DNA of 64,000 nt, taken from Latilactobacillus sakei (GTDB lineage Bacteria > Bacillota > Bacilli > Lactobacillales > Lactobacillaceae). The stretch lies in the NCBI GenBank assembly GCA_002953655.1, contig CP025839.1:1426001-1490000 (forward strand), given 5' to 3'. Positions 1-64,000 of the stretch are shown here, piece after piece. Each line of letters starts with the position of its first letter. The stretch's first letter is position 1. Position numbers and translations under genes: made by a program. The notes under the pieces are model-generated. The model was not told where the DNA came from. It saw nothing but the letters and a program-made list of their open reading frames with translations, and did no database searches.

Positions 1-1390
1 CGTAACCCTGTGCAAACGTTAAAATATCTTCATGAACCGCACCCGAGCTCGCCGCTGCTTCAACGGCCGCTTGTTCTTTTTCAAAATCCGCGAACCGAAT
101 ATTATCGCGAACATCTGTTGAAAATAAAAAGTTGTCCTGTGGTACATAGCCAATACTATCGAGTAATGCATCTAATGTGTAATCCCGAATATCGTGCTGG
201 TTAATTTTAATTTGGCCCTGATATTGATCATATTCCCGTAATAGCAACTTGATTAAAGTACTTTTACCAGAACCAACCTTTCCCACAATCCCTAATGTCT
301 TTCCTTGTGGCAATTGGAAATGTACATCCGTCAAAGTTGGGGTTTGTTCTTCAGGATAAGCAAATTGTTGAATCGCGTAGTCAATATCACCAGTTGCCAA
401 CGTTTGAATGGCATCTGGCTTTTCAATAATTGTGCTAGTTTCTTTTAATAATGATTCCACCCGATCATAACTAGCATTGCCACGTTCAAGCACATTGAAT
501 AAACGACCAATCGCAAACATTGGCCAAACCAAAGCTGCGATATAACTAATAAAAGCAATCAATTGGCCAATGGTAATACTGTGGTTCATGACCAACGTTC
601 CGCCATAGATAATCGTGACGAGGTATGTTAACCCAATGATCAAACTAATCGCTGGATCAAATAACCCATCGATGAAGTTAACACGCTTGTTAATCGCAAT
701 TGTCTTCGTCACAATTTGGTCAAAATCGTTGATATCCGCTTCTTCTTGACCAAACGTTTTTAAAACCTTAATCCCAGAAACACTCTCTTGCGTCTTATCA
801 TTTAACTTCGAAAAGGCTGCTTGTGATTCTCTAAAAGCCGTATGCAAATGCGTGCCTAAGCGCCCTGAAGCCACTGCCAATAAAGGCATCGGAATCAAGG
901 CCATTAATGTGAGCCGCCAATCAACAAAAATAATCATCGCGATGATGGTCGTCCCACCTGTAATAATCGAATCCGCGAACGTTAAAATACCAGCCCCCGC
1001 AACTTGTTGAATCGCGGTTAAGTCATTAGTGGCATGGGCCATCAAATCACCGGTCCGGTGTTTTTGGAAGAAAGTTGTGTCCATCTTCATAAAATGCCAG
1101 AACAAACGACTCCGCAATGTCCGTTCTAACTTGGCTGCGCCACCCCAGATACGAGTCCGCCAACCATAGCGAAAGAGATATTGTAAAATCGCGGCTGCTA
1201 ATAAGACCCCAATCCACATTAATAAGACCGACACTTTTAACTTTCGAGCGGCCATTAAATCGATTAACGTCCCAATCACTTTTGGTGGCACAATCTGCAC
1301 AATCGCAACTAAGACTAAAAAAATAACCCCTAATATATAGCGGCGATATTCTTGTTTAAAATACCAGCCTAACTTCTTAAATATACCCAT
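1..1390 (-). CDS. ABC exporter, fused permease/ATPase (partial, C-terminus off the window)
   Basis: Half-transporter of the multidrug/lipid exporter class, expected to pump a hydrophobic substrate out across the membrane as a dimer. About 463 residues are visible from the ATG at 1390, preceded by a GGAGAT ribosome site. A six-helix membrane domain fills roughly residues 15-310, then the ATPase domain begins. Walker A (GKVGSGKST) is near residue 370 and the Q-loop (YVPQDNFLF) follows. The signature and Walker B motifs lie beyond base 1. It resembles the YheI (BmrC) half of Bacillus YheI/YheH heterodimers, so a second half-transporter probably follows outside the window. Substrate unknown. Confidence 0.93.
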   Translation of the reverse strand, partial: MGIFKKLGWYFKQEYRRYILGVIFLVLVAIVQIVPPKVIGTLIDLMAARKLKVSVLLMWIGVLLAAAILQYLFRYGWRTRIWGGAAKLERTLRSRLFWHFMKMDTTFFQKHRTGDLMAHATNDLTAIQQVAGAGILTFADSIITGGTTIIAMIIFVDWRLTLMALIPMPLLAVASGRLGTHLHTAFRESQAAFSKLNDKTQESVSGIKVLKTFGQEEADINDFDQIVTKTIAINKRVNFIDGLFDPAISLIIGLTYLVTIIYGGTLVMNHSITIGQLIAFISYIAALVWPMFAIGRLFNVLERGNASYDRVESLLKETSTIIEKPDAIQTLATGDIDYAIQQFAYPEEQTPTLTDVHFQLPQGKTLGIVGKVGSGKSTLIKLLLREYDQYQGQIKINQHDIRDYTLDALLDSIGYVPQDNFLFSTDVRDNIRFADFEKEQAAVEAAASSGAVHEDILTFAQGY

Positions 1391-1470
1391 AAAATATCTC
1401 CGTCTTCAAAATTAGATAATCCTCATTATAGCAATCTTAGTTCAGTGGGACAATTATTTCTCTTCCAATA

Positions 1471-1518
1471 AAAAGAGGGTTCCATACAAAAATAAGTTTT
1501 TGTACGAAACGCCTCTTT
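1471..1518 (-). terminator. Terminator downstream of yneF
   Basis: Imperfect hairpin (AAAGAGGCGTTTCGTACAAA paired with a matching arm, rich in A/T) between yneF and the ABC exporter, with a T-run on the minus strand. It separates the two transcripts. Confidence 0.65.
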
Positions 1519-1531
1519 AATTAAGTCATGT

Positions 1532-1762
1532 TTATTTTTTGCTACGTTTTTGTTGTGCTTTCATTGAGCTCATCATCTGGTTTAATTTCTTTTCAGATGG
1601 TTTTTGCCCCATTTGCATCATCATAGCTTTCAACATATCTTCATTAACTGGTGGATTTTCTTCGAAATATTTCTTCATGTAAGCACGTGCGCCGAAAAAG
1701 CCAGCAACTGCACCTAATAATGCCCCAATGACAAATATTAATACGCCTATTCCGATATTCAT
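1532..1762 (-). CDS. yneF: YneF family small membrane protein (UPF0154)
   Basis: A 76-residue protein with one N-terminal membrane helix (about residues 4-26, glycine rich), followed by the family's charged segment beginning RAYMKKYFEENPP and a methionine-rich stretch. Length and layout match the UPF0154/YneF family found across Firmicutes. The molecular role is not established. It lies downstream of ynzC in the same direction with an 80-base gap, as in the Bacillus lexA neighbourhood. Confidence 0.92.
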   Translation of the reverse strand: MNIGIGVLIFVIGALLGAVAGFFGARAYMKKYFEENPPVNEDMLKAMMMQMGQKPSEKKLNQMMSSMKAQQKRSKK

Positions 1763-1842
1763 ATCTTATGCACCCCTTCCTCATTCAGTTCACTTAAATA
1801 TTCTACACATTATTGCCCTAAAAAGAAAGCGGAATTCCTAGA

Positions 1843-2085
1843 TTAATCGTCACGTAAACCCTTTTCACGTTGAATGTCCTTCACTTTTTCAGGTGTGACT
1901 TCCTTACCATCTTTATCATAAACTTGTAACATCTCAACTTGTGAGCGGAAACTAGCACGGAAATCCTTCAAATAAGCGTCGCGCAATTCTTGACGTTCTG
2001 CTGTTTCTTCAGGTGTTAAACCCTCTGCTTTTGCTTTATGTGCTAATTCATTAATACGATCGAGTCGTTTTTGATCCATTGCCAT
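1843..2085 (-). CDS. ynzC: YnzC family protein (DUF896)
   Basis: Small cytosolic helical protein of about 80 residues. It shows the DUF896 pattern: DRINELAHKAK, then a TPEE...ERQELRDAYL segment and a KVKDIQREKGLR tail. In Bacillus the homologue belongs to the SOS-controlled yneA-yneB-ynzC operon divergent from lexA. Here ynzC faces lexA directly, with no yneA or yneB. GGAGG lies 3 bases before the first ATG (2088) and 6 before the second (2085), so 2085 is preferred; 2079 is also possible. The single SOS box between the two genes could control both. Confidence 0.9.
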   Translation of the reverse strand: MAMDQKRLDRINELAHKAKAEGLTPEETAERQELRDAYLKDFRASFRSQVEMLQVYDKDGKEVTPEKVKDIQREKGLRDD

Positions 2086-2150
2086 CATCGGCCTCCAAAT
2101 TTAAACTTTTATCCTATTTTGGACTAAAATGCTCAAAATGTCAAAAAATA

Positions 2151-2164
2151 CGAACACTTGTTTG
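2151..2164. promoter_or_regulatory. LexA (SOS) box between ynzC and lexA
   Basis: CGAACACTTGTTTG matches the Gram-positive LexA operator CGAACRNRYGTTCG at 12 of 14 positions or better. It sits 56 bases before the lexA start and overlaps its probable -35 element, which fits autorepression. Confidence 0.85.
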
Positions 2165-2190
2165 AAATCCTACTATAAATATGCTACTAT
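2162..2190 (+). promoter_or_regulatory. lexA promoter
   Basis: TTGAAA (2162-2167) and TACTAT (2185-2190) are 17 bases apart. The -35 overlaps the right end of the SOS box, so bound LexA would block RNA polymerase. Confidence 0.65.
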
Positions 2191-2219
2191 ATGCTTAATA
2201 GAACGAATGAGGTGCGCTT

Positions 2220-2834
2220 ATGACTAAAACTGAATCCAAACAATTAGAGGTCTTACGTTTTATTCACGAACGTGTTCAAGACAAAGGTTACCCGCCCACG
2301 GTCCGCGAGATTTGCGAAGCCGTTAATTTATCGTCCACTTCTACTGTCCATGGGCATTTAGCCCGACTTGAGAAGAAGGGCTTATTACAAAAGGATCCCA
2401 CTAAACCACGGGCGATCGAGTTAACGCCCGCTGGTCTCACGGCCATTGGGGCGACACCGCAAAAGATTCCAGTCTTAGGGGTGGTTACTGCTGGTGTCCC
2501 TATTTTGGCAGTTGAAGAAGCAACTGATTACTTCCCACTACCACCTAGTTTGCAAACCGAACAGGATTTGTTCATGTTAACGATTCGTGGCGAGAGTATG
2601 ATTAATGCCGGTATTTTAGATGGCGATGAGGTTATCATTCGGAAACAATCAACTGCTGATAATGGCGATATTGTCATTGCGATGACTGCTGAAGATGAAG
2701 CAACTTGCAAACGATTCTTCAAAGAAGCAGATCATTACCGTCTCCAACCAGAAAACGATACATTTGAACCGATTATTTTAAATGAAGTTAGCATTTTAGG
2801 GAAGGTCGTTGGCCTTTACCGCGATCGCATGTAA
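2220..2834 (+). CDS. lexA: LexA, SOS response repressor / self-cleaving protease
   Basis: Represses DNA-damage genes and is inactivated by RecA-stimulated self-cleavage. The 204-residue length is typical. The N-terminal winged helix (residues 1-70) contains the YPPTVREI segment. The cleavage site is Ala91-Gly92 (VTAGVP). The catalytic dyad is Ser126 (GESM) and Lys164 (TCKRF), matching the family spacing. The ATG follows GAGGTGCG. The SOS box upstream indicates autoregulation. A perfect hairpin terminator follows the stop. Confidence 0.98.
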
Positions 2835-2835
2835 T

Positions 2836-2870
2836 AAAAAAGAAGTTCGCCTAGGCGAACTTCTTTTTTT
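2836..2870. terminator. lexA terminator (bidirectional)
   Basis: Perfect palindrome AAGAAGTTCGCC/GGCGAACTTCTT flanked by A- and T-runs. It can stop both lexA and transcripts arriving from apt. Confidence 0.92.
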
Positions 2871-2887
2871 GTCTGTTTCTCTTTAAC

Positions 2888-2971
2888 GTGCTTTCACCAA
2901 CTGCTTTCTGCGCTTTGCCAGTAATCCGCCTGATTAGGCAAATGCTCAAAAGCAACCCGTTGATGACACAC
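2888..2971 (-). repeat. Structured 3'-UTR element, copy A (downstream of apt)
   Basis: On the minus strand: outer arm GTGTGTCATCAAC, bulge GGGT(T), inner arm GCTTTT, core GAGCATTTGCCTAATC, small TAATC/GATTA hairpin, AAGCGCAG, inner arm AAAGCA, outer arm GTTGGTGAAAGCAC. It begins 7 bases after the apt stop codon and runs toward the lexA terminator. It shares its architecture and core, but not its arm sequence, with the copies at 45599, 53991 and 60988. Confidence 0.7.
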
Positions 2972-2978
2972 TTCTTGA

Positions 2979-3497
2979 TTAATATTCCATTAATTTGAAA
3001 ATATCATAGTCCTTAATCTTTTCGCGGCCGTTTAAGTCCTTCAATTCGATGAAGAAGGCTGTCCCCACGACGATCCCGCCTAGTTCTTCAACCATTTTGA
3101 TTGTTGCGGCAATTGTGCCACCGGTTGCTAATAAGTCATCTGTCACTAAGACTTTTTGGCCTGGTTTAACAGCATCTTTGTGCATATACAACGTTGATTC
3201 ACCGTATTCTAAACCATAGCTAGCTGAAACTGTTTCGCGTGGCAACTTGCCCTTCTTACGAGCAGGTGCAAAACCGACACCTAATTTGTAAGCAACTGGA
3301 CAGCCAACGATAAAGCCCCGGGCTTCAGGGCCAACGATCATTTCAACGCCTTTGTTCTTAGCGTATTCAACAATTTTATCCGTTGCTGCTGCGTATGCTC
3401 CACCATCGGACATCAAAGGTGAGATATCACGAAAAGTAACGCCAGCTTCCGGAAAATCCGGAACACTTGCGACATAATCTTTAAAGTTGATTGACAT
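2979..3497 (-). CDS. apt: Adenine phosphoribosyltransferase
   Basis: Salvages adenine with PRPP to give AMP and pyrophosphate in the cytosol. The 172 residues match the family length. The PRPP-binding loop [12 protein letters not shown] lies at about 116-127. The purine-binding VGPEARGFI segment is near 55-63. Start ATG at 3497 follows GGAGCG. It sits 23 bases downstream of recJ on the same strand, the common recJ-apt operon of Firmicutes. Confidence 0.97.
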
Positions 3498-3520
3498 ATA
3501 TAATTCGCTCCTTAACTCTT

Positions 3521-5833
3521 TTAGCGATTTGCTACTGCTGGGAGAGTTGCTAGCCAGTCTTTCACCTCGGTAAAGGTTGAATAAACAAGCTGTTTTTCCA
3601 TTTCAATTTTAGCTAATCGTTTTTGATAACTTGGTGCACTTTCCAGTGCATGCTTTTCAGGTTGTAACTCGGCCGTAATCAGACCACGTTCTATTCTAAC
3701 AAATCCGAGGTCAAAAAACACCTGCAACATGAAAATCATTAGCGGTAATTGTAACTTTAAATACGCGGCTAATTCAGCTAACCGCGCTTTTTCAATGTTT
3801 GGGTGCTTCCGCAAGTAGACTAAGAAGGTCGCAAACTGTTGTTTTGTCGGCATTCCTTCTAAATAAGCAGAGTGTTTAGCATAAAAAATCAGACTTAATC
3901 TAGCCGCCTGTTGTTGTTGATAGAATTGTTCAAAAGCAGTTAAATCAGCCGGTTCATCGACCACAATCAGTTCTTGGCTTGTCGCGACTTGTTCATCAGT
4001 CGCTAACAACGCTTGACTCCCTGCTGGTAAATAAGCTTGCAGTTGCTCGCGCATTTTATCATTAAAAAAGACGTAGTCGCCTGTTGCTTGGAATAATTGT
4101 TTTGTCAGACGATTGCTACGCTGATCAAGTATGACTTGCCCGCTCGTGGCAAGGTCTTTTACCATTAATTGCAATGTCGTTTGACCGCGCCAAGTATTCT
4201 CACTCAAGCTTCCGACCAGTTTTACATCTTCTGCAGCAGTTAAATCAGGCATCAAAGCCCCCTTATTGAAAGCTAAGACCGCTAATTGCTGTTGTTGATC
4301 GACCGCCATCATCTTCAAGTGCTTTTGATCAGCACCAATTTGTTTGACATCAGCTAACTGGGGCGCGCTAAGTTCAATTAACGGTTCTGGATTATCGCTA
4401 CCAAACGGTGCCAATTGTTGTAAGGCTTGATATAAATCAGGCGTAATATCGGCCAACGTCAGCGCTAAATCAACTGATAATGGTTGGCGTCCCGTTAAAT
4501 CTAACTGGTTAACTTGCGCATACTCGTTCATCGCAGTTTGAATCATCGCTAATTGATCAACCTTAGCAGTCAAACCAACGGCCATGTGATGGCCCCCAAA
4601 ATGAACCAATAATTCACGATGCGCATCTAACGCTTTAAAGAGATGGAAAGCTGTCACACTACGGCCAGAGCCTTTAGCTAAACCAGTTTCCGGGTCAATC
4701 GTCAAGACTAAGGTTGGTTTACCAGTTTGTTCAACAACGTGACTAGCCACAATCCCTAGCACCCCTTCGTGCCAGCCTTCATGGGCAATGACCAAAGTGG
4801 TACTTGCTTGATTTTCCGGTGTTTCAGCGATTGTCATCGCTGTTGCCGTAATTTCTTGGACTAAGCCTTGGCGTTTTTTATTTTGTTGTTCAATAAATTG
4901 GGCCTGTTCGACCGCTTCTTCGTCATCGAGCGTCGTCAATAGTTGCACACCAAGAGTCGCATCCCCTAACCGACCAATCGCATTTAAACGCGGGCCAATT
5001 CCAAACCCAATATTAGTGGCATCTAGGGTTGCTTGTTCTAAGCCGGCTGATTGACATAATGCGACCAAACCTGGTCGATCGGTATTTTGTAATTGTTGTA
5101 AACCTAAACTGACCAACGTCCGGTTTTCATCGACTAAGGGGACGATATCACAAACCGTCCCGATTGCAGCTAAATCTAATTTATCATAAGGAATCTCTTC
5201 CAATAAAGCAGTCGCCACTTTAAACGCCACACCGACCCCACAGAGTTCACCAAACGGATATTGTCCTTCTGGATGTCTAGGATGCACAATCGCCACTGCA
5301 TTGGGTAATTCTGCTGGTAACTCATGATGATCGGTCACAACCACGTCAACACCGTGTTCTTGCGCGTAAGCGATTGGTGCTAGGCCGCTCACCCCGTTAT
5401 CAACAGTCACAATTAATTGGGTGCCATTTTCAATCAAGCGTTTATAAGCTTCTAAATTAGGCCCATAACCGTCCTTAAACCGATTAGGCACATAGACTTC
5501 AACAGCGGCGCCTAAATCATCTAAAGTTTCCTTCATTAAAGTGGTGCTGGTAATCCCATCTGCGTCATAATCGCCATAAATCGTAATTTTTTCGCCATTC
5601 ACAATTGCTGCTTGAATCCGATCAATCGCCTTTTGCATATCATGCAAAGCGTATGGATCATGAAGTTGGCCGACATTGGGATTCATAAAATTATTGATCT
5701 GTTCTGCATCCCGCAAGCCGCGTTGCCACAAAAGTTGCGCCGCAGCCTTAGGTAGCGGATTATCTTTTATAATTGTTTGTAATTCAGCTTCAGTTGGTAC
5801 TGGTTTTAATTGCCATTCATATTGTGCTTCCAA
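3521..5833 (-). CDS. recJ: RecJ, single-strand-specific 5'-3' DNA exonuclease
   Basis: Degrades single-stranded DNA 5' to 3' in recombination and mismatch repair. At 770 residues it is the long Firmicute form with a C-terminal extension. DHH-family motifs are visible: DYDADG (88-93), VDNG (144-147), TDHH (167-170), and GGHHMAVG of the DHHA1 domain further on. The start is TTG at 5833, chosen because GAGGG lies 6-7 bases upstream and no in-frame ATG follows closely. It is transcribed with apt. Confidence 0.96.
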
Positions 5834-5930
5834 ATTAATCCCTCACTACTTCCCAGTCATTAACTAACCCATTATAGCAAAATTTAACACTTTTCGCCTA
5901 ACTTCACCTTTTGTTTAATCCGATAGATGC

Positions 5931-5936
5931 TATACT
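5931..5936 (+). promoter_or_regulatory. galE extended -10 promoter
   Basis: TGC-TATACT forms an extended -10 about 42 bases before the galE ATG. No good -35 is seen, which is normal for extended -10 promoters. Confidence 0.55.
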
Positions 5937-5977
5937 ATTAAGAGTACAATTGTATTCTCAACTTAGGGGGAAATTCC

Positions 5978-6970
5978 ATGTCAATTCTAGTTTTAGGGGG
6001 CGCCGGTTACATCGGTTCCCACACCGTTGATCAATTAATCCAACGCGGCTATGACGTCGCTGTTGTCGATAGTTTGGTAACGGGTCATCAAGGCGCCATC
6101 AATCAACAAGCCCGCTTTTATCAAGGTGATATCCGCGATAAAGACTTCATGCGGACCGTTTTCCAACAAGAAGACGTGACGGGCGTCATTCATTTTGCCG
6201 CCTTTTCAATCGTGCCTGAATCAATGCAAGCACCACTTAAATACTTCGATAACAACACTTATGGGATGACCGCCTTATTAGAAGTGATGAATGAATTCGA
6301 TGTTAAACGCATCGTCTTTTCTTCAACTGCCGCTACTTATGGCGAACCTAAATCAATTCCGATCAAGGAATCTGATCCACAATTACCAACCAACCCTTAC
6401 GGCGAAAGTAAATTAATGATGGAAACCATGATGAAATGGGCTGACAAAGCTTACGGCATTAAGTTTGTCGCCTTACGTTACTTCAATGTGGTTGGCGCTA
6501 AACCAGATGGTTCAATTGGTGAAGATCACCATCCTGAAACCCATCTCTTACCAATCGTCTTACAAGTTGCTGCAGGCAAACGTGATCAATTATCAATCTT
6601 TGGTGATGATTACGATACACCAGATGGTACCAACGTCCGCGATTACGTGCACGTTTTAGATTTAGCAGACGCCCACATCTTGGCCTTTGAATACCTCGCT
6701 GATGGTCATGACAGTAACGCCTTTAACTTAGGGTCTTCAACTGGTTTTTCAAACATGGAAATCGTTGAAGCCGCTCGTAAAGTAACTGGCAAAGCGATTC
6801 CACTTGAAATGGCCCCTCGTCGTGCCGGCGATCCAAGCACCTTGATTGCCGCTAGTGACAAAGCCCGCGAAACGCTCGGCTGGGCACCCCAATATGATAA
6901 TATGGAAGCTATTATTGAAACCGCATGGAATTGGCATTTAAACCATCCTAACGGTTACGCTGATCGCTAA
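5978..6970 (+). CDS. galE: UDP-glucose 4-epimerase
   Basis: Interconverts UDP-glucose and UDP-galactose (Leloir pathway and supply of sugar nucleotides for envelope glycans). Extended SDR fold of 330 residues. NAD-binding GGAGYIGSH at 7-15, SST at 115-117, and the catalytic YxxxK as Y141-GES-K145. ATG follows GGGGG. It has its own promoter and terminator, is not beside galK or galT here, and so is likely a stand-alone epimerase. Confidence 0.97.
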
Positions 6971-6979
6971 ACTAAATTA

Positions 6980-7020
6980 AAGCAGTTCAAACCCCAATGA
7001 CGGTTTTGAACTGCTTTATT
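6980..7020 (+). terminator. galE terminator
   Basis: Hairpin AAGCAGTTCAAAAC/GGTTTTGAACTGCTT followed by T-rich sequence, 10 bases after the galE stop. Confidence 0.85.
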
Positions 7021-7055
7021 TGTTATAATGAAAACAGAACTTAAGGAGGTTCATC

Positions 7056-7421
7056 ATGTCTTTATTCATTACAATTTTAACAAGTTTAATCGCCATCGAA
7101 CATCTCGGCATTATGGGACTCGAAATGTTTGCCAACGATCAAACAAAGGCCAAGGCCTTCGATATGCCCCTGGATTTCGTCCGATTACCTAACGCCAAAG
7201 TCGCCCTTGCCAACCAAGGGATTTATAATGGGATGCTTGGTGTCTTAATCATCGCCGTCAATTGCTTATTGACCGGTGCCGCTTTAAAAACCGTCTTAGC
7301 ATTATTAATGTTATACATCTTCATCGTTGCCCTTTATGGCACTTTTACCGCAACGAAAAAGATTTTTTTCTTACAAGGCTTACCAGCGCTGATTACATTG
7401 TTACTAATTTTAATCTTTTAA
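7056..7421 (+). CDS. DUF1304 family membrane protein
   Basis: A 121-residue protein with about four membrane helices (roughly 5-20, 52-72, 76-96, 101-120). It carries the DUF1304 features of an N-terminal EHxGIMxLEMF segment and a NQGxYNGxL motif around residue 53-61. Function is unknown for the family. ATG follows AAGGAGG. The next gene starts 16 bases downstream, so the two probably form an operon ending at the terminator at 7767. Confidence 0.9.
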
Positions 7422-7437
7422 AAAAGGAGTTTTCATA

Positions 7438-7764
7438 ATGACTAATCAAATTTTAATCACCACGACCGAAACGATTCCGGGCAAACAATATGAAGTGCTT
7501 GGTGAAGTTTTCGGCCTCACCACCCAATCTAAGAATGTTTTCAAAAACATCGGTGCCTCACTTAAAAACGTGGTTGGTGGCGAAATTAGAGCCTATACTG
7601 AAATGATGACCGAATCGCGCGACGTCGCAATCGACCGCTTGCGCCAAAACGCCATTGAGATGGGGGCTGATGCTGTTGTGATGATGCGCTTTGACTCTGG
7701 TTCAATTGGGACGGACATGCAATCCGTCGCGGCCTATGGGACAGCCGTTAAATATATCGACTAA
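7438..7764 (+). CDS. YbjQ family protein (putative heavy-metal-binding domain, UPF0145)
   Basis: 108 residues covering the whole YbjQ fold, with the characteristic GEVFGLT, IGA...GGE...YT and the [15 protein letters not shown] helix-strand near residues 70-85. Members form pentamers. The metal-binding description is family lore rather than demonstrated here. AAAAGGAG lies before the ATG. Co-directional with the DUF1304 gene. Confidence 0.92.
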
Positions 7765-7766
7765 TT

Positions 7767-7812
7767 AAAAAGCCTCGTAATTGGTTTAACAATCAATTAC
7801 GAGGCTTTTTTT
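7767..7812. terminator. Bidirectional terminator between ybjQ-like gene and the WxL cluster
   Basis: Long hairpin AAAAAGCCTCGTAATTG/CAATTACGAGGCTTTTT serving both convergent transcripts. Confidence 0.92.
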
Positions 7813-7814
7813 AG

Positions 7815-9653
7815 TTAGGCTGCTGGTACTTCAGGCTGCGTATTATTTAATGTCCAAGTAATATCACTGGAAAAAGTTTCACCAGCTTCAATTTGGAGGT
7901 CTGAATTGGCAGCCATCAATAAGTTACCCGTTACTTGCCAAGCGTTTGATAACTTGGTCGATGCAATCGTTGTTTCACTATCATTATCAACCAATCCTAA
8001 ATTAGTTCCGCCTGGTAAGCCACTCATATTAACCGTCGTTGTATTCAAGCGATGGCCAGCTTTAGATGCCATTTTAGTCATTTTTGCTGTTAATTTCCAA
8101 CCCGGATTAACTCTAGAATCAGTAATTTTTAATGTGTCACTAACTTCGTATGGCTGCTTTTGCACATTTGTCCCTGCATAAACATCTTTCGCTAAAACAT
8201 TACCAAATCTAAAGTTAGGCACTTGATCCAATGTTAACTTACCTAATGAGGGCTGAACTTGTAATTCGGCCTTATTAGAGACGACGACCACCTTTTCTGT
8301 TTTTTTACTTGATTCTTCTTCAGAATCAACGTTGGTCGTTAGTGTTAGCTGCGCTTGATAACTCTTACCACTGGCAGTCGCAGCTGCGGCCTGTTTCATA
8401 AACAGACTATCCTTAGCAAATGTTAACGGTTGTGCCGTATTTAAGTCAACCAGCTCATCAATATCGCCGCTACTGTTTGTCACACCACTAGCAGCAGGTA
8501 ATTCTATTGTCTTGCCTGTACTATCCATAAAACGCCAAGCATAATGCCAGGCACTTGTTGAACCAGTGGCTTTAACTAAGTCACTTAAACCGCCGACGGT
8601 CCAACTGCCACCAGTATCCATTGGCCGATTATAGGCTGGCAGCCCACCAACATAAACACCTTTATTAGCTGCTACATTGCCAGCTGCCACCTTAAAGTTA
8701 GCCGGAATTCCTGGTACTTTAGGATCACGATTGACTTGGTTAACATAATAAGAATCCGGTATATATTGTTTGTCGCTACCAACCTCACCATTACCAGCCA
8801 TTAGCGATGTTTTTCGCCCGTTATTTGGTGTAAATTTCAACAAATCTTTAGCACTGGCTGCTTGCCAAGTAATATCATCGGTCGAATCAACGGGGTCAAT
8901 AATCGCTCTAGCCCCATAATCGACGTCCGAATAGATGACTTTAGGTGTGCCGTCAGCATTATCCGTATCGGCATTAATCGATTTAGCCGGTTTCGGTTCT
9001 GGCGTAATCCCGACCTTCGCTAAATCAGAATAGAAAGTCTTATTAAAAGGCCAAATACCATCTGAGAAGCTAAATTGGTAATAGTACGTCCCGACACCTA
9101 AATTACCCGACTTATTTAAGGCGTAATCATTAACATCTAAAAAACCCAAAGAGCCCATGATCAAGGACCAACCCGTCTTGGCTTTAGGTTGTCTTTTATC
9201 CTCAACCCAGTCATTCTGACTGGCATCCCAATGCCAACGCCGAACAGTAATATCTTTACCTAAGCCATTCCCTAAGTTGGTTAGAATGCTCATCCCTGAG
9301 AACTTAGCCTTATCAATATCTTGCAACGCAAAATAATCTTCTTCTTGCGGCTGATGGCTAAATCCTCGTCTAAAAATGGTTAGTAAGAAGCTCCATCCAT
9401 CTTTTGACGGCTTATCTGCATCACTGGGTGTCCCGACTGGTTCCGCACTACGACTGGTGGGTGTTTTTTCATTTGTAGCTAATTTAGGTGCACTTGCATC
9501 GACTGCTTCTGTTGATGCCCCTTTTTCGGTTTCACTCATACTGGTTGCTGGTTCTGATTCAGCCGCCCGAACTTGAACCGGCACATTAATCAAGCTACTC
9601 GTAAGCAGTATGCCGGCTAAGCCGCCATAAACTAGGCGCTTAATTTGCATCAT
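7815..9653 (-). CDS. Large WxL-domain surface protein (CscC-like)
   Basis: Exported cell-surface protein of 612 residues. It has an N-terminal signal peptide (hydrophobic GGLAGILLTSSL, then AxA-type cleavage near VRA), a Thr/Ser/Pro-rich region, a long middle region of no recognised fold, and a C-terminal WxL domain (FRFGNVLAKDVYAG...ITWTLNN). WxL domains bind peptidoglycan non-covalently. The start is placed at 9653 because AAGGGGGG precedes this ATG; the longer frame would begin inside the upstream gene. It overlaps the LPXTG gene by 14 bases. Last gene of the csc operon; probably an adhesion or polysaccharide-binding component. Confidence 0.88.
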   Translation of the reverse strand: MMQIKRLVYGGLAGILLTSSLINVPVQVRAAESEPATSMSETEKGASTEAVDASAPKLATNEKTPTSRSAEPVGTPSDADKPSKDGWSFLLTIFRRGFSHQPQEEDYFALQDIDKAKFSGMSILTNLGNGLGKDITVRRWHWDASQNDWVEDKRQPKAKTGWSLIMGSLGFLDVNDYALNKSGNLGVGTYYYQFSFSDGIWPFNKTFYSDLAKVGITPEPKPAKSINADTDNADGTPKVIYSDVDYGARAIIDPVDSTDDITWQAASAKDLLKFTPNNGRKTSLMAGNGEVGSDKQYIPDSYYVNQVNRDPKVPGIPANFKVAAGNVAANKGVYVGGLPAYNRPMDTGGSWTVGGLSDLVKATGSTSAWHYAWRFMDSTGKTIELPAASGVTNSSGDIDELVDLNTAQPLTFAKDSLFMKQAAAATASGKSYQAQLTLTTNVDSEEESSKKTEKVVVVSNKAELQVQPSLGKLTLDQVPNFRFGNVLAKDVYAGTNVQKQPYEVSDTLKITDSRVNPGWKLTAKMTKMASKAGHRLNTTTVNMSGLPGGTNLGLVDNDSETTIASTKLSNAWQVTGNLLMAANSDLQIEAGETFSSDITWTLNNTQPEVPAA

Positions 9654-10035
9654 AGTCGCCCCCCTTAATGTTAGATTGCCGACGCCGCCAGCCAAGTACT
9701 AATAGCATTAGCGCACTACCGACTAAACTGAGTAACGTACTCTTTAAAGCACCCGTTTGCGGTAGACGTCCAGTAACATTTTGAGTGCCACTGGCCGTAT
9801 AATGAATTTCTTGTCCATTTTCCGGGATCGTCGGTTGTGCAACACCGCTATCTTGGTTGTGATCACCCGGTGCTGTTGGCCTCTTTTGATCAATATGCAC
9901 TGCAAAACTAACAGTGCTTTGACCGCTATCAATTCGATTAGCCTGGACTGGCTGCACCATCGTTACTAATAAGAACACTAGCAACGTTAATGCAAGCGTT
10001 AAAATATCCTTACGTTCTGATAAACTACTCGTCAT
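9640..10035 (-). CDS. Small LPXTG-anchored surface protein (CscD-like)
   Basis: 131-residue exported protein anchored to peptidoglycan by sortase. It has a signal sequence (about residues 10-32, ending VQA), a short variable exposed segment, LPQTG at about 91-95, a C-terminal hydrophobic helix and an RRR tail. Start at ATG 10035 is preferred over the GTG at 10047, which sits on the ribosome site. It overlaps the DUF916 gene by 11 bases. Small LPXTG proteins of this type are regular members of csc clusters. Confidence 0.85.
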   Translation of the reverse strand: MTSSLSERKDILTLALTLLVFLLVTMVQPVQANRIDSGQSTVSFAVHIDQKRPTAPGDHNQDSGVAQPTIPENGQEIHYTASGTQNVTGRLPQTGALKSTLLSLVGSALMLLVLGWRRRQSNIKGGDYDAN

Positions 10036-11068
10036 GTTCCCCGACACCCCTTTTTCGACCGATTAAATAGGCACCTAACGCAATCCCTAATAATAATAAA
10101 ATACCAAAAGAGCCCCATAACCACCAATTAATCCCTGGTTTTTCTGGATCGATTAGTGTTTTGTTGACTTGTTCACGGTTAGCGCCGTCAACTGTAAAGC
10201 GTTGTTTTAAATTAAAGGTTTTCTTACCTGATACCATTTTGACATGATAAGTATATTGGCCTTTGGGTAAAATTTTATTATTCGTCTCAATTGCATAGTT
10301 AAATGTTGAGCGCGGCGCCATTGCTAATTTTTCAGCATTCTTTTGATATAATTTTTTAGTATCATTTTTTTGAGTAATCCAAGCATACATTTTAATTTGA
10401 CCAAACATTGTCGGTTCATGATTAGCAATTTGACCGACCACTTGTGGCACCCCACCATTTGAAACCAACTTAGTCTTCGTTAACGTTAACTTGGGCGTGA
10501 TTTTTCGATTGAAATCTTGTGTCATCACGATTGGAATTGTCATCGCAAAGCTGTTTTTAATGCCAAAGCCCTGCTTTTGCGGTTCGTTATTCGACATTCG
10601 TTTTACATAGACACTACCTAGAATCGTTCCTCTAAAACCTGCTCTAGGTACTTTAACCTTAAAAGTGACTTTCTTCGAAGCGCCGGGCGCTAGCGTCAGA
10701 TTTTGCTTACGGGCTTCTTTTGAGACCAAATCAGGTAACAATGGCGCTTTTGTTTTAACCATTTTTTGATGCGTCGGTGTATAGTCAATACTGCCGCTAT
10801 TTGACGTTGAGGCGGCTACAAGCTGTGCATTGAAATCATTTGTTTTCTTCATATTTAAATTCTGCACATTAACAGTAATCGGATACGTTTGCCCTTTTTC
10901 AGCTTTAATTGCGAAATAACCCAAACTCGCATCCGTTTGTCCTAAGCCATATTCAGGTGTCACGGTAAATTCAGCACCCTCTGCCTGCACCGCTTGTGCA
11001 AAACTACCAATCCCCACCAATAGACACATTAACCCTAATAATACGATTAAACCTTTCTTTTTAAACAA
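10025..11068 (-). CDS. DUF916/DUF3324 WxL-interacting protein (CscA-like)
   Basis: 347 residues. Signal peptide (1-29, cut after AQAVQA), an N-terminal DUF916 domain (about 35-150), a C-terminal DUF3324 domain (about 160-290), then one membrane helix (about 315-338) and a basic RKR tail. These proteins (WxLIP) bind WxL proteins and peptidoglycan and help hold the surface complex to the membrane. The start is TTG at 11068, supported by GGAGG 8 bases upstream. It lies just after an internal terminator, so its expression is probably lower than that of the WxL gene before it. Confidence 0.92.
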   Translation of the reverse strand: MFKKKGLIVLLGLMCLLVGIGSFAQAVQAEGAEFTVTPEYGLGQTDASLGYFAIKAEKGQTYPITVNVQNLNMKKTNDFNAQLVAASTSNSGSIDYTPTHQKMVKTKAPLLPDLVSKEARKQNLTLAPGASKKVTFKVKVPRAGFRGTILGSVYVKRMSNNEPQKQGFGIKNSFAMTIPIVMTQDFNRKITPKLTLTKTKLVSNGGVPQVVGQIANHEPTMFGQIKMYAWITQKNDTKKLYQKNAEKLAMAPRSTFNYAIETNNKILPKGQYTYHVKMVSGKKTFNLKQRFTVDGANREQVNKTLIDPEKPGINWWLWGSFGILLLLGIALGAYLIGRKRGVGEHDE

Positions 11069-11088
11069 CTTTGTAGCCTCCTATAAAA

Positions 11089-11124
11089 ATAAGGGGTGGG
11101 CAAATCACTTTGCCTGCCCCTTAT
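11089..11124 (-). terminator. Internal terminator inside the csc cluster
   Basis: Hairpin ATAAGGGGCAGGCAAA/TTTGCCCACCCCTTAT followed by TTTTTAT on the minus strand, 60 bases after the small WxL gene and directly before the DUF916 ribosome site. Likely a partial terminator that sets relative expression. Confidence 0.85.
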
Positions 11125-11184
11125 CCAATCATCATTCACTTACTTGACTATGACACTAGCGCCAATTGCTGTTTATTGTTCAGC

Positions 11185-11796
11185 TTAAGCTTCTGGTGCC
11201 ACTGGTGTTGTTGATGATAAATTCCAGTTGATGGTTGTTGAGAAAGCTTCATCCTTTGCTAAATCAGCAGCTGGGTTAGCAGCCATTGTTAATTTACTAT
11301 CAGCAGCGGCCATGTTGAATGTATCAACACCATGGGCACCGTTACCTTTAACCACTTCAACAGCACTTGCATCATCTTTAATAGCAGTTGCTAAGTCTTC
11401 ACCCAATGAACCAGTAGAAGCTAAGTTCAATGTTGACCCTTTTAATTGGTTATCTTTATCAGAAAATTGACCCATATCAGCTGTTAATGTCCAATCTGAT
11501 GCACCTAAACGTGTATCAGATACTTCTAAAGTACCATCGGCTTGTGCTTTTTTACCATTAAACCCAGCATAAATATCACTAGCTTCAATTGTACCGAAGT
11601 TAAAACTTGGTACTGATTTTAAAACCAAAGTACCATTTTCAGGATCGGTTGGGTTAGTTGGATCTTTAGCAACCACCGTAAAGTCCGCTTTTGATGTTTG
11701 TGGTGTTACCGCATCAGCTGATACTGAACTGATTGTCATTGCAGCTGGTGCCACCAATGCTGCTACTGCTACTACTGAGAATAATTTAGTCTTCAT
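11185..11796 (-). CDS. Small WxL-domain surface protein (CscB-like)
   Basis: 203-residue secreted protein consisting mostly of a WxL domain. Signal peptide 1-28 (cut near SSVSADA), then FNFGTIEASDIYAG, DWTL and the C-terminal TINWNLSSTTPVAP, which carries the second WxL signature. Binds the cell wall non-covalently. The ATG follows GGAGGA and a good promoter lies upstream. It is the first and probably most highly expressed gene of the csc cluster, since a terminator follows it. Confidence 0.92.
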   Translation of the reverse strand: MKTKLFSVVAVAALVAPAAMTISSVSADAVTPQTSKADFTVVAKDPTNPTDPENGTLVLKSVPSFNFGTIEASDIYAGFNGKKAQADGTLEVSDTRLGASDWTLTADMGQFSDKDNQLKGSTLNLASTGSLGEDLATAIKDDASAVEVVKGNGAHGVDTFNMAAADSKLTMAANPAADLAKDEAFSTTINWNLSSTTPVAPEA

Positions 11797-11834
11797 ATTA
11801 TAATTCCTCCAAATATTAATAATTAATTACATAC

Positions 11835-11863
11835 AATATAATAGCATGTCATTTATATGCCAA
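11835..11863 (-). promoter_or_regulatory. Promoter of the csc cluster
   Basis: On the minus strand TTGGCA (11858-11863) and TATATT (11835-11840) are separated by 17 bases, ahead of the small WxL gene. Confidence 0.65.
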
Positions 11864-11905
11864 ATCACAAAAAAGAGATACCAAATGGTATCTCTTTTTT
11901 GTGAT
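11864..11905. terminator. Bidirectional terminator between DinB-like gene and csc cluster
   Basis: Perfect hairpin ATCACAAAAAAGAGATACC/GGTATCTCTTTTTTGTGAT, downstream of the DinB-like gene. Confidence 0.9.
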
Positions 11906-11940
11906 GTCCTTATTCTTTTTTGAAATAATGAATAGCTTTA

Positions 11941-12453
11941 TTATTTACCAATCACCAATCTCCTCGTATACACCGCTTGGCCTGAATGCATCACAGCATC
12001 GTCGATAATTGAAACTAACCGCGCGCCGCGGGTGACTGCCGGTGTCCAATTATCATCAATCACTTCCTCTAAACTTTCTAAAGAAACATCTTGAAGATAG
12101 ACTTGCGTTAAATCAACAGCTGCTGCTAAATAGTCGATTAGAAGTTGCCGATCAACGACCACGACCTTGGCCGCCTCTTCGGGGCTATGCTGCCAATCTT
12201 GCGTATCATCTGGTAGTGCTAAGCCAAACCGACTTGTCCAATCCGCACTAAGCCATAATGGTGGTTGCCCTTTTAAATCTGAAATCTGGTAGTCTAATTC
12301 CCGTGCCGTATGCCAAATAAGCCATGTTACTGATTTGATAAGCGGATTGGGCATCGTATTGGCCTCTTCTAGTGTCATCTGTTCTAAAGTTTCTAACAGA
12401 CGTTCTTGGGCGCGAGTGACAGTTTCAACTGATAATGATATTGCTTCTAACAT
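11941..12453 (-). CDS. DinB-like four-helix-bundle protein
   Basis: 170 residues with the DinB/YfiT-like pattern: an N-terminal helix with TLEQMTLEEAN, a metal-ligand candidate His48 in WLIWHTARELD, and a second HSGQ motif near residue 156. Such proteins are predicted metal-dependent, often thiol-dependent, transferases or hydrolases; substrate unknown. The ATG follows AAGGGAT. Monocistronic, with its own terminator. Confidence 0.82.
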   Translation of the reverse strand: MLEAISLSVETVTRAQERLLETLEQMTLEEANTMPNPLIKSVTWLIWHTARELDYQISDLKGQPPLWLSADWTSRFGLALPDDTQDWQHSPEEAAKVVVVDRQLLIDYLAAAVDLTQVYLQDVSLESLEEVIDDNWTPAVTRGARLVSIIDDAVMHSGQAVYTRRLVIGK

Positions 12454-12616
12454 ATGGCCATCCCTTTTCTAGTTAAGATTTGTTTCTGCTTAGTATACCA
12501 AAATAAACCACTAGTCTGTCATTAATTTAACGCCATGGTTGTAATTTTAAAAATAACAGTGTACAATACATAACATTGCTGTTATTTTTATAAATACACC
12601 GAAGGAGATTTAATTT

Positions 12617-13300
12617 ATGAATGATTTTAAAATGGCGCGTCGTTGGCTTGATAGTGCGGATGCGATCTTGATTAGTGCTAGTAACGGCTTATCCATTACC
12701 GAAGGCTATAACATATTTGCATACGATCAGGCTTTTAAAGACCATTTTCAACAATTCCATAATCAGTACGGTTTTATGAACATTTTGCAGGGACTCACCT
12801 ATCAATTTCCAACGCCCGAAGAGCGCCAAGTATTTTATAGCGCAATCTTTGATTATATGGTCAATAATTACCAAGTAAGTCCCGTATTCCAAGATCTTAA
12901 AGCCTTAATTGCCGACCACGCGTATTTCATTGTGACTTCGAATGGTGATACGCATTTTCAATTGAGTGGTTTTAATGCAAATAGCATTTTTGAAGTTGAA
13001 GGTAATATTTATAATAATCAAAACCCGATACCGGCTATTAAACAACAACAAACACGCTTCAATTCTTTTATTGAACGTTACCAAAATAAAAATGTGGTGG
13101 TTCTCGAGCTAGGAATTGGTGCTCACAATCAGTTAATCAAAGCACCGCTCATGCAATTAGTTGCCCAAAACTCGCAGTATAAATACATCACATTAAACTT
13201 ACCACCGGAAATTAATATTCCAACAGCCATTGGGGACCAATCAATTGGCTTAGCCGGTTCAATCGATAAAACGTTTAAGGAGCTCCTCAAAAATGACTAA
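12617..13300 (+). CDS. Sirtuin-like protein lacking zinc ribbon (SirTM paralogue)
   Basis: 227 residues resembling the class M sirtuin core: a degenerate Rossmann start ILISASNGLS (17-25), a helical insert (YGFMNILQ), the NAD-pocket VTSNGD with Asn109, and LELGIG near 163-168. Compared with the next gene, it lacks all four zinc Cys, and the catalytic Gln of SirTM is replaced (VEGN, Glu128). It may be an inactive partner or an enzyme with another chemistry. GAAGGAG precedes the ATG. It overlaps the next gene by 8 bases, so the two are translationally coupled. Confidence 0.8.
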   Translation: MNDFKMARRWLDSADAILISASNGLSITEGYNIFAYDQAFKDHFQQFHNQYGFMNILQGLTYQFPTPEERQVFYSAIFDYMVNNYQVSPVFQDLKALIADHAYFIVTSNGDTHFQLSGFNANSIFEVEGNIYNNQNPIPAIKQQQTRFNSFIERYQNKNVVVLELGIGAHNQLIKAPLMQLVAQNSQYKYITLNLPPEINIPTAIGDQSIGLAGSIDKTFKELLKND

Positions 13301-14168
13301 TTCAGATTATCAAATAACGCTACAAAAAACTGCCGCTGCCATTAAAGCGGCCGATTACATTATCGTCGGCGGTGCGGCTGGCATGTCAGCGGCTACTGGC
13401 CCTGACTGGTATAATCCCGGTGATCCGACCTATCTGGCAAAATTCAAAGCGATTGAAGCTAAATACCATGCTGGCAGCATCTGGCGGAATGGTTATCTCG
13501 AACAGTATATTGGGCGAACTTGGGACAATCAAGGCGATTATTGGGGGTTCAAATTAACCTTAATCCATTTTGTCTTGAACGAACCGGTCTATCAACCCTA
13601 TCGTGATCTCAAAGCTGTGCTAAAGGGCAAAGATTTTGAGATTGTGACTACCAACCAAGACCATCAATTTACAACTGCCTTCCCTGAAAAGGACGTTGCT
13701 GTCATTCAAGGTGACTGGTCCTATTTCCAATGTAACAATCGCTGCCACGACAAGGTCTATCCAAATCGTGATTTAGTTGAGCGGCTTTATTCGCAGGTCG
13801 TCGATGGTCACTTACCGGAAAATCTAATCCCACGTTGTCCAAAGTGTGGTGCTGAAATGAACGAATGGGTCCGTGGCCTTAACTTTTTAGAAGGCGAATT
13901 CTACGAAGCACAATATGCCAAATATCGCGCATTTAATAAAAAAGCTGAAAATAAAAAGACGGTTTATCTTGAACTCGGTGTTGGGATGATGACGCCAATG
14001 TTTATTAAGGAACCTTTTATGAACCTCACTTACCAAAATCCCCAAGCAACCTATATCACCGTTAACCCCAAAGATGCGATTGTTCCTAAAGAACTAACGG
14101 ATCGCGGAATCCCGGTTAAATACGACCTCGCTAAAGTCTTGGCTGATTTAAAACCAATGTTGTCATAA
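13293..14168 (+). CDS. Class M sirtuin (SirTM-like ADP-ribosyltransferase)
   Basis: 291 residues. NAD-binding IVGGAAGMSAATG (24-36), TTNQDHQF with Asn121, IQGDW with Gln139 in place of the usual sirtuin His, and a zinc ribbon Cys147, Cys151, Cys182, Cys185 (IPRCPKC). This pattern matches SirTM enzymes, which ADP-ribosylate lipoylated carrier proteins using Asn/Gln rather than His. SirTM genes usually sit with a macrodomain hydrolase, a GcvH-like carrier and a lipoate ligase. None is present here, so the target is unknown. Databases would commonly call it a Sir2 deacetylase. Confidence 0.85.
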   Translation: MTNSDYQITLQKTAAAIKAADYIIVGGAAGMSAATGPDWYNPGDPTYLAKFKAIEAKYHAGSIWRNGYLEQYIGRTWDNQGDYWGFKLTLIHFVLNEPVYQPYRDLKAVLKGKDFEIVTTNQDHQFTTAFPEKDVAVIQGDWSYFQCNNRCHDKVYPNRDLVERLYSQVVDGHLPENLIPRCPKCGAEMNEWVRGLNFLEGEFYEAQYAKYRAFNKKAENKKTVYLELGVGMMTPMFIKEPFMNLTYQNPQATYITVNPKDAIVPKELTDRGIPVKYDLAKVLADLKPMLS

Positions 14169-14183
14169 AAATATGACACTACT

Positions 14184-14231
14184 AAAAAGGCCGTCCGTCA
14201 ACTCATTGAAGTTGTTCGGATGGCCTTTTTT
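14184..14231. terminator. Bidirectional terminator between sirtuin pair and Rrf2 gene
   Basis: Hairpin AAAAAGGCCGTCCG-CAACT/AGTTG-CGGATGGCCTTTTT between convergent genes. Confidence 0.88.
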
Positions 14232-14680
14232 TATGCTTCAAACTGACTCAGTTCTGGATGTTTTTCAAGACGTTCTTGATACTGTGCTAAAATGTCGGCT
14301 AATTTAATACTGTGCATCTGTTGTTCGGCTTGCGCCTGAATCTGATCATAATAATCCGCCAATGATAGCTGAATATTTTGACCAGGCCCGCAACTAGGAT
14401 CAATTTGCGTATCAATATTTAATAATCGTGTATCATCAACTGCTTTATAGATATCATAAAGTGAAATTTGAGCGGGATCCTTCGTTAATTTTGGTTCTAC
14501 GTGCCCTTTAACACTCGTTAGTAAATCCGCCTGTCGTAATTGACTCATAATCTGCCGAATAAAAGACGGGTTGGTGTTGATACTCTTTGCCAGTCTCTGG
14601 CTTGAGAGATTATCAAACGGATTTAACGCAATCAAGGTCATCAAATGGACGGCATTACTCAAGCGAACTGATTTTTTCAT
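14231..14680 (-). CDS. Rrf2 family transcriptional regulator
   Basis: 149 residues with an N-terminal winged helix (recognition helix around NPSFIRQIMSQL, residues 33-44) and the short C-terminal region of the family. Only one Cys is seen in the segment that holds Fe-S ligands in IscR/NsrR (DPSCGPGQNIQ), so it resembles the cluster-free YwnA/CymR-like members. A perfect 18-base-arm palindrome lies 11 bases upstream of the start, implying autorepression. No dedicated target gene is adjacent except the divergent small membrane protein. Confidence 0.92.
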   Translation of the reverse strand: MKKSVRLSNAVHLMTLIALNPFDNLSSQRLAKSINTNPSFIRQIMSQLRQADLLTSVKGHVEPKLTKDPAQISLYDIYKAVDDTRLLNIDTQIDPSCGPGQNIQLSLADYYDQIQAQAEQQMHSIKLADILAQYQERLEKHPELSQFEA

Positions 14681-14691
14681 AAACTGACTCC

Positions 14692-14734
14692 AATCGTAAT
14701 AGGTGTTATTAGTATTATAACACCTATTACGATT
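14692..14734. promoter_or_regulatory. Palindromic operator upstream of the Rrf2 gene
   Basis: Arms AATCGTAATAGGTGTTAT (14692-14709) and its exact complement ATAACACCTATTACGATT (14717-14734) flank a 7-base centre. On the minus strand the centre contains TATAAT, a likely -10, so binding would block the regulator's own promoter. Confidence 0.82.
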
Positions 14735-14810
14735 TTTAACTAAAATTAGTCGTGATTAGCCTTTTTTGCTATACTACTTTATATTATCAACAGTCAAAAG
14801 GAGTCTTTTT

Positions 14811-15005
14811 ATGTCATCAGCACAACAAATTATCTTACTATTTATCGTCTTTTGTTCAGCCGTCGCCGTGCTCGGCTCATCAGTAATGAGTTTGATCGCC
14901 TTTTATAAACATAACGCCACCCTCAGAAAAAGCGCCAGCGTCACTTTCTGGATCAGTATCGTTATCCTCATTATCTTTTTAAAACTAATCGATATGTATC
15001 AATAA
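14811..15005 (+). CDS. Small two-helix membrane protein
   Basis: 64 residues with two predicted membrane helices (about 6-28 and 44-60) separated by a short basic loop (YKHNATLRKSA). No family recognised. The start is ATG 14811 after AAAGGAG, with an extended -10 (TGC-TATACT) 37 bases upstream; an upstream in-frame codon at 14766 lacks a ribosome site and lies in the promoter. Divergent from the Rrf2 gene, but its promoter does not overlap the palindrome. Confidence 0.75.
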   Translation: MSSAQQIILLFIVFCSAVAVLGSSVMSLIAFYKHNATLRKSASVTFWISIVILIIFLKLIDMYQ

Positions 15006-15057
15006 CAAAAAGACCTCCGATCATGCGCAACTTGCGCTATTAATTCGGAGGTCTTTT
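15006..15057. terminator. Bidirectional terminator before lepA
   Basis: Hairpin AAAAGACCTCCGA/TCGGAGGTCTTTT with an AGCGCAAGTTGCGC-like inner stem between two convergent genes. Confidence 0.9.
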
Positions 15058-15062
15058 GCTAT

Positions 15063-16901
15063 TTATTTACCTTTTTTATCTTCTTCGTTCATCTTAAGAA
15101 TGGACATGAAGGCTTCTTGCGGTACTTCCACCGAGCCCACGGATTTCATCCGTTTCTTCCCAGCCTTTTGCTTTTCTAACAATTTCCGTTTCCGGGTGAT
15201 GTCGCCACCGTAACACTTGGCCAGCACGTTTTTCCGGAAAGCTTTAACAGTTGAACGGGCAATAATCTTATTCCCAATAGCGGCTTGGATTGGCACTTCA
15301 AATTGTTGCCGTGGAATCGTTTCTTTCAACTTACCCACAATCACCCGGCTCCGTTCAAAGGCAAAGTCGCGATGCACGATGAAACTCAAGGCATCGACCG
15401 CTTCGCCGTTCAAGAGAATATCAATCTTAACCAAGTCGCTGGCCCGATAGCCCGTCACTTCGTAATCAAACGATGCGTAACCCTTGGTATTTGATTTCAA
15501 ATCATCAAAGAAATCAAAAATGATTTCAGAAAGTGGCATGTTGTAGATTACATTGACCCGGTACGTGTCTAAATAATCCATTGTCACGAATTCGCCCCGT
15601 TTACGTTGGGCTAGTTCCATCACAGCCCCCACATAATCGTTAGGGACCATGATTGATGCTTTGACATATGGCTCTTTAACTTCTGAAATATTTGATGTTT
15701 CTGGCATTTCTGATGGATTATCAATCACTTCTTCAGTCCCATCAGTCAAGGCAACATGGTAATCAACCGATGGGGCTGTCATAATCAAGTCCAAATTAAA
15801 TTCACGTTCCAATCGTTCTTGAACAACATCCATGTGTAAAAGGCCTAAGAAACCACACCGGAACCCAAAGCCTAAAGCTTGTGATGATTCTGGTTCAAAC
15901 TCTAACGCCGCATCGTTTAATTGTAGTTTTTCAAGTGCTTCCCGTAAATCATTAAACTTCGCGTTATCAACGGGATACATCCCTGAATAAACCATGGGTT
16001 GGATATGCCGATAACCATCAAGGGGTGCGTCAGCTGGATTATCAGCTAGAGTGACTGTATCCCCAACGCGTGTATCTTGAATTGTTTTGATGCTAGCTGT
16101 GATATAGCCAACATCACCGACCATTAAGAAATCACGTTTAACCGCCTTTGGTGACATCACGCCCACTTCGGTAACTTCAAATTCTTTACCGCTATTCATT
16201 AAACGAATCTTATCGCCGACTTTAACCATGCCGTCGACCACTCGGATATTTAAGACCACCCCGCGGTAACTATCGTAGTTTGAATCAAAAATTAAGGCTT
16301 TTAATGGCGCTTCTAAATCACCAGTTGGTGCTGGTACATCCGTCACTAATTTTTCAAGAATTTCTTCAATTCCAATCCCACTTTTGGCACTGGCCAGAAC
16401 GGCTTCTGACGCATCCAAACCAATCATTTCTTCAATTTCAGCTTTAACCACATCAGGTTGCGCTGATGGTAGGTCAATTTTATTGATAACTGGTACGATT
16501 TCAAGATCATCATCGACCGCTAAATAAACGTTGGCCAACGTTTGAGCCTCAACGCCTTGCGCTGCATCAACAACTAATAAGGCCCCTTCGCAGGCTGCCA
16601 AACTTCGTGATACTTCATATGAAAAATCGACGTGCCCTGGCGTATCGATTAAATGGAAAATATAAGTTTCGCCATCTTTAGCATGGTAGTGTAATTCCAC
16701 CGCGTTCAACTTGATGGTAATCCCACGTTCACGTTCTAATTCCATGTCATCTAAGACTTGCGCTTGCATATCGCGCTTGGCAATAGTATCCGTCATCTCA
16801 AGAATTCGATCAGCTAATGTTGATTTACCATGATCAATATGCGCGATGATCGAAAAGTTACGAATGTGTTTTTGCCGGTCTAACATTTCTGCGTAATCCA
16901 T
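15063..16901 (-). CDS. lepA: Elongation factor 4 (LepA) GTPase
   Basis: Ribosome-associated translational GTPase that helps back-translocation or initiation-complex assembly under stress. The full family length of 612 residues. G1 motif AHIDHGKST (20-28), G3 DTPGHVDF (near 88-95), G4 NKIDLP (near 142-147), followed by EF-G-like domains and the LepA-specific C-terminal domain ending in a Lys-rich tail. ATG at 16901 after GGAAGTAG. Monocistronic. Confidence 0.98.
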
Positions 16902-16989
16902 TTATTGTACCTACTTCCTCTGACTATCCCTTAAATTATACCAAGCATGCCACTTAAAAGCGAACAGTATTCGTTAAAATGACACCACT

Positions 16990-17032
16990 AAAAAAGACGA
17001 TCACCTAAAATGAATTTAGTGAGCGTCTTTAG
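16990..17032 (-). terminator. Terminator of the CsbD-like gene
   Basis: Hairpin AAAGACGCTCACTAAA/TTTTAGGTGATCGTCTTT then TTTTAG on the minus strand, 4 bases after the small gene's stop. Confidence 0.8.
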
Positions 17033-17035
17033 CAA

Positions 17036-17179
17036 CTATTTTTCTGGCGTCGTTTTAGTTTTTGGTTTATCTTTTTTGGCTTCTTCTGGCGATTTGTCGT
17101 GGGTCACTTCTTCGACGACCTTCTTAACTGTGCCTTCAATCTGATCTTTAAGACTATCTAAGCGTTCTTCATTTGCCAT
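17036..17179 (-). CDS. CsbD-like small stress protein
   Basis: 47-residue, highly charged protein beginning MANEERLDSLKDQIEGTVKK. The LKDQIEGxVKK repeat-like helix resembles CsbD family general-stress proteins, although the rest is a Lys/Pro tail. GGGGAAAG precedes the ATG by 6 bases and a terminator follows the stop, which supports expression. Function unknown. Confidence 0.7.
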   Translation of the reverse strand: MANEERLDSLKDQIEGTVKKVVEEVTHDKSPEEAKKDKPKTKTTPEK

Positions 17180-17322
17180 CGTTTCTTTCCCCTTTCACTA
17201 TTCTAACTTCATTTTACGAGTCTTCAGTAGATAATGTCAAAAAGAAGGCCTTTTTACCCAATCATGGTATACTTAGGGTGGATTCATTTTGATTTTTAAA
17301 TTAAGAATTGGAGTGTGGTACC

Positions 17323-17634
17323 ATGACCTTTTTAATGACTTTTTCAAATAACGAGACCGTTACTTTACCGGAAACAGCACGTTTCCACGCTTGGAAAAAC
17401 GATACAAGTTATCTAAGCGTTGATGAAGACCAAGCCTTCTATTTAGAAGCAATTTTCTCAGGCAGCTATCAAGAAGCTTTGGCATCTGCTAAAGCCAATC
17501 AACAAACTGATAGTCAACCCGTTAATGTCCTCGCCGGATTATTAGCCAGCGCTGACTGGTTAACGCTCGACGAACATCCAGATAAATACTACCGTACTAG
17601 CACGATTGTTTCATTAGAAGTGCAATCAAATTAA
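17323..17634 (+). CDS. Hypothetical protein, acidic, no family recognised
   Basis: 103 residues, soluble, acidic, Ala-rich around 45-75, with no signal peptide or membrane helix. The ATG at 17323 has GGAG 9 bases upstream; an upstream TTG at 17308 lacks one. It stands alone with its own terminator. I recognise no motif. The phrase DEDQAFYLEAIFSGSYQEAL suggests a helical repeat-like fold but gives no function. Confidence 0.7.
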   Translation: MTFLMTFSNNETVTLPETARFHAWKNDTSYLSVDEDQAFYLEAIFSGSYQEALASAKANQQTDSQPVNVLAGLLASADWLTLDEHPDKYYRTSTIVSLEVQSN

Positions 17635-17636
17635 AC

Positions 17637-17671
17637 CACAAGCCTCAGTCTGATGACTGGGGCTTTTTTAG
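17637..17671 (+). terminator. Terminator of the hypothetical gene at 17323
   Basis: AAGCCTCAGTC/GACTGGGGCTT hairpin followed by TTTTTT. Confidence 0.85.
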
Positions 17672-17738
17672 TGGTTGATTGCTTTCAGATCAAGCCCATT
17701 ATACAATTAACTAAATCATGTCCTTTGGAGGCTAATTA

Positions 17739-18287
17739 ATGACCATTTTATTGACGATTCTTTTCACCATCAGTATCATCACCAGCATTTATTATTTCAC
17801 GAAAAAATCCGATCATCGCTTGGGGTTATCTCTGACACTGCTAGTCATCGTAATCATTGGCCTAGGCACCACACAGACTCTTATTAACTCGGCAAGTGCT
17901 TCAAAAACAAGGGTTCAACGCGTTTCGAAAAAAGCAGGCCAACGGGCCAAACAAGAAGCACTCGCTAACTCAACTTCGCTCAAAAAACAACTAGTAGCCA
18001 AAAAATCAGAGGCTAACAGCCTATCAATTGCGGTTGCTGAACAAGAAGCACGTATCAATTCACAAGAAGCGGCTACTGAAAGTAGTGTGCAATCGGCTGC
18101 CGCAGTCGATACACCCCCCACAACCGCTAATCAAGCTGAGCAAATGGTAACAGTAGCACCCAACGCCGGTAAAAAATACCATCTCGATGCGAACTGTCGC
18201 GGTCTAAAACGTGCCACGAGTACAACAACCATGACATTAGCTGAGGCCCAAGCCCAAGGCTATACGCTTTGTGGCTGGGAGGATTAG
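17739..18287 (+). CDS. Membrane protein with C-terminal HxxxxC/CxxL motif, nuclease partner
   Basis: 182 residues: two N-terminal membrane helices (about 3-20 and 27-50), a coiled-coil, Ala/Lys-rich stalk (55-110), a Pro/Thr linker, and a small C-terminal motif, YHLDANCRGLK...MTLAEAQAQGYTLCGW. This motif occurs at the ends of secreted nuclease-related proteins (Ada-like metal-binding pattern), and here the last Cys of the usual CxxC is Trp-Glu. GGAGG precedes the ATG. The stop lies 1 base before the start of the nuclease gene, so the two form an operon. Confidence 0.75.
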   Translation: MTILLTILFTISIITSIYYFTKKSDHRLGLSLTLLVIVIIGLGTTQTLINSASASKTRVQRVSKKAGQRAKQEALANSTSLKKQLVAKKSEANSLSIAVAEQEARINSQEAATESSVQSAAAVDTPPTTANQAEQMVTVAPNAGKKYHLDANCRGLKRATSTTTMTLAEAQAQGYTLCGWED

Positions 18288-18288
18288 C

Positions 18289-19128
18289 ATGTCAAAATTA
18301 AAAACAACCACCACCCTTATTATCGGGCTACTACTCGCAGCAAGTAGTCCCCTCATCACACCGGAACCGACCCAAGCAGCTTCAGGGACCGCGGATTATC
18401 AACAAGCTCAAAAGATTAATCAGAAGAATAAAAAGACTAGCAAGAAAATCAGTAAATTACAACGCCAGATCAACAAGCTCAATAAGCAACTCGCTAAACT
18501 GGCAACTGAAACCAATACCCCCATCGCTAATACAACAAATCACGCTGCTTCTGAGCTGGCAACATTAGATTATCAAGGCGATAACGAAATTATCGTCAAC
18601 AATAACCAACCCATCTTTACTGTAGCTGATCTAGAGACGACAAAAGGCCCCTGGCAGACTTTTAGCAATCTTGATCAATTAAATCGGGCCGGTACCGCCA
18701 ATGCGCTCTTAAATAAAAGCATGATGCCTACTACTAAGCGAGAAGGCCTTACCTGGAACCCGACTGGTTGGCGTAACAAGCGGATAAAATCCGGCTGGCT
18801 CTACAATCGGAGTCATCTAATCGGTTATCAACTGACTGGTGAGAACAATAATCCTAAAAATCTCATCACCGGGACTCGCCAATTAAATGCCCCTGAAATG
18901 CTGGCCCATGAATCGGATATTGCAACCTATCTAAAAAAACACCCCTCAAGCTACGTGCGTTACCGTGTAACACCTATTTTTAGAGGGAATGAATTATTAG
19001 CCCGGGGCGTCCAAATGGAAGGCCAATCAGTTGGCGACAATAGCATTCAATTTAACACTTACATCTTTAACGTTGCCGATGGCGTCACTTTAAATTACGC
19101 AGATGGTTCGAGTAAAACTGCCAAATAA
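18289..19128 (+). CDS. Secreted DNA/RNA non-specific endonuclease (EndA-like)
   Basis: 279 residues. Signal peptide (about 1-30, ending TQA), a Lys-rich helical stretch (35-65), then the beta-beta-alpha metal nuclease domain. The catalytic motif is NRSHLIGYQLTGENNNPKNL (around 175-195), the EndA version of DRGH, with the conserved NNPKNLITGTRQLN metal-site Asn. Likely cuts extracellular DNA, as EndA does during competence in streptococci or for nutrient scavenging. Start ATG 18289 follows GGGAGG; the frame extends upstream to 18271 without a ribosome site. Confidence 0.88.
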   Translation: MSKLKTTTTLIIGLLLAASSPLITPEPTQAASGTADYQQAQKINQKNKKTSKKISKLQRQINKLNKQLAKLATETNTPIANTTNHAASELATLDYQGDNEIIVNNNQPIFTVADLETTKGPWQTFSNLDQLNRAGTANALLNKSMMPTTKREGLTWNPTGWRNKRIKSGWLYNRSHLIGYQLTGENNNPKNLITGTRQLNAPEMLAHESDIATYLKKHPSSYVRYRVTPIFRGNELLARGVQMEGQSVGDNSIQFNTYIFNVADGVTLNYADGSSKTAK

Positions 19129-19135
19129 ACACATT

Positions 19136-19166
19136 AAGCAAAGTCTTTTAGGACTTTGCTTTTTTA
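19136..19166 (+). terminator. Nuclease operon terminator
   Basis: AAGCAAAGTC/GACTTTGCTT hairpin followed by TTTTTT. Confidence 0.85.
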
Positions 19167-19263
19167 TGTTATCTAACAGAATTGTCACTCCAGATTTAAC
19201 GCTTATCATTGAGCTTGAAGCATGAGATAATATAGCCATTAAATCTTTTAGGGGAGTTACTTT

Positions 19264-20070
19264 ATGCAAGTCAAATCACATCAGATTATGAATAATTTCG
19301 ATATTAAAATTTTAGGAATCTTGCTCATGTTCGTTGACCATGTCCATCAAATGTTCGCCGGTGCAGGAGTTCCTGACTGGGTCGATTGGTTCGGGAGACC
19401 AGTCGCGACTATTTTCTTTTTCATGGCAGTTGAAGGTTTCACACACACCCGTAATCAGAAACGTTATTTGACTCAGTTATTGGTTGGCTTTTGGATAATG
19501 AGTTTTGGGGATCGTCTCATTCAACAATTCTTCACAGTTGGTGATATTGCCTTATCAAATAACATTTTTACAGACCTATTTATCGCCGTATTAGCAATGT
19601 ATGGCATCCAAAAAATCACAGCGGGCTGGCAGGCTCAGCGTACCAAACAAATCACAATTGGCATCCTAGCACTCATCGTCCCTATTATCATGTCACTATT
19701 GGTAATAGTCCTAATTGTTAATCCTAAAACAGCAATGTTGGCAGCCAATATTGGGATGATTGTGCCAACCGTTACACTCGCTGAAAATTCTATTTTTCTT
19801 TACATCGGCGTCTTTTTCTATCTTTTCCGCAATAATCGGTTACTGCAATGCCTGACAATTGTTGCTTTTGCTGTTATTAATGCGGGCGCCAACTCAGGAT
19901 TTACCTTTACTGGTTTATTAACGACTAACACCCAATGGATGATGGTTTTCGCGATTATCCCTATCTTGTTATACAATGGCCAAAAAGGACGCAGTATGAA
20001 GTCATTTTTCTACTTCTTCTATCCCATCCATATTTGGTTGTTGTACATCCTGGCTTCTTTTATGATTTAA
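19264..20070 (+). CDS. TraX family membrane protein
   Basis: 268 residues, about 8 membrane helices. The N-terminus carries the TraX signature: NNFDIKILGILLMFVDHVHQ, GRPVATIFFFMAVEGFxHTRN. F-plasmid TraX N-acetylates pilin; chromosomal Firmicute members are presumed membrane acyltransferases of unknown substrate. ATG at 19264 after GGGGAG. Stands alone, with no conjugation genes nearby, so a role in transfer is not implied. Confidence 0.9.
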   Translation: MQVKSHQIMNNFDIKILGILLMFVDHVHQMFAGAGVPDWVDWFGRPVATIFFFMAVEGFTHTRNQKRYLTQLLVGFWIMSFGDRLIQQFFTVGDIALSNNIFTDLFIAVLAMYGIQKITAGWQAQRTKQITIGILALIVPIIMSLLVIVLIVNPKTAMLAANIGMIVPTVTLAENSIFLYIGVFFYLFRNNRLLQCLTIVAFAVINAGANSGFTFTGLLTTNTQWMMVFAIIPILLYNGQKGRSMKSFFYFFYPIHIWLLYILASFMI

Positions 20071-20212
20071 CAAGCATTAGCAAGCTAAAAACTATTAATC
20101 GGTAATCTGGGTATGCCATAATATTATTAACAGCAATAGATGTCTCTCAGCCAACTTTTATCGTCCAAATCAGATGACGTTAAAAGCTGATTAATGGAAA
20201 GGGGTTTTTATT

Positions 20213-20578
20213 ATGGTTAAATCATATCAAAGATTTTGGGAACGGATTTTCGATTTCACAGGAACCTCAAATCGACCTGATTTTTGGTGGCCAATTATTA
20301 TTAATTATTTCTTAGGTGGTATTATTATCGGGATTATTCAGACCATGACCGGTCATCCAATTTCAGAAATTTATAATATTGGTGATTTAGGCATTTCGAT
20401 GGGCCGTAATATCGTGGTCTTCATCGTCTGGATTGCAACTTTATCCGTTAAAATCCGTCGTCTTCACGATACAGACCGTTCAGGCTGGTGGGTTCTCATT
20501 GAATTCGTACCACTTATCGGGACAATCTGGTTCTACATTTTAATGCTCTTACCAACAAAAACAAATCGTTGGGCATAG
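20213..20578 (+). CDS. DUF805 family membrane protein
   Basis: 121 residues with three to four membrane helices and the DUF805 hallmarks: N-terminal FDFTGTSNRPDFWW (RxxFW) and, after the second helix, VKIRRLHDTDRSGWWVL, ending with LP and a polar tail. Function unknown. AAAGGGG precedes the ATG. Followed by its own small terminator. Confidence 0.93.
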   Translation: MVKSYQRFWERIFDFTGTSNRPDFWWPIIINYFLGGIIIGIIQTMTGHPISEIYNIGDLGISMGRNIVVFIVWIATLSVKIRRLHDTDRSGWWVLIEFVPLIGTIWFYILMLLPTKTNRWA

Positions 20579-20586
20579 ACACTAAA

Positions 20587-20617
20587 ATAGCAGTCATCCC
20601 GTGGCTGTTATTTTTTT
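20587..20617 (+). terminator. DUF805 gene terminator
   Basis: ATAGCAGTCA/TGGCTGTTAT hairpin then a run of seven T. Confidence 0.75.
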
Positions 20618-20623
20618 GCAACA

Positions 20624-20667
20624 AAAAAGGCATTTAACACCGTTACGGTAGTGTTAAATGCCTTTTA
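20624..20667 (-). terminator. tmRNA terminator
   Basis: AAAAGGCATTTAACAC/GTGTTAAATGCCTTTT hairpin downstream of ssrA on the minus strand, with a T-run. Confidence 0.9.
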
Positions 20668-20705
20668 TTAAGCCAACTAATTAGCTTAACCCTTGTTTTA
20701 TCCAA

Positions 20706-21072
20706 TGGAGCCGGCGGGGGTTGAACCCGCGTCCATGCGCATTGCCACGTCAATCTCTACACTCATAGTCGAACTATTTAGAAATTCGTTAGCCCAAAAC
20801 GCCGTTCAACAAAGGCTCGGATGGACTAACTAGTTTGAAAATCTCTTTTAAACACTTCAAACGGCGGCATTTAACGTAACCCAATTAATTTGAGACCCGG
20901 ATCTAACCCTTGGGTGAAGTTAGGCGGATCACGCTATGCTGGTGTTTAGGCAGCTACAGCGTAAGAATTGTTATTGTTTGCAGTTATAATTAACTGTAAC
21001 GTTGTTAACGCAGACGTAACCTACGAAGTGCAATTCACGCTCACCTACACATGTCGAATCCGTAACGGCCCC
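20706..21072 (-). ncRNA. ssrA: Transfer-messenger RNA
   Basis: Rescues stalled ribosomes. The 5' end GGGGCCGTTACGGATTCGAC and the 3' end with the T-arm GGGTTCAACCC and CGGCTCC-A form the alanine-accepting tRNA-like domain. The acceptor stem pairs GGGGCCG with CGGCTCC. CCA is not encoded. The tag reading frame at 20946-20981 (minus strand) encodes ANNNNSYAVAA and a TAA stop. About 367 bases, the usual size. Confidence 0.97.
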
Positions 21073-21086
21073 GATATGCATAGCAT

Positions 21087-21092
21087 ATTCTA
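21087..21092 (-). promoter_or_regulatory. ssrA promoter -10
   Basis: TAGAAT preceded by TGA (extended -10) on the minus strand, about 15 bases from the mature tmRNA 5' end, which is made by RNase P. Confidence 0.55.
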
Positions 21093-21118
21093 TCATAAAT
21101 TCGCGTAATATAAAAGGA

Positions 21119-21577
21119 TTACGCCGATTTAACCACTAATCGTTTCTCAGGAAACCGTTCTTTGAGAAACTTAGCTAGTATTTGACTATCTAATTTAAAC
21201 TTTAACGTCGTAATTTGAATTTGACCGCTAAACACTTGAACGACGGTTTCAGCCTCTTTTGTGATTAATTCAATTTTAGAAATTGCGGCAAATTGACGAA
21301 CCGTATTTAAATTCGCAATCAGCATGGTCTTGGTAAAACCCTTGGGCCAAAATGCGAAAACTAATAGAATGATAACTGACGCAATACCGGTCAGCTTATC
21401 ATCTACCGTTCCTGTGACAACAAGACTGGCAATCAGTAACCCGATCGCAATTATCGTCAAAATGATGCGCATCACACGACTACTCTTAGCGCGATATACC
21501 ATATGAAACTGCACGACTAGCCAAATGACTAACAAAGCGATTGCTAAGATACTATAAAAAATTGTAAAACTTGACAT
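21119..21577 (-). CDS. Membrane protein with C-terminal soluble domain, family not identified
   Basis: 152 residues: three membrane helices (about 5-25, 33-52 and 58-76), then a soluble domain of mixed strand and helix (90-152) that looks like the small YcxB-type domains of Gram-positive membrane proteins, though I cannot confirm the family. Start ATG 21577 follows GGAGG by 8 bases; the longer frame to 21622 overlaps the ackA terminator. Directly downstream of ackA, but separated from it by that terminator. Confidence 0.7.
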   Translation of the reverse strand: MSSFTIFYSILAIALLVIWLVVQFHMVYRAKSSRVMRIILTIIAIGLLIASLVVTGTVDDKLTGIASVIILLVFAFWPKGFTKTMLIANLNTVRQFAAISKIELITKEAETVVQVFSGQIQITTLKFKLDSQILAKFLKERFPEKRLVVKSA

Positions 21578-21593
21578 TGCCTTAAACCTCCAA

Positions 21594-21628
21594 TAAAAAA
21601 GGACCAGCAATACGCTGATCACTTTTTA
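21594..21628 (-). terminator. ackA terminator
   Basis: GATCAGC/GCTGGTC stem with AAAAAGT/CCTTTTTT flanks on the minus strand, starting 4 bases after the ackA stop. Confidence 0.75.
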
Positions 21629-21631
21629 AAC

Positions 21632-22828
21632 TTATTTAATTTGACCAACTGACATAACGTCTCTGGCAATCATGACTTCTTCGTTTGTAGGTACTAAGAG
21701 CACCTTAACTTTTGAATCATCTGTACTAATAATGCGTTCTTGTGCCATCACATTATTCCGTTCTGGATCAACCTCAACACCGAAATAGCTAAGACGGTCG
21801 CCAATACGTTGACGCATCAAGATGTCACCTTCACCCATACCAGCTGTGATCACCAAGACATCTAAGCCTCCCATAATCGCCACGTATGAACCAACATACT
21901 TGATTAAACGGTTAACGAAAATATCAATTGCTAATTGTGATTCTGGGCGTTCTTCTCTGGTCTTTTCAAGATCACGCATATCAGGCGATAAGCCTGAAAT
22001 ACCGTAAATCCCAGATTTCTTATTCAAGATATCAATCATCTCTTCTGGATCCTTGATATCTAATTTCTTCATTAAGAAAGCGACTAATGAAGCATCGATA
22101 TCGCCCGAACGGGTACTCATTGTAACACCAGCAAGTGGTGTAAAGCCCATTGAAGTATCCAATGACTTACCCTCCTTGATAGCGGTCATTGAAACACCAC
22201 TCCCAAGATGCATTGTAATCATCTTCAAATCTTCTAATGGTTTTCCTAACATTTCAGCCGCACGATGTGAGACATAACGGTGACTAGTCCCATGAGCCCC
22301 GTATTTACGAGCCCCATATTTACGATAATAGTCTAGTGGCAAACTATAAAGATAGTTTTCTTCAGGCATTGTTGTGTGGAACGAGGTATCAAAGACTGCT
22401 ACTTGTGGCACATCAGGCAGAATATTACGGAAAGCACGGATCACACCGGCTTCAGCAGGATTATGCAATGGTGCGTATTCAGCTAATTCTTCAATACGTT
22501 TTAATGAGGCTTCAGTGATCAAGGCAGATGTTTTAAAATCTTCGCCTCCGGCAACAACCCGGTGGCCAATCCCACTAATTTCTGAATATTCAGCAATAAT
22601 CTTAAATTCGATTAACTTCTTAAGTAATAAATCAACCGCAACATCTTGGGTTTCAATATCTTGCGTAATTTCATATTTTTGACCATCACCATACTTAACA
22701 GTGAAGACAGAATCAGATAAGCCGAGACGATCAACCATCCCTTTGGCAATCACCTTTTCTTCAGGCATTACAAATAATTTCCATTTTAAAGTTGAACTGC
22801 CGGCATTAATTGCTAAAATTTTTGACAT
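21632..22828 (-). CDS. ackA: Acetate kinase
   Basis: Makes ATP and acetate from acetyl phosphate and ADP; the partner pta lies at 61102. 398 residues, family length. N-terminal phosphate-binding INAGSSTLKWKLF (6-18), HRVVAGGE near 90, catalytic-core GTSHRYVSHRA (near 180-190) and LGSGVSMTAI. ATG after AAAAGGTGATT. Downstream of the ytxK-like methyltransferase with a 21-base gap, as in Bacillus, so the two are probably cotranscribed. Confidence 0.97.
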   Translation of the reverse strand: MSKILAINAGSSTLKWKLFVMPEEKVIAKGMVDRLGLSDSVFTVKYGDGQKYEITQDIETQDVAVDLLLKKLIEFKIIAEYSEISGIGHRVVAGGEDFKTSALITEASLKRIEELAEYAPLHNPAEAGVIRAFRNILPDVPQVAVFDTSFHTTMPEENYLYSLPLDYYRKYGARKYGAHGTSHRYVSHRAAEMLGKPLEDLKMITMHLGSGVSMTAIKEGKSLDTSMGFTPLAGVTMSTRSGDIDASLVAFLMKKLDIKDPEEMIDILNKKSGIYGISGLSPDMRDLEKTREERPESQLAIDIFVNRLIKYVGSYVAIMGGLDVLVITAGMGEGDILMRQRIGDRLSYFGVEVDPERNNVMAQERIISTDDSKVKVLLVPTNEEVMIARDVMSVGQIK

Positions 22829-22849
22829 CTAATCACCTTTTCTATTCGA

Positions 22850-23860
22850 TTAATTAATATTTTCTTTATGCCAAGTCCGAATCTGTTGTAAATACGCAGC
22901 GAACGCTTTTTGATCGTTTGAATTTGGAAATTCACCTAATAGAATTTGCTTAGCTTGTTGGGCACCAGCGCCTTGTTTTTGTAAGACTAAGATGGCTTTT
23001 TGGCCTTCTTTAGTTTTAAACAAGTTAACTGGTAAGCTCAATAGGCCTTGCAAGTAGACGTGTTTAGTAATCCATTTTACCAATTGCTTAGCTTCATCTG
23101 TTTCCAAAATAACATTGGGTACCAGAAAGAAGCCAAAACCGCCTTCTTTAACATAGTGCATCGTTTGTTCAATTAATAAATGATGCGCATATGAGTGGCC
23201 ACTAGCAGCATGCGTTTCAAAATCCGCTGCCCGTTCATCAATTGGATAAAAACCAATTGGTAAATCAGCAACCGCGATATCAACTGGCTTAACCATTAAC
23301 GGTTCAATCGCATCTTGATGGAATAAAGTGGTGTCTAACCCTTGTAACTCGCTACTGATACCAGCTAATTCTAGTAGACTATCATCATTATCAACCCCAA
23401 AACCTTGGAGCTTATTACCCGTTAGATTTTGAATATGATTCATGACAGTTGCTAATAAATTACCTGTACCAATCACTGGGTCTAACACTGTCTTAATTTG
23501 ATCAGCGCCACCAAATACTTCCGCCAAATAGGCGACTAAATAACCGATTGCATCAGGGGTCATTTGTTTATTAGGCTCCACTTTAACTTGTCGAAGTCCT
23601 TTTAAGGTTGCCAGTTGTAAGGCTTGACGAATGGTCTCCGCATCAAACTGGTTCAGCTTAACCGTTGCGTAAATTGGTTCAAGTTGTGCGACCGTTTGCG
23701 CATCTGGTAAATTATCTTCAACCTTCACACGACCACCATCAGCAATATTGGCAATTGATTCAGTCAATGCATCTAAATAGGTTGTTTCTAAATTCTGTTC
23801 AATCAACGTTGTTGTTTGATCAATTAAATCAAACAACGTTTCTACAGCACTCTTAGGCAA
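22850..23860 (-). CDS. ytxK: YtxK-like class I SAM-dependent methyltransferase
   Basis: About 336 residues. N-terminal helical region, then an N6-adenine-type methyltransferase fold with the SAM loop DPVIGTGNLLATV (about 135-147) and DLPIGFYP at the position of the NPPY motif. The DPPY/NPPY motif is altered to DLPI, so substrate class cannot be assumed. Usually encoded between comG and ackA, as here. The start at TTG 23860 is preferred, because GAGGTGG lies 5-6 bases before it; the GTG at 23869 is inside that ribosome site. Confidence 0.88.
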   Translation of the reverse strand: MPKSAVETLFDLIDQTTTLIEQNLETTYLDALTESIANIADGGRVKVEDNLPDAQTVAQLEPIYATVKLNQFDAETIRQALQLATLKGLRQVKVEPNKQMTPDAIGYLVAYLAEVFGGADQIKTVLDPVIGTGNLLATVMNHIQNLTGNKLQGFGVDNDDSLLELAGISSELQGLDTTLFHQDAIEPLMVKPVDIAVADLPIGFYPIDERAADFETHAASGHSYAHHLLIEQTMHYVKEGGFGFFLVPNVILETDEAKQLVKWITKHVYLQGLLSLPVNLFKTKEGQKAILVLQKQGAGAQQAKQILLGEFPNSNDQKAFAAYLQQIRTWHKENIN

Positions 23861-23957
23861 AATAGCCACCTCTATTCATTGGATTCTGTTATATTCTAGC
23901 GGTAATCCAACATCAACGCAAGTAATACAGATGGTTACATTACAAATTATAAGCTAT

Positions 23958-23971
23958 AGTAAGCGCTTTAT
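23958..23971. promoter_or_regulatory. Possible cre (CcpA) site upstream of ytxK-ackA
   Basis: AGTAAGCGCTTTAT matches the core TAANCGNTT of the catabolite responsive element with about three edge mismatches. ackA is CcpA-activated in Bacillus. Weak evidence. Confidence 0.35.
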
Positions 23972-23983
23972 CAAATGGAATTT

Positions 23984-24322
23984 TTATTTTTCACCTGTTA
24001 TATTTTTTATTTCAAACTGTTTCTGATAACCGTTATTGAGAGTAACCTTGATTTGATGCTGTTTCTTTAGAATTTGGCTCTCACCAGTCGTCGCTTTGAT
24101 CCCTTTTAAATTAGCCTTAGATTGACTGGCTAATGTCAATTCATAAAGTGTTTTAGCCCGATAGTAATTTAATAAATACTGATAACTCTGTTGCTGCTGT
24201 TGGTAACTATGGGTCACACCAACTAATACAACACTGATTAACGTCAGCATTAATATCGCGTTGAGTAACGCAACCGCCGTATGTTTAATTGGTGTCAGCC
24301 TTCTTTTTCTTAGCTTGTTCAT
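23984..24322 (-). CDS. comGG: ComGG-like competence pseudopilus protein
   Basis: 112 residues, last gene of the comG operon. One N-terminal membrane helix (about residues 14-35) after a short basic leader (NKLRKRRLTPIK), then a Tyr/Gln-rich helical region. It has no classical prepilin peptidase site, as is usual for ComGG. Start ATG 24322 follows GGAGG by 6 bases; the frame continues upstream to 24409 but without a ribosome site. It overlaps comGF by 38 bases. Assignment rests largely on position. Confidence 0.82.
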   Translation of the reverse strand: MNKLRKRRLTPIKHTAVALLNAILMLTLISVVLVGVTHSYQQQQQSYQYLLNYYRAKTLYELTLASQSKANLKGIKATTGESQILKKQHQIKVTLNNGYQKQFEIKNITGEK

Positions 24323-24806
24323 CTTGTTCCTCCAAGAAAACTTCGTGTTGATAACGCCTCTGATCCATAAAAGTCGCATCAATTTGAACAAACGGTCGCT
24401 GATAGTCAAGTTGTAATTGCTTGAGGTTGCCTAATAATGGCATATACCCATCTAATTGGCTGACAACGACCATTTCACTTTTCATCCTTTTTAAATAGTA
24501 AATAGTCTCGGCAGCTTCCCCCGACTGATTAGTATCAGGTTTTCGAAAGGTGATTTTTGGCCCCTCTTGCTCTTGATAATGGGTAAAGTATGCATCCGCT
24601 AAAAATTCGTCCAGTTGAATCGTACTAATATGCCAATTGATTGTATTTTGCTGTTGTTGTGTGACTTTAATTGCCTTTTGCAAAATACCCACTGTTGCCA
24701 CTAATAACTGACTCATCAGGATTAGAATCGCCATTGAAATCACCATTTCAATTAAAGTGAACGCTGAGTGTTTAATCGGTCGTCCAATTAATCGCAACCG
24801 ACTCAC
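24285..24806 (-). CDS. comGF: ComGF-like minor pseudopilin
   Basis: 173 residues. Leader RPIKHS then AFTLIEMVISMAILILMSQL: a type IV pilin-like hydrophobic helix with Glu at +5 of the FTLIE motif. The rest is a ComGF-type globular domain with IQLDEFLADAYF. Start GTG 24806. It overlaps comGE by 35 bases. Part of the DNA-uptake pseudopilus. Confidence 0.88.
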   Translation of the reverse strand: MSRLRLIGRPIKHSAFTLIEMVISMAILILMSQLLVATVGILQKAIKVTQQQQNTINWHISTIQLDEFLADAYFTHYQEQEGPKITFRKPDTNQSGEAAETIYYLKRMKSEMVVVSQLDGYMPLLGNLKQLQLDYQRPFVQIDATFMDQRRYQHEVFLEEQDEQAKKKKADTN

Positions 24807-25077
24807 CTGCCTTTGTGGTTACCTTTAATTTCTGCTGATTAGCCGTCACCGTATAGACCGTTCGCCCCATTTGCCACTGTTTCTTCACCTGCTGATGGGC
24901 TCTTAACTGCTCGGCGGCCATCGCTAAGACCGCCTGCTGGGCGACTTGCTGTTGTTTAAGCGTTTGTTGGTGTTTAAAACGTAATAAACTGGCCGTTAAT
25001 AGCCAACTAGCCCCTAATACTAAGGTTAAGGCAATGATATTTTCAACGAGCAAAAAGGCCGGCCTACTTCTGAACAT
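24772..25077 (-). CDS. comGE: ComGE-like minor pseudopilin
   Basis: 101 residues with an N-terminal pilin-like helix (FLLVENIIALTLVLGASWLL, with the +5 Glu) and a Gln-rich amphipathic helix. Size and operon position fit ComGE. ATG after GGGGGG; overlaps comGD by 14 bases. Confidence 0.82.
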   Translation of the reverse strand: MFRSRPAFLLVENIIALTLVLGASWLLTASLLRFKHQQTLKQQQVAQQAVLAMAAEQLRAHQQVKKQWQMGRTVYTVTANQQKLKVTTKAGESVAINWTTD

Positions 25078-25516
25078 GTAATACCCCCCACATCATCTGG
25101 ACTTTATACTGATATTCACGATTATTAAGCGTTGATTTTAACTTTAAGGTGCGCGGCTTGATGCCTTTGTTATGAGTAATATTAATTAAATGCCACTCTG
25201 CCGGATTGCTCACCGTTAAAGTTGCCGGCAGCACTAGTTGTTGTTTCCTATACGAGTCACCAGCGCCTTTAAATGTGATTGAGCGCGTTGGTGCATCCCA
25301 CATCACCCGAATCGCTCGCGGTTCAATTGCCACATATTGACGGGCTGCATCCCAACTGGTTTCAAATTGATGTAGAAACAACTGCTCAGCCTGTTGCGCC
25401 CGGTATTGCTTAATTTGATAAATCGGTAACCAACTTAATAGACTCACAATTGCTAAAACCACGCACATTTCAATCACCGTAAAACCCTCATTTTTGCTTA
25501 ACCGTGCCGCCTTCAA
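25064..25516 (-). CDS. comGD: ComGD-like pseudopilin
   Basis: 150 residues. Prepilin signal SKNEGFTVIEMCVVLAIVSL, cleaved by ComC after Gly, with Glu at +5. The C-terminal part is a small pilin domain. TTG start at 25516, 7 bases after GGGGG, overlapping comGC by 29 bases. Confidence 0.88.
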   Translation of the reverse strand: MKAARLSKNEGFTVIEMCVVLAIVSLLSWLPIYQIKQYRAQQAEQLFLHQFETSWDAARQYVAIEPRAIRVMWDAPTRSITFKGAGDSYRKQQLVLPATLTVSNPAEWHLINITHNKGIKPRTLKLKSTLNNREYQYKVQMMWGVLHVQK

Positions 25517-25787
25517 TTGTCATCCCCCGCTCCTTTGCGTGCTTTAACTGGTCTTTTGAAATATACTTATCCGTTAGCTCATCTAAACTCTTAATTTGAT
25601 GGCCTTGTTCGTCGGAAGCCAATTCAACTTGCGTCTGCAAAGTGGTTACCAACGCTTGATCCGTCTTTTTCTCAGCACGTTGTTTTTGAGCCACTAAATT
25701 TGGTGAAATTAATAAAATTAGTAATGCCACAATGGCTAAAACAATTACCATTTCGATTAATGTAAAAGCATTTCTTTTTTTCTTCAT
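25488..25787 (-). CDS. comGC: ComGC major pseudopilin
   Basis: 99 residues. Type IV pilin-like N-terminus KKKRNAFTLIEMVIVLAIVA with the invariant Glu, then a short helical domain. Builds the competence pseudopilus filament that captures DNA. The ATG overlaps the comGB stop (ATGA) and follows GGAGGG. Confidence 0.94.
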   Translation of the reverse strand: MKKKRNAFTLIEMVIVLAIVALLILLISPNLVAQKQRAEKKTDQALVTTLQTQVELASDEQGHQIKSLDELTDKYISKDQLKHAKERGMTIEGGTVKQK

Positions 25788-26791
25788 GAAATTCCCTCCA
25801 TTGTTTGATATAGCGGTAATAAAATACTAAGATACGTACAAATAATAATGATCCCAATTAAAATAAATAAAATAGGTTGCAACCAACTCAATTTACGCTG
25901 TAATTGCTTCTGTAATTCCGTATACTGCAGGTTAGCTAGCATCGTGATCTCCGTGGTCGTCTGTTGCGTCAGATTATGCTTAGCCAATACCAATCGTAAC
26001 GACTGTGGAAAAAATGCAGAGCGACTAAGATAAGTATCCAATGATTGACCCGAAGCAAGTACGACCTCTAATTGCGCTACCAAGGTCACCAGCCATGTAT
26101 TTTGTTGCAACTGCTTCTGCAAAGCACAAATTTCCGTTAACTTAAGCCCATTTTGCAGACAAGTACTCAAATCAAATAACAAACAATAATGATAATACTG
26201 CTGAATATCACGCCCAATGATTGGCCACTTGAACGCTTTTTGTAACCGAACTAAAACCGGTAAGCGCCGGTAAACCGTAAAAAGGCCGATGCCCATTATC
26301 AAAAGGCCAAGCACTAATAACAGGCCCCACAATATGACGCGATTAAGTGGCGAACTCGTCTGAGTTGAATCAGGTGTTATTTGGGCAATCTCTGGTAATA
26401 AATAATGACGCAATAAGCCAATTAAGCCCCCTAGAAAAGCCAAGAGAAATAACGGGTAGGCTAACACACCCCGTATTTCTCGATGACGTTTCTGGCGGAT
26501 ACTTTGAATCTGACCTAAATGCCATAAACATTGACCGAGATTACCTTGTAATTCGGTTAGTTCGATTTGACCAACGTAATCAGCCGGAAAATCAACATGC
26601 GCTAAACTAACTGCTAGACTCTCCCCTTTTTCAAGCGTTTGATTTACTTGATTTAACCATTGCCGCTGTTTTGGAAAAACAATTGGTAAGAAAGCAAAAG
26701 CTTGTTGCAATGAAAAACCGTTCTCTAATAACCGCCCCAATAACTGCAAGAAATCGGCGTAAAATTGCGCTTGTTGTCGTGATTTATACAT
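25784..26791 (-). CDS. comGB: ComGB membrane platform protein
   Basis: About 335 residues, GspF/PilC family inner-membrane platform for pseudopilus assembly. Two GspF-type domains with helices near 105-130, 150-175 and 305-330. Start ATG 26791 (GAAGGTGAT just upstream) overlaps the end of comGA; a GTG at 26800 is on the ribosome site itself. Confidence 0.93.
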   Translation of the reverse strand: MYKSRQQAQFYADFLQLLGRLLENGFSLQQAFAFLPIVFPKQRQWLNQVNQTLEKGESLAVSLAHVDFPADYVGQIELTELQGNLGQCLWHLGQIQSIRQKRHREIRGVLAYPLFLLAFLGGLIGLLRHYLLPEIAQITPDSTQTSSPLNRVILWGLLLVLGLLIMGIGLFTVYRRLPVLVRLQKAFKWPIIGRDIQQYYHYCLLFDLSTCLQNGLKLTEICALQKQLQQNTWLVTLVAQLEVVLASGQSLDTYLSRSAFFPQSLRLVLAKHNLTQQTTTEITMLANLQYTELQKQLQRKLSWLQPILFILIGIIIICTYLSILLPLYQTMEGIS

Positions 26792-27674
26792 CACAATCAC
26801 CTTCTTTTTTTGAGAAATAGTCTGAGCCAGTTAATAATTCATAATGGGCCTGCACAATATCGTCTTTTGTCACCAACGATTGATAGGCGATCCCCGTTAG
26901 GCAGGCCCGTAATTGCATCTCGGAAATACCAAGATCCAATAAGCGCGCAACCACACCGCGGGTGCTCCGGGCATGAATCGTACTCAACACTAGGTGTCCA
27001 CTTAAAGCCGCGGAAACCGCATATTGGGCTGTCTCTAAATCGCGAATCTCACCGATAATCAGCGTATCTGGCCGCAATCGCAGACTAATTTTCAATAATT
27101 CAGCATAACCCAAACCCGCATTATCATTAACTTGCAGTTGTAAAAATTCAGGTGCAACAATTTCAATCGGATCTTCAATCGCGACCACCATCTTGGTACT
27201 CATTGACTGTTGGGCCAGCTGATAGAGACTAGTCGTTTTACCAGAACCGGTCGGTCCAGCGAAAAGCATTAACCCTGCCTGTCGGCTCATCTGCGTTAAT
27301 TGCGCTAAAATCTGTTGATCATCACAATGATAGATCGCGCCAATCGGGTAGATAAAACGAATCACTAAACTTTCACGATTTAAAAAATCTCCGACTGTCG
27401 CTAGGCGTAAATAAACGGTCTGGTCAGCTAGCTGTAATGCCGAGCGACCAGTCTGCGCACGTCGGGTCTCACTAATATCCATCCCGGCCATATATTTCAG
27501 TCGATTTAAATAACGCGTTCCGGTCGGTTTATCCAATTCCTGATTGGTGACTAAATCACTCTGGCGACGTTCCGTCAAGCGCCAGCCATCGATTGTCGGT
27601 GTAAAATAGAGATCTTGAACACGTTGTTTAGCACAATGCTTTAATAATGTTGTTAGCGTTTCTTCAGTTGACAT
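26784..27674 (-). CDS. comGA: ComGA competence traffic ATPase
   Basis: 296 residues, secretion-type ATPase powering pseudopilus assembly for DNA uptake. Walker A GPTGSGKTT (140-148), Walker B DTLIIGEIRD (near 203-212), Asp box and ATGHLVLSTIHA-like segment (SGHLVLSTIHA). AAAGGTGAT precedes the ATG. First of seven overlapping genes, apparently intact, so the uptake machinery encoded here looks functional. A terminator upstream isolates it from yebC. Confidence 0.95.
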   Translation of the reverse strand: MSTEETLTTLLKHCAKQRVQDLYFTPTIDGWRLTERRQSDLVTNQELDKPTGTRYLNRLKYMAGMDISETRRAQTGRSALQLADQTVYLRLATVGDFLNRESLVIRFIYPIGAIYHCDDQQILAQLTQMSRQAGLMLFAGPTGSGKTTSLYQLAQQSMSTKMVVAIEDPIEIVAPEFLQLQVNDNAGLGYAELLKISLRLRPDTLIIGEIRDLETAQYAVSAALSGHLVLSTIHARSTRGVVARLLDLGISEMQLRACLTGIAYQSLVTKDDIVQAHYELLTGSDYFSKKEGDCDV

Positions 27675-27738
27675 GCCATCACCTTTCTTTTAAGTCGTTA
27701 CTTAAGATTACGCTAGGGACGGCCCGATTTTTTTTGCA

Positions 27739-27781
27739 AAAAAATACCCTTAAACCAATATTATTGGTTTAAGGGTATTTA
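27739..27781 (-). terminator. yebC terminator
   Basis: AAATACCCTTAAACCAAT/ATTGGTTTAAGGGTATTT hairpin followed by T-run on the minus strand. Confidence 0.92.
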
Positions 27782-27789
27782 GTCTTATA

Positions 27790-28518
27790 TTATTCTTCTG
27801 GTAGTTCGCCTGCTGTATAAACATCTTGAACGTCATCATTGTCTTCTAAGGCATCGATTAAACGTTGGAATTGTTCAACTTTTTCAGGGGCAACTGGTGT
27901 TGTATTTTGTGGAATCATTGTTAATTCAGCATTTGCCAATGTGTATTTCTTTTCAAGAATATCACGGACATTAGCCAATTCCTTAGGATCTGTGTAAATT
28001 TCAAACACATCATCTTCAGTTTGTAAATCATCCGCACCAGCTTCAAGAATGTCTTCAAACATTTGGTCTTCATCAACATCTAAGCCTTCACGGGCAATTG
28101 CGATGTAACCGCGACGATCAAACATGTAAGCCACCGAGCCAGCAGCACCCATTGTGCCGCCGTTACGTGTGAAGGCAACCCGAACGTCTGAACTTGTCCG
28201 GTTTTTGTTATCTGTTAAAGCATGTACTAAAACAGCCACACCACCTGGTGCATAACCTTCATAAGTAATTTCATCATAATTAGCACCGTCGCTACCTTCG
28301 GCTTTATCAAGCGCACGCTTAATGTTGTCCTTAGGCATATTTGCTGAACGAGCCTTATCCATAATTAAACGTAATGCAGCGTTAGAACTTGGGTCAGGAC
28401 CGCCACTTCTCGCAGCCATGAAAAGCTCACGGGATAGTTTTTGGAAAATCTTGCCGCGTTTTGCATCTTGTGCATTTTTACGACCCTGAATATTATGCCA
28501 TTTTGAATGTCCTGACAT
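27790..28518 (-). CDS. YebC/PmpR family protein
   Basis: 242 residues, full-length. N-terminal [20 protein letters not shown] signature and [18 protein letters not shown] in the middle domain. The family has been described as DNA-binding regulators; recent work assigns some members (YebC) to helping translation of proline stretches. I cannot tell which from sequence. ATG after GAGGAGTTAG. Confidence 0.96.
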
Positions 28519-28608
28519 ATCTAACTCCTCTTTTCGATTATAGAATTCTGGTACTAAGTCGTTATCTATGATAGCAAATTATCAACTCAAAAGCAATGGT
28601 AGTCCGGT

Positions 28609-29109
28609 TTATCGTCGTTTTTTACGACCTGTAAAGTATAAAATAACACTCATAATGACAATCCCCGATAAAGCGCCCACACTATCGAGCATGACATCTT
28701 GAAAAAGCGGTGTCCGATCACCCGTTAACATTTGGTGAAATTCGTCGGTGGCCGCATACCCAGTCGCTGCCAACCAACTGAAAATCCCCGCTAAGAAAGC
28801 ACCTTCGATTCGGGGGCGTAATCCTAAATAACTAAATAACGCTAATAAGAAATACGTCCCGAAGTGCGCGCCCTTACGCACGAAGAATTCGACGAACTTA
28901 AAATAACCACTCGCCTGAACACTTTGCTCGCTACCTGCATAATGGAAGGAAAATTGACTCAACCACTGCTTGAGTGGTTCATTTTTTAATAAGCGTTCCA
29001 AAAGTGGAACGGATGTTTGTTCATGATAAGTCATCGACGAGCTATAAAACAAGATCGCCATCATGACCAGTGCTAACACTAAGAACCAATCGCTCTTTTT
29101 TTTAAACAT
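28609..29109 (-). CDS. VanZ family membrane protein
   Basis: 166 residues. Membrane helices near 9-27, 84-104, 110-128 and 142-160. Family features: FVRKGAHFGTYFLLALF (the KxAHxxxY core) and ATDEFHQMLTGDRTPLFQDVMLDSVGAL. VanZ-like proteins lower teicoplanin susceptibility in some hosts; here the role is unknown. Start ATG 29109 follows GGAGG; the longer frame to 29268 overlaps the divergent gene and has no ribosome site. Confidence 0.9.
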   Translation of the reverse strand: MFKKKSDWFLVLALVMMAILFYSSSMTYHEQTSVPLLERLLKNEPLKQWLSQFSFHYAGSEQSVQASGYFKFVEFFVRKGAHFGTYFLLALFSYLGLRPRIEGAFLAGIFSWLAATGYAATDEFHQMLTGDRTPLFQDVMLDSVGALSGIVIMSVILYFTGRKKRR

Positions 29110-29205
29110 GCTTAATCCTCCGCTAATTAATCTCAGATTACAGTATACCAAAGTTGTTCCAAGCATTAAAATCAGATATACTACCATTTGAAAGAAGGTT
29201 TTAAA

Positions 29206-29580
29206 ATGCCCGAGCAAGATCGTTTTTATCAACCTCAAAACGCCAAAGACGCCATGCGTTTTGTTCAAAAATTATTCAACCAATACAATCAAGCACCACT
29301 AACCGAAGAATTAGTCGCATACCACCAAAAATTACTCGCTTATCTTACTAACGATGTCACCACGGAAGTCCAAAAACAAGGCAACTCAGAACAAGCTGCT
29401 AAATTAAACGGCATGATTGTTGCCATGCAAGATTGGTTAAAGATTCGCGTTAGTGGGAAACCATACGCTGGTAAAATGCAACATTTCAAATTTATGCCTG
29501 ACCAACAACAAACAACGTTCAAGCAACGGACGATTAAAGGTAGCAAGCCCAACAACCTCCGGACATCGCCTCGTCGTTAA
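29206..29580 (+). CDS. Hypothetical protein, soluble, no family recognised
   Basis: 124 residues, Gln-rich and cytosolic, with no motif I recognise. Mostly helical (residues 10-85), then a basic tail (FKQRTIKGSKPNN...RR) that may bind nucleic acid; this is a guess. AAAGAAGG lies before ATG 29206; the TTG at 29188 lacks a ribosome site. Divergent from the VanZ gene and 52 bases upstream of tRNA-Ala. Confidence 0.7.
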   Translation: MPEQDRFYQPQNAKDAMRFVQKLFNQYNQAPLTEELVAYHQKLLAYLTNDVTTEVQKQGNSEQAAKLNGMIVAMQDWLKIRVSGKPYAGKMQHFKFMPDQQQTTFKQRTIKGSKPNNLRTSPRR

Positions 29581-29631
29581 AGACGCTTGCTATTTTGGCT
29601 AAAAGTGCTAAAATGTTTTTTGTAAGCGTTT

Positions 29632-29704
29632 GGGCCCGTAGCTCAGTTGGGAGAGCGCCTGCTTCGCATGTAGGAGGTCGCCAGTTCGAATCTGGTCGGG
29701 TCCA
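29632..29704 (+). tRNA. tRNA-Ala (anticodon CGC)
   Basis: 73-base cloverleaf. Acceptor GGGCCCG/CGGGTCC, D-arm GCTCAGTTGGGAGAGC, anticodon stem-loop CCTGC-TTCGCAT-GTAGG with CGC at positions 34-36, T-arm CCAGTTCGAATCTGG. CCA is not encoded. Confidence 0.95.
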
Positions 29705-29721
29705 TTAATTTAATCTTGTAA

Positions 29722-29761
29722 TAAAAGAACCACCAACAATAATTGTTGGTGGTTCTTTTTT
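29722..29761. terminator. Terminator after tRNA-Ala (bidirectional)
   Basis: Long hairpin AAAAGAACCACCAACAAT/ATTGTTGGTGGTTCTTTT between convergent transcripts. Confidence 0.92.
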
Positions 29762-29767
29762 ACTATC

Positions 29768-31168
29768 TTAGTCATCGTAACTTGCTGATGCATCAAATTC
29801 ACTTAATCTAGTAGCATCAACCTTCTCAGCATTTAAATAATCTGTAAATTTCGCTGATTTAATAAAGCCCGTCCCAGGATTTAGATAAATATTCCCATCT
29901 TCCCCCAAACCAATTAACTCAACGCCATCAATCTGTTGTTCATCTTTTGGCGAAACATCTTCAATCGTCGTTAGATAAGCAAATTGAATCCCGCCTTGTG
30001 TCACGTTACTATCAGTCGCTTTAATCCCAAAGGCTTGAGGGCGGCCCCACATACCTGCTAAACTCGGTGTCCGGTAGGCAATTAACGCCCATTTACCAAA
30101 GTTGTCTGCATTTTCAAATTGGCTGATAAGCGGATTAATTTTAGTCATTGTACCGCGTTTTTCAAGATAAGTTGGTGTCTTGGTTGCTGATTCAGTCATC
30201 ACTGTACTGGTTTTATAAGCCCCTGAATCCGGTGTTTGGTAAGCCGCTTCTGAGCCACCAACTGAATCCGATAGCCGCATAATAAGCTGATTATCATAAA
30301 CCGCAAAATTAAAGCGTTCATCAGGCACTGACACACTTGAACGGTTACGGTACTGGTTACCCGCCACACTCAATTGACTCATGTCATAAACATCCCCCTG
30401 GTTATGATCAAAAGTAATATGGCCTTGATCATCTAAATGGTACTGCCCCGTCATATAAGCTACTGAGCCAGCACCCATAGAATTATAGACTGCTTGCCAG
30501 TTAAAAGTGCCATCTTGATTAAAAGTCAACCAAACCTGATTCTTATCAATTCGGCCCATAAAATTCTTACCACCAATCAACTTTTGAGCGACCACTTTAG
30601 GTGCCGATTGATATTGCTTGGCCTGTTGTGTCTTGTATTGATTGAAATCAACTACTTTAGTTTTTACTTTATATAATTTAACCTTATTAACTGAACCTTC
30701 TAAATATTTAGGCGTTATCTTAATTTTAATTGGCTTATTTTCAGCGGCTGTTAACTGATGCTCATCCCTATATTGATATGCAGTGGGCGTTGCCTTTTGT
30801 TTAAGCGCACGATCACTTGCGTAAGTGACCTCAACTACTTTTTGAATTTTAATAATAATCTGTTGCGTCTTCTTATTCACCTGATAGGTCCCTGATTCAA
30901 CAAACTTACCGGCATACCCGTTACTAGCGGTAATATCTTGCCGGAATGTCCCATCTTTTTTAAAGATCATTAAATAATCATAATCTGGATCTTCATGAGT
31001 CTTGTTCCCCGTATAAGTCCCATGATAAGTGCCACCTCTTACATTATTTTGTGTTGCAGTTTGGTGTTGTGCGTGACTAATCTGTTTAGCTAACTTCACT
31101 TGGCGACTACAAGCCACCAACAATAAGCTAGCAAATACCAGTAGCATTACTAATTTCGTTTTTTTCAT
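29768..31168 (-). CDS. Lipoprotein with duplicated N-terminal domain (larger paralogue)
   Basis: 466 residues. Lipobox LLVAC with Cys20 for lipidation, then an N-terminal domain (about 42-170) closely similar to that of the next gene upstream (DGTFRQDITA..., KFVExGTY, VVEVTYA, LTAAENKPI), followed by a second similar beta-rich unit (about 200-310) and a C-terminal domain without recognised family. The stop of the upstream gene overlaps this ATG (TAATG) and GGGGGAG precedes it. Probably an extracellular binding lipoprotein; ligand unknown. Confidence 0.85.
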   Translation of the reverse strand: MKKTKLVMLLVFASLLLVACSRQVKLAKQISHAQHQTATQNNVRGGTYHGTYTGNKTHEDPDYDYLMIFKKDGTFRQDITASNGYAGKFVESGTYQVNKKTQQIIIKIQKVVEVTYASDRALKQKATPTAYQYRDEHQLTAAENKPIKIKITPKYLEGSVNKVKLYKVKTKVVDFNQYKTQQAKQYQSAPKVVAQKLIGGKNFMGRIDKNQVWLTFNQDGTFNWQAVYNSMGAGSVAYMTGQYHLDDQGHITFDHNQGDVYDMSQLSVAGNQYRNRSSVSVPDERFNFAVYDNQLIMRLSDSVGGSEAAYQTPDSGAYKTSTVMTESATKTPTYLEKRGTMTKINPLISQFENADNFGKWALIAYRTPSLAGMWGRPQAFGIKATDSNVTQGGIQFAYLTTIEDVSPKDEQQIDGVELIGLGEDGNIYLNPGTGFIKSAKFTDYLNAEKVDATRLSEFDASASYDD

Positions 31169-32229
31169 TATGACGCTCCCCCTTGGTCATGAATATGTGT
31201 CGGTGCGATTGTTGTGGTCCCGATAACCCGCATCTTTTTTAAATCAACAATTTCTTTTTCGTAATCTGTTGGATCGACACCCGGACCTACTTTTACTAAC
31301 CCATAAACCGCGATATCCCCAAATCGCCGGACTGTTGGGTAGGCATTCCCTTGGAAAAATAACTTATAACTACCATCCCGTTCCGGCGTAATGACATATT
31401 TATCATCTTCATGCCACATAGCCCAAGTCATATGATTTTCTTTACCCAGCAATAAGTCAAAAAGTGCAATCGCCATATTCGTGTCAATAATCGATTCATT
31501 CGTGACTTTTAAACTCGGGTCTTGCCTTGCAACTTGCGCCTGCAACTGCGTCAGTTCGCTACTACCATTCGGTGCGGTTTCGACCTTTGGCGTATTCGTT
31601 GTTTGCTGTGTCATACTAGTTGTCGTCTTACGACTTTTTTGTGATTGAACTTCATTTTGCACCGCTGTTTTAAACTGATTAAACGATGGCATTGCTTGCT
31701 TTGTCGGTTTCAACCGAACGCCGTTAACACTTCCCTGTAAATAATCCGACTTAATTAGAATATTAATCGGCTTATTCTCTGCTGCTGTCAGAGCCTTGCC
31801 CCCTTGTTGTTTACGATAATCATAACTAATTGGTGGCTGTTGATGTGATAAGTCATATTCAGTCGCATAAGTGACTTCCACAACTTGCTGAATGTTAATC
31901 ACAATTTTAGCTGCCTGCTTATCAATTGTGTAGGTCCCTTGCTCCACAAACTTGGCATAATAACCATCCGTTGCAGTAATATCTTGTCTAAAGGTACCAT
32001 CTGCTTTAAACGCCATCAGATATTCATAACTTGGATCCGATTTCGTACCAGTTCCTTGATAATTGCCTGCAAAATTCTGCCCAATAAGCTTAATCCGACC
32101 ATTTTTAGTCGTAGCCGATGCAACACGTTGTTCTGTTTTTTTTGATGGTTTAACGTTACCTTGACACCCCACTAGTCCCACTATCAGTAACAAAAGAGTG
32201 ACTATTAGTATTCTATTTTTACCCCTCAC
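31168..32229 (-). CDS. Lipoprotein, paralogue of the downstream gene
   Basis: 353 residues. Lipobox VGLVGC with Cys22. N-terminal domain (about 50-170) paralogous to the next gene (SYEYLMAFKADGTFRQDITA, VVEVTYATE, ALTAAENKPI). A Gln/Thr-rich linker (185-225) leads to a C-terminal domain (230-340) resembling DUF4767-like small lipoprotein domains, which I cannot confirm. GTG start 32229 follows GGGGGAG by 5-6 bases. First gene of a two-gene operon. Confidence 0.85.
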   Translation of the reverse strand: MRGKNRILIVTLLLLIVGLVGCQGNVKPSKKTEQRVASATTKNGRIKLIGQNFAGNYQGTGTKSDPSYEYLMAFKADGTFRQDITATDGYYAKFVEQGTYTIDKQAAKIVINIQQVVEVTYATEYDLSHQQPPISYDYRKQQGGKALTAAENKPINILIKSDYLQGSVNGVRLKPTKQAMPSFNQFKTAVQNEVQSQKSRKTTTSMTQQTTNTPKVETAPNGSSELTQLQAQVARQDPSLKVTNESIIDTNMAIALFDLLLGKENHMTWAMWHEDDKYVITPERDGSYKLFFQGNAYPTVRRFGDIAVYGLVKVGPGVDPTDYEKEIVDLKKMRVIGTTTIAPTHIHDQGGAS

Positions 32230-32436
32230 TTTTACTCCCCCAATAAAGTTTTTTACATTTTACTAATTACATGATTAGTTTAACGTATTAAACCATCTTA
32301 ATATTAACATGGCATACTAAGGATGAAAACCGTTTCCTAAATTACGGGCGAAGCCAACTGGCAATTACACAACTTAATTGTTGCCAAATCTTCGCGAAAA
32401 CGTTATAGTTATGCTAATATCGAGGGGGTTTTTATA

Positions 32437-32676
32437 ATGACTGATAAAATTTTTACCAAAGAAACACTTGCACAATATAACGGTCAAGATGGCCAACCAA
32501 GTTACGTTGCTGTTGAAGGCATCGTCTATGATTTGTCCGCAATGGGGCCTTGGGAAGGCGGCAAACATTTTAAAGGATTGAGAGCGGGGCAAGACTTAAC
32601 AGAGGCCTTCGCAAATTCACACCACACACCTAAACGACTTCAAAATCTCCCTCAAATGGGCCGCTACGAAGGTTAA
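32437..32676 (+). CDS. Cytochrome b5-like heme-binding domain protein
   Basis: 79 residues forming a single cytochrome b5 fold: FTKETLAQYNG, the YVAVEGIVYDLSAM strand pair, WEGGKHF with axial-ligand candidate His44, and SHH (62-63). These match small bacterial b5 domains. Free-standing and cytosolic. No heme synthesis genes are seen here, so heme would have to be imported. Promoter and AGGGGG precede the ATG; terminator follows. Confidence 0.9.
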   Translation: MTDKIFTKETLAQYNGQDGQPSYVAVEGIVYDLSAMGPWEGGKHFKGLRAGQDLTEAFANSHHTPKRLQNLPQMGRYEG

Positions 32677-32690
32677 TAATAACTTTCATC

Positions 32691-32742
32691 AAAAAACACC
32701 ATCAGTTCTGGGTAATTGCGCCCAGATTGATGGTGTTTTTTT
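32691..32742. terminator. Bidirectional terminator, b5-like gene and yeiH
   Basis: AAAAACACCATCA/TGATGGTGTTTTT hairpin with CTGGG/CCCAG inner stem, between convergent genes. Confidence 0.9.
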
Positions 32743-33754
32743 AGAATAAGATTGTAATTAACAAAATAGCAGCAACGACTTGGAAAACGACTAAGCCGCC
32801 GGCATAAAATAGCAATTGCTTACCTTGATTGAATAGTGTTTTTAAGTTTAAACGTAAGCCGATTGCAGCTAAGGCGGTCATTTCACACCAAGTGCTCAAG
32901 AAATGGCAGATTGTCCCGAATTGGCCTGGGAAAAAATGTAGGCTATTGATCACACAAAAGATTAAAAAGCCTAAAACGTACCAAGGGACAAGACTACTTT
33001 TCTTCGCCAATAGTTGTTGGCTTAACTTCGTATCAGTTGCTTGGCTTTGCTTTTTCTGATGTAAATAACCAAAACCAGTTACTACAAAGACTAAACAGAT
33101 AATCCGCAAGATTTTAAATAAGGTTGCTGTAACGACCGTCCCTTGATTAATCATTGTCGCACTGGCGACTACTTGGCCCACAGATTGCACCGTGCCACCA
33201 ATTAAAATCCCTCGAGCAAGATTATCATGGCCCCATAACAGTGTCCCTAAAACGGGGAGTGCCAACATCAAGATTGTGCCCATTAAGTTGACCATTGTGA
33301 TGGCGATTCCTGTATCTTCATTATCAGCGTCAATCACCGGCGCAATCGCCCCAATTGCTGAAGAACCACAGACGGCATTGCCACCGGCCATCAATAGGTA
33401 TGTGCCTTCGTTAAAGCGCAAGCGCCGGCCCAACCAGATGGCAAACCCAATTGTTAAGCTCATCTGCAAGACCGTTAGAACAACCCCTTGCCAGCCAATT
33501 TTTTGGATACTTTGAAACGTGATCGTCGCCCCTAATAACATCACCGAATATTCCAAGAGCCGTTTTTCAGAAAATTTTGTCCCTGCAGCTAAAGTCGGTT
33601 GCTTTAACCAAGTATTGCCTAAAATAATCCCAATAAATAACGCAATGGTTGCGCCCCCTAACATTGGTAACCATAATTGTGCAATATAGTAGCTTCCAAT
33701 TGCGATGACCAATGATACAATAAAGCCAGGTAATTTCTTAATCAATGATTGCAT
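32741..33754 (-). CDS. YeiH family putative sulfate/anion exporter
   Basis: 337 residues with about ten membrane helices and the UPF0324 (YeiH) signature: IGIILGN, GATITFQSIQKIGW, GNAVCGSSAIGAIAP. Homologues export sulfite/sulfate-like anions or taurine-related compounds, usually under control of a divergent LysR regulator, as here. Ribosome site GAGGAAG before ATG 33754. Confidence 0.92.
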   Translation of the reverse strand: MQSLIKKLPGFIVSLVIAIGSYYIAQLWLPMLGGATIALFIGIILGNTWLKQPTLAAGTKFSEKRLLEYSVMLLGATITFQSIQKIGWQGVVLTVLQMSLTIGFAIWLGRRLRFNEGTYLLMAGGNAVCGSSAIGAIAPVIDADNEDTGIAITMVNLMGTILMLALPVLGTLLWGHDNLARGILIGGTVQSVGQVVASATMINQGTVVTATLFKILRIICLVFVVTGFGYLHQKKQSQATDTKLSQQLLAKKSSLVPWYVLGFLIFCVINSLHFFPGQFGTICHFLSTWCEMTALAAIGLRLNLKTLFNQGKQLLFYAGGLVVFQVVAAILLITILF

Positions 33755-33820
33755 TTTTCTCGCTTCCTCTCAAATCAATAAGTTAACTATACCGAATCTC
33801 TTTCAATTAATAAAATAAAT

Positions 33821-33842
33821 CTTTATAATAGTTGTTATTAAG
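33821..33842. promoter_or_regulatory. Candidate LysR-type binding site between yeiH and the LysR gene
   Basis: CTTTATAATAGTTGTTATTAAG contains the near-palindrome CTTtATAA-N6-TTATtAAG, the spacing typical of LysR sites, in the divergent gap. Confidence 0.45.
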
Positions 33843-33863
33843 AAAATTAATGGAAGTGACCTC

Positions 33864-34691
33864 ATGTTTAAGACGCTCGAAATTTTCAAGACGGTGTATG
33901 AAACTAAGAATTTTACAACTGCAGCCCAACTTCTCTTCCTGTCGCAACCAACCGTTTCGGTGCAAATCAAGCAACTTGAAGAGTCACTCGATGTTGTTTT
34001 ATTTGAACGCAATGGTCGCCAACAAATCGTGCCGACCAAACAGGCGGATTTATTCTATAAACAATGCCAAGAATTGTTAGACTTATGGCACCAAGATCTC
34101 CATCAACTGCAACACCAAGAAACGCAGGCCAAGATTCCTTGCCGAATTGCGGCTTCACACACCACGGCAGCCTACTTTTTACCGGCGTTGCTGAGTCGCC
34201 ACCGTACTGCCTTAGACGCTTTAGAGATTGAAATTTGCACGTTAAATTCCTCGCAGATTATCGAACAGCTATCGCAACACAAATTGGACTTTGGCTTTAT
34301 CGAAAAACCACTGACAGAAAAAGATATTGTTCGCACCCCGCTACAAACCGATCAACTGGTTCTAGCTGGTCAACCGAGCGAACCATGGCTCTTACGCGAA
34401 AATGGTTCTGGCGTCTATCATTACACGATGAATTATTTAAAGGAAAATAATTTAACCCTCGATAACGTCATGACGGTCAAAAGTAATGCCATCATCGTCC
34501 AATTATTACGACAAGGTTTAGGGCAATCGCTGATTTCAAGCGCTGCACTACTTGATTATCCAGAGATTCCCTATCGACCGCTTTCCAAACAGTATCAACG
34601 CCAATTTTACCTGGTTAACCGCAAAGGGTTACCGCAACCCATCCAAGATTTCGTCGCGACACTAATGGCGACCCCACTACCAATTGAATAG
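33864..34691 (+). CDS. LysR family transcriptional regulator (CysL-like)
   Basis: 275 residues. N-terminal winged helix (1-60: FLSQPTVSVQIKQLEE) and a C-terminal effector domain. Divergent from yeiH, which it probably activates, and 12 bases before the MATE gene, which it may also control. The start ATG 33864 has GGAAGTGA upstream, a weak ribosome site. Confidence 0.93.
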   Translation: MFKTLEIFKTVYETKNFTTAAQLLFLSQPTVSVQIKQLEESLDVVLFERNGRQQIVPTKQADLFYKQCQELLDLWHQDLHQLQHQETQAKIPCRIAASHTTAAYFLPALLSRHRTALDALEIEICTLNSSQIIEQLSQHKLDFGFIEKPLTEKDIVRTPLQTDQLVLAGQPSEPWLLRENGSGVYHYTMNYLKENNLTLDNVMTVKSNAIIVQLLRQGLGQSLISSAALLDYPEIPYRPLSKQYQRQFYLVNRKGLPQPIQDFVATLMATPLPIE

Positions 34692-34703
34692 GAGTGTTCC
34701 ACT

Positions 34704-36020
34704 TTGACAAATTCACCACATATTAAAAAAGAACTGACTGGTTACATTATCCGTGATGTTTTCAGCTCACTCGGTCTTTCCATCTATATTCTGGCCGATA
34801 CCTACTTCATCGCTTACGCGGTTGGCCCAATTGGCTTGGCCGCGCTCAATATCGATTTACCGCTTTTTAACCTTTTTAATGGCTTAGGCTTGATGCTCGG
34901 TATTGGTGGCGCAACAATTTTCTCGATTAATAAAGTTAACCATCCCGAAAAAAGTCAGGCGATTTTTACCGAAGTACTGTCTTTTGGTATCTTGCTAGGC
35001 CTGATTATCATGAGTTTAGGCTTAATCTTTATTCACCCGCTTCTTCATCTACTCGGTGCCAACCACGAAACGCTCGGGCCTAGTCTGGCTTATCTGCGTG
35101 TTATTTTAATCGGCAGTCCGCTCTTTATTCTCAATAACTTAGTCCTCAGTTTTGTTCGGAATGATAGTAATCCACATCTAACCATGATTGCGACTCTTTC
35201 GCAAAGTTTATTTGTCATTATTTTTGATTACTTATTGATGTTTCCACTACACATGGGCATGGTGGGAGCGGCGCTTGCAACGCTATGTTCGCCATTGGTT
35301 AGCCTTTTAATTCTAACGCGACACCGGCACCATCCAGACCGCTTACTCACCCTCAAAAAATTAACGCTCAACTTTAAACCAACCTTTAAAGCCGTCCAAC
35401 TAGGTTTTCCTTCTTTCTTAACCGAAATGAGTACCGGCGTTAGCATTTTCGTCTTCAACATCGTCATCTTACACTTAGCCGATAACTATGCCGTTGCCGC
35501 TTATGGCATTATTGCTAATATTTTACTTGTGGGCTTATCACTATTTAACGGTGTCGCCGTCGGGGTCCAACCAATCGTTAGCCGTGAATTTGGTAAACGA
35601 AATTGGCATAACGTTAAAACCAGCTTAAGAATCGGTTTACTATCAGCACTCGGGATTGCAACGGGGCTCTACCTAGTCCTCTTGGGATTTAAAGCACCGA
35701 TCATTGCGGTTTTCAATCATGATCATAATCAATTGCTCGTCCATTATGCTGCGGCTGGGATTCCGTTGATATTCATCAGCTTTTTCTTCTCAAGTATGAA
35801 CATTGTCAATAACCTATTTATGACGGCCATTGCCCAACCACGGCTATCATTTTTCGTCGCGATTATGCGCGGTTATGTGCTCTTGATTGGCAGTGTCTTA
35901 TTATTATCAGCCTTGTTTGGCCTGACAGGTGTCTGGCTCAGTGTACCGCTCACTGAATTAGTGGTCTTAATCGGCGGCTTCTTCATCACCCATAATTTAT
36001 TGAAGACGCTTGGTGAATAA
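34704..36020 (+). CDS. MATE family cation/drug exporter
   Basis: 438 residues with twelve membrane helices. Family features: the first-helix LSIYILADTYFIAYAVGPxGLAALN region and GVSIFVFNIVILHLADNYAVAAYG at the start of the second half. Uses Na+ or H+ antiport to export cationic compounds; substrate unknown. TTG start 34704 with GGAG 9 bases upstream. Follows the LysR gene closely, so probably cotranscribed. Confidence 0.92.
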   Translation: MTNSPHIKKELTGYIIRDVFSSLGLSIYILADTYFIAYAVGPIGLAALNIDLPLFNLFNGLGLMLGIGGATIFSINKVNHPEKSQAIFTEVLSFGILLGLIIMSLGLIFIHPLLHLLGANHETLGPSLAYLRVILIGSPLFILNNLVLSFVRNDSNPHLTMIATLSQSLFVIIFDYLLMFPLHMGMVGAALATLCSPLVSLLILTRHRHHPDRLLTLKKLTLNFKPTFKAVQLGFPSFLTEMSTGVSIFVFNIVILHLADNYAVAAYGIIANILLVGLSLFNGVAVGVQPIVSREFGKRNWHNVKTSLRIGLLSALGIATGLYLVLLGFKAPIIAVFNHDHNQLLVHYAAAGIPLIFISFFFSSMNIVNNLFMTAIAQPRLSFFVAIMRGYVLLIGSVLLLSALFGLTGVWLSVPLTELVVLIGGFFITHNLLKTLGE

Positions 36021-36031
36021 TTAAAAAAGGA

Positions 36032-36069
36032 AGTATGCCATCAGTCGGAGGAGGCTCCCGAGGATTAAA
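36032..36069 (+). repeat. Fragment E of the 3'-UTR element family
   Basis: Plus-strand AGTATGCCATCAGTC, GGAGGA bulge, GGCTCCC arm, GAGGATTAA core: the 5' half of the element as seen in copy D (core GAGGATTAA). The 3' half is missing. It begins 11 bases after the MATE stop and is followed by a terminator. Confidence 0.5.
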
Positions 36070-36081
36070 ATTTGGCTATCT

Positions 36082-36126
36082 AAAAAGGGTCGGGACAAAA
36101 GTTATTTTTGTCCCGACCCTTTTTTA
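36082..36126. terminator. Bidirectional terminator after the MATE gene
   Basis: AAAAAGGGTCGGGACAAAA/TTTTTGTCCCGACCCTTTTT hairpin between convergent genes. Confidence 0.92.
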
Positions 36127-36137
36127 ATACGTTTCTT

Positions 36138-36980
36138 TTATTTTAATTTTGCACTAAGTGGTTTCTGCGGATCGACTGGTTGTTGTACGATTAGTTCCTC
36201 AATCAAATAAACAATTGTTTCATTTTCTGGTAAGCTCGTATGTTTGGCATCATTACCACTCACAAACATCGACATATAATGGGCGATTTGATTTTGAAAG
36301 ACTTCCCGCCCAGCTGCGACACTGGCCGCCGGGACAATCCCATCATCTCCACCAGTGGTTGTGCCCCCCACAGAATAAACGACCATTTTTTTGGAAAGCT
36401 GTTCTTTTTGAGCTTTTAAATCCGCTAACATCGGGCTTTCATCTTTGATACTAGCATTTAACCCATTGTATGGCGTCCCAATCGTCAATAAGCGGCCTAA
36501 TTGCGCTTCTTTGGGATAGCGTTCTGCATAGCGTGTTAAGACCAACCCACCATTGGAATAGCCGACCCCGTTGAATTTCTTAAAATGGTATTGCTTAGTT
36601 AGCTGTTGCATTGCCTTTTCAAACCATTCGGTCTGTTTAAAGACGTTTTCGTCCCCATCATTATTGTTTTCAAAACTGACCACAATTAAAGGCACCTTAT
36701 CACGCCAGACAATCTGCCCTTTTGTTTTGATTTGTCCATCCGTCATTACTTCTACTTTAAGAATACTGTGTTGACGATAATGTTGATTAACTGTTTTAAA
36801 AAGTTGATCAAATCGATCATTAGTGCCACCACTACCGGGCACAAAAACCACTGGTTGGCGGTCCACTTTTTGCGGGCTAACGAGGCCTTGGACCGCAACC
36901 CTAGTGGTCCCAAGCGTCCCAAGCACACCACCGATGATTAAACAAAAAACACAAATCAATACTATTCTTAATTTTCGCAT
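36138..36980 (-). CDS. Alpha/beta hydrolase (DUF915 family), membrane-anchored
   Basis: 280 residues. An uncleaved N-terminal helix (5-27), then an alpha/beta hydrolase core starting PVVFVPGSGG (43-52). Nucleophile Ser142 in GYSNGG. A putative acid and His lie further on (GNDAKHTSLPEN, His near 250). Likely an exported or surface-facing lipase/esterase-like enzyme of the DUF915 group; substrate unknown. Confidence 0.88.
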   Translation of the reverse strand: MRKLRIVLICVFCLIIGGVLGTLGTTRVAVQGLVSPQKVDRQPVVFVPGSGGTNDRFDQLFKTVNQHYRQHSILKVEVMTDGQIKTKGQIVWRDKVPLIVVSFENNNDGDENVFKQTEWFEKAMQQLTKQYHFKKFNGVGYSNGGLVLTRYAERYPKEAQLGRLLTIGTPYNGLNASIKDESPMLADLKAQKEQLSKKMVVYSVGGTTTGGDDGIVPAASVAAGREVFQNQIAHYMSMFVSGNDAKHTSLPENETIVYLIEELIVQQPVDPQKPLSAKLK

Positions 36981-37014
36981 CCTAAAACTTCTTTCTTACA
37001 GCTTGTCATTAATT

Positions 37015-37896
37015 TTAGCTAGGTAAAATAGCTTGAATGTCCGCCGGAATGGGTGCTGTAAACTGTCTCTTCTGTTGACTAAACGGATCATTAAAAGTTA
37101 ATTGGTACGCATGCAACGCTTGACGGTTAATCCCCCAATCAAGCGGCCCCTCATAAAGCTGATCGCCGACCAACGGATGATTTATATCACTCAAATGAAC
37201 GCGGATTTGGTGTGTTCGACCGGTATGAATCTGGACTTTTAAGACAGTTAAGCGCTCATCTTGCGCTAGACGCCAATAATCAGTCCAAGCATTTTGCCCA
37301 TCAGCAATGACCCGCCGACGTGGTTCAACCCCAATCCGGCCAATTGGGGCTTTAATCGTCCCCAACTCAGGGAGTCCCGTCCCGGCAACAACTGCTAGAT
37401 AAAACTTTTGTAGTTGATGGTGTTCAATCTGCGGTTGAAGTAAACTTTGGGCCACTTGATGTTTAGCCGCTAACACAATCCCACTCGTATCAAAATCAAG
37501 CCGGGTAATAATATGGGGCACTAAATCAGTCGCCCCATTTTGCTGCCAGTAGCCTTTAATCCGGTTCAATAGTGTATCTGTCGCATTAGTCGGTCCGGGA
37601 ATTGTTGCTAGTCCGGCCGGTTTATTCACAACTAGCCAGTAGTCATCTTCATAGAGCACATCAATCGGTTCTTGGCTCACTGCCACCATTTCATCCGCTG
37701 GTTCAGCCGGTAATGTCAGACACACCTGATCACCTTTTTGAACTTGATCAGCCGGGCTACTTAATTGATGATTCAACCGAATCGGTAAGTCCTGTGCCTT
37801 AATTTTAGCGTATAGGCGCTGACTGATGCCATTTTTTAGAAGGAACTGTTTAATCGTTTGTGATTGTTGCGTGGCAACTTGCCATTTAATTTCCAT
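37015..37896 (-). CDS. RluA family pseudouridine synthase
   Basis: 293 residues. N-terminal S4-like region, then the synthase core with RLDFDTSGIVL, where the catalytic Asp is the D of RLD-F-D, and GRTHQIRVH near the C-terminus. Modifies uridine in rRNA or tRNA; which site cannot be told from sequence. Start ATG 37896 rather than the GTG one codon earlier. Confidence 0.93.
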   Translation of the reverse strand: MEIKWQVATQQSQTIKQFLLKNGISQRLYAKIKAQDLPIRLNHQLSSPADQVQKGDQVCLTLPAEPADEMVAVSQEPIDVLYEDDYWLVVNKPAGLATIPGPTNATDTLLNRIKGYWQQNGATDLVPHIITRLDFDTSGIVLAAKHQVAQSLLQPQIEHHQLQKFYLAVVAGTGLPELGTIKAPIGRIGVEPRRRVIADGQNAWTDYWRLAQDERLTVLKVQIHTGRTHQIRVHLSDINHPLVGDQLYEGPLDWGINRQALHAYQLTFNDPFSQQKRQFTAPIPADIQAILPS

Positions 37897-38045
37897 CACT
37901 TATTAACCTGCTTTCAAAAACTCTTACACTTATTATACGTGTACTACCTATTTAAATTCAATCCGCTAACCCTTTTAGTTGCAAAAGCATGACACAGTTC
38001 GCTATGCTAAAAGAGTAGTTAACTTAATTATTGGAGGTTACACCT

Positions 38046-38597
38046 ATGACAAAAAATGTAGCAGTTTTAATTGGTAGTTTACGTCAGAATTCATTTAGTA
38101 AGGCGATCGCCAAACAATTGATGCCATTATTTCCAGAAGACATGCATTTAGAGATAATCGAAATCGGTGATCTGCCCCTTTATAATCAGGACTACGATGA
38201 TTTTGATCAAGCCCCTGAAGTCTACACAACTTTCAGAAATAAAATGCAACAAATGGATGCCGTATTATTCGTGACACCTGAATATAACCGCTCGGTACCA
38301 GCCGTCTTAAAAAATGCTTTAGACGTTGGTTCACGACCTTATGGTGCCAGTGTCTGGGATAACAAACCTGCCGCAATCGTCAGTGTGTCACCAGGGGCCA
38401 TCAGTGGTTTTGGCGCTAACCATCACTTGCGGCAATCACTCGTTTTCTTAAATATGCCAACCGTTCAACAACCCGAAGCTTACATCGGTAACGTGATGAA
38501 CCTATTAGATGAAAATGGTCAAGTCGCTAATCCAGATACAATCGCCTTCTTCCAGGTGATTGTTGACGCATTTGTGACATTGATTAAGCGTTACTAA
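38046..38597 (+). CDS. NADPH-dependent FMN reductase family protein
   Basis: 183 residues, flavodoxin-like. GSLRQNSFSKAIA (FMN phosphate loop, near 11-23), and FVTPEYNRSVPAVLKNALD (75-95), the hallmark of this family. Reduces flavin or quinone/azo substrates using NADPH. Start ATG 38046 follows GGAGG. Monocistronic. Confidence 0.95.
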   Translation: MTKNVAVLIGSLRQNSFSKAIAKQLMPLFPEDMHLEIIEIGDLPLYNQDYDDFDQAPEVYTTFRNKMQQMDAVLFVTPEYNRSVPAVLKNALDVGSRPYGASVWDNKPAAIVSVSPGAISGFGANHHLRQSLVFLNMPTVQQPEAYIGNVMNLLDENGQVANPDTIAFFQVIVDAFVTLIKRY

Positions 38598-38620
38598 GCA
38601 ATCTATTTTATTAAACAATC

Positions 38621-38669
38621 AAAATACCGCCCACTAAAGTTCATTTCAACTTTAATGGGCGGTATTTTA
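38621..38669. terminator. Bidirectional terminator after the FMN reductase gene
   Basis: AAAATACCGCCCA-TAAAGTT/AACTTTA-TGGGCGGTATTTT hairpin. Confidence 0.9.
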
Positions 38670-38683
38670 CTTGACGCCGTATC

Positions 38684-38860
38684 CTACCACTTAGTCGCAT
38701 TCCAAATACGACCGTCTAATTCACCCTGACGTTGTTCAATTCGGGTTGCTAATGCCTGATTAAGTTCTAAAAGCGCTTCATAGAAGGCTTGATCTTCATA
38801 CGTGGTTGCTTGTTGTTTAAGCATTTGAATCTGTTGATTTAACCATTCTTCGTTGGTCAT
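38684..38860 (-). CDS. Small hypothetical protein in the flavin reductase operon
   Basis: 58 residues, helical and Gln-rich (TNEEWLNQQIQMLKQQATTYEDQAF). No family recognised. The ATG at 38860 shares its A with the stop codon of the preceding gene (TAATG), so it is translationally coupled. The longer frame upstream overlaps that gene fully and lacks a ribosome site. Confidence 0.65.
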   Translation of the reverse strand: MTNEEWLNQQIQMLKQQATTYEDQAFYEALLELNQALATRIEQRQGELDGRIWNATKW

Positions 38861-39558
38861 TAACCTTCGCCTTCTTCCTGGCGAATCAGTTGCACTTGCC
38901 AACCTAGATCGGTTAACAATTCACCCTGTTCTGTCAACTGATCAGCTAATAACGCAAGCTGTTGCTGCTGATCTGAATCAGTCGCAGCCGATTGGCGTTG
39001 TCGCAACTGCTGTTCAAACCACGCCACCTTTTGTTCAAAGTTAAAAGTCGTTTGCGTTAAATATCGCTGGTAATCAACTAATAATAATTGGCGGGCTGTT
39101 TCGGTTAAATAACTAAATTGATGAATCGCAAATGGTGGTAAGTAGGTCATCCCTAATTTCCGTGCAACTAATTCATATGGTCGCAGAATTTCGGAAAGCG
39201 TTGCTTGTTCGCTGCCACCAGCTTGAAAATGTTTCCCAGCAATCCCCGTTGAGACCACAATCCCCAACGATTTTCCCTGTAGCGGCATCCGCCCACTAAA
39301 CGCAAATTCACCCGTTAAAACCGTATCTAACCACGTTTTAAGACTGGCCGGCGCAGCATACCAATAGAGCGGAAATTGGAAAATGATCCGCTCATGGTTG
39401 CGCAATAAGGCTTGTTCTGCGGCGACATCTAGCTGTTGAATGGTTGCTAAATCGTGCCAAGTTACTTCATCTTGGAACGGCTGCGCACTTGCCTTCAGAA
39501 AATTTTGAACAAGCGAGTTAGCCATTTCAGGGTGACTGACAATCACTAATGTTTTCAT
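38860..39558 (-). CDS. NAD(P)H oxidoreductase, flavodoxin-like (YwrO/KefF type)
   Basis: 232 residues; start ATG 39558. Flavodoxin-2 fold: VIVSHPEMANSLVQ (5-18), HERIIFQFPLYWYAAPASLKTWLD (the FPLYW family motif), and GKSLGIVVSTG. Uses FMN/FAD to reduce quinones or similar. The C-terminal 45 residues form a Gln-rich coiled extension. Coupled to a 58-residue gene. Confidence 0.9.
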   Translation of the reverse strand: MKTLVIVSHPEMANSLVQNFLKASAQPFQDEVTWHDLATIQQLDVAAEQALLRNHERIIFQFPLYWYAAPASLKTWLDTVLTGEFAFSGRMPLQGKSLGIVVSTGIAGKHFQAGGSEQATLSEILRPYELVARKLGMTYLPPFAIHQFSYLTETARQLLLVDYQRYLTQTTFNFEQKVAWFEQQLRQRQSAATDSDQQQQLALLADQLTEQGELLTDLGWQVQLIRQEEGEG

Positions 39559-39617
39559 ACACTGCCAACTTTCTCTTTCTAAAAGTTCATTGTACAAAAA
39601 TTAGCTTTAAATTGCGA

Positions 39618-40961
39618 CTAATAGAGTTCCAAATATTGCTCGCGTTCCCATTCAGAAACTTGTTGACGATAGGCGGCCCATTCCAATGACTTAGAATCCA
39701 TGAAACTTTGATAGAGATAAGTGCCCATTGAATCTTTAATAATATCATCTTTAGCTAGTTCTTTAAGGGCATTGTGCAAGGTTGACGGTAAATCAGTAAT
39801 ATGATTTTCCTTCCGTTCCGTTTCATCCATGCTGTAGATGTTACGATCAACACCTGCTTCTGGGGAAAGGCCTTGTTCTAACCCGGATAAACCAGCTGCT
39901 AAGATTGAACTAATTGCAAGATAGGGGTTCGCACTAGGATCAACACTCCGCAATTCAAGACGCGTTGATAAACCACGTGATTGTGGGACTCGGATTAATG
40001 GCGAACGGTTATGACCTGACCAAGCCACATAAACGGGTGCTTCAAAGCCAGGTACCAAACGTTTGTACGAATTAACAGTTGGGTTATTGATGGCCGTAAT
40101 CGCACGCGCATGGCGTAATAAACCAGCTAAGAAGTGATAGGCTGTTTCTGATAATTGTTCTTTGCCATTTTCATCGAAGAAGGCGTTTGTCCCATCTTGG
40201 TTGAATAATGACATGTTGATGTGCATCCCTGAGCCATTGACACCGTGTAATGGTTTAGGCATGAAGGTTGCATGAAGCCCATGTTTACGGGCAATTGTTT
40301 TAACGACTAATTTGAAGGTTTGAATATTATCGGCTGCATCGACTGCGTCGGCATACTTGAAATCAATTTCATGTTGGCCCGGTGCGACTTCATGATGACT
40401 AGCTTCCACTTCAAAGCCCATTTTTTCAAGTTCCAAAACGATATCCCGGCGACAGTTTTCACCTAAATCAACAGGGGCAAAATCAAAATAGCCACCTTGA
40501 TCGTTTAATTTTAAAGTTGGTTTGCCAATTTCATCTAATTTAAAGAGGAAAAATTCTGGTTCAGGCCCGATGTTGAAATCTTTAAAGCCTTTATCTTGCA
40601 TTTCGCGAACCATTTTTTTCAAGTTATTGCGCGGATCACCTAAGAATGGTTCGCCATCAGCAGTGTAAACGGAGCAAATTAAGCGAGCTACTTTACCATG
40701 TTCAGCTTCCCATGGGAAAATCAACCAAGTACTTAAATCAGGACGCAAATACATATCACTTTCTTCAATCCGGACAAAACCGTCGATTGAAGAACCATCA
40801 AACATCATTTTGTTACTTAAAACTTTGTCTAATTGACTGATTGGGACTTCCACGTTCTTAATAATCCCATTAATATCCGTAAACATTAATCTTAAGAACT
40901 TAACGTTTTCTTGATCCACTAATTGCTTGATTGCTTCTGCTGTCAACATTTTTCGTGCCAT
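39618..40961 (-). CDS. glnA: Glutamine synthetase, type I
   Basis: Makes glutamine from glutamate, ammonia and ATP; main nitrogen assimilation enzyme and co-sensor of GlnR. 447 residues, the Firmicute GSI-alpha length. Motifs: [10 protein letters not shown] (53-62), [26 protein letters not shown] and the [14 protein letters not shown] segment (320s). AGGGGCG precedes the ATG. Downstream of glnR with 15 bases between. Confidence 0.98.
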
Positions 40962-40976
40962 TAATCTAGTCGCCCC

Positions 40977-41348
40977 TTAATATAATTTAGATGATTGTGA
41001 AATAGATGGTCGTTGTCCTACTAATCCGCCAACCGAAAGCATCTCTTCGGCTAATAATTGACGGGCCTTGGTATCGGTCAGATGCCGCTGCTTTATTTTT
41101 TGTGCTTGCTTGCGGTAAATCTGGCGAATTTGAACCATCGTGGCACCTTCTGCTAAATAATCCTTAATCTCTAATAAGCGATCAACATCATTCAACGAAA
41201 ATAACCGTTGGTGACCCGGTGTGCGTTCAGGCAAAACAAGTTCTTGACTCTCATAGTAACGGATTTGACGTGCCGTTTGGCCGGTTAATTTCATCACCGT
41301 TCCAATCGGTAAAACCGCTAAATTTCGTCTTAATTGCTTTTCAGCCAT
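40977..41348 (-). CDS. glnR: GlnR, MerR-family nitrogen repressor
   Basis: 123 residues. N-terminal MerR winged helix (residues 10-80) with QIRYYESQELVLPERT and HQRLFSLNDVDRLLEI. C-terminal GQRPSISQS tail, the region that senses feedback-inhibited glutamine synthetase. A GlnR box and promoter lie upstream, so the glnRA operon is autoregulated by nitrogen status. Confidence 0.96.
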   Translation of the reverse strand: MAEKQLRRNLAVLPIGTVMKLTGQTARQIRYYESQELVLPERTPGHQRLFSLNDVDRLLEIKDYLAEGATMVQIRQIYRKQAQKIKQRHLTDTKARQLLAEEMLSVGGLVGQRPSISQSSKLY

Positions 41349-41371
41349 CTATTTCACCTCACTTGCGTTTT

Positions 41372-41400
41372 ATCTTACCAGTCGACTTCTTACCGGTCAA
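41372..41400 (-). promoter_or_regulatory. glnRA promoter
   Basis: On the minus strand TTGACC (41395-41400) and TAAGAT (41372-41377) with 17 bases between. Confidence 0.7.
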
Positions 41401-41407
41401 TATTTCG

Positions 41408-41424
41408 TGTTAGGTTTTCTAACA
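41408..41424. promoter_or_regulatory. GlnR/TnrA box
   Basis: TGTTAGAAAACCTAACA on the minus strand: perfect match to TGTNA-N7-TNACA, 7 bases upstream of the -35. Confidence 0.9.
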
Positions 41425-41432
41425 TGACTATT

Positions 41433-41472
41433 AAAAAAGCGCCTAAACTAAAATTAATTCGGCTTAGGCGCT
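41433..41472 (-). terminator. Terminator after the Tag-like gene
   Basis: AGCGCCTAA/TTAGGCGCT hairpin followed by TTTTTTA on the minus strand. Confidence 0.85.
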
Positions 41473-41476
41473 ACCA

Positions 41477-42019
41477 TTATTCATCAATCATTTGAATCAA
41501 ACCGCCCGCTAACATAAATAAATGTGTAACGACGGGGCCCACAAATTTAAAGCCCCATTTTTTTAAGTCTTTGGCGAGTCGCGCACCAATCGGGGACGAT
41601 TTATCGGAGACGCCAGCCATTTGCGCATCAAGCAATTGCGGTTGATTATCAACAAACGCCCATAAATACGCTGAAAAGCTACCGAACTCGGCCTGCACTT
41701 TTTGAATCGCTCGCGCATTTTGGATGGTGGCACGAATCTTGCGTGGATTACGAATCATTTCCGGTGCTTGTTCGAGTCGTTCAATAGCCATCTCATCAAA
41801 CTGGGCGACCCGCTCAATCACCATCCCCGCCATTTGTTGTCGTAGAATTGGGATTTTACTAGCGGCTACTTTCCAACTTAAACCCACTTGGAAAACACCA
41901 ACCGTTAAGAGTTCAAACCAGATTTGATCATCATCAGTCGGCGTTCCAAAATAACGATGATAAGCCTGAACGCCATCGGTCGCCATTTTAAAATTATTTT
42001 TCGCTGTCTCATCTACCAT
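41477..42019 (-). CDS. DNA-3-methyladenine glycosylase I family protein (Tag-like, altered)
   Basis: 180 residues of the Tag helix-hairpin-helix fold: YHRYFGTP, WFELLTVGVFQVGLSWKVA (near 34-52), IRNPRKIRATIQNA, FVGPVVTHLFM. True Tag proteins excise 3-methyladenine. Here the N-terminal zinc Cys is absent, the C-terminal Cys/His zinc ligands are absent, and the base-specificity Glu (E. coli Glu38) is Gly41. Function may therefore differ. Start overlaps the xre gene by 7 bases. Confidence 0.8.
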   Translation of the reverse strand: MVDETAKNNFKMATDGVQAYHRYFGTPTDDDQIWFELLTVGVFQVGLSWKVAASKIPILRQQMAGMVIERVAQFDEMAIERLEQAPEMIRNPRKIRATIQNARAIQKVQAEFGSFSAYLWAFVDNQPQLLDAQMAGVSDKSSPIGARLAKDLKKWGFKFVGPVVTHLFMLAGGLIQMIDE

Positions 42020-42876
42020 CGATAAACCGCCTGTCCTAGACTTGCTGTTGGAAAACCCACTTTCTTCGCTAATTCACTGTAATGTGCTTCTAAATAATCG
42101 TAACACGCTGGTGTGTCATGGGCCATGAAAAACGGTAGTAACCCCATCTGATCATCAAATTGAATGTGCTCTTCTTGGGCATAGGCCTTCAAGACTTTCG
42201 CTAACTGATAAAAGTCTTGATTGGCGATATAATACGGCGTTACGGCTTGTTTGGTATCAATAGTGACAATCGCGCGATAAGCGTGACCGATTCCAGGTAG
42301 CCCCCCTATCCCCGCTGCTGGTCCAGCAGTTTGTAAAACTGCATAATGAACAGCTCGAATTGCCGTTGTTGCCATTTTTTTAACCATCTTCGCGGGCATC
42401 ACTTTCAAATAATCCGTCTGTTTTACACTGATTTGGTGTGGTGCTAACGTTATTAAATAAGGCGTCCGTGTTTGTCGCCAATGCGCCGGCATTATTTGTC
42501 CACCACTGATAACAGCGACATTCGTCACCGTTTCACTAAACTGTTGCCTTAAGTCAACGTAGTACCGCTCTGGTTTTTGAATAAGGCGCCCCAAATCGGA
42601 CAACGGCACCATCTCTGCTGTTTCAGATAAATGCCAATGCTGTCGCAAGCGCGTTAATAGCGAACCTGGTTTAGTCACTGTTTCAACATCTAGCAGTTCG
42701 TTCAAGCTCACGTTATAAAGTTGTGCAAGTCCAACTAATAAGTTCAAATCCGGCACACTTTTATCAGTTTCCCACTTAGAAATGACTTGGCGTGAAACAT
42801 TCAGCTTATCCGCCAGTATCTGTTGTGAGTATCCTGCACCTAATCGAAATTGTTTTAAACGCTGACCAATTAACAT
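42013..42876 (-). CDS. XRE-family regulator with C-terminal domain
   Basis: 287 residues. N-terminal helix-turn-helix (about 5-60: RLKQFRLGAGYSQQILADKL, SRQVISKWE), then about 220 residues of mixed fold including AHWRQTRTPYLITLAPHQIS; no family recognised. Overlaps the Tag-like gene, suggesting a coupled regulator-enzyme pair. AGGTGGTTAG precedes ATG 42876. Confidence 0.85.
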   Translation of the reverse strand: MLIGQRLKQFRLGAGYSQQILADKLNVSRQVISKWETDKSVPDLNLLVGLAQLYNVSLNELLDVETVTKPGSLLTRLRQHWHLSETAEMVPLSDLGRLIQKPERYYVDLRQQFSETVTNVAVISGGQIMPAHWRQTRTPYLITLAPHQISVKQTDYLKVMPAKMVKKMATTAIRAVHYAVLQTAGPAAGIGGLPGIGHAYRAIVTIDTKQAVTPYYIANQDFYQLAKVLKAYAQEEHIQFDDQMGLLPFFMAHDTPACYDYLEAHYSELAKKVGFPTASLGQAVYRW

Positions 42877-42997
42877 CTAACCACCTCCAAGCCTTACCGT
42901 AGCGAAAATCACTTCTTTTCACCAGCAACAATCCAAAGCAATGGTTAAATCAGGCCGCTACGATTCGTTGCACCCTTATCATACCACGCTTTAGATA

Positions 42998-43039
42998 CAA
43001 AAAAAGCGGTCCATCAAAGGTTAATTTGATGGACCGCTA
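42998..43039 (-). terminator. ynbB terminator
   Basis: AGCGGTCCATCAAA/TTTGATGGACCGCT hairpin followed by TTTTTTT on the minus strand. Confidence 0.9.
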
Positions 43040-43044
43040 CCTGT

Positions 43045-44301
43045 TTATTTTTCAAAAAATGTGGTTTGCACAGCCCGGCTAATAGCGAGTTTAACATGCG
43101 CGTAAGTTAAGCCACCTTGTAAATAAAGCGTGTAAGGTGCCCGCAGTGGCCCATCTGCTGAAAATTCGATGCTGGCGCCTTGAATAAAGGTGCCGGCTGC
43201 CATCACGATTTGATCTTCGTACCCGGCAAAGTCACTTGGAATCGGCGTAACGAAAGAGTCGATTGGTGATTGGGCTTGTACACAACCCGCAAACTTAACC
43301 ATGTCATCCGGATTACCAAAGTTAACTGTTTGGATTAAATCGGTTCTAGGGGCATCCCATTTTGGTGAAACGTTTAAGCCCATTTGTTCCAAAAGCGCTG
43401 CTTCAAAAACAGCACCCTTGATGGCATTTCCTGTGACACTTGGGGCTAGGAAAAAGCCTTCAAACATCAATTGCAAGTTACCTTGTGTGGCCCCTTCGCT
43501 AGCACCAACACCTGGCACTGTTAAGCGATAACCAATCATTTCAATCAAGCGTTCTGGCCCAACAATGTAACCACCCGTTTGGGCAATCCCACCACCAGCG
43601 TTTTTAATTAATGAGCCGGCCATGACATCCGCGCCGACTTCCGTTGGTTCGATTGTTTCTGAGAATTCACCGTAAGCATTATCAACAAAGACGATCAATT
43701 CGGGATTAATTCCTTTGATAAAGCGCACCATCTCTTCAATTTTAGCAACCGTAAAACTATCACGATCGGCATAACCACGTGAACGTTGAATCGCAACGAC
43801 TTTTGTTTTAGCTGTAATTTTCGTCTTAGCCGTTTCAAAATCGACCGAGCCATCTGCCAATAGCGGCACATAATCGAAGCCAATTTGATATTCCTTCATC
43901 GAACCAATCCCGTTACCGGCCATCCCAACAACTTCTTGGAGCGTATCATAAGGTTCTCCGGTCAAATAGAGTAAATCATCACCAGGGCGTAACATACCTA
44001 ATAAGGCCGTTCCAATCGCATGTGTGCCGGAAACTAGTTGTGGTCGAACGAGGGCGTCTTCCGTCTTAAAAAAGCGACTGTAGACCGCTTCTAACTTATC
44101 GCGCCCTTGATCATCATTCCCATAACCAGTTGTCCCGTTTAAATGTGATTCTGAAATATTTTCTTCTTGAAAGGCTTGGAGCACCTTTGCTTGATTATTA
44201 ATAATTTGTTCGTCTAACGCTTGGAGCCGTGGCGCAATTTGGGCGTCAACAGCTGCAATTTTGGTCCGTAATTCTGGTGCTAATGAAGCTTGCCAATCCA
44301 T
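43045..44301 (-). CDS. ynbB: YnbB: methionine gamma-lyase-related PLP enzyme (aluminium resistance family)
   Basis: 418 residues. Cys/Met metabolism PLP-dependent fold; PLP Lys in GSLIKNAGGGIAQTGGYI, and FVDNAYGEF before it. Substrate is unsettled; the family is named for aluminium resistance. ATG 44301 follows GGAG by 8 bases; GTG 44310 overlaps that site. In Bacillus ynbB precedes glnR; here the xre-tag pair is inserted between them. Confidence 0.93.
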   Translation of the reverse strand: MDWQASLAPELRTKIAAVDAQIAPRLQALDEQIINNQAKVLQAFQEENISESHLNGTTGYGNDDQGRDKLEAVYSRFFKTEDALVRPQLVSGTHAIGTALLGMLRPGDDLLYLTGEPYDTLQEVVGMAGNGIGSMKEYQIGFDYVPLLADGSVDFETAKTKITAKTKVVAIQRSRGYADRDSFTVAKIEEMVRFIKGINPELIVFVDNAYGEFSETIEPTEVGADVMAGSLIKNAGGGIAQTGGYIVGPERLIEMIGYRLTVPGVGASEGATQGNLQLMFEGFFLAPSVTGNAIKGAVFEAALLEQMGLNVSPKWDAPRTDLIQTVNFGNPDDMVKFAGCVQAQSPIDSFVTPIPSDFAGYEDQIVMAAGTFIQGASIEFSADGPLRAPYTLYLQGGLTYAHVKLAISRAVQTTFFEK

Positions 44302-44320
44302 ATTATTCACTCCGTTTCCA

Positions 44321-45253
44321 CTATTTCTGTAACCAGGCTTGGATATCCGCTTGAATGCGCGCTAAATCCGTTTCTTGATGCTCAACTAAATTATACCAGT
44401 TAACTGGAATTTGGTTTCTAAACCACGTTAATTGCCGTTTGGCATAATGACGCGAGTTTTGTTTCACTTGATCAATTGCTGCTACTAGTGAACACTCACC
44501 GTCAAAATATGGAAAGAATTCTTTATAACCGATGCCACGAACTGCTTGCGGACTGGTTGCACGGCGGTCATAAGCCCATCTTGCTTCTTCAATTAACCCG
44601 GCGTCCATCATTTGATCAACGCGCTGGTTAATCCGCTCATACAAGACCGGACGGTCGCAATTTAAACCAATGATAAAAGTATCATAACGCAATTCCTTGG
44701 GTTTTTGCTGCGAAAATAAAATGCCTGTTGTTTCATAGACTTCTAACGCTCGAATTACGCGGCGCGTATTGGCCGCTGGGATTTTGGCTGCAGCATCCGG
44801 ATCAATCGTAGCCAGCGCTTGCCATAAATCAGCTTCTGAATGTTGTTCTAAGTATGCTTGCCACTTATTACGAATACTGAAATCCTGTTCAGCATCCGTT
44901 GCACTTCCCAGCGTCATATCAAACAATAAGGCTTGTAAATAAAGACCGGTCCCACCCACGATCAATGGTAAATGTCGGCGGTCAGTAATTTCCGTAATCA
45001 ATTGTTGGCCTTGTTGTTGAAAATCAAAAGCCGTGAAACGTTCATCAATATCAGCGACATCAATTAAATGATGTGGCGCGATGGCTTGTTCTGCCGGCGT
45101 TACTTTGGCTGTACCGATATCAAGATGACGGTAAACTTGCATCGCGTCACCTGAAATAATTTCACCATTTAACTGTTGTGCCACTTGTAGGCTAAGTGCC
45201 GTCTTACCAACACCCGTGGGCCCTACAATGACTATTATCTTTTCTTTTTTCAT
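44321..45253 (-). CDS. miaA: tRNA dimethylallyltransferase
   Basis: Adds a dimethylallyl group to A37 of tRNAs reading UNN codons. 310 residues. P-loop GPTGVGKTAL (11-20), SGDAMQVYRHLDIGTAK (substrate loop, 34-50), HHLIDVADI (62-70) and GGTGLYLQALL (near 102-112). Ends 10 bases before ynbB, so operonic with it. Ribosome site GTGGTGAAA is weak. Confidence 0.97.
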   Translation of the reverse strand: MKKEKIIVIVGPTGVGKTALSLQVAQQLNGEIISGDAMQVYRHLDIGTAKVTPAEQAIAPHHLIDVADIDERFTAFDFQQQGQQLITEITDRRHLPLIVGGTGLYLQALLFDMTLGSATDAEQDFSIRNKWQAYLEQHSEADLWQALATIDPDAAAKIPAANTRRVIRALEVYETTGILFSQQKPKELRYDTFIIGLNCDRPVLYERINQRVDQMMDAGLIEEARWAYDRRATSPQAVRGIGYKEFFPYFDGECSLVAAIDQVKQNSRHYAKRQLTWFRNQIPVNWYNLVEHQETDLARIQADIQAWLQK

Positions 45254-45351
45254 TATTTCACCACACTAATTAACGTATTTTACTAGCTATTCGCGCTTAA
45301 ATACGCGATAATAAACATATAGTTTGAATGAATGATTGAGGAGGTTTTACG

Positions 45352-45531
45352 ATGAAACATAAATTTTTTAAAGGTTTCGTAATCGGGACTGTTTCTACTG
45401 TTGGTGCGATTGCCGGTTCACTCTTTGCATTTAAGAAAACCGTGTTAGATCCTATCGAAGAAGAAGAAAATAAAATCGAAGAAAATCGTCGTCGCGCTAA
45501 CCGTAAGAGCCATTCAGCTCACCAAGGCTAA
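45352..45531 (+). CDS. DUF3042 family small membrane protein
   Basis: 59 residues. KHKFFKGFVIGTVSTVGAIA then a basic and Glu-rich tail ending ENRRRANRKSHSAHQG, which is the DUF3042 signature. One membrane helix (8-26). GAGGAGG precedes the ATG by 8 bases. Divergent from miaA. Function unknown; the family is common next to miaA/glnRA in lactobacilli. Confidence 0.92.
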   Translation: MKHKFFKGFVIGTVSTVGAIAGSLFAFKKTVLDPIEEEENKIEENRRRANRKSHSAHQG

Positions 45532-45550
45532 GCGATTAAAGATGACCACC

Positions 45551-45588
45551 AGACGTCCACCTACTTTTGTAGGTGGACGTCTTTTTTT
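45551..45588 (+). terminator. DUF3042 gene terminator
   Basis: AGACGTCCACCTAC/GTAGGTGGACGTCT hairpin followed by TTTTTTT. Confidence 0.92.
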
Positions 45589-45598
45589 GTGCTAAAAC

Positions 45599-45710
45599 GT
45601 GCTTTTATCGCTAGCTTTCTGCGCCTAACTACGTGTGCCAAACTAGCGATTACATCGCTAATTCGTCACCCTAGGTTAATGCTCAAAAGCTGACCAAGCG
45701 ATAAAAGCAC
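45599..45710 (-). repeat. Structured 3'-UTR element, copy B (downstream of rhodanese gene)
   Basis: Minus strand: GTGCTTTTATCGCT arm, TGGTC bulge, AGCTTTT arm, GAGCATTAACCTAG core, inner hairpin TTAGCGAT/ATCGCTAG, CGTAGTTAGGCGCAG, AAAGCT and AGCGATAAAAGCAC. Outer arms pair perfectly over 14 bases. It lies just beyond the rhodanese terminator, in the same orientation relative to the upstream gene as the other copies. Confidence 0.7.
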
Positions 45711-45723
45711 TCTTTTTCATATA

Positions 45724-45772
45724 AAAACCCAAAAGTCTGCGTTCTTCACTGGCGACTTTTGGGTCTTTTTTT
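45724..45772 (-). terminator. Rhodanese gene terminator
   Basis: GACCCAAAAGTC/GACTTTTGGGT hairpin then TTTTAT on the minus strand, immediately after the stop. Confidence 0.88.
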
Positions 45773-45775
45773 AAT

Positions 45776-46189
45776 CTACTTTTTACGTTTTGTTTTTCCT
45801 GTCCAGTTATTAAAACCTTTTTGGAGCCATTTAACGTTCGTAAAACCTGCTTTGCGAAGTTTTAATGCTGCCCGAACGCTTAATGTAATGCCTGTATCAT
45901 AGAGATAGACCGGCAAATCCATTCGTAATTCACCCATATTTTGTTTCAACATAGGGTAAGGAATGCTCCGTGCGCCTAAGATATGGCCAGCGTCGAAATC
46001 CTTACGTTCACGCAAATCAACAATTTGGGCTTTACGCATGTTTTCTTCAAAGGCCTTTTCAGTCAATTCGCCGCCTAGGCGCTTACGTTGGATTTTATAA
46101 TAAACCCATACGCCAATTATCCATAGCAAAATAGCGATCAAGATAATATTAACAACAAACATTGGATTAATTGTCCCGATTACAAACAT
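45776..46189 (-). CDS. Membrane-anchored rhodanese-like protein (YqhL type), catalytic Cys replaced
   Basis: 137 residues: N-terminal helix (10-29), then a rhodanese domain (VDLRERKDFDAGHILGARSIPY, 57-78). The loop that should hold the active Cys reads YLYDTG, with Asp98 in its place, so thiosulfate sulfurtransferase activity is unlikely. It may act as a binding or scaffold domain. Last gene of the glcK operon, 24 bases after glcK; GGAAG precedes the ATG. Confidence 0.92.
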   Translation of the reverse strand: MFVIGTINPMFVVNIILIAILLWIIGVWVYYKIQRKRLGGELTEKAFEENMRKAQIVDLRERKDFDAGHILGARSIPYPMLKQNMGELRMDLPVYLYDTGITLSVRAALKLRKAGFTNVKWLQKGFNNWTGKTKRKK

Positions 46190-46213
46190 CTACAAAACTT
46201 CCTTTTTAACAGA

Positions 46214-47185
46214 TTATTGTTGGTTAAATTGTAAAGCCAATGAAGCCGCACCGATAACACCGGCAACGTTCCCCAAGTTAGCTAAACGTACTTTAGTTGT
46301 TTGCTTAACATTTGGGAAGGTAAATTCTTCAAAATAAGCTTCAACTTGTTTACGTAAGAATTCACCAGCAGCAGAAACACCGCCACCAATAACGATGTAG
46401 GCTGGATTCAACATGTTACCAACGTTAGCTAAAGCTAAACCAAGGTAATATGATACACGGTCAACGACTTTGACAGCCAATGGATCTGATTCTTTAGCTA
46501 AGTCGAAAACAAGTTTTGAACTGATTTCTTCACCATCATCTAACATTGTCTTCAATTGTGAATTACCGGCATATTCTTCAGCCATGTCACGCGCAACACG
46601 GACAACACCTGTTGCTGAAGCATAAGTTTCTAAACAGCCTTTTTTACCACAAGTACATTCGTAGCCACGTGGTTCAACCGTTACGTGACCTAATTCACCA
46701 GCAGAACCAGCAACCCCGTGTAATAAATGACCATCAGCAACGATCCCGCCACCGACACCAGTACCAAGTGTTACGAAAGCAACGTCAGGTTGGTTTTCAC
46801 CAGCACCCTTCCAGCGTTCGCCTAAAGCGGCTACGTTGGCATCATTATCAACTGCTAGTTTCATGTGGGTGCCAGCTTCAATATCACGACGTAAGTATTG
46901 TGTCACTTTCCAGTTTAGATTGAAGGCGCCAATCACAGTACCTTCTTCACTGTTAACACTACCAGGTGTTCCCATCCCGATTCCGATGAAATCTTCGGGT
47001 GTCATGTTGTATAAATCTAAATGATGATTAATCGATTCAACGATATCGGGCACAATGTGGCTACCTTCATCCAAAATATCTGTATCGATACTCCAACGTT
47101 GTTGAATGTCGCCATCCACTGTCATAATTGCAAATTTAGCCGTTGTACCACCTAAGTCAACGCCGATTAACTTCTTGTCTGTCAT
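46214..47185 (-). CDS. glcK: Glucokinase, ROK family
   Basis: Phosphorylates glucose that enters without PTS. 323 residues. N-terminal GVDLGGTTAKFAI (8-20), DNDANVAALGE around 110 with the catalytic Asp, GTGVGGGIV, and the ROK zinc motif CTCGKKGCLE. ATG overlaps the yqgQ stop (ATGA), so it is translated with yqgQ. Confidence 0.97.
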   Translation of the reverse strand: MTDKKLIGVDLGGTTAKFAIMTVDGDIQQRWSIDTDILDEGSHIVPDIVESINHHLDLYNMTPEDFIGIGMGTPGSVNSEEGTVIGAFNLNWKVTQYLRRDIEAGTHMKLAVDNDANVAALGERWKGAGENQPDVAFVTLGTGVGGGIVADGHLLHGVAGSAGELGHVTVEPRGYECTCGKKGCLETYASATGVVRVARDMAEEYAGNSQLKTMLDDGEEISSKLVFDLAKESDPLAVKVVDRVSYYLGLALANVGNMLNPAYIVIGGGVSAAGEFLRKQVEAYFEEFTFPNVKQTTKVRLANLGNVAGVIGAASLALQFNQQ

Positions 47186-47415
47186 TTAAACTTTTCCTCC
47201 AATAATTCATGATTGAATGTTTGTTTTTCTTCCAACCGATGTTCATGTACTAGCACCATCTTAGCATCGCGATACACTTTGCCATCGATTAAATCAGCAT
47301 CGTAGACATGACGTAACTCGATACTCGTTAGTTCAATATCCCAAAGTCGCTTACCAACATGGACATAAACACCAAATTGTTTTAAAAGTTGTTGCACATC
47401 ATAAAGTGTTCTCAT
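47182..47415 (-). CDS. yqgQ: YqgQ family protein (DUF910)
   Basis: 77 residues, cytosolic, containing TLYDVQQLLKQFG and LEEKF; characteristic of the small YqgQ family encoded with glcK in Firmicutes. Function unknown. Start ATG 47415 (AGGTGA upstream); the longer GTG start at 47424 overlaps the ribosome site. Confidence 0.93.
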   Translation of the reverse strand: MRTLYDVQQLLKQFGVYVHVGKRLWDIELTSIELRHVYDADLIDGKVYRDAKMVLVHEHRLEEKQTFNHELLEEKFK

Positions 47416-47447
47416 CAACTTCACCTATCATATTATACCTAAATTTA

Positions 47448-48110
47448 TTAACGATTAATACCCAAGTAGACAAATAAAATAAGGGTAATGACGTAAACTA
47501 ACCCACTAACCACACGGTTTAGCGGGTTAATTTTTCCGATACGTGGTGCGCCAAGTGCCATACTACTTAAAAAGCCACCTAAAATACCGCCAACCATCCC
47601 ATACATTGCATTGCGATTAACGACAAATTGTAATCCGGCTGTCAAAAATAGGAATAACCAATATTGGCGCGCAATTTGACCAAAAACGGGATTATCTTTG
47701 AACGCATCACCCAGCATTAAAAAACCACCAAAAATTCCTAGAACGGCTAAACCCGCTGTAATCGTTTGCGAACCGGTTCCTAGGAAAAGGCCTTTTGTGA
47801 TCAAACTTGCTAAACTACTGAGCACATAGATTGCCAATAAGCGCCAATGACCAATTAAAGATTCTAATTGGCTGCCGACAAAATATAAAATAACACAATC
47901 CATTAAGAGGCTCAAAAAACTAATATGGTTAATGGAAGCCATTAAAAATGGGACCACCCCACCTGCTAATAAGCCTTGTACTGAAGTAATCCCTTGCGCC
48001 CAAAGCATTGGTGCAACGAACATTAACCCAAAATAAAGGACATTCATGATAATCAAAGCATAGGCGACAAATGGTATTGCCCGCCAATCTTTGTTGTGAT
48101 TTACTTTCAT
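47448..48110 (-). CDS. Rhomboid-family membrane protein without catalytic dyad
   Basis: 220 residues, six to seven membrane helices, in the position of Bacillus gluP/yqgP. The fourth-helix motif GxSG is replaced by TAGLAVLG (no Ser in 115-130), and the last-helix His is absent (NAMYGMVGGILGG). It is therefore a pseudo-rhomboid, probably chaperone- or adaptor-like rather than a protease. AGGAGAAGAG precedes the ATG. Operon with 5-FCL upstream and yqgQ-glcK downstream. Confidence 0.85.
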   Translation of the reverse strand: MKVNHNKDWRAIPFVAYALIIMNVLYFGLMFVAPMLWAQGITSVQGLLAGGVVPFLMASINHISFLSLLMDCVILYFVGSQLESLIGHWRLLAIYVLSSLASLITKGLFLGTGSQTITAGLAVLGIFGGFLMLGDAFKDNPVFGQIARQYWLFLFLTAGLQFVVNRNAMYGMVGGILGGFLSSMALGAPRIGKINPLNRVVSGLVYVITLILFVYLGINR

Positions 48111-48122
48111 CTCTTCTCCTTC

Positions 48123-48665
48123 TTAAGCCGTAATAATGTGCTTCAGTTTAACATCAAATTGATCAACTGACCAATTTGCTACCTTCACTTGTTGTGGCTT
48201 TAAAGCGAGCGCAACGGTCGTCATCTGATGGGCTGCCAGATAGCGGTCGTAATAGCCACCACCAAAACCGACCCGCCAACCATCAAGACTAAAGACAACC
48301 CCCGGTACAATCATTAAATCCGGTACAATTGCCTCGCCAGTTGCCTGCGGTTCTAGAACACCAAAGGCACTTCTTTCAAGAACCGTTGTTGGTGTCAACT
48401 CATAAAAGGCCATCTGACGCTTAGGTAAGGTTCTCGGCACCACAACCCGTTTACCCGCTACTTGTGCGGCTTCGATAATGGGCTGTGTTGCGACTTCAAT
48501 CGGTTGATTAAGCGTCAGTCCTATCACAGTTGCCGATTGAAAAGCCGCACTATCAATTAATTTTTGCAATAAGATGGCTTCTTGCTGCTGTTTGTCAGCT
48601 GGTTGTTGGGACAAACTCGCTAAAGCTGCCAAACCTTGTTGTCGGACTTGTTGCTTAGTTTGCAC
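48123..48665 (-). CDS. 5-formyltetrahydrofolate cyclo-ligase
   Basis: 180 residues. Converts 5-formyl-THF to 5,10-methenyl-THF with ATP. N-terminal TKQQVRQQGLAAL, then PDLMIVPGVVFSLDGWRVGFGGGYYDRYL with the substrate/Mg motif. GTG start 48665 chosen because TTAGGAGGGG lies 5 bases before it; the longer frame would start in the rpmG terminator. First gene of the rhomboid-yqgQ-glcK-rhodanese operon. Confidence 0.95.
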   Translation of the reverse strand: MQTKQQVRQQGLAALASLSQQPADKQQQEAILLQKLIDSAAFQSATVIGLTLNQPIEVATQPIIEAAQVAGKRVVVPRTLPKRQMAFYELTPTTVLERSAFGVLEPQATGEAIVPDLMIVPGVVFSLDGWRVGFGGGYYDRYLAAHQMTTVALALKPQQVKVANWSVDQFDVKLKHIITA

Positions 48666-48681
48666 GAAGACCCCTCCTAAC

Positions 48682-48716
48682 AAAAAAAGCCCGGGCAAGC
48701 GCCCCGGCTTTTTTTA
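48682..48716 (-). terminator. rpmG terminator
   Basis: AAAAAGCCGGGGC/GCCCGGGCTTTTTTT hairpin on the minus strand, between rpmG and the 5-FCL ribosome site. Confidence 0.9.
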
Positions 48717-48723
48717 TGCGTCA

Positions 48724-48873
48724 CTATTTAGTTTCGCGGTGTAAAGTTACTTTGCGTTCGCGTGGGCAATATTTCTTTAATTCCAAGCGATCTGGATTGT
48801 TACGTTTATTTTTGTTTGATAAGTAACTACGTTCGTGACATTCTGTACATTCCATTGTAATGTGAACACGCAT
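48724..48873 (-). CDS. rpmG: Ribosomal protein bL33
   Basis: 49 residues, [18 protein letters not shown]... with a CTEC zinc-type pair and YCPRE, where the second pair is reduced to one Cys. This is the larger RpmG form common in Firmicutes. ATG 48873. Monocistronic with a strong terminator. Confidence 0.96.
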
Positions 48874-48981
48874 TGATATAGCCTCCAAGCTGTAAGTAAA
48901 TTTCTAAAAAACTGTTTAATTCTTAGACTCTTAGTATCATACCATTTTTTCTAGTATCTGAAAAGGTTAATTCGCAATATT

Positions 48982-51096
48982 TCATTTTGAAATATTATTT
49001 AATTTATAGTAATCGGTAATCATTTCACGCGCCAACAAGGTATTGTAGTGCCCTTCATCGGATGTCAAGTTAGGGAAAACAATCGCGATGGCCACTTGTG
49101 GATCGTTATATGGGGCGAACCCAACCAGACTTGATGTGACGGTTTCTACTTGCTTGCTGGTTGAATCATTTGGATCTTCACGTGCAAATGATTGCGCGGT
49201 CCCGGTTTTAGCACCAAAGGTTGGTTTGATATCCTTCAAGGTATGCGCTGTTCCCCAGGCATTAGTCCCGTTGACAACGTTGTACATCCCTTCTTTAACC
49301 ACGTTAAAGTACGATTTTGGTGCATTAATCGTATTCAAGACTGTTGGACTAGTCTTAGATTCAAGTTTGCCTAGATTTCCATCCGTCCCTGTTTGTTGAA
49401 TGGAATCCACCAAATAAGGTTTCATCCGGTTACCGCCGTTAGCAATTGTTGAAATATATTGTGCCAATTGAATTAAGGTATAGGCATCGTAGTTACCGTA
49501 GGATAAATCCAGTGCGGAACCAGAAGCTGTATTACCCTCAGCCGTTAAAGTTGGCCCTTCAATCCCTTTTGCTTCGCCTGGTAAATCGATACCCGTTTTT
49601 TGGCCTAAACCAAATTGATTAAAGTAGCCGCGCATTTTCGTAAAGATATCCGGTGAAATTTGAATTTCTTGGTGTGGTACATACTTCGCTTTCCCTTCAC
49701 GTAATGCTAGTTGCATCATATAAATATTGGAAGAAACTTCTAAGGCTGATTGTGCTGATAATGCCCCAAAGGTGCCAACTGGGTAGACAGATTTCTTAAC
49801 TGGAGTCCCTGGTAAATAAATTGGCGTATCGGGCAAGGTATTATTACTTGGTGAAATAACACCGTCCATCATCCCGCCCATCACTGTGGCCCCTTTGACA
49901 GCAGACCCCATGACGAAGGTACGATTGATAACCCCTAGTGCATCATCGCTAGCTTGCTTAGTAGTACGGTCGTTTTGTTCACCAGCCATTGCTAAAATCG
50001 CCCCTGTTTTAGGGTTCATTGCAACCGCATAAGCACCATCAGAGTATGTCGTTGCGCCAGCAGCGACTGCTTTGGCGTAAATTTTCTTCAAGGCTGCTTC
50101 CACTTTTGTCTGGTAGGCTTGATCGATGGTTAAGTTTAAATTACTCCCTTTTTGGCCTTTGAAGAGCACTTTACTTGAGAGAATTTGGTTGTTATTACCA
50201 ACTTCCACTTGGGTTTGTGATTTAGAGCCATGCAAAATACTTTCGTATTGCTTTTCTAAATAACTAGTCCCAACCCGGTCGTTTCGTGAATAACCTTGGG
50301 CTAGTAACGAGTTGATCCCATCTTCTGGCAACCCTTGTTCTTCTGTTGAAACATGCCCGATAATACTGCGCATTGAATCACCGTTAGGATATGAGCGTTC
50401 CCAATCGGTCCCGACATTAATCCCAGGTAAGCTGGTTAAATGTTCACTAATTTCAGCAATTTCTTTATCCGTGACATTGTCATTCTTGATGTAAACTGTT
50501 GAGAGTTGATAAGCACCACTCATGATTTTAAAAATCGCTGCGGCTTGTTTTTGCTTATCTGATAAGCCAGTAAATGACTTTTCAACAAGATCAATTGTTG
50601 ATTGATAAACTGTCTTATCCGGAATCTTAGAACCATCGGCCGCTACTTTTTTAGATTTTGGTAAGCGGGCATTCCATTTTTTAAGATTCTTCGGATTGCT
50701 GAGGTAATAATCAATCTGATCACGTTCTGTCAACGTATCTAACTTATCGATGGTTAGATATTTCGTTAACTGATTGGCCTCAGCATACATTTTATCCGCC
50801 AAGACGTTCATATTCTTCGTATACGTAATGGCTGATTTAGCACTGTTGCCGACCAACACACGCCCCTTGGCATCCAAAACCATCCCACGGGGGACATTGC
50901 CGGTCACGATTTTTTTATCGGTACTATTGACCATCGCCTGATAACTCGCACCGTTTAAGACTTGCAAGCGTCCCAATTGAATAATTAAGGCTGCAAATAA
51001 TACAAAAACGATAAAAAATAGGAAGTTAAGTCTGAATGGAATATGGGATCTCTCCCGATTTCTCTTGGTTTTTTTCTTCATAATTTTCACGGACAA
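48982..51096 (-). CDS. pbpA: Class B penicillin-binding protein, elongation type (PBP2A/PbpA-like)
   Basis: 704 residues. Transpeptidase of cell elongation. One membrane helix (about 25-47), PBP dimerisation domain (60-300), then the transpeptidase domain: GSAVKGATV (Ser-X-X-Lys), SSNIYM (SXN) and GAKTGTAQSF (KTG). Start is TTG 51096, because GGAG lies 7 bases upstream; later GTG and ATG codons lie too far away. Position next to rpmG and 5-FCL matches Bacillus pbpA. Confidence 0.95.
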   Translation of the reverse strand: MSVKIMKKKTKRNRERSHIPFRLNFLFFIVFVLFAALIIQLGRLQVLNGASYQAMVNSTDKKIVTGNVPRGMVLDAKGRVLVGNSAKSAITYTKNMNVLADKMYAEANQLTKYLTIDKLDTLTERDQIDYYLSNPKNLKKWNARLPKSKKVAADGSKIPDKTVYQSTIDLVEKSFTGLSDKQKQAAAIFKIMSGAYQLSTVYIKNDNVTDKEIAEISEHLTSLPGINVGTDWERSYPNGDSMRSIIGHVSTEEQGLPEDGINSLLAQGYSRNDRVGTSYLEKQYESILHGSKSQTQVEVGNNNQILSSKVLFKGQKGSNLNLTIDQAYQTKVEAALKKIYAKAVAAGATTYSDGAYAVAMNPKTGAILAMAGEQNDRTTKQASDDALGVINRTFVMGSAVKGATVMGGMMDGVISPSNNTLPDTPIYLPGTPVKKSVYPVGTFGALSAQSALEVSSNIYMMQLALREGKAKYVPHQEIQISPDIFTKMRGYFNQFGLGQKTGIDLPGEAKGIEGPTLTAEGNTASGSALDLSYGNYDAYTLIQLAQYISTIANGGNRMKPYLVDSIQQTGTDGNLGKLESKTSPTVLNTINAPKSYFNVVKEGMYNVVNGTNAWGTAHTLKDIKPTFGAKTGTAQSFAREDPNDSTSKQVETVTSSLVGFAPYNDPQVAIAIVFPNLTSDEGHYNTLLAREMITDYYKLNNISK

Positions 51097-51295
51097 TCAG
51101 TTACTCCTTATTATTAGGCTTTTTGAAAAAGCCTTGCGATTCTTTATTTAAATCTTAATAAAATAAGATTGTTATGGACAGCATATACTTCATTGGTTAA
51201 GTTTAGCAAAATTATTCATAACAAGCTATGCCCAATCTCTAAATTTAAGTGAGATTATGGTATCCTAAAGAGGATTAACATTACTGTTATATTTT

Positions 51296-51320
51296 ACAGC
51301 TTTTCCGCATTAAAAGCTGT
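51296..51320 (+). promoter_or_regulatory. Hairpin in the yfhO leader, with probable promoter upstream
   Basis: ACAGCTTTT/AAAAGCTGT perfect 9-base stem, 7-base loop, without a following T-run, between an extended -10-like TGG-TATCCT (51261-51266) and the ribosome site GGAGG. Possible mRNA stabiliser; no known riboswitch recognised. Confidence 0.45.
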
Positions 51321-51365
51321 TCATCAAACTAATTTTTAGATTTTTTTATTAATTGGAGGTTTCTC

Positions 51366-53981
51366 GTGACTCGATTATACACTTTTTTACGACGCCACTA
51401 CGCGTTAGGCCTTAGCTTCTTGTTACCTTTTGCCATTATTTTTATTTATGGTTTAAGTCGTCATGTCTTTCCGTTTGGCGGTCAAACAATTATGACTGTC
51501 GATTTAGGACAGCAGTACATCGACTTTTTTGCCTATTTTAGAACGACACTACTCCAGCATCCCGACACCTTCTTTTATTCATTTGCCAAAGGGCTCGGCG
51601 GCGATATGTTGGGTGTTTGGGCCTACTATTTAATGAGCCCGTTTAACCTACTGGTCTTATTAACCCCTGGTAAATGGTTGAGCTTTGGTGTTTGGCTGAT
51701 GGTATTGCTCAAATATGGTTTTAGTGGGTTGAGTTTTGCCTACTATCTCAAGAAAAGTCGCCTGCTAAATGGTTGGTGGCTCCCAACGCTCAGTTTGACC
51801 TATGCACTATCTGGCTTTGCAATCGCCAACCAATTTAACGTGATGTGGTTAGACGCCATGATTTGGCTACCATTAGTCGTTTTGGGCATCGAACAGCTCT
51901 TTGAGCGCCAGCGTTTTTGGTTGTACCCGCTTAGCTTAGCGGCTTTATTAATTATCAACTATTATATGGGTTACATGGTTTGTTTATTTGTAGTTGCCTA
52001 TTTTTTCTGGGCGAGTGTCCATCATTTTAAAACTTGGCGCCAAACTTGCCTCGTCTACCTCAAATTCGCCGGTGGTTCACTTCTAGCTGGGCTATTAGCC
52101 GCTTGGTTATTATTACCAACCTTCTTCCAATTGACCCAGAGTAAGGGTCAATACACGATTCAAAAGATCCATTGGAAAATTGAGTATAACCCGCTTAAAA
52201 TTCTCTCTAAATTAGTGGTTGGGAATTTTAATTTTGATCAAATGCCAAAAGGTGAACCCAATATTTTTGTGGGCAGTCTGATTTTAATTGGTTTTATCGC
52301 CTATTTTCTAACCCGCAAGATTCCGATTAAAGAACGCTTGGCTGCATTATTGGTAACTGGATTTCTTGGTCTATCACTGTGCTTTGAACCGCTCGATTTA
52401 CTCTGGCATGGCATGCAATTCCCAGTTTGGTATCCTTATCGTTTCTCTTATGTCATCAGCTTCTGGCTAATCGTTTTAGCTATTCAGCGATTGCATTATC
52501 AACCACAGTTCAAGTGGTACAGCTTGCTCGCACCACTTCTACTACTGGCCGCATCGCTTGCTTATACTTTCAAACACGTCAAAACATTTTCAGCATTATC
52601 CGAACGACAAGTACTCCTTAGCCTTGGCTTTTTAATCGCTGTCAGTTTGATTTTAATGTTACCAGCTCGTTTCAAACGCTATACTGCTGTCTTTTTATTA
52701 CTCGTTACTGGTGGTGAAATGACTGCCAATGCAGTTCTCAGTTTGAATCAAATTAGCTACGTTTCCCAAAAGGATTACGCTGATTACACCGAACAACTCC
52801 AATCAGCAGTCGCCGCTGTCCCGAATAAGGTGCCGTTCCAACGCATTGGTAAAACGTTCATGCGGACTAAAAATGATCCAATGCAAGCCAATTATTTCGG
52901 GGGTTCCCACTTTAATTCGATGTTGGAGCCGAGCTATCCCAAATTCATGGGCAGTATCGGTGAGCCAGCTGGTGACGGTTCCGTGGCCGATACTAACCAA
53001 ACAATGTTCACCGATGCTTTACTAGGTTATCGCTATTACCTCAACAGTACCAGTGTTCAAGCAACCGTGCCGCGCAGTACCAACAAACCTGATTTAAGTG
53101 ACTATCGCCAAATCAAGCAAAATGGCCAGATTGCCATTTATCAAAATGATAATGCATTACCACTGGGTTTTGCGGCTTCTGATAAAGTGCTTAAACATAA
53201 GGTCACGGCGGACTATCCAATTCTTGAACAGGGCAACATTGCAACCAAGCTAACGGCTAATCCAACACTTGGTAATCAATTATTCACCCTTCAATATTTC
53301 AACACCGTTGCTTACCAAAATACTAAACAAAAACCGAAGTTAAACGAAACCTTCCTCCGCATCAATTCTAAAAAAGATGCGCACGTGACTTATACCTTCA
53401 CCCCAACAACCAATGATCCCTACTATTTAACGCTGGGATCAAGTCTCGAAAAGAACGCTGTACGTTTAACATTAAACGGTCAGCCGATTACGCAATACGA
53501 TACCTTCAGAGATACCGTTGCGCTTAACTTAACTAACAAGGCCCTCGGGAAACCGCAAACGTTAGACATTGCCTTTTCAAAAGATGAGATTTGGCTTCAA
53601 AACATCAATCTCTATAGTCTTAACTTGGAAACCCTAAGCAAGATTACCACGCAATTAAAACAATCACCGTTGCATATTAAACATTTTTCAAATACAAATA
53701 TCCGCGGTGATATCACGATCAAGCATAAAAACCAAGTCTTGATGACGACGATTCCTGATGCGCCTGGCTGGCAAGTAACCGTCGACAACCACCCCGTGAA
53801 GGCAGCCAAAGGACTCAAGAACTTCATTGCGGTGCCATTAAAAGCTGGCCATCATCAAATCCAACTAACTTACCGGCCTCCTTATTTCAGACTAGGCCTT
53901 CTAATCTCAGTTGTTTCGGCATTAATGGCAATCTTAATCGCGATTATAACGCGCTATTTTAGAAGAAGACGACTGTTTTAA
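51366..53981 (+). CDS. yfhO: YfhO family membrane protein (glycosyltransferase-like)
   Basis: 871 residues: about twelve membrane helices in residues 10-440, then a large extracellular domain (about 450-835) and a last helix (840-863) with an RRRR tail. The family glycosylates wall or lipoteichoic acids. N-terminal signature LGQQYIDFFAYFR and GGDMLGVWAYYLMSPFN. GTG start 51366, 9 bases after GGAGG. Stands alone. Confidence 0.92.
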   Translation: MTRLYTFLRRHYALGLSFLLPFAIIFIYGLSRHVFPFGGQTIMTVDLGQQYIDFFAYFRTTLLQHPDTFFYSFAKGLGGDMLGVWAYYLMSPFNLLVLLTPGKWLSFGVWLMVLLKYGFSGLSFAYYLKKSRLLNGWWLPTLSLTYALSGFAIANQFNVMWLDAMIWLPLVVLGIEQLFERQRFWLYPLSLAALLIINYYMGYMVCLFVVAYFFWASVHHFKTWRQTCLVYLKFAGGSLLAGLLAAWLLLPTFFQLTQSKGQYTIQKIHWKIEYNPLKILSKLVVGNFNFDQMPKGEPNIFVGSLILIGFIAYFLTRKIPIKERLAALLVTGFLGLSLCFEPLDLLWHGMQFPVWYPYRFSYVISFWLIVLAIQRLHYQPQFKWYSLLAPLLLLAASLAYTFKHVKTFSALSERQVLLSLGFLIAVSLILMLPARFKRYTAVFLLLVTGGEMTANAVLSLNQISYVSQKDYADYTEQLQSAVAAVPNKVPFQRIGKTFMRTKNDPMQANYFGGSHFNSMLEPSYPKFMGSIGEPAGDGSVADTNQTMFTDALLGYRYYLNSTSVQATVPRSTNKPDLSDYRQIKQNGQIAIYQNDNALPLGFAASDKVLKHKVTADYPILEQGNIATKLTANPTLGNQLFTLQYFNTVAYQNTKQKPKLNETFLRINSKKDAHVTYTFTPTTNDPYYLTLGSSLEKNAVRLTLNGQPITQYDTFRDTVALNLTNKALGKPQTLDIAFSKDEIWLQNINLYSLNLETLSKITTQLKQSPLHIKHFSNTNIRGDITIKHKNQVLMTTIPDAPGWQVTVDNHPVKAAKGLKNFIAVPLKAGHHQIQLTYRPPYFRLGLLISVVSALMAILIAIITRYFRRRRLF

Positions 53982-53990
53982 AAAAGAAGA

Positions 53991-54100
53991 GTGTAGCATA
54001 AGTCGGGTATATTCTGAGGATTAACAGAGAGCGGCGGATAATTGCGTTAGCAATTATTCGTCGTTCGGCATTAACCACAGGAATATGACTTATAGAACAC
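53991..54100 (+). repeat. Structured 3'-UTR element, copy D (downstream of yfhO)
   Basis: Plus strand: GTGTAGCATAAGTC arm, GGGT bulge, ATATTC arm, TGAGGATTAAC core, inner hairpin GGATAATTGC-GTTA-GCAATTAT, ACGCCGAAC-like 3' core ending AACCACA, GGAATAT and GACTTATAGAACAC arms. Begins 10 bases after the yfhO stop; followed by a terminator. Confidence 0.7.
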
Positions 54101-54128
54101 GTTTAGACAAATCATATTTAAACAACAT

Positions 54129-54175
54129 AAAAAAGACGTTCAGACAAAATTAATTTTGCCTGAACGTCTTTTTTA
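54129..54175. terminator. Bidirectional terminator between yfhO and the antiporter gene
   Basis: AAAAAAGACGTTCAG-CAAAAT/ATTTTG-CTGAACGTCTTTTTT hairpin. Confidence 0.92.
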
Positions 54176-56287
54176 TTCCGTATCTGTGTCCGCTAAGATC
54201 AACGCGTTTTCAGCGTAGTTAATGTCCTTGCGCAACTCGTCCGCTAATTCCCATGAAATCTTATGCTGCTCCAATAATTCTTGAATTGCAAGTCGTTCAC
54301 TGGTTAGCGCCTTAATTCGTAATTTTTGAAGTTGTTGTTCATAAATATCCGTCTTCGTATGGCCGATATTTTTCATATTTTCGATTTGATTCCGGTAACG
54401 AATGATAATTTGATAAATCACCTGGCGATTATAATGATGTTGCCGGTTTTCAGGTTGTTTCAAGAAATAAGACAATTGCTTGATCCCCGCTTTCGCCATT
54501 TCTCGTTCAGTCGTCCGCCATTCAATTAAGGCCGCTGAAGATTTCTGCGTTGTTTTTAACCGCAACAGCAACCGTTTAATAGTTGATATTCCCCGGTAAA
54601 ACATTAATTGAACGTGCCGCCAACTAAAATTACTACCAATCACCGATAAGGCAATTTGTTTTTGCCGTAATTTACGTTTACCTCGACGGTAAGTTTTAGC
54701 AGTGATTTCACCATCTGAACGTAGCGTTTCTAATTTTTGCCGTTCGCCCTCAAATGCCACTTGCCGCAAAATTAACTCTTCTGCAATTAACGGTGGTAAA
54801 TCATCACCTTCAGTTTGCTCGTTTTGTTGATTTTCAAGGCGGCGCATCATCAGTTGATATTCCGCAATCAAATCTAGGGCCGCTCGATTATTTTCAATAT
54901 GGCGTTGTGCTTCAACTGCAGCAACTGCAACTCGGTACATATAAATTTTAGCATCAAACTCGCTTAATAATTGATCATCAACTGGTACAAGCGCCGCTTC
55001 ATCACTGGCTTCTTCATGGGCAGTCCCTCGTAATTCAATCGGTGTTCTCACCTTAGTTAATAACGGGATGAAGATAATTGCCATTACTAAACTAACGATA
55101 ATCACCCCAGCTGCGATAAATAGCATTAAGCCCCGCTCTGGAAACGGCGATCCATCAGCAAGCACAGTCGGTACAGAAAGCACCCCGGCCATCGTAATGG
55201 CGCCCCGCACACCTGAAAGCCCTGAAAGAACTGAAATTTTAAGGTTATCTTTTAATGGCTTCGGATTCGATTTATTGGTGTACAACAAGTAACTCAATGT
55301 CCAACAGGTTCGAATTAGAATTAGAATGCCCCAAACCGCTAATACCAAGAGAATTTCTTCTCCCGTATTAATCAGTGGACTATGCACCGTCCCTCTCATC
55401 GCAACCGGCAGTTCAATCCCTAAGATTAAAAAGACAAGGCCGTTTAATAAATAAACGCCAATCGACCATGTTTGTTCCGTCACCAATTTTAATTCCGGTA
55501 AATAATCTAAGTAGATATTGCGACTTGCATGACTAATAATCCCGGCCACAACCACGGCAATCACGCCGGAAGCATGGAGTAAATCTTCAACGACTAGATA
55601 AATCACAAAAGGCGTAATCAATTGTAAGACGGTGTGAAAAACAACATCTTCAATCCCTTGTTGCAACATAAAGAGCCGAATAAAATGGATGACATACATC
55701 AACACCATCCCGGCCAGTGCGCCGACAATACTGATATATAAGAAATCGCCCGCAGCTTGTTGTAGCGAGAAGTATCCGGTAACCGCGGCGGCAATCCCAT
55801 ACTTGAAACTAATCAAGCCACTGGCATCGTTAATCAAACTTTCACCACTAACCAAATGTAAAACACGTGGCGGTAAGTCAGCTTGTTCTGAAATCGACTG
55901 AACTGCCATCGGATCCGTTGGTGATAAAATAGCAGCTAACGCAAAACTCGCTGCCAATGGCATCTTAGGCACTAGCAAATGAATTGCTAAGCCCCCAACC
56001 AAGGTGGTGACAAATACTAAGAAAATCGCATTCCCAATAATCGGTCCTCGCAACGCCCATAGTTCCCGCTTAGGAAACCGACGGCCGTCGTTAAACAACA
56101 ACGGCGCGACAAACACTAACATAAACCAATCTGTTTTTAATGGAATCTCAACTGAAAAAAGTAGCGCCACCAACAAGCCCAATCCAATTTCAATCAGGCT
56201 GACTGGCAGTCGTGGTACATAGTGACCGATGATATTAGCGACAATCAACAGCATCACTAACAAAATAACAGCTTCAATGATAGCCAT
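54173..56287 (-). CDS. Na+/H+ antiporter, CPA1 family (NhaP-like)
   Basis: 704 residues. About twelve membrane helices in the first 400 residues, with LAAILSPTDPMAV (transport Asp pair), SGVRGAITMAG and SGESLINDASG. A long cytosolic tail (about 420-704) is helical. Exports Na+ in exchange for protons for pH and salt control. Start ATG 56287 after GTGAGGG. Confidence 0.94.
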   Translation of the reverse strand: MAIIEAVILLVMLLIVANIIGHYVPRLPVSLIEIGLGLLVALLFSVEIPLKTDWFMLVFVAPLLFNDGRRFPKRELWALRGPIIGNAIFLVFVTTLVGGLAIHLLVPKMPLAASFALAAILSPTDPMAVQSISEQADLPPRVLHLVSGESLINDASGLISFKYGIAAAVTGYFSLQQAAGDFLYISIVGALAGMVLMYVIHFIRLFMLQQGIEDVVFHTVLQLITPFVIYLVVEDLLHASGVIAVVVAGIISHASRNIYLDYLPELKLVTEQTWSIGVYLLNGLVFLILGIELPVAMRGTVHSPLINTGEEILLVLAVWGILILIRTCWTLSYLLYTNKSNPKPLKDNLKISVLSGLSGVRGAITMAGVLSVPTVLADGSPFPERGLMLFIAAGVIIVSLVMAIIFIPLLTKVRTPIELRGTAHEEASDEAALVPVDDQLLSEFDAKIYMYRVAVAAVEAQRHIENNRAALDLIAEYQLMMRRLENQQNEQTEGDDLPPLIAEELILRQVAFEGERQKLETLRSDGEITAKTYRRGKRKLRQKQIALSVIGSNFSWRHVQLMFYRGISTIKRLLLRLKTTQKSSAALIEWRTTEREMAKAGIKQLSYFLKQPENRQHHYNRQVIYQIIIRYRNQIENMKNIGHTKTDIYEQQLQKLRIKALTSERLAIQELLEQHKISWELADELRKDINYAENALILADTDTE

Positions 56288-56346
56288 CTAAATCCCTCAC
56301 TTTCATGCAAAAATAGGGGTCGTACAATGACTGGCCCCCATTTTTA

Positions 56347-57258
56347 CTATTCTGATTTTTTGCCGATAATCCGCACTTCCGGTTCAAGGCGAACTTCGAA
56401 TTTATCCCAAATTTTTTCTTGAATATACGCAATGAGTGTTAAATAATCGGTAGCAGTTGCGCCCCCGCGATTAACAATAAAGCCTGCGTGCTTTTCTGAA
56501 ACTTGCGCGCCCCCAATTTGATGGCCTTGAAGGCCTGCTTTTTGAATCAACGGCCCTACAAAATGGCCCACTGGGCGTTTAAAAACACTCCCGCATGACG
56601 GATATTCCAACGGTTGTTTAGCAGCGCGCAATGCGTTTAACTCATCCATTTTTTCACGGATGGTTGGGGCAACCCCTTTGGCCATTTCAAAGCGGGCTGA
56701 CAAAACAATACTCCCATTTTCTTGGATCAAACTATGCCGGTACCTGAAATTTAATTCGGCGTTGGTTAACGTTTCAATTTCGTTATCCTGCGTTAAAATT
56801 TCGGCAGAAGTTAAGACGTCACTGATTTCACCACCGTAGGCCCCAGCATTCATGAAGACCGCACCCCCAACGCTTCCAGGAATACCAGCTGCAAATTCTA
56901 ACCCCGTTAAACTGCCACTGTAAGCCGCTTCAGAGGTTTGAATAATCCCAGCACCAGCTTGTGCAACTACGGTTGTATCTTGCACATCGATTTGCTTCAT
57001 AGCGGTCAGGATAATCACCAAGCCACTAATCCCAGCATCACGCACAATTAAATTACTAGCGTTACCAATCACCGTAATTGGTAATTCATTTTGCTTAGCG
57101 GCGACTAATAATTGGCGCACTTCAGGAACTGACGTTGGCAAGGCTAATAAGTCAGCTGGACCACCGGTTTTGGTAAAAGTATACTTACTTAAAGGTTCAT
57201 TAGTTTTAACATTAATCGTTTGATTTGCTTCTAAAAATGCGTTGATTTGACTTAACAC
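56347..57258 (-). CDS. murB: UDP-N-acetylenolpyruvoylglucosamine reductase
   Basis: Second step of peptidoglycan precursor synthesis, FAD/NADPH-dependent. 303 residues. FAD-binding GNASNLIVRD (near 65-74), AGIPGSVGGAVFMNAGAYGG, YRHSLIQENG, PSCGSVFKRP with catalytic Ser, and a C-terminal Glu (LEPEVRIIG). Type II MurB of Firmicutes. GTG start 57258 chosen because GAGAGGA lies about 9 bases upstream; the longer frame begins inside that site. Confidence 0.95.
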   Translation of the reverse strand: MLSQINAFLEANQTINVKTNEPLSKYTFTKTGGPADLLALPTSVPEVRQLLVAAKQNELPITVIGNASNLIVRDAGISGLVIILTAMKQIDVQDTTVVAQAGAGIIQTSEAAYSGSLTGLEFAAGIPGSVGGAVFMNAGAYGGEISDVLTSAEILTQDNEIETLTNAELNFRYRHSLIQENGSIVLSARFEMAKGVAPTIREKMDELNALRAAKQPLEYPSCGSVFKRPVGHFVGPLIQKAGLQGHQIGGAQVSEKHAGFIVNRGGATATDYLTLIAYIQEKIWDKFEVRLEPEVRIIGKKSE

Positions 57259-57386
57259 GGCTGTCGTTCCTCTCAAATAATCTTATTCTAGTTTAACAAA
57301 GTAGACCGTAATTGAACAGTCAACACTTCTTTTGCGTAATTATGCATAGACCGTTAAAATATAGGATAGAAACGAGGCGAAGCGCT

Positions 57387-58151
57387 ATGAAATTTATCTC
57401 TTGGAATGTTAATGGCTTACGAGCCGTCTTAAAAAAAGATTTTATGACCATCTTTGAACAATTAGATGCTGATTTTTTCTGTCTACAAGAAACAAAAATG
57501 CAAGCTGGTCAAGTTGAACTTGATTTACCCGGCTATCATCAATATTTCAATTATGCTGAGAAAAAAGGTTATTCTGGTACAGCTATTTTTACGAAACATG
57601 AACCACTCAATGTCACTTATGGTATTGATCAACCCGAACATGACCAAGAAGGTCGTGTGATTACTTTAGAGTATCCTCAATTTTTCTTGGTCACTTGCTA
57701 TACCCCTAACTCACAAAGCCAATTGAAACGGCTAGATTACCGCATGACTTGGGAGGAAGCATTTAGAGCCTATGTGCAACAACTTAACACGCAAAAACCG
57801 GTTATTTTCTGTGGCGATTTAAACGTGGCCCACAAAGCAATTGATTTAAAAAACGATCGAACTAATCACAAGAGTGCCGGCTTTTCTGATGAAGAACGGG
57901 CCCAAATGACGACGCTCCTTCAATCCGGCTTCACAGACACCTTCCGTTACTTCTATCCTGACCAAACTGATATTTATTCATGGTGGAGCTATCGATTCCA
58001 TGCACGTGACAACAATGCCGGCTGGCGGATTGATTATTTCATCACTTCTGATGAGCTCCAACCAAAATTAATAGATGCCAAAATCCATACGGAAATTTAC
58101 GGATCTGATCATTGTCCTGTGGAACTTGACACACAAGATTTATTCGCTTAA
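57387..58151 (+). CDS. exoA: Exodeoxyribonuclease III / AP endonuclease
   Basis: 254 residues, base-excision repair nuclease of the EEP superfamily. ISWNVNGLRAV (3-13), FFCLQETKMQ (Glu ligand), GDLNVAHKAIDL (catalytic Asp/Asn), and GSDHCPVE at the C-terminus. Start ATG 57387 follows GAGGCG; the upstream in-frame codons lack a ribosome site. Confidence 0.96.
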   Translation: MKFISWNVNGLRAVLKKDFMTIFEQLDADFFCLQETKMQAGQVELDLPGYHQYFNYAEKKGYSGTAIFTKHEPLNVTYGIDQPEHDQEGRVITLEYPQFFLVTCYTPNSQSQLKRLDYRMTWEEAFRAYVQQLNTQKPVIFCGDLNVAHKAIDLKNDRTNHKSAGFSDEERAQMTTLLQSGFTDTFRYFYPDQTDIYSWWSYRFHARDNNAGWRIDYFITSDELQPKLIDAKIHTEIYGSDHCPVELDTQDLFA

Positions 58152-58186
58152 AATAAGCAAACTTCAAATAAAGCGAGGTAGAAACA

Positions 58187-58723
58187 GTGAATTTCGTTGC
58201 AATGGATTTTGAAACAGCGAATGGGCAACGCGACAGTGCTTGTTCAATCGCACTGACAGTTGTTCGTAATGACCAAATTGTCGATCAATTTTATACCCTC
58301 ATTAAACCTGAGACTTATTTTAGTGCGCGTAATAGCCAGATTCATGGTATTTATGCAGAAGATGTCGCCCAAGCACCTAAGTTTAATCAAGTTTGGCCAC
58401 ACATCGCGCCCTTTTTCACACCGCAAAAACTAGTTGTGGCGCACAATGCCACCTTTGATATTGGTGTCCTTCGTAGTACGCTCCAACACTATGACATCCC
58501 AGAACCCCACTATTTAGCCCTCGACACATTGACAACCAGTCGTCGACTCTATCCCCAATTTGAAAATCACAAGTTAAATACGCTATGTACCAACCTAGAA
58601 ATTCCACTCGAAAATCACCACAACGCACTAGCTGACAGTATCGCATGCGCCAAAATTCTGATTAAAGAAGCACAAGAATTTGGTACAGACCCACTAAAAC
58701 AGGTCACAAAAATAATCGGCTAG
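58187..58723 (+). CDS. DEDDh 3'-5' exonuclease (DnaQ-like)
   Basis: 178 residues. Motifs MDFETAN (Asp, Glu), HNATFDIGVL, and HNALADSIACA with the fifth-position His: a stand-alone proofreading/repair type exonuclease. GTG start 58187 with GAGG 8 bases upstream. 35 bases after exoA, so a small repair operon is likely. Confidence 0.92.
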   Translation: MNFVAMDFETANGQRDSACSIALTVVRNDQIVDQFYTLIKPETYFSARNSQIHGIYAEDVAQAPKFNQVWPHIAPFFTPQKLVVAHNATFDIGVLRSTLQHYDIPEPHYLALDTLTTSRRLYPQFENHKLNTLCTNLEIPLENHHNALADSIACAKILIKEAQEFGTDPLKQVTKIIG

Positions 58724-58724
58724 C

Positions 58725-58748
58725 GTGCAGTTCAAAGCGGTTTAATCC
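58725..58748 (+). repeat. Possible fragment F of the 3'-UTR element family
   Basis: GTGCAGTTCAAAGC then GGTT and TAATCCT, two bases after the DEDDh gene stop: same start (GTG plus 11 bases plus GGTT bulge) and orientation as full copies, but the GAGCATT core and 3' arm are missing. Short, so may be chance. Confidence 0.3.
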
Positions 58749-58755
58749 TACCAAC

Positions 58756-58800
58756 AAAAGAGGCTATCGGTAACTGAAATGGTTACTGATAGCCTCTTTA
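58756..58800. terminator. Terminator after the DEDDh exonuclease gene
   Basis: AAAGAGGCTATC-GTAAC/GTTAC-GATAGCCTCTTT hairpin with flanking A/T runs. Confidence 0.9.
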
Positions 58801-58934
58801 TTAGCAATGGTGGATTAAAGCTCAATCAACATTAAGGTGTGTCATTAATACATTTAACCATTAGCAATCGCACTAATGATTAAATAGCTTTTTATCCACT
58901 AATAATTGTACCACATTTACTTTATTACGTTAAC

Positions 58935-59843
58935 TTATTTTTTGCTGATTCCGCGGCGATTTCCAAAACTAAGGATGAAAACTGTGCTGATAACGAGCAA
59001 GCCGCCGAGGACTTCCCAATGATTAAAACTCGTTTTTAAAAATAACACCGTCCCGATTGTCGCAGCTAAGGGTTCAAAAGTATTCAATAAACCGGCCGTT
59101 GTGGGGGTAATGTAATTCAAACTCCCTAAAAAGCATAAATTAGCCAAAGCTGTCCCAAAAATGGCAATAAATAAGACACTAATAACGGTCGCCATCGTCA
59201 GCGGTGGTGTCTCCACCCAGAATGGATGAATTACATTAAATAACACACCACCAATCAACATTGCCCAGGCTACAATCACTAACGTATCGTACTTTTGAAA
59301 TAGTTTCCCTGGAATTAACGTGTTTAACGCCCCGGAAAAGCCGAGGTACAACCCAAGTCCTAAAGCGGCCCCGGAAATCGATAATTGTGTCAATTGTCCC
59401 TTAGTGACCAATAACCAAGTCCCTAATAAAGCGACGATAACGGCGATTAGTTCGGACCGACTCGGCTGCTTATGATAAATCACCAAACTGATGATAATAA
59501 TCATAACCGTCCCTAATTGCTGCAAAATCGTCGTGGTTGGCGCGTTGCTGGCTTGAATCGTTAAAAAATAAGCGTATTGAACAGCTGATAAGCCCAAGAT
59601 GGCAAAGGCCAACAAACGCCCCGCATCCCGCGGCTGATGCCAGACTGCCGTCACGGACTTAGGTTGTTTTACGATGGCATAGCCTAACAAGAAAAGACCT
59701 GAAAGCCCCATCTTAACGCCCATCAGCCATTCCGGTGCAATCGATGTATCTGTGAATAACCATTGTGAAACCGGACCTTGAATCCCCCAAAAAATCGATC
59801 CTAAAATTGCTAAATAAATTCCTTTTATGCGTTGTTGTGCCAC
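58935..59843 (-). CDS. EamA/DMT family transporter
   Basis: 302 residues, ten membrane helices in two EamA repeats (about 8-145 and 155-295). Metabolite exporter; substrate unknown. GTG start 59843 with AGGAG 8 bases upstream. 11 bases before the gene lies the GNAT gene, so it is in an operon with GNAT and tsaE. Confidence 0.93.
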   Translation of the reverse strand: MAQQRIKGIYLAILGSIFWGIQGPVSQWLFTDTSIAPEWLMGVKMGLSGLFLLGYAIVKQPKSVTAVWHQPRDAGRLLAFAILGLSAVQYAYFLTIQASNAPTTTILQQLGTVMIIIISLVIYHKQPSRSELIAVIVALLGTWLLVTKGQLTQLSISGAALGLGLYLGFSGALNTLIPGKLFQKYDTLVIVAWAMLIGGVLFNVIHPFWVETPPLTMATVISVLFIAIFGTALANLCFLGSLNYITPTTAGLLNTFEPLAATIGTVLFLKTSFNHWEVLGGLLVISTVFILSFGNRRGISKK

Positions 59844-59854
59844 TATAAAATCTC

Positions 59855-60394
59855 CTACTCTATATTAATCAAGCGGACCATTTGTAATACTGGCAGCATG
59901 CCGACTGCCGGATCGTAATAGCCCGCTTTTAACTGGGCTTCGACTTGAAAACCCAATTGTTGGTAAAGTTGAATCGCACGTTGATTCCGTTCCTGGACCG
60001 TTAGCATGATCCGGCGTGGTTGCCCACTAGCACTGATTGCCTGTAATAATGCCGTTAATAACTGGGTGCCAATTTTTTGGCGCCACTGCGCTTTTAAAAC
60101 AGCAACACTCAATTCGCCAATATGTTGCAAACCCGGTTCAGGTTCGCTCACTAGACGAGCAGCGCCCACAATTACAGGGCCGTCAACTGCTACCCATAAG
60201 GCATCATTTACGCTGTCAACAACTGACTGCAACATCAGTTCACAAAACGCTTCAGACATTGCTAGATTTTCGGTGGCAACTGGTAAGAACGGCGTTTCCT
60301 GCACGACTTGCTTTAAAAAACATAAATAAGCCCGTGCATCCGTCACCTGCACAGGCCGAATCACTAAAGATTTAGTTGTCAAAACTAGCCGCAA
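59855..60394 (-). CDS. GNAT family N-acetyltransferase
   Basis: 179 residues. LVIRPVQVTDARAYL start, acetyl-CoA loop WRQKIGTQLL (about 115-124) and YQQLGFQVEAQLK near the end. Acceptor unknown. Annotated start TTG 60394 overlaps tsaE by 23 bases and lacks a clear ribosome site, so coupling is assumed. Confidence 0.9.
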   Translation of the reverse strand: MRLVLTTKSLVIRPVQVTDARAYLCFLKQVVQETPFLPVATENLAMSEAFCELMLQSVVDSVNDALWVAVDGPVIVGAARLVSEPEPGLQHIGELSVAVLKAQWRQKIGTQLLTALLQAISASGQPRRIMLTVQERNQRAIQLYQQLGFQVEAQLKAGYYDPAVGMLPVLQMVRLINIE

Positions 60395-60836
60395 TCAAGG
60401 CTGTGTAGCGCGCACCGTGCGGTTCAAAAACAAGCGTCCGCATTTGATCGTCATCGTCATTTTTATTGAAATGAATCGTCAAGTAATCACTGGGTAGTTC
60501 ATCAGCAATAAATTGACTCCATTCGATGACCGAAACGCCATCGCCATCAAAGTATTCCTCTAAACCAAGATCACTGGCACCAGTTTCTTCTAACCGATAA
60601 ACATCCATATGATAAAGCGGAATCCGGCCATCTGGATATTCTCGTATCAAGGTAAACGTAGGACTTTTGATATAGCGTTTAATATCCAAGCCTTCCGCTA
60701 ATCCCTTCGTGAAAGTTGTTTTACCAGCACCTAAATCGCCATCGAGTAGTAAAACATCGCCCGCTTGTAATTGACGCCCTAATTTTTTAGCAATCGTAAT
60801 CGTTTCTTCTGGTTGCGTTGTTTGAAATTCTAACAT
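60372..60836 (-). CDS. tsaE: TsaE, tRNA threonylcarbamoyladenosine ATPase
   Basis: 154 residues. Walker A GDLGAGKTTFTKG (33-45), KSPTFTLIREY and Walker B-like LYHMDVYRLEE. Required with TsaB/TsaD for the t6A modification at A37 of tRNA. ATG 60836 follows GAGGCG; the longer frame starts at 60848. First gene of the operon. Confidence 0.95.
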   Translation of the reverse strand: MLEFQTTQPEETITIAKKLGRQLQAGDVLLLDGDLGAGKTTFTKGLAEGLDIKRYIKSPTFTLIREYPDGRIPLYHMDVYRLEETGASDLGLEEYFDGDGVSVIEWSQFIADELPSDYLTIHFNKNDDDDQMRTLVFEPHGARYTALIAASFDN

Positions 60837-60921
60837 AATTCGCCTCATTCTATTGACTCTTTGTCTGCATTATACCGAAAAATAACACCGGTGGAAAGGA
60901 TTGGTATTCAAAATGCGCATT

Positions 60922-60955
60922 AAAAAAAGACCAAGATAAATTATCTTGATCTTTA
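60922..60955 (-). terminator. pta terminator
   Basis: AAAGATCAAGATAA/TTATCTTGGTCTTT hairpin then a run of T on the minus strand, downstream of element C. Confidence 0.85.
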
Positions 60956-60980
60956 GGAATCACTTTCAAAGTCACTCTTA
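60956..60980 (-). repeat. Extra copy of the element C arm (direct repeat)
   Basis: GGAATC plus ACTTTCAAAGTCACTCTTA repeats the sequence at 61075-61104, exact over the last 20 bases, but without the 5-base bulge. It lies between element C and the pta terminator. Confidence 0.75.
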
Positions 60981-60987
60981 TTGAAAC

Positions 60988-61099
60988 GTGTCTTTGAAAG
61001 TAGATTCCTATGCTTTGCTACGTCCCGCAAATAATCGACTAAAGTCGCTTATTCACTGGACTAGGCAAATGCTCGGAATCTAACCACTTTCAAAGTCAC
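60988..61099 (-). repeat. Structured 3'-UTR element, copy C (downstream of pta)
   Basis: Minus strand: GTGACTTTGAAAGT arm, GGTT bulge, AGATTCC arm, GAGCATTTGCCTAGTCC core, inner hairpin AATAAGCGACT/AGTCGATTATT, GACGTAGCAAAGCATA, GGAATCT and ACTTTCAAAGACAC. Begins 2 bases after the pta stop codon. Confidence 0.75.
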
Positions 61100-61101
61100 T
61101 C

Positions 61102-62088
61102 TTAATTTTGTAGTGCTTGGGCTGCTGTGATGATGGCTAACTTGTAGACATCTTCTTCGTTGCTCCCACGTGATAAATCTGAGATTGGTTTATTTAAGCC
61201 TTGTAAGATGGGGCCGATTGCTTCGAAGTTACCGAAACGTTGGGCAATCTTGTAGCCAATGTTCCCTGATTGTAATTCTGGGAAAACAAAGACGTTCGCT
61301 TGACCTGCCACTTTTGAATCTGGGGCTTTTTGGTTAGCAACCACTGGGACATAAGCGGCATCGAATTGTAATTCACCGTCAATGTCTAAGTCAGGTGCTA
61401 ATTCTTGAGCAATCTTGGTTGCTTCTTGGACCTTGGTCACTTCTTCGCCACGGGCAGAGCCCATTGTTGAAAAGCTCAAAAGCGCCACTTTAGGATCAAT
61501 ATCAAATAATTCAGCGGTGCGTGCTGAAGCCACCGCAATTTCTGCTAATTCTTGCGCATTTGGATTGATGTTGATGGCACAGTCTGAGAATAAATAACGT
61601 TCGTTGTCGCGGCCACGTTGCATGATGAACGCGCCACTTGTCCGTTGAATGCCAGGTTTGGTTTTGATAATTTGAAGGGCTGGACGGACTGTATCACCAG
61701 TTGAGTGAACAGCCCCTGAAACCATCCCATCGGCCAAATCAAGATAAACCATCATGGTGCCAAAATAATTAGGATCTTGTAAAATGGTTTGGGCTTGTTC
61801 TGTCGTTGCTTTGCCTTTACGACGTTCAACAAAAGCGGCTACCATTGTGTCAAAATCTGCTTGAGGATACGCTTTAGGATCAATAATTGTAATCCCTGTA
61901 AGATTAAACCCTTTGGCAGATGCAATGCTTTGAATATCGGCTGCATCCCCGATTAAAATTGGTTTTAAAATTCGGTCAGCATTCAAACGGGCTGCTGCAC
62001 CAATAATTCTAGGTTCTGTTCCTTCAGGAAAAACAATCTTAAAATCATGACTCGTAATTTTTGCTTTCAAACTTTCAAATAAATCCAA
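61102..62088 (-). CDS. pta: Phosphate acetyltransferase
   Basis: Converts acetyl-CoA and phosphate to acetyl phosphate, then used by AckA (21632) for ATP. 328 residues. VFPEGTEPRIIGAAARL near 20-36, SGAVHSTGDTVRPALQII (170s), SFSTMGSARG and DGELQFDAAYVP. Start TTG 62088: GGAGG lies 8 bases upstream and is itself inside the longer in-frame ATG start at 62103. A cre-like AAAACGCTTTTA lies just before it. Confidence 0.95.
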   Translation of the reverse strand: MDLFESLKAKITSHDFKIVFPEGTEPRIIGAAARLNADRILKPILIGDAADIQSIASAKGFNLTGITIIDPKAYPQADFDTMVAAFVERRKGKATTEQAQTILQDPNYFGTMMVYLDLADGMVSGAVHSTGDTVRPALQIIKTKPGIQRTSGAFIMQRGRDNERYLFSDCAININPNAQELAEIAVASARTAELFDIDPKVALLSFSTMGSARGEEVTKVQEATKIAQELAPDLDIDGELQFDAAYVPVVANQKAPDSKVAGQANVFVFPELQSGNIGYKIAQRFGNFEAIGPILQGLNKPISDLSRGSNEEDVYKLAIITAAQALQN

Positions 62089-62178
62089 AATAGTAACCTC
62101 CATAAAAGCGTTTTATTTATAATCTGATACAATCATACAACGTTTCTTATCGTCCGACAAGTCAATAATGAGAGCGTT

Positions 62179-62868
62179 TTATTTTTGTTCAGAAACGTCT
62201 TGTGGTAATTGCCAATTAATGGGCGTCATTGCCCACTGTTTTAACTGCTGATTTGTTTGTGAAAATGGTTTGGAACCAAAAAAGCCATGATAGGCTGCTA
62301 GCGGACTTGGATGAACAGCCGTTAACACCACATTTTGACTTTCATCAATTAAGGCCCGTTTTGCCTTGGCCGCATTGCCCCATAAAATAAAGACCACATG
62401 CCCGCGTTTTGATAAAGCCGCGATCGCCGCATCAGTTAGTTGTTCCCAACCTTGTTGGCGATGAGAATTAGCTTGACCAGCTCGGACAGTCAACACAGTA
62501 TTCAATAGGAAAACACCTTGATCTGCCCAGGCCTTCAAATAGCCATGATTGACAGGGATAAATCCGACATCCGTTTGTAATTCCTTATAGATATTCTTCA
62601 ATGACGGTGGCACTTTAACCCCTGGTAATACTGAAAAACTGCACCCGTGCGCTTGGTGGGGGCCGTGATAAGGGTCTTGGCCTAATATGACAACCTTCAC
62701 CTGTTCAAATGGTGTCCACTCAAAAGCTTGAAAAATATGATGCATTTCCGGATAAACCACAGTCGTTGCGTATTCTTGTTTCAAGAATTGGTGCAACTGA
62801 CCATAATAAGGTTTGGCAAATTCTGGTGCTAAGACAGTTTGCCAATCATTATGAATAATTGTTTTCAT
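62179..62868 (-). CDS. ung: Uracil-DNA glycosylase
   Basis: Removes uracil from DNA. 229 residues. Water-activating loop [13 protein letters not shown] (Asp65), [11 protein letters not shown], and [18 protein letters not shown] (His186). ATG after GAGGTGA. Monocistronic here. Confidence 0.97.
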
Positions 62869-62983
62869 TTTTTCACCTCACCGATTAGTTTATCTTGTTT
62901 TAACACAAGTTGCTAGAAGAATGTGCCCGCCCATGCTAAGATATAATTAAGTCTTTAAAAATACGTTTTCAGGAGGAATTGAT

Positions 62984-63871
62984 TTGATTTCACTTATCGC
63001 ATCTGACATGGACGGTACCCTTTTAAATGATAAAATGCAGGTTTCTGACGGTAACATCAACGCCATCAAAGCAGCTCAAGACGCTGGGATTGAATTCATC
63101 GTCGCTACCGGGCGCAGTCGCAACGAAGCACTGCCACTAATGGCTGAAGGTGGTATCAAACCAGCCTTAATCACTATGAATGGCGCTCAAGTTTTCGATC
63201 AATTGGGCAACGAAGTCATCAACATTCCAATTGAACCGGCTACTGTCGTGGCAGTTACGGATGAATTACGCGCTAGTGGTTACTACTTTGAATTGATGAC
63301 CACTGCTGGTAATTACTCTGACAGCCAAGTCAATCGGATCCAAAACGTGGCCGACTTATTAGTCGACCTTAATCCTGATACCAGTTATAAAATTGCCGTT
63401 GCCCTAGCTGCAGCGCGCCTAGAATTAATGAATATCAACTATGTCGATGATCATTATGCCGGCATTATTGCCGATCCAACCATCAAAATTGTTAAAATTA
63501 TTGCCTTTAGTACCAAAGGCCTCGCTGATCTAGAACCCGTGAAGGTTTTCTGTGAAGAACGCGGTGATTTAATTGTCACCTCTTCTTCAAGCAATAACAT
63601 CGAAATCAACCATATCAATGCACAAAAAGGGATTGCCCTTGCAGCCTATGCCAAAGAAAAAGGAATTCCAATGTCTGAAACAATGGCAATCGGTGATAAT
63701 CTCAATGATTATTCCATGATCGAAGCAGCTGGCATCGGGGTGGCAATGGCTAATGCGGTCCCAACAATTACCGACTTAGCCAATTATCATACTGCTAAGA
63801 ATACGCAGGATGGTGTTGCCCAAGCCATTTATCACGCGATTGATATTAACCAAGCATCTGAGAAGAAGTGA
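62984..63871 (+). CDS. Cof-type HAD-IIB phosphatase
   Basis: 295 residues. Catalytic Asp8 and Asp10 in ASDMDGTLLND, Thr in IVATGRS, and GDNLNDYSMI near 235; the large C2 cap lies between. Sugar-phosphate or nucleotide phosphatase, substrate unknown. TTG start 62984, 7 bases after AGGAGG. Confidence 0.95.
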   Translation: MISLIASDMDGTLLNDKMQVSDGNINAIKAAQDAGIEFIVATGRSRNEALPLMAEGGIKPALITMNGAQVFDQLGNEVINIPIEPATVVAVTDELRASGYYFELMTTAGNYSDSQVNRIQNVADLLVDLNPDTSYKIAVALAAARLELMNINYVDDHYAGIIADPTIKIVKIIAFSTKGLADLEPVKVFCEERGDLIVTSSSSNNIEINHINAQKGIALAAYAKEKGIPMSETMAIGDNLNDYSMIEAAGIGVAMANAVPTITDLANYHTAKNTQDGVAQAIYHAIDINQASEKK

Positions 63872-63877
63872 TGGGTT

Positions 63878-64000
63878 ATGCCTGATTTATACATTAAGCA
63901 TCAAGCAAGCGCCTTAAAAGGGGTTTCAACGATTATGGATGACCACCAACGGCCCCTGTTCTTACTCGTTGGTAATCGTGGCTTACGTCAAGATGGTTTT
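63878..64000 (+). CDS. LURP-one-related family protein (partial, N-terminus)
   Basis: The first 41 residues: MPDLYIKHQASALKGVSTI...LFLLVGNRGLRQDGF, with the YIK..., LVGN strand pattern of tubby-like LURP-one proteins. ATG 63878 lies 6 bases after the HAD gene stop; continues beyond the window. Family call tentative. Confidence 0.6.
   Translation, partial: MPDLYIKHQASALKGVSTIMDDHQRPLFLLVGNRGLRQDGF

Follow-up and report, generated by a model that had tools for sequence, protein, structure and literature searches.

A REP-like family of bulged hairpins, often located behind stop codons, in Latilactobacillus sakei: a candidate 3'-UTR RNA element

In repeats of the REP/BIME type, stem residues may be replaced by other complementary ones, G-T pairs occur, and the termini often supply a TAG stop, as described in the accessible part of PMC3733652. 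REPs of E. coli that lie less than 16 nt from a stop codon have been reported to stall ribosomes and lower translation (PMC12306157, accessible part). Concerning Enterococcus faecalis, the accessible text of PMC2267715 describes Efa-1, a repeat of 163 bp with 65 copies that forms a pair of adjacent stem-loops; Lac-1, located within genes, is the single repeat family given there for L. johnsonii. Among the bcr repeats of Bacillus cereus, 84 of 165 and 62 of 155 copies were found within mRNA in two strains, some families have a conserved RNA structure, and of bcr1, bcr2 and bcr3 only bcr3 displayed a correlation with decay rate (PMC3446304, accessible part).

We examined a window of 64,000 nucleotides, bases 1426001-1490000 of the 2,103,571-base, single-contig genome of Latilactobacillus sakei (labelled G000), for which an earlier note had proposed a family of structured 3'-UTR elements. 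That note recognised no named Rfam family, and our comparison with Rfam 15 gave no match over an element, either in the window at the gathering threshold, where only tmRNA and one tRNA were detected, or in five copy-rich loci at E<=1. We found no description of the family in lactobacilli in searches of the open-licence literature, including the accessible portions of PMC2965389, PMC1590033, PMC2267715, PMC12306157, PMC3733652 and PMC3446304. Our results suggest an undescribed, REP-like family that acts at the 3' ends of messages.

Architecture and folding of the repeat

A complete copy measures about 110 bases and forms a bulged hairpin that stands on GTG/CAC feet and contains a GAG core. From the feet inwards, it consists of an outer arm, a 4-base bulge, an inner arm, a GAG/GSA internal loop, a conserved stem and a central hairpin, and its ends are conserved as AGAGTG...CACGTTT. 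The four copies of the window, A to D, were found where the earlier note had placed them (Table 1), and each folded better than dinucleotide shuffles, with z-scores of -3.6 (A), -8.2 (B), -7.0 (C) and -8.3 (D). One of 200 shuffles folded as well as copy A, and none as well as B, C or D. The single architecture attributed to all four applies to B, C and D, whereas copy A, with 84 bases, is without most of the central hairpin. The gene upstream of copy A was assigned as apt by NCBIfam NF002633, and that upstream of copy C as phosphotransacetylase (pta), also by NCBIfam; the protein encoded upstream of copy D resembles PgfM glycosyltransferases with a score below the curated cut-off. An isolated GACAAAAGTTATTTTTGTC hairpin is present at 36094-36112, apart from the four copies.

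Table 1. Copies and partial copies of the element in the window (window coordinates).
Feature	Position	Strand	Context
Copy A	2888..2971	-	7 bases past apt stop (apt 2979-3497, -), before terminator
Copy B	45599..45710	-	past terminator of gene 45776-46189 (-); faces small + strand ORF ending near 45530
Copy C	60988..61099	-	2 bases past stop of phosphate acetyltransferase gene (61102-62103, -)
Half copy of C's left arm, no GGTT bulge	60956..60983	-	between copy C and its terminator
Copy D	53991..54100	+	9 bases past stop of gene 51366-53981 (+), before terminator
Left-arm remnant only	58724..58752	+	orthologous site in G005 (gap 50) has a full copy plus this half copy

In the whole genome, the core pattern GAGSATTWRCC was matched exactly 31 times, compared with 5 times for the reversed control pattern. 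Twenty-nine full copies were aligned (alignment A2), with double changes in 25 of the 31 predicted pairs. The model based on this alignment (R1) gave at least 143 matches at E<=1 among the 150 candidates scored in its own genome, including one antisense echo and two matches with E above 0.1. The family comprises about 140 copies in 91 arrays in the 2.1 Mb genome. Arrays contain 1-4 copies in the same orientation, with a period of about 124 bases. Concerning the arms, the earlier note held that they differ completely between copies and yet pair. The pairing within each copy was confirmed, but arm families do recur: GTTTGAAAC, for instance, occurs in 12 of the 111 copies that were scored, although the outer arm took 84 different forms. 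A few single copies, among them those at G000 positions 94011 and 14507 (L112:10123-10253 and L110:2501-2631), carry arms of two different families that do not pair, and look like recombinants between array units. Half and mini copies, which have arms without the core, trail full copies of the same outer arm (L013, L023, the half copy behind copy C, and intergenic gaps 225 and 250) and look like partial tandem units or deletion products.

Covariation was quantified in a set of equal geometry (63 of 126 copies, chosen by geometry and pairing score) with a hand-specified structure of 42 pairs. Paired cells amounted to 96.0%, compared with 72.2% in shuffles and 30-44% in slid structures, and the covariation score was 0.691 against 0.238 in shuffles, these figures being biased toward pairing because of the way the copies were picked. 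Double changes, one form of the covariation on which the earlier note had made its RNA-structure idea depend, were found at 34 of the 42 pairs in this set and across all four helices. As an independent control, we used chimeras in which right halves were swapped between copies and the geometry was re-optimised. In the 126 copies of G000, the outer arm was 89% Watson-Crick (57-60% in chimeras) and the inner arm 84% (61-63%); in 114 copies from other genera, the values were 89% (54-56%) and 91% (67-70%), respectively. Covariation is thus strong in all four helices and survives the chimera control, in agreement with a selected structure rather than a mere sequence duplication, as had been proposed.

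The non-Watson-Crick cells revealed the strand that folds. The ratio of G-T to A-C was 62:30 in G000 and 28:10 in other genera, an excess that was not seen in the chimeras (126:113 and 125:129). Since G-T exceeds A-C, the gene-sense strand is the folding strand, although strand-biased mutation could add some of the excess. A covarying structure on the sense strand, the feature looked for in a cis-acting 3'-UTR RNA, is present in the family. A signal at the DNA level, such as a cruciform, a protein roadblock, or an uptake or methylation site, would account for many palindromic, intergenic copies. A two-strand cruciform, however, does not predict G-T over A-C on the sense strand, and the sense-side position at stops described below and the arms without fixed sequence also speak against a DNA signal, which we judge very improbable; a pure cruciform is specifically disfavoured by the G-T excess.

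Location relative to stop codons and terminators

With a simple ORF caller, 142 copies fell into 91 arrays, and a same-strand upstream gene was found at 74 of them. In terms of context, 44 arrays were co-directional with tandem genes, 14 were anti-directional to tandem genes, 30 were between convergent genes and 3 between divergent genes. The earlier note had named the absence of a preferred orientation as a sign against RNA structure; a preference was found, with 44 arrays along and 14 against the direction of tandem genes.

An array was regarded as stop-adjacent when an open frame of at least 100 codons, counted from stop to stop, ended on the same strand -6 to 15 bases from the GTG foot. 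In G000, this was the case for 54 of 85 arrays, compared with 1 of 85 in the mirrored control and 1.5% at random positions. The stricter test supersedes a looser one with a greedy ORF caller, which had given 57 of 86 (G000) and 27 of 92 (named loci). Upstream genes of at least 60 codons were found within -6 to 15 bases at 58 of 86 arrays. The foot of the hairpin usually lies 1-12 bases past the stop, and the stop codon frequently overlaps the foot, as TAGAGTG or TAAGAGTG. A location 3' of genes and often near stops is a REP-type feature, and the family displays it. In the window, the earlier description of copies 2-10 bases after a stop, or past a terminator, agrees with the distances in Table 1.

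Outside L. sakei, 24 of 87 arrays at the named loci (80 of 120 stretches listed) were stop-adjacent, against 3 of 87 in the mirrored control and 1.7% at random. Among the matches listed, the share was 11 of 59 arrays in Lapidilactobacillus and 13 of 28 in the remaining genera, and the former value indicates that the family can persist without being stop-adjacent. When the best-scoring copies from 22 genomes of eight other genera were inspected, 18 of 22 first copies were within -13 to 13 bases of a same-strand stop. In a genus of a second family of the order (f5/g67), with a range of -8 to 18, 11 of 19 loci were stop-adjacent (mirrored 0, random 3.5%), these loci including the same places in related species and later array copies. 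In a third family (f3/g50), the value was 1 of 8, in arrays whose first copy was not located.

The genes upstream of the elements in G000 include groEL, eno, rplL, nusG, clpP, acpP, dnaB and several tRNA ligases. Of 20 upstream proteins that we chose for profiling, a non-random selection, 18 scored above the curated cut-off: DnaB, GroEL, enolase, S14, ClpP, TyrS, ACP, L7/L12, NusG, GlmS, GlmM, ThrS, LeuS, PcrA, SerS, GalU, Apt and Pta. Taking into account the one-strand bulge, the variable paired arms, the position just behind stops and the uniform orientation in arrays, we considered an integron attC-like recombination site, a single-stranded, bulged, imperfect palindrome with variable arms that stands behind each gene. 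The R boxes of attC sites follow the consensus RYYYAAC/GTTRRRY, and the feet AGAGTG/CACGTTT, compared by eye, look unlike it. As the copies are moreover scattered over the chromosome behind core genes with no cassette arrays, we consider an attC-like site highly unlikely.

A terminator was detected within 160 bases downstream of 55 of 86 arrays, compared with 42 of 153 control gene ends. The possibility that the element is itself the terminator was rejected; there is no U run after CACGTTT, and a separate terminator follows those 55 arrays. A stable hairpin ahead of a terminator could also serve as a source of 3'-UTR-derived small RNAs. However, the arms, which would be the likely seed, vary freely, and 31 of 86 arrays have no terminator within 160 bases by the detector used, so that this reading has very little chance of being correct. 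As a separate observation, a loop-side core GACAAA..TTTGTC with copy-specific stems was seen in the downstream terminators of 26 of 86 arrays and at 7 of 153 control ends (L110-L166).

Distribution, turnover and divergence

Searches at E<=0.01 in six genomes of the genus gave at least 141, at least 150, 23, at least 150, 27 and at least 149 matches. One of these genomes, G001, is L. curvatus (a stretch of 8,249 bases is 100% identical to a public record). In a sample of Lactobacillaceae, matches were found in 116 of 251 genomes and 19 of 40 genera, and exact-core matches in named genomes, among the 80 stretches listed of at least 120, fell in Lapidilactobacillus, Pediococcus, Loigolactobacillus, Latilactobacillus fuchuensis, Lactiplantibacillus and Companilactobacillus. 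In a sample of the order, 36 of 345 genomes had matches, including 13 that belong to families other than Lactobacillaceae, where the relatives have diverged. All 13 genomes of f5/g67 contain 2-12 matches that span the whole model, and the same plan (AGAGTG-like foot, arm, bulge, arm, GAG, hairpin, arms, CACGTTT-like foot) was recognized at 19 of 20 loci, the exception (L366) being at a contig end and out of register. In f3/g50, weak matches were obtained in 3 of 10 genomes; eight sequences retain bulge and core and have different feet. One blastn query against a phage collection gave no match.

In Lapidilactobacillus, several groups of copies have a common left flank (L234, L237, L257 and L271; L248 and L252; L256 and L261; L236 and L262), and therefore seem to be embedded in larger mosaic repeats. 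Matches to the 300-base flanks were obtained in 60 of 77 cases on the upstream side and in 59 of 77 on the downstream side, in part due to array neighbours inside the flanks. Two L. curvatus records labelled as plasmids, CP117684.1 (L167, 592 kb) and NZ_CP016468.1 (L169, 220 kb), carry housekeeping genes such as gltX and aspS, or trmB and murC, and look like chromosome pieces. Neighbouring stretches of the L. sakei genome contain a T-box leader (L132:993-1196, below the gathering score) and a PreQ1 riboswitch (L159:3600-3644, above it).

Turnover was followed mainly in G005, a collinear relative that is 92% identical over the longest matched block. Among 162 distinct orthologous gaps, 36 were occupied in both genomes, 2 in G000 only, 3 in G005 only and 121 in neither, and at two of the five differences (gaps 250 and 245) a mini or centrally deleted copy was kept. 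Copy number was unequal at 18 of the 36 shared gaps, and at 10 of these 18 the two lengths differed, to within 10 bases, by one to three units of 124 bases. Of the window copies, A is present in G005 with 13.8% divergence and a central deletion, and D is common to G005 with 2.4% divergence. The site of copy B has two copies in G005, two copies with other arms in G001, and what by eye are decayed remnants in G002 and G004. At the site of copy C, there is no copy in G001-G004 and a remnant in G005. At the xfp-gltX site, four species are empty and two are occupied, the occupied ones with another terminator. As the terminator type arrived there together with the element, element and terminator may constitute one cassette. 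Of the stop-adjacent genes, 11 of 17 within the genus had a homologue among the 60 of G000 (best-scoring loci, some at the same place), compared with 3 of 48 between genera.

In terms of a mobiliser, Y1 transposase/RAYT (PF01797) gave no match in G000, G001, G002, G003 and G005 and a weak one in G004 (E=8.7e-4). RAYT mobilisation is therefore rejected as a mechanism currently resident in the host. Fixed terminal inverted repeats of 15-30 bp, as in MITEs, are not present, since GTG(C)/(G)CAC alone is near-constant and the arms vary and covary. In a check for target site duplications, the junction at site C fell at the TA of the stop codon, and elsewhere junctions were masked by swapped terminators and half copies. 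The half copies of the element's own left arm behind copy C and others had raised the idea that arms are copied from the insertion target. No arm-like sequence is present at the sites that are cleanly empty (xfp-gltX in four species, site C in G001-G004), but gaps 50 and 250, where the full copy is missing, retain a half or mini copy whose arm is the same. Partial tandem units would account for these as well, and the idea was considered possible but not adopted. The family may have spread by rare mobility together with tandem duplication and loss.

At 13 single-copy sites shared by G000 and G005, two of them aligned over only 72 bases, the median divergence was 2.6% (8.2% for all pooled). Ten of the 13 were at or below 6.5% (pooled, 30 of 1,162 bases), and the other three were at 14, 31 and 45%. 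For comparison, fourfold sites differ by 25% (22,670 sites), and element-free gaps by 6.5% between tandem genes, likewise 6.5% between divergent genes, and 10.1% between convergent ones. In five arrays that both genomes have with the same number of copies, the divergence was 4.6, 8.1, 16.9, 21.9 and 24.5%. When all shared sites under 25% were combined, the elements differed by 10.4%, compared with 8.0% for the remainder of the same gaps. Some of the higher divergence may stem from alignments between paralogues. Most single copies are therefore conserved no less well than other non-coding DNA, but arrays are not. At nine shared single-copy sites, in-place compensation was not found except at one likely swapped copy, and six single changes broke a pair. 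Pairing seems to be fixed when copies arise and then kept for a while, rather than re-evolved at each locus.

Many of these observations would be expected of a selfish, non-autonomous mobile hairpin of the REP, MITE or EFAR kind, which some enzyme would recognise by its folded sense strand (RNA or single-stranded DNA) and from which the host would gain nothing; the position at stops would then be the least harmful insertion spot, or the enzyme would target terminator regions. Such an element would fit the tandem arrays, in which 1-4 copies recur about every 124 bases, and the orthologous sites that are filled in some species and empty in others, with a different terminator in the occupied species at xfp-gltX. 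It would also fit the lineage-specific expansion in Lapidilactobacillus mostly off stop codons, the rarity of sites common to different genera, the decayed remnants, and the shared arrays, whose divergence equals or exceeds that of the DNA around them. The low divergence of 10 of the 13 shared single copies and the sense-side position speak against it, and the lack of a RAYT match in G000 indicates that the classical REP mobiliser is not currently resident. Because of Lapidilactobacillus, the array divergence and the question of the mobiliser, we keep the selfish reading alive, with a probability that we place somewhat short of even.

Possible role and relation to known repeats

That the element stands on the sense side of the stop codon and is followed by a terminator or another gene is most readily understood if it acts on the message. 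Judging from sequence, we regard the chances as evenly balanced that this is a REP-like family, formerly or rarely mobile, which has been kept as an RNA hairpin that acts in cis from the 3' UTR, at the stop codon. The transcript would run from the stop codon through the hairpin of about 110 bases, mostly to a terminator and otherwise to the ribosome binding site of the next gene. The base of the hairpin would abut the ribosome terminating at the stop codon, and a foot 1-12 bases past the stop would meet that ribosome. Acting in cis on the upstream message, the hairpin may shield it from 3'-5' decay, slow the terminating ribosome, or both. The arms carry little sequence information beyond pairing and therefore drift in pairs; bulge, core and feet would be kept, presumably as contacts for a protein or the ribosome. 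Strong repression is less likely because of the upstream genes named above. Against a cis-acting role stand the low share of stop-adjacent arrays in Lapidilactobacillus, the sites hardly common to different genera (3 of 48), the three of 13 single copies at 14-45%, the near-absence of in-place compensation, and the arrays that diverge more than the remainder of their gaps.

A broader proposal, which we put forward tentatively and consider rather unlikely, is that of order-wide 'stop-codon hairpins', mobile RNA cassettes that dock in sense right behind stops and set ribosome termination and the decay of message ends, with arms that are free as long as they pair and with bulge, GAG core and feet that are recognised. 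If the cis-acting reading were correct, some food bacteria would harbour more than 100 natural replicates per genome of an RNA module where translation ends, providing a single-genome test bed for the effects of stop-codon hairpins on termination, ribosome rescue and message decay. One could also ask whether REP-like functions arose in Gram-positives without RAYT transposases. The family would be a large new one for Rfam and would account for many unannotated intergenic repeats of lactic acid bacteria.

EFAR elements reportedly insert at terminator-like stem-loops, and this insertion habit, as described, resembles the xfp-gltX site. EFAR/Efa-1 are, like the family described here, intergenic repeats of Firmicutes, but going by their description they are set apart by the single long hairpin that forms tandem arrays in the present case. 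The bcr1-bcr18 repeats are likewise intergenic families, some MITE-like and partly transcribed, for which the accessible text reports no strict stop-codon position or sense orientation (PMC3446304). Concerning REPs, neither a GTAG- or CGTC-tagged palindrome of 20-40 bp nor a genomic RAYT was found in our case; REPs measure 20-40 bp, carry GTAG or CGTC tags and, when tagged with GTAG, are tied to RAYT, whereas the present elements are about 110 nt long with a bulge and a GAG core. In E. coli, the REPs counted near a stop are 446 of 4,072 predicted, or 260 of 496 in an earlier study (PMC12306157, accessible part), compared with the 54 of 85 arrays found here. On the other hand, as far as the accessible descriptions of REP/BIME in enterobacteria and pseudomonads go, the family shares with them a high copy number, palindromic structure, a location mostly downstream of genes, grouping and G-T pairs.
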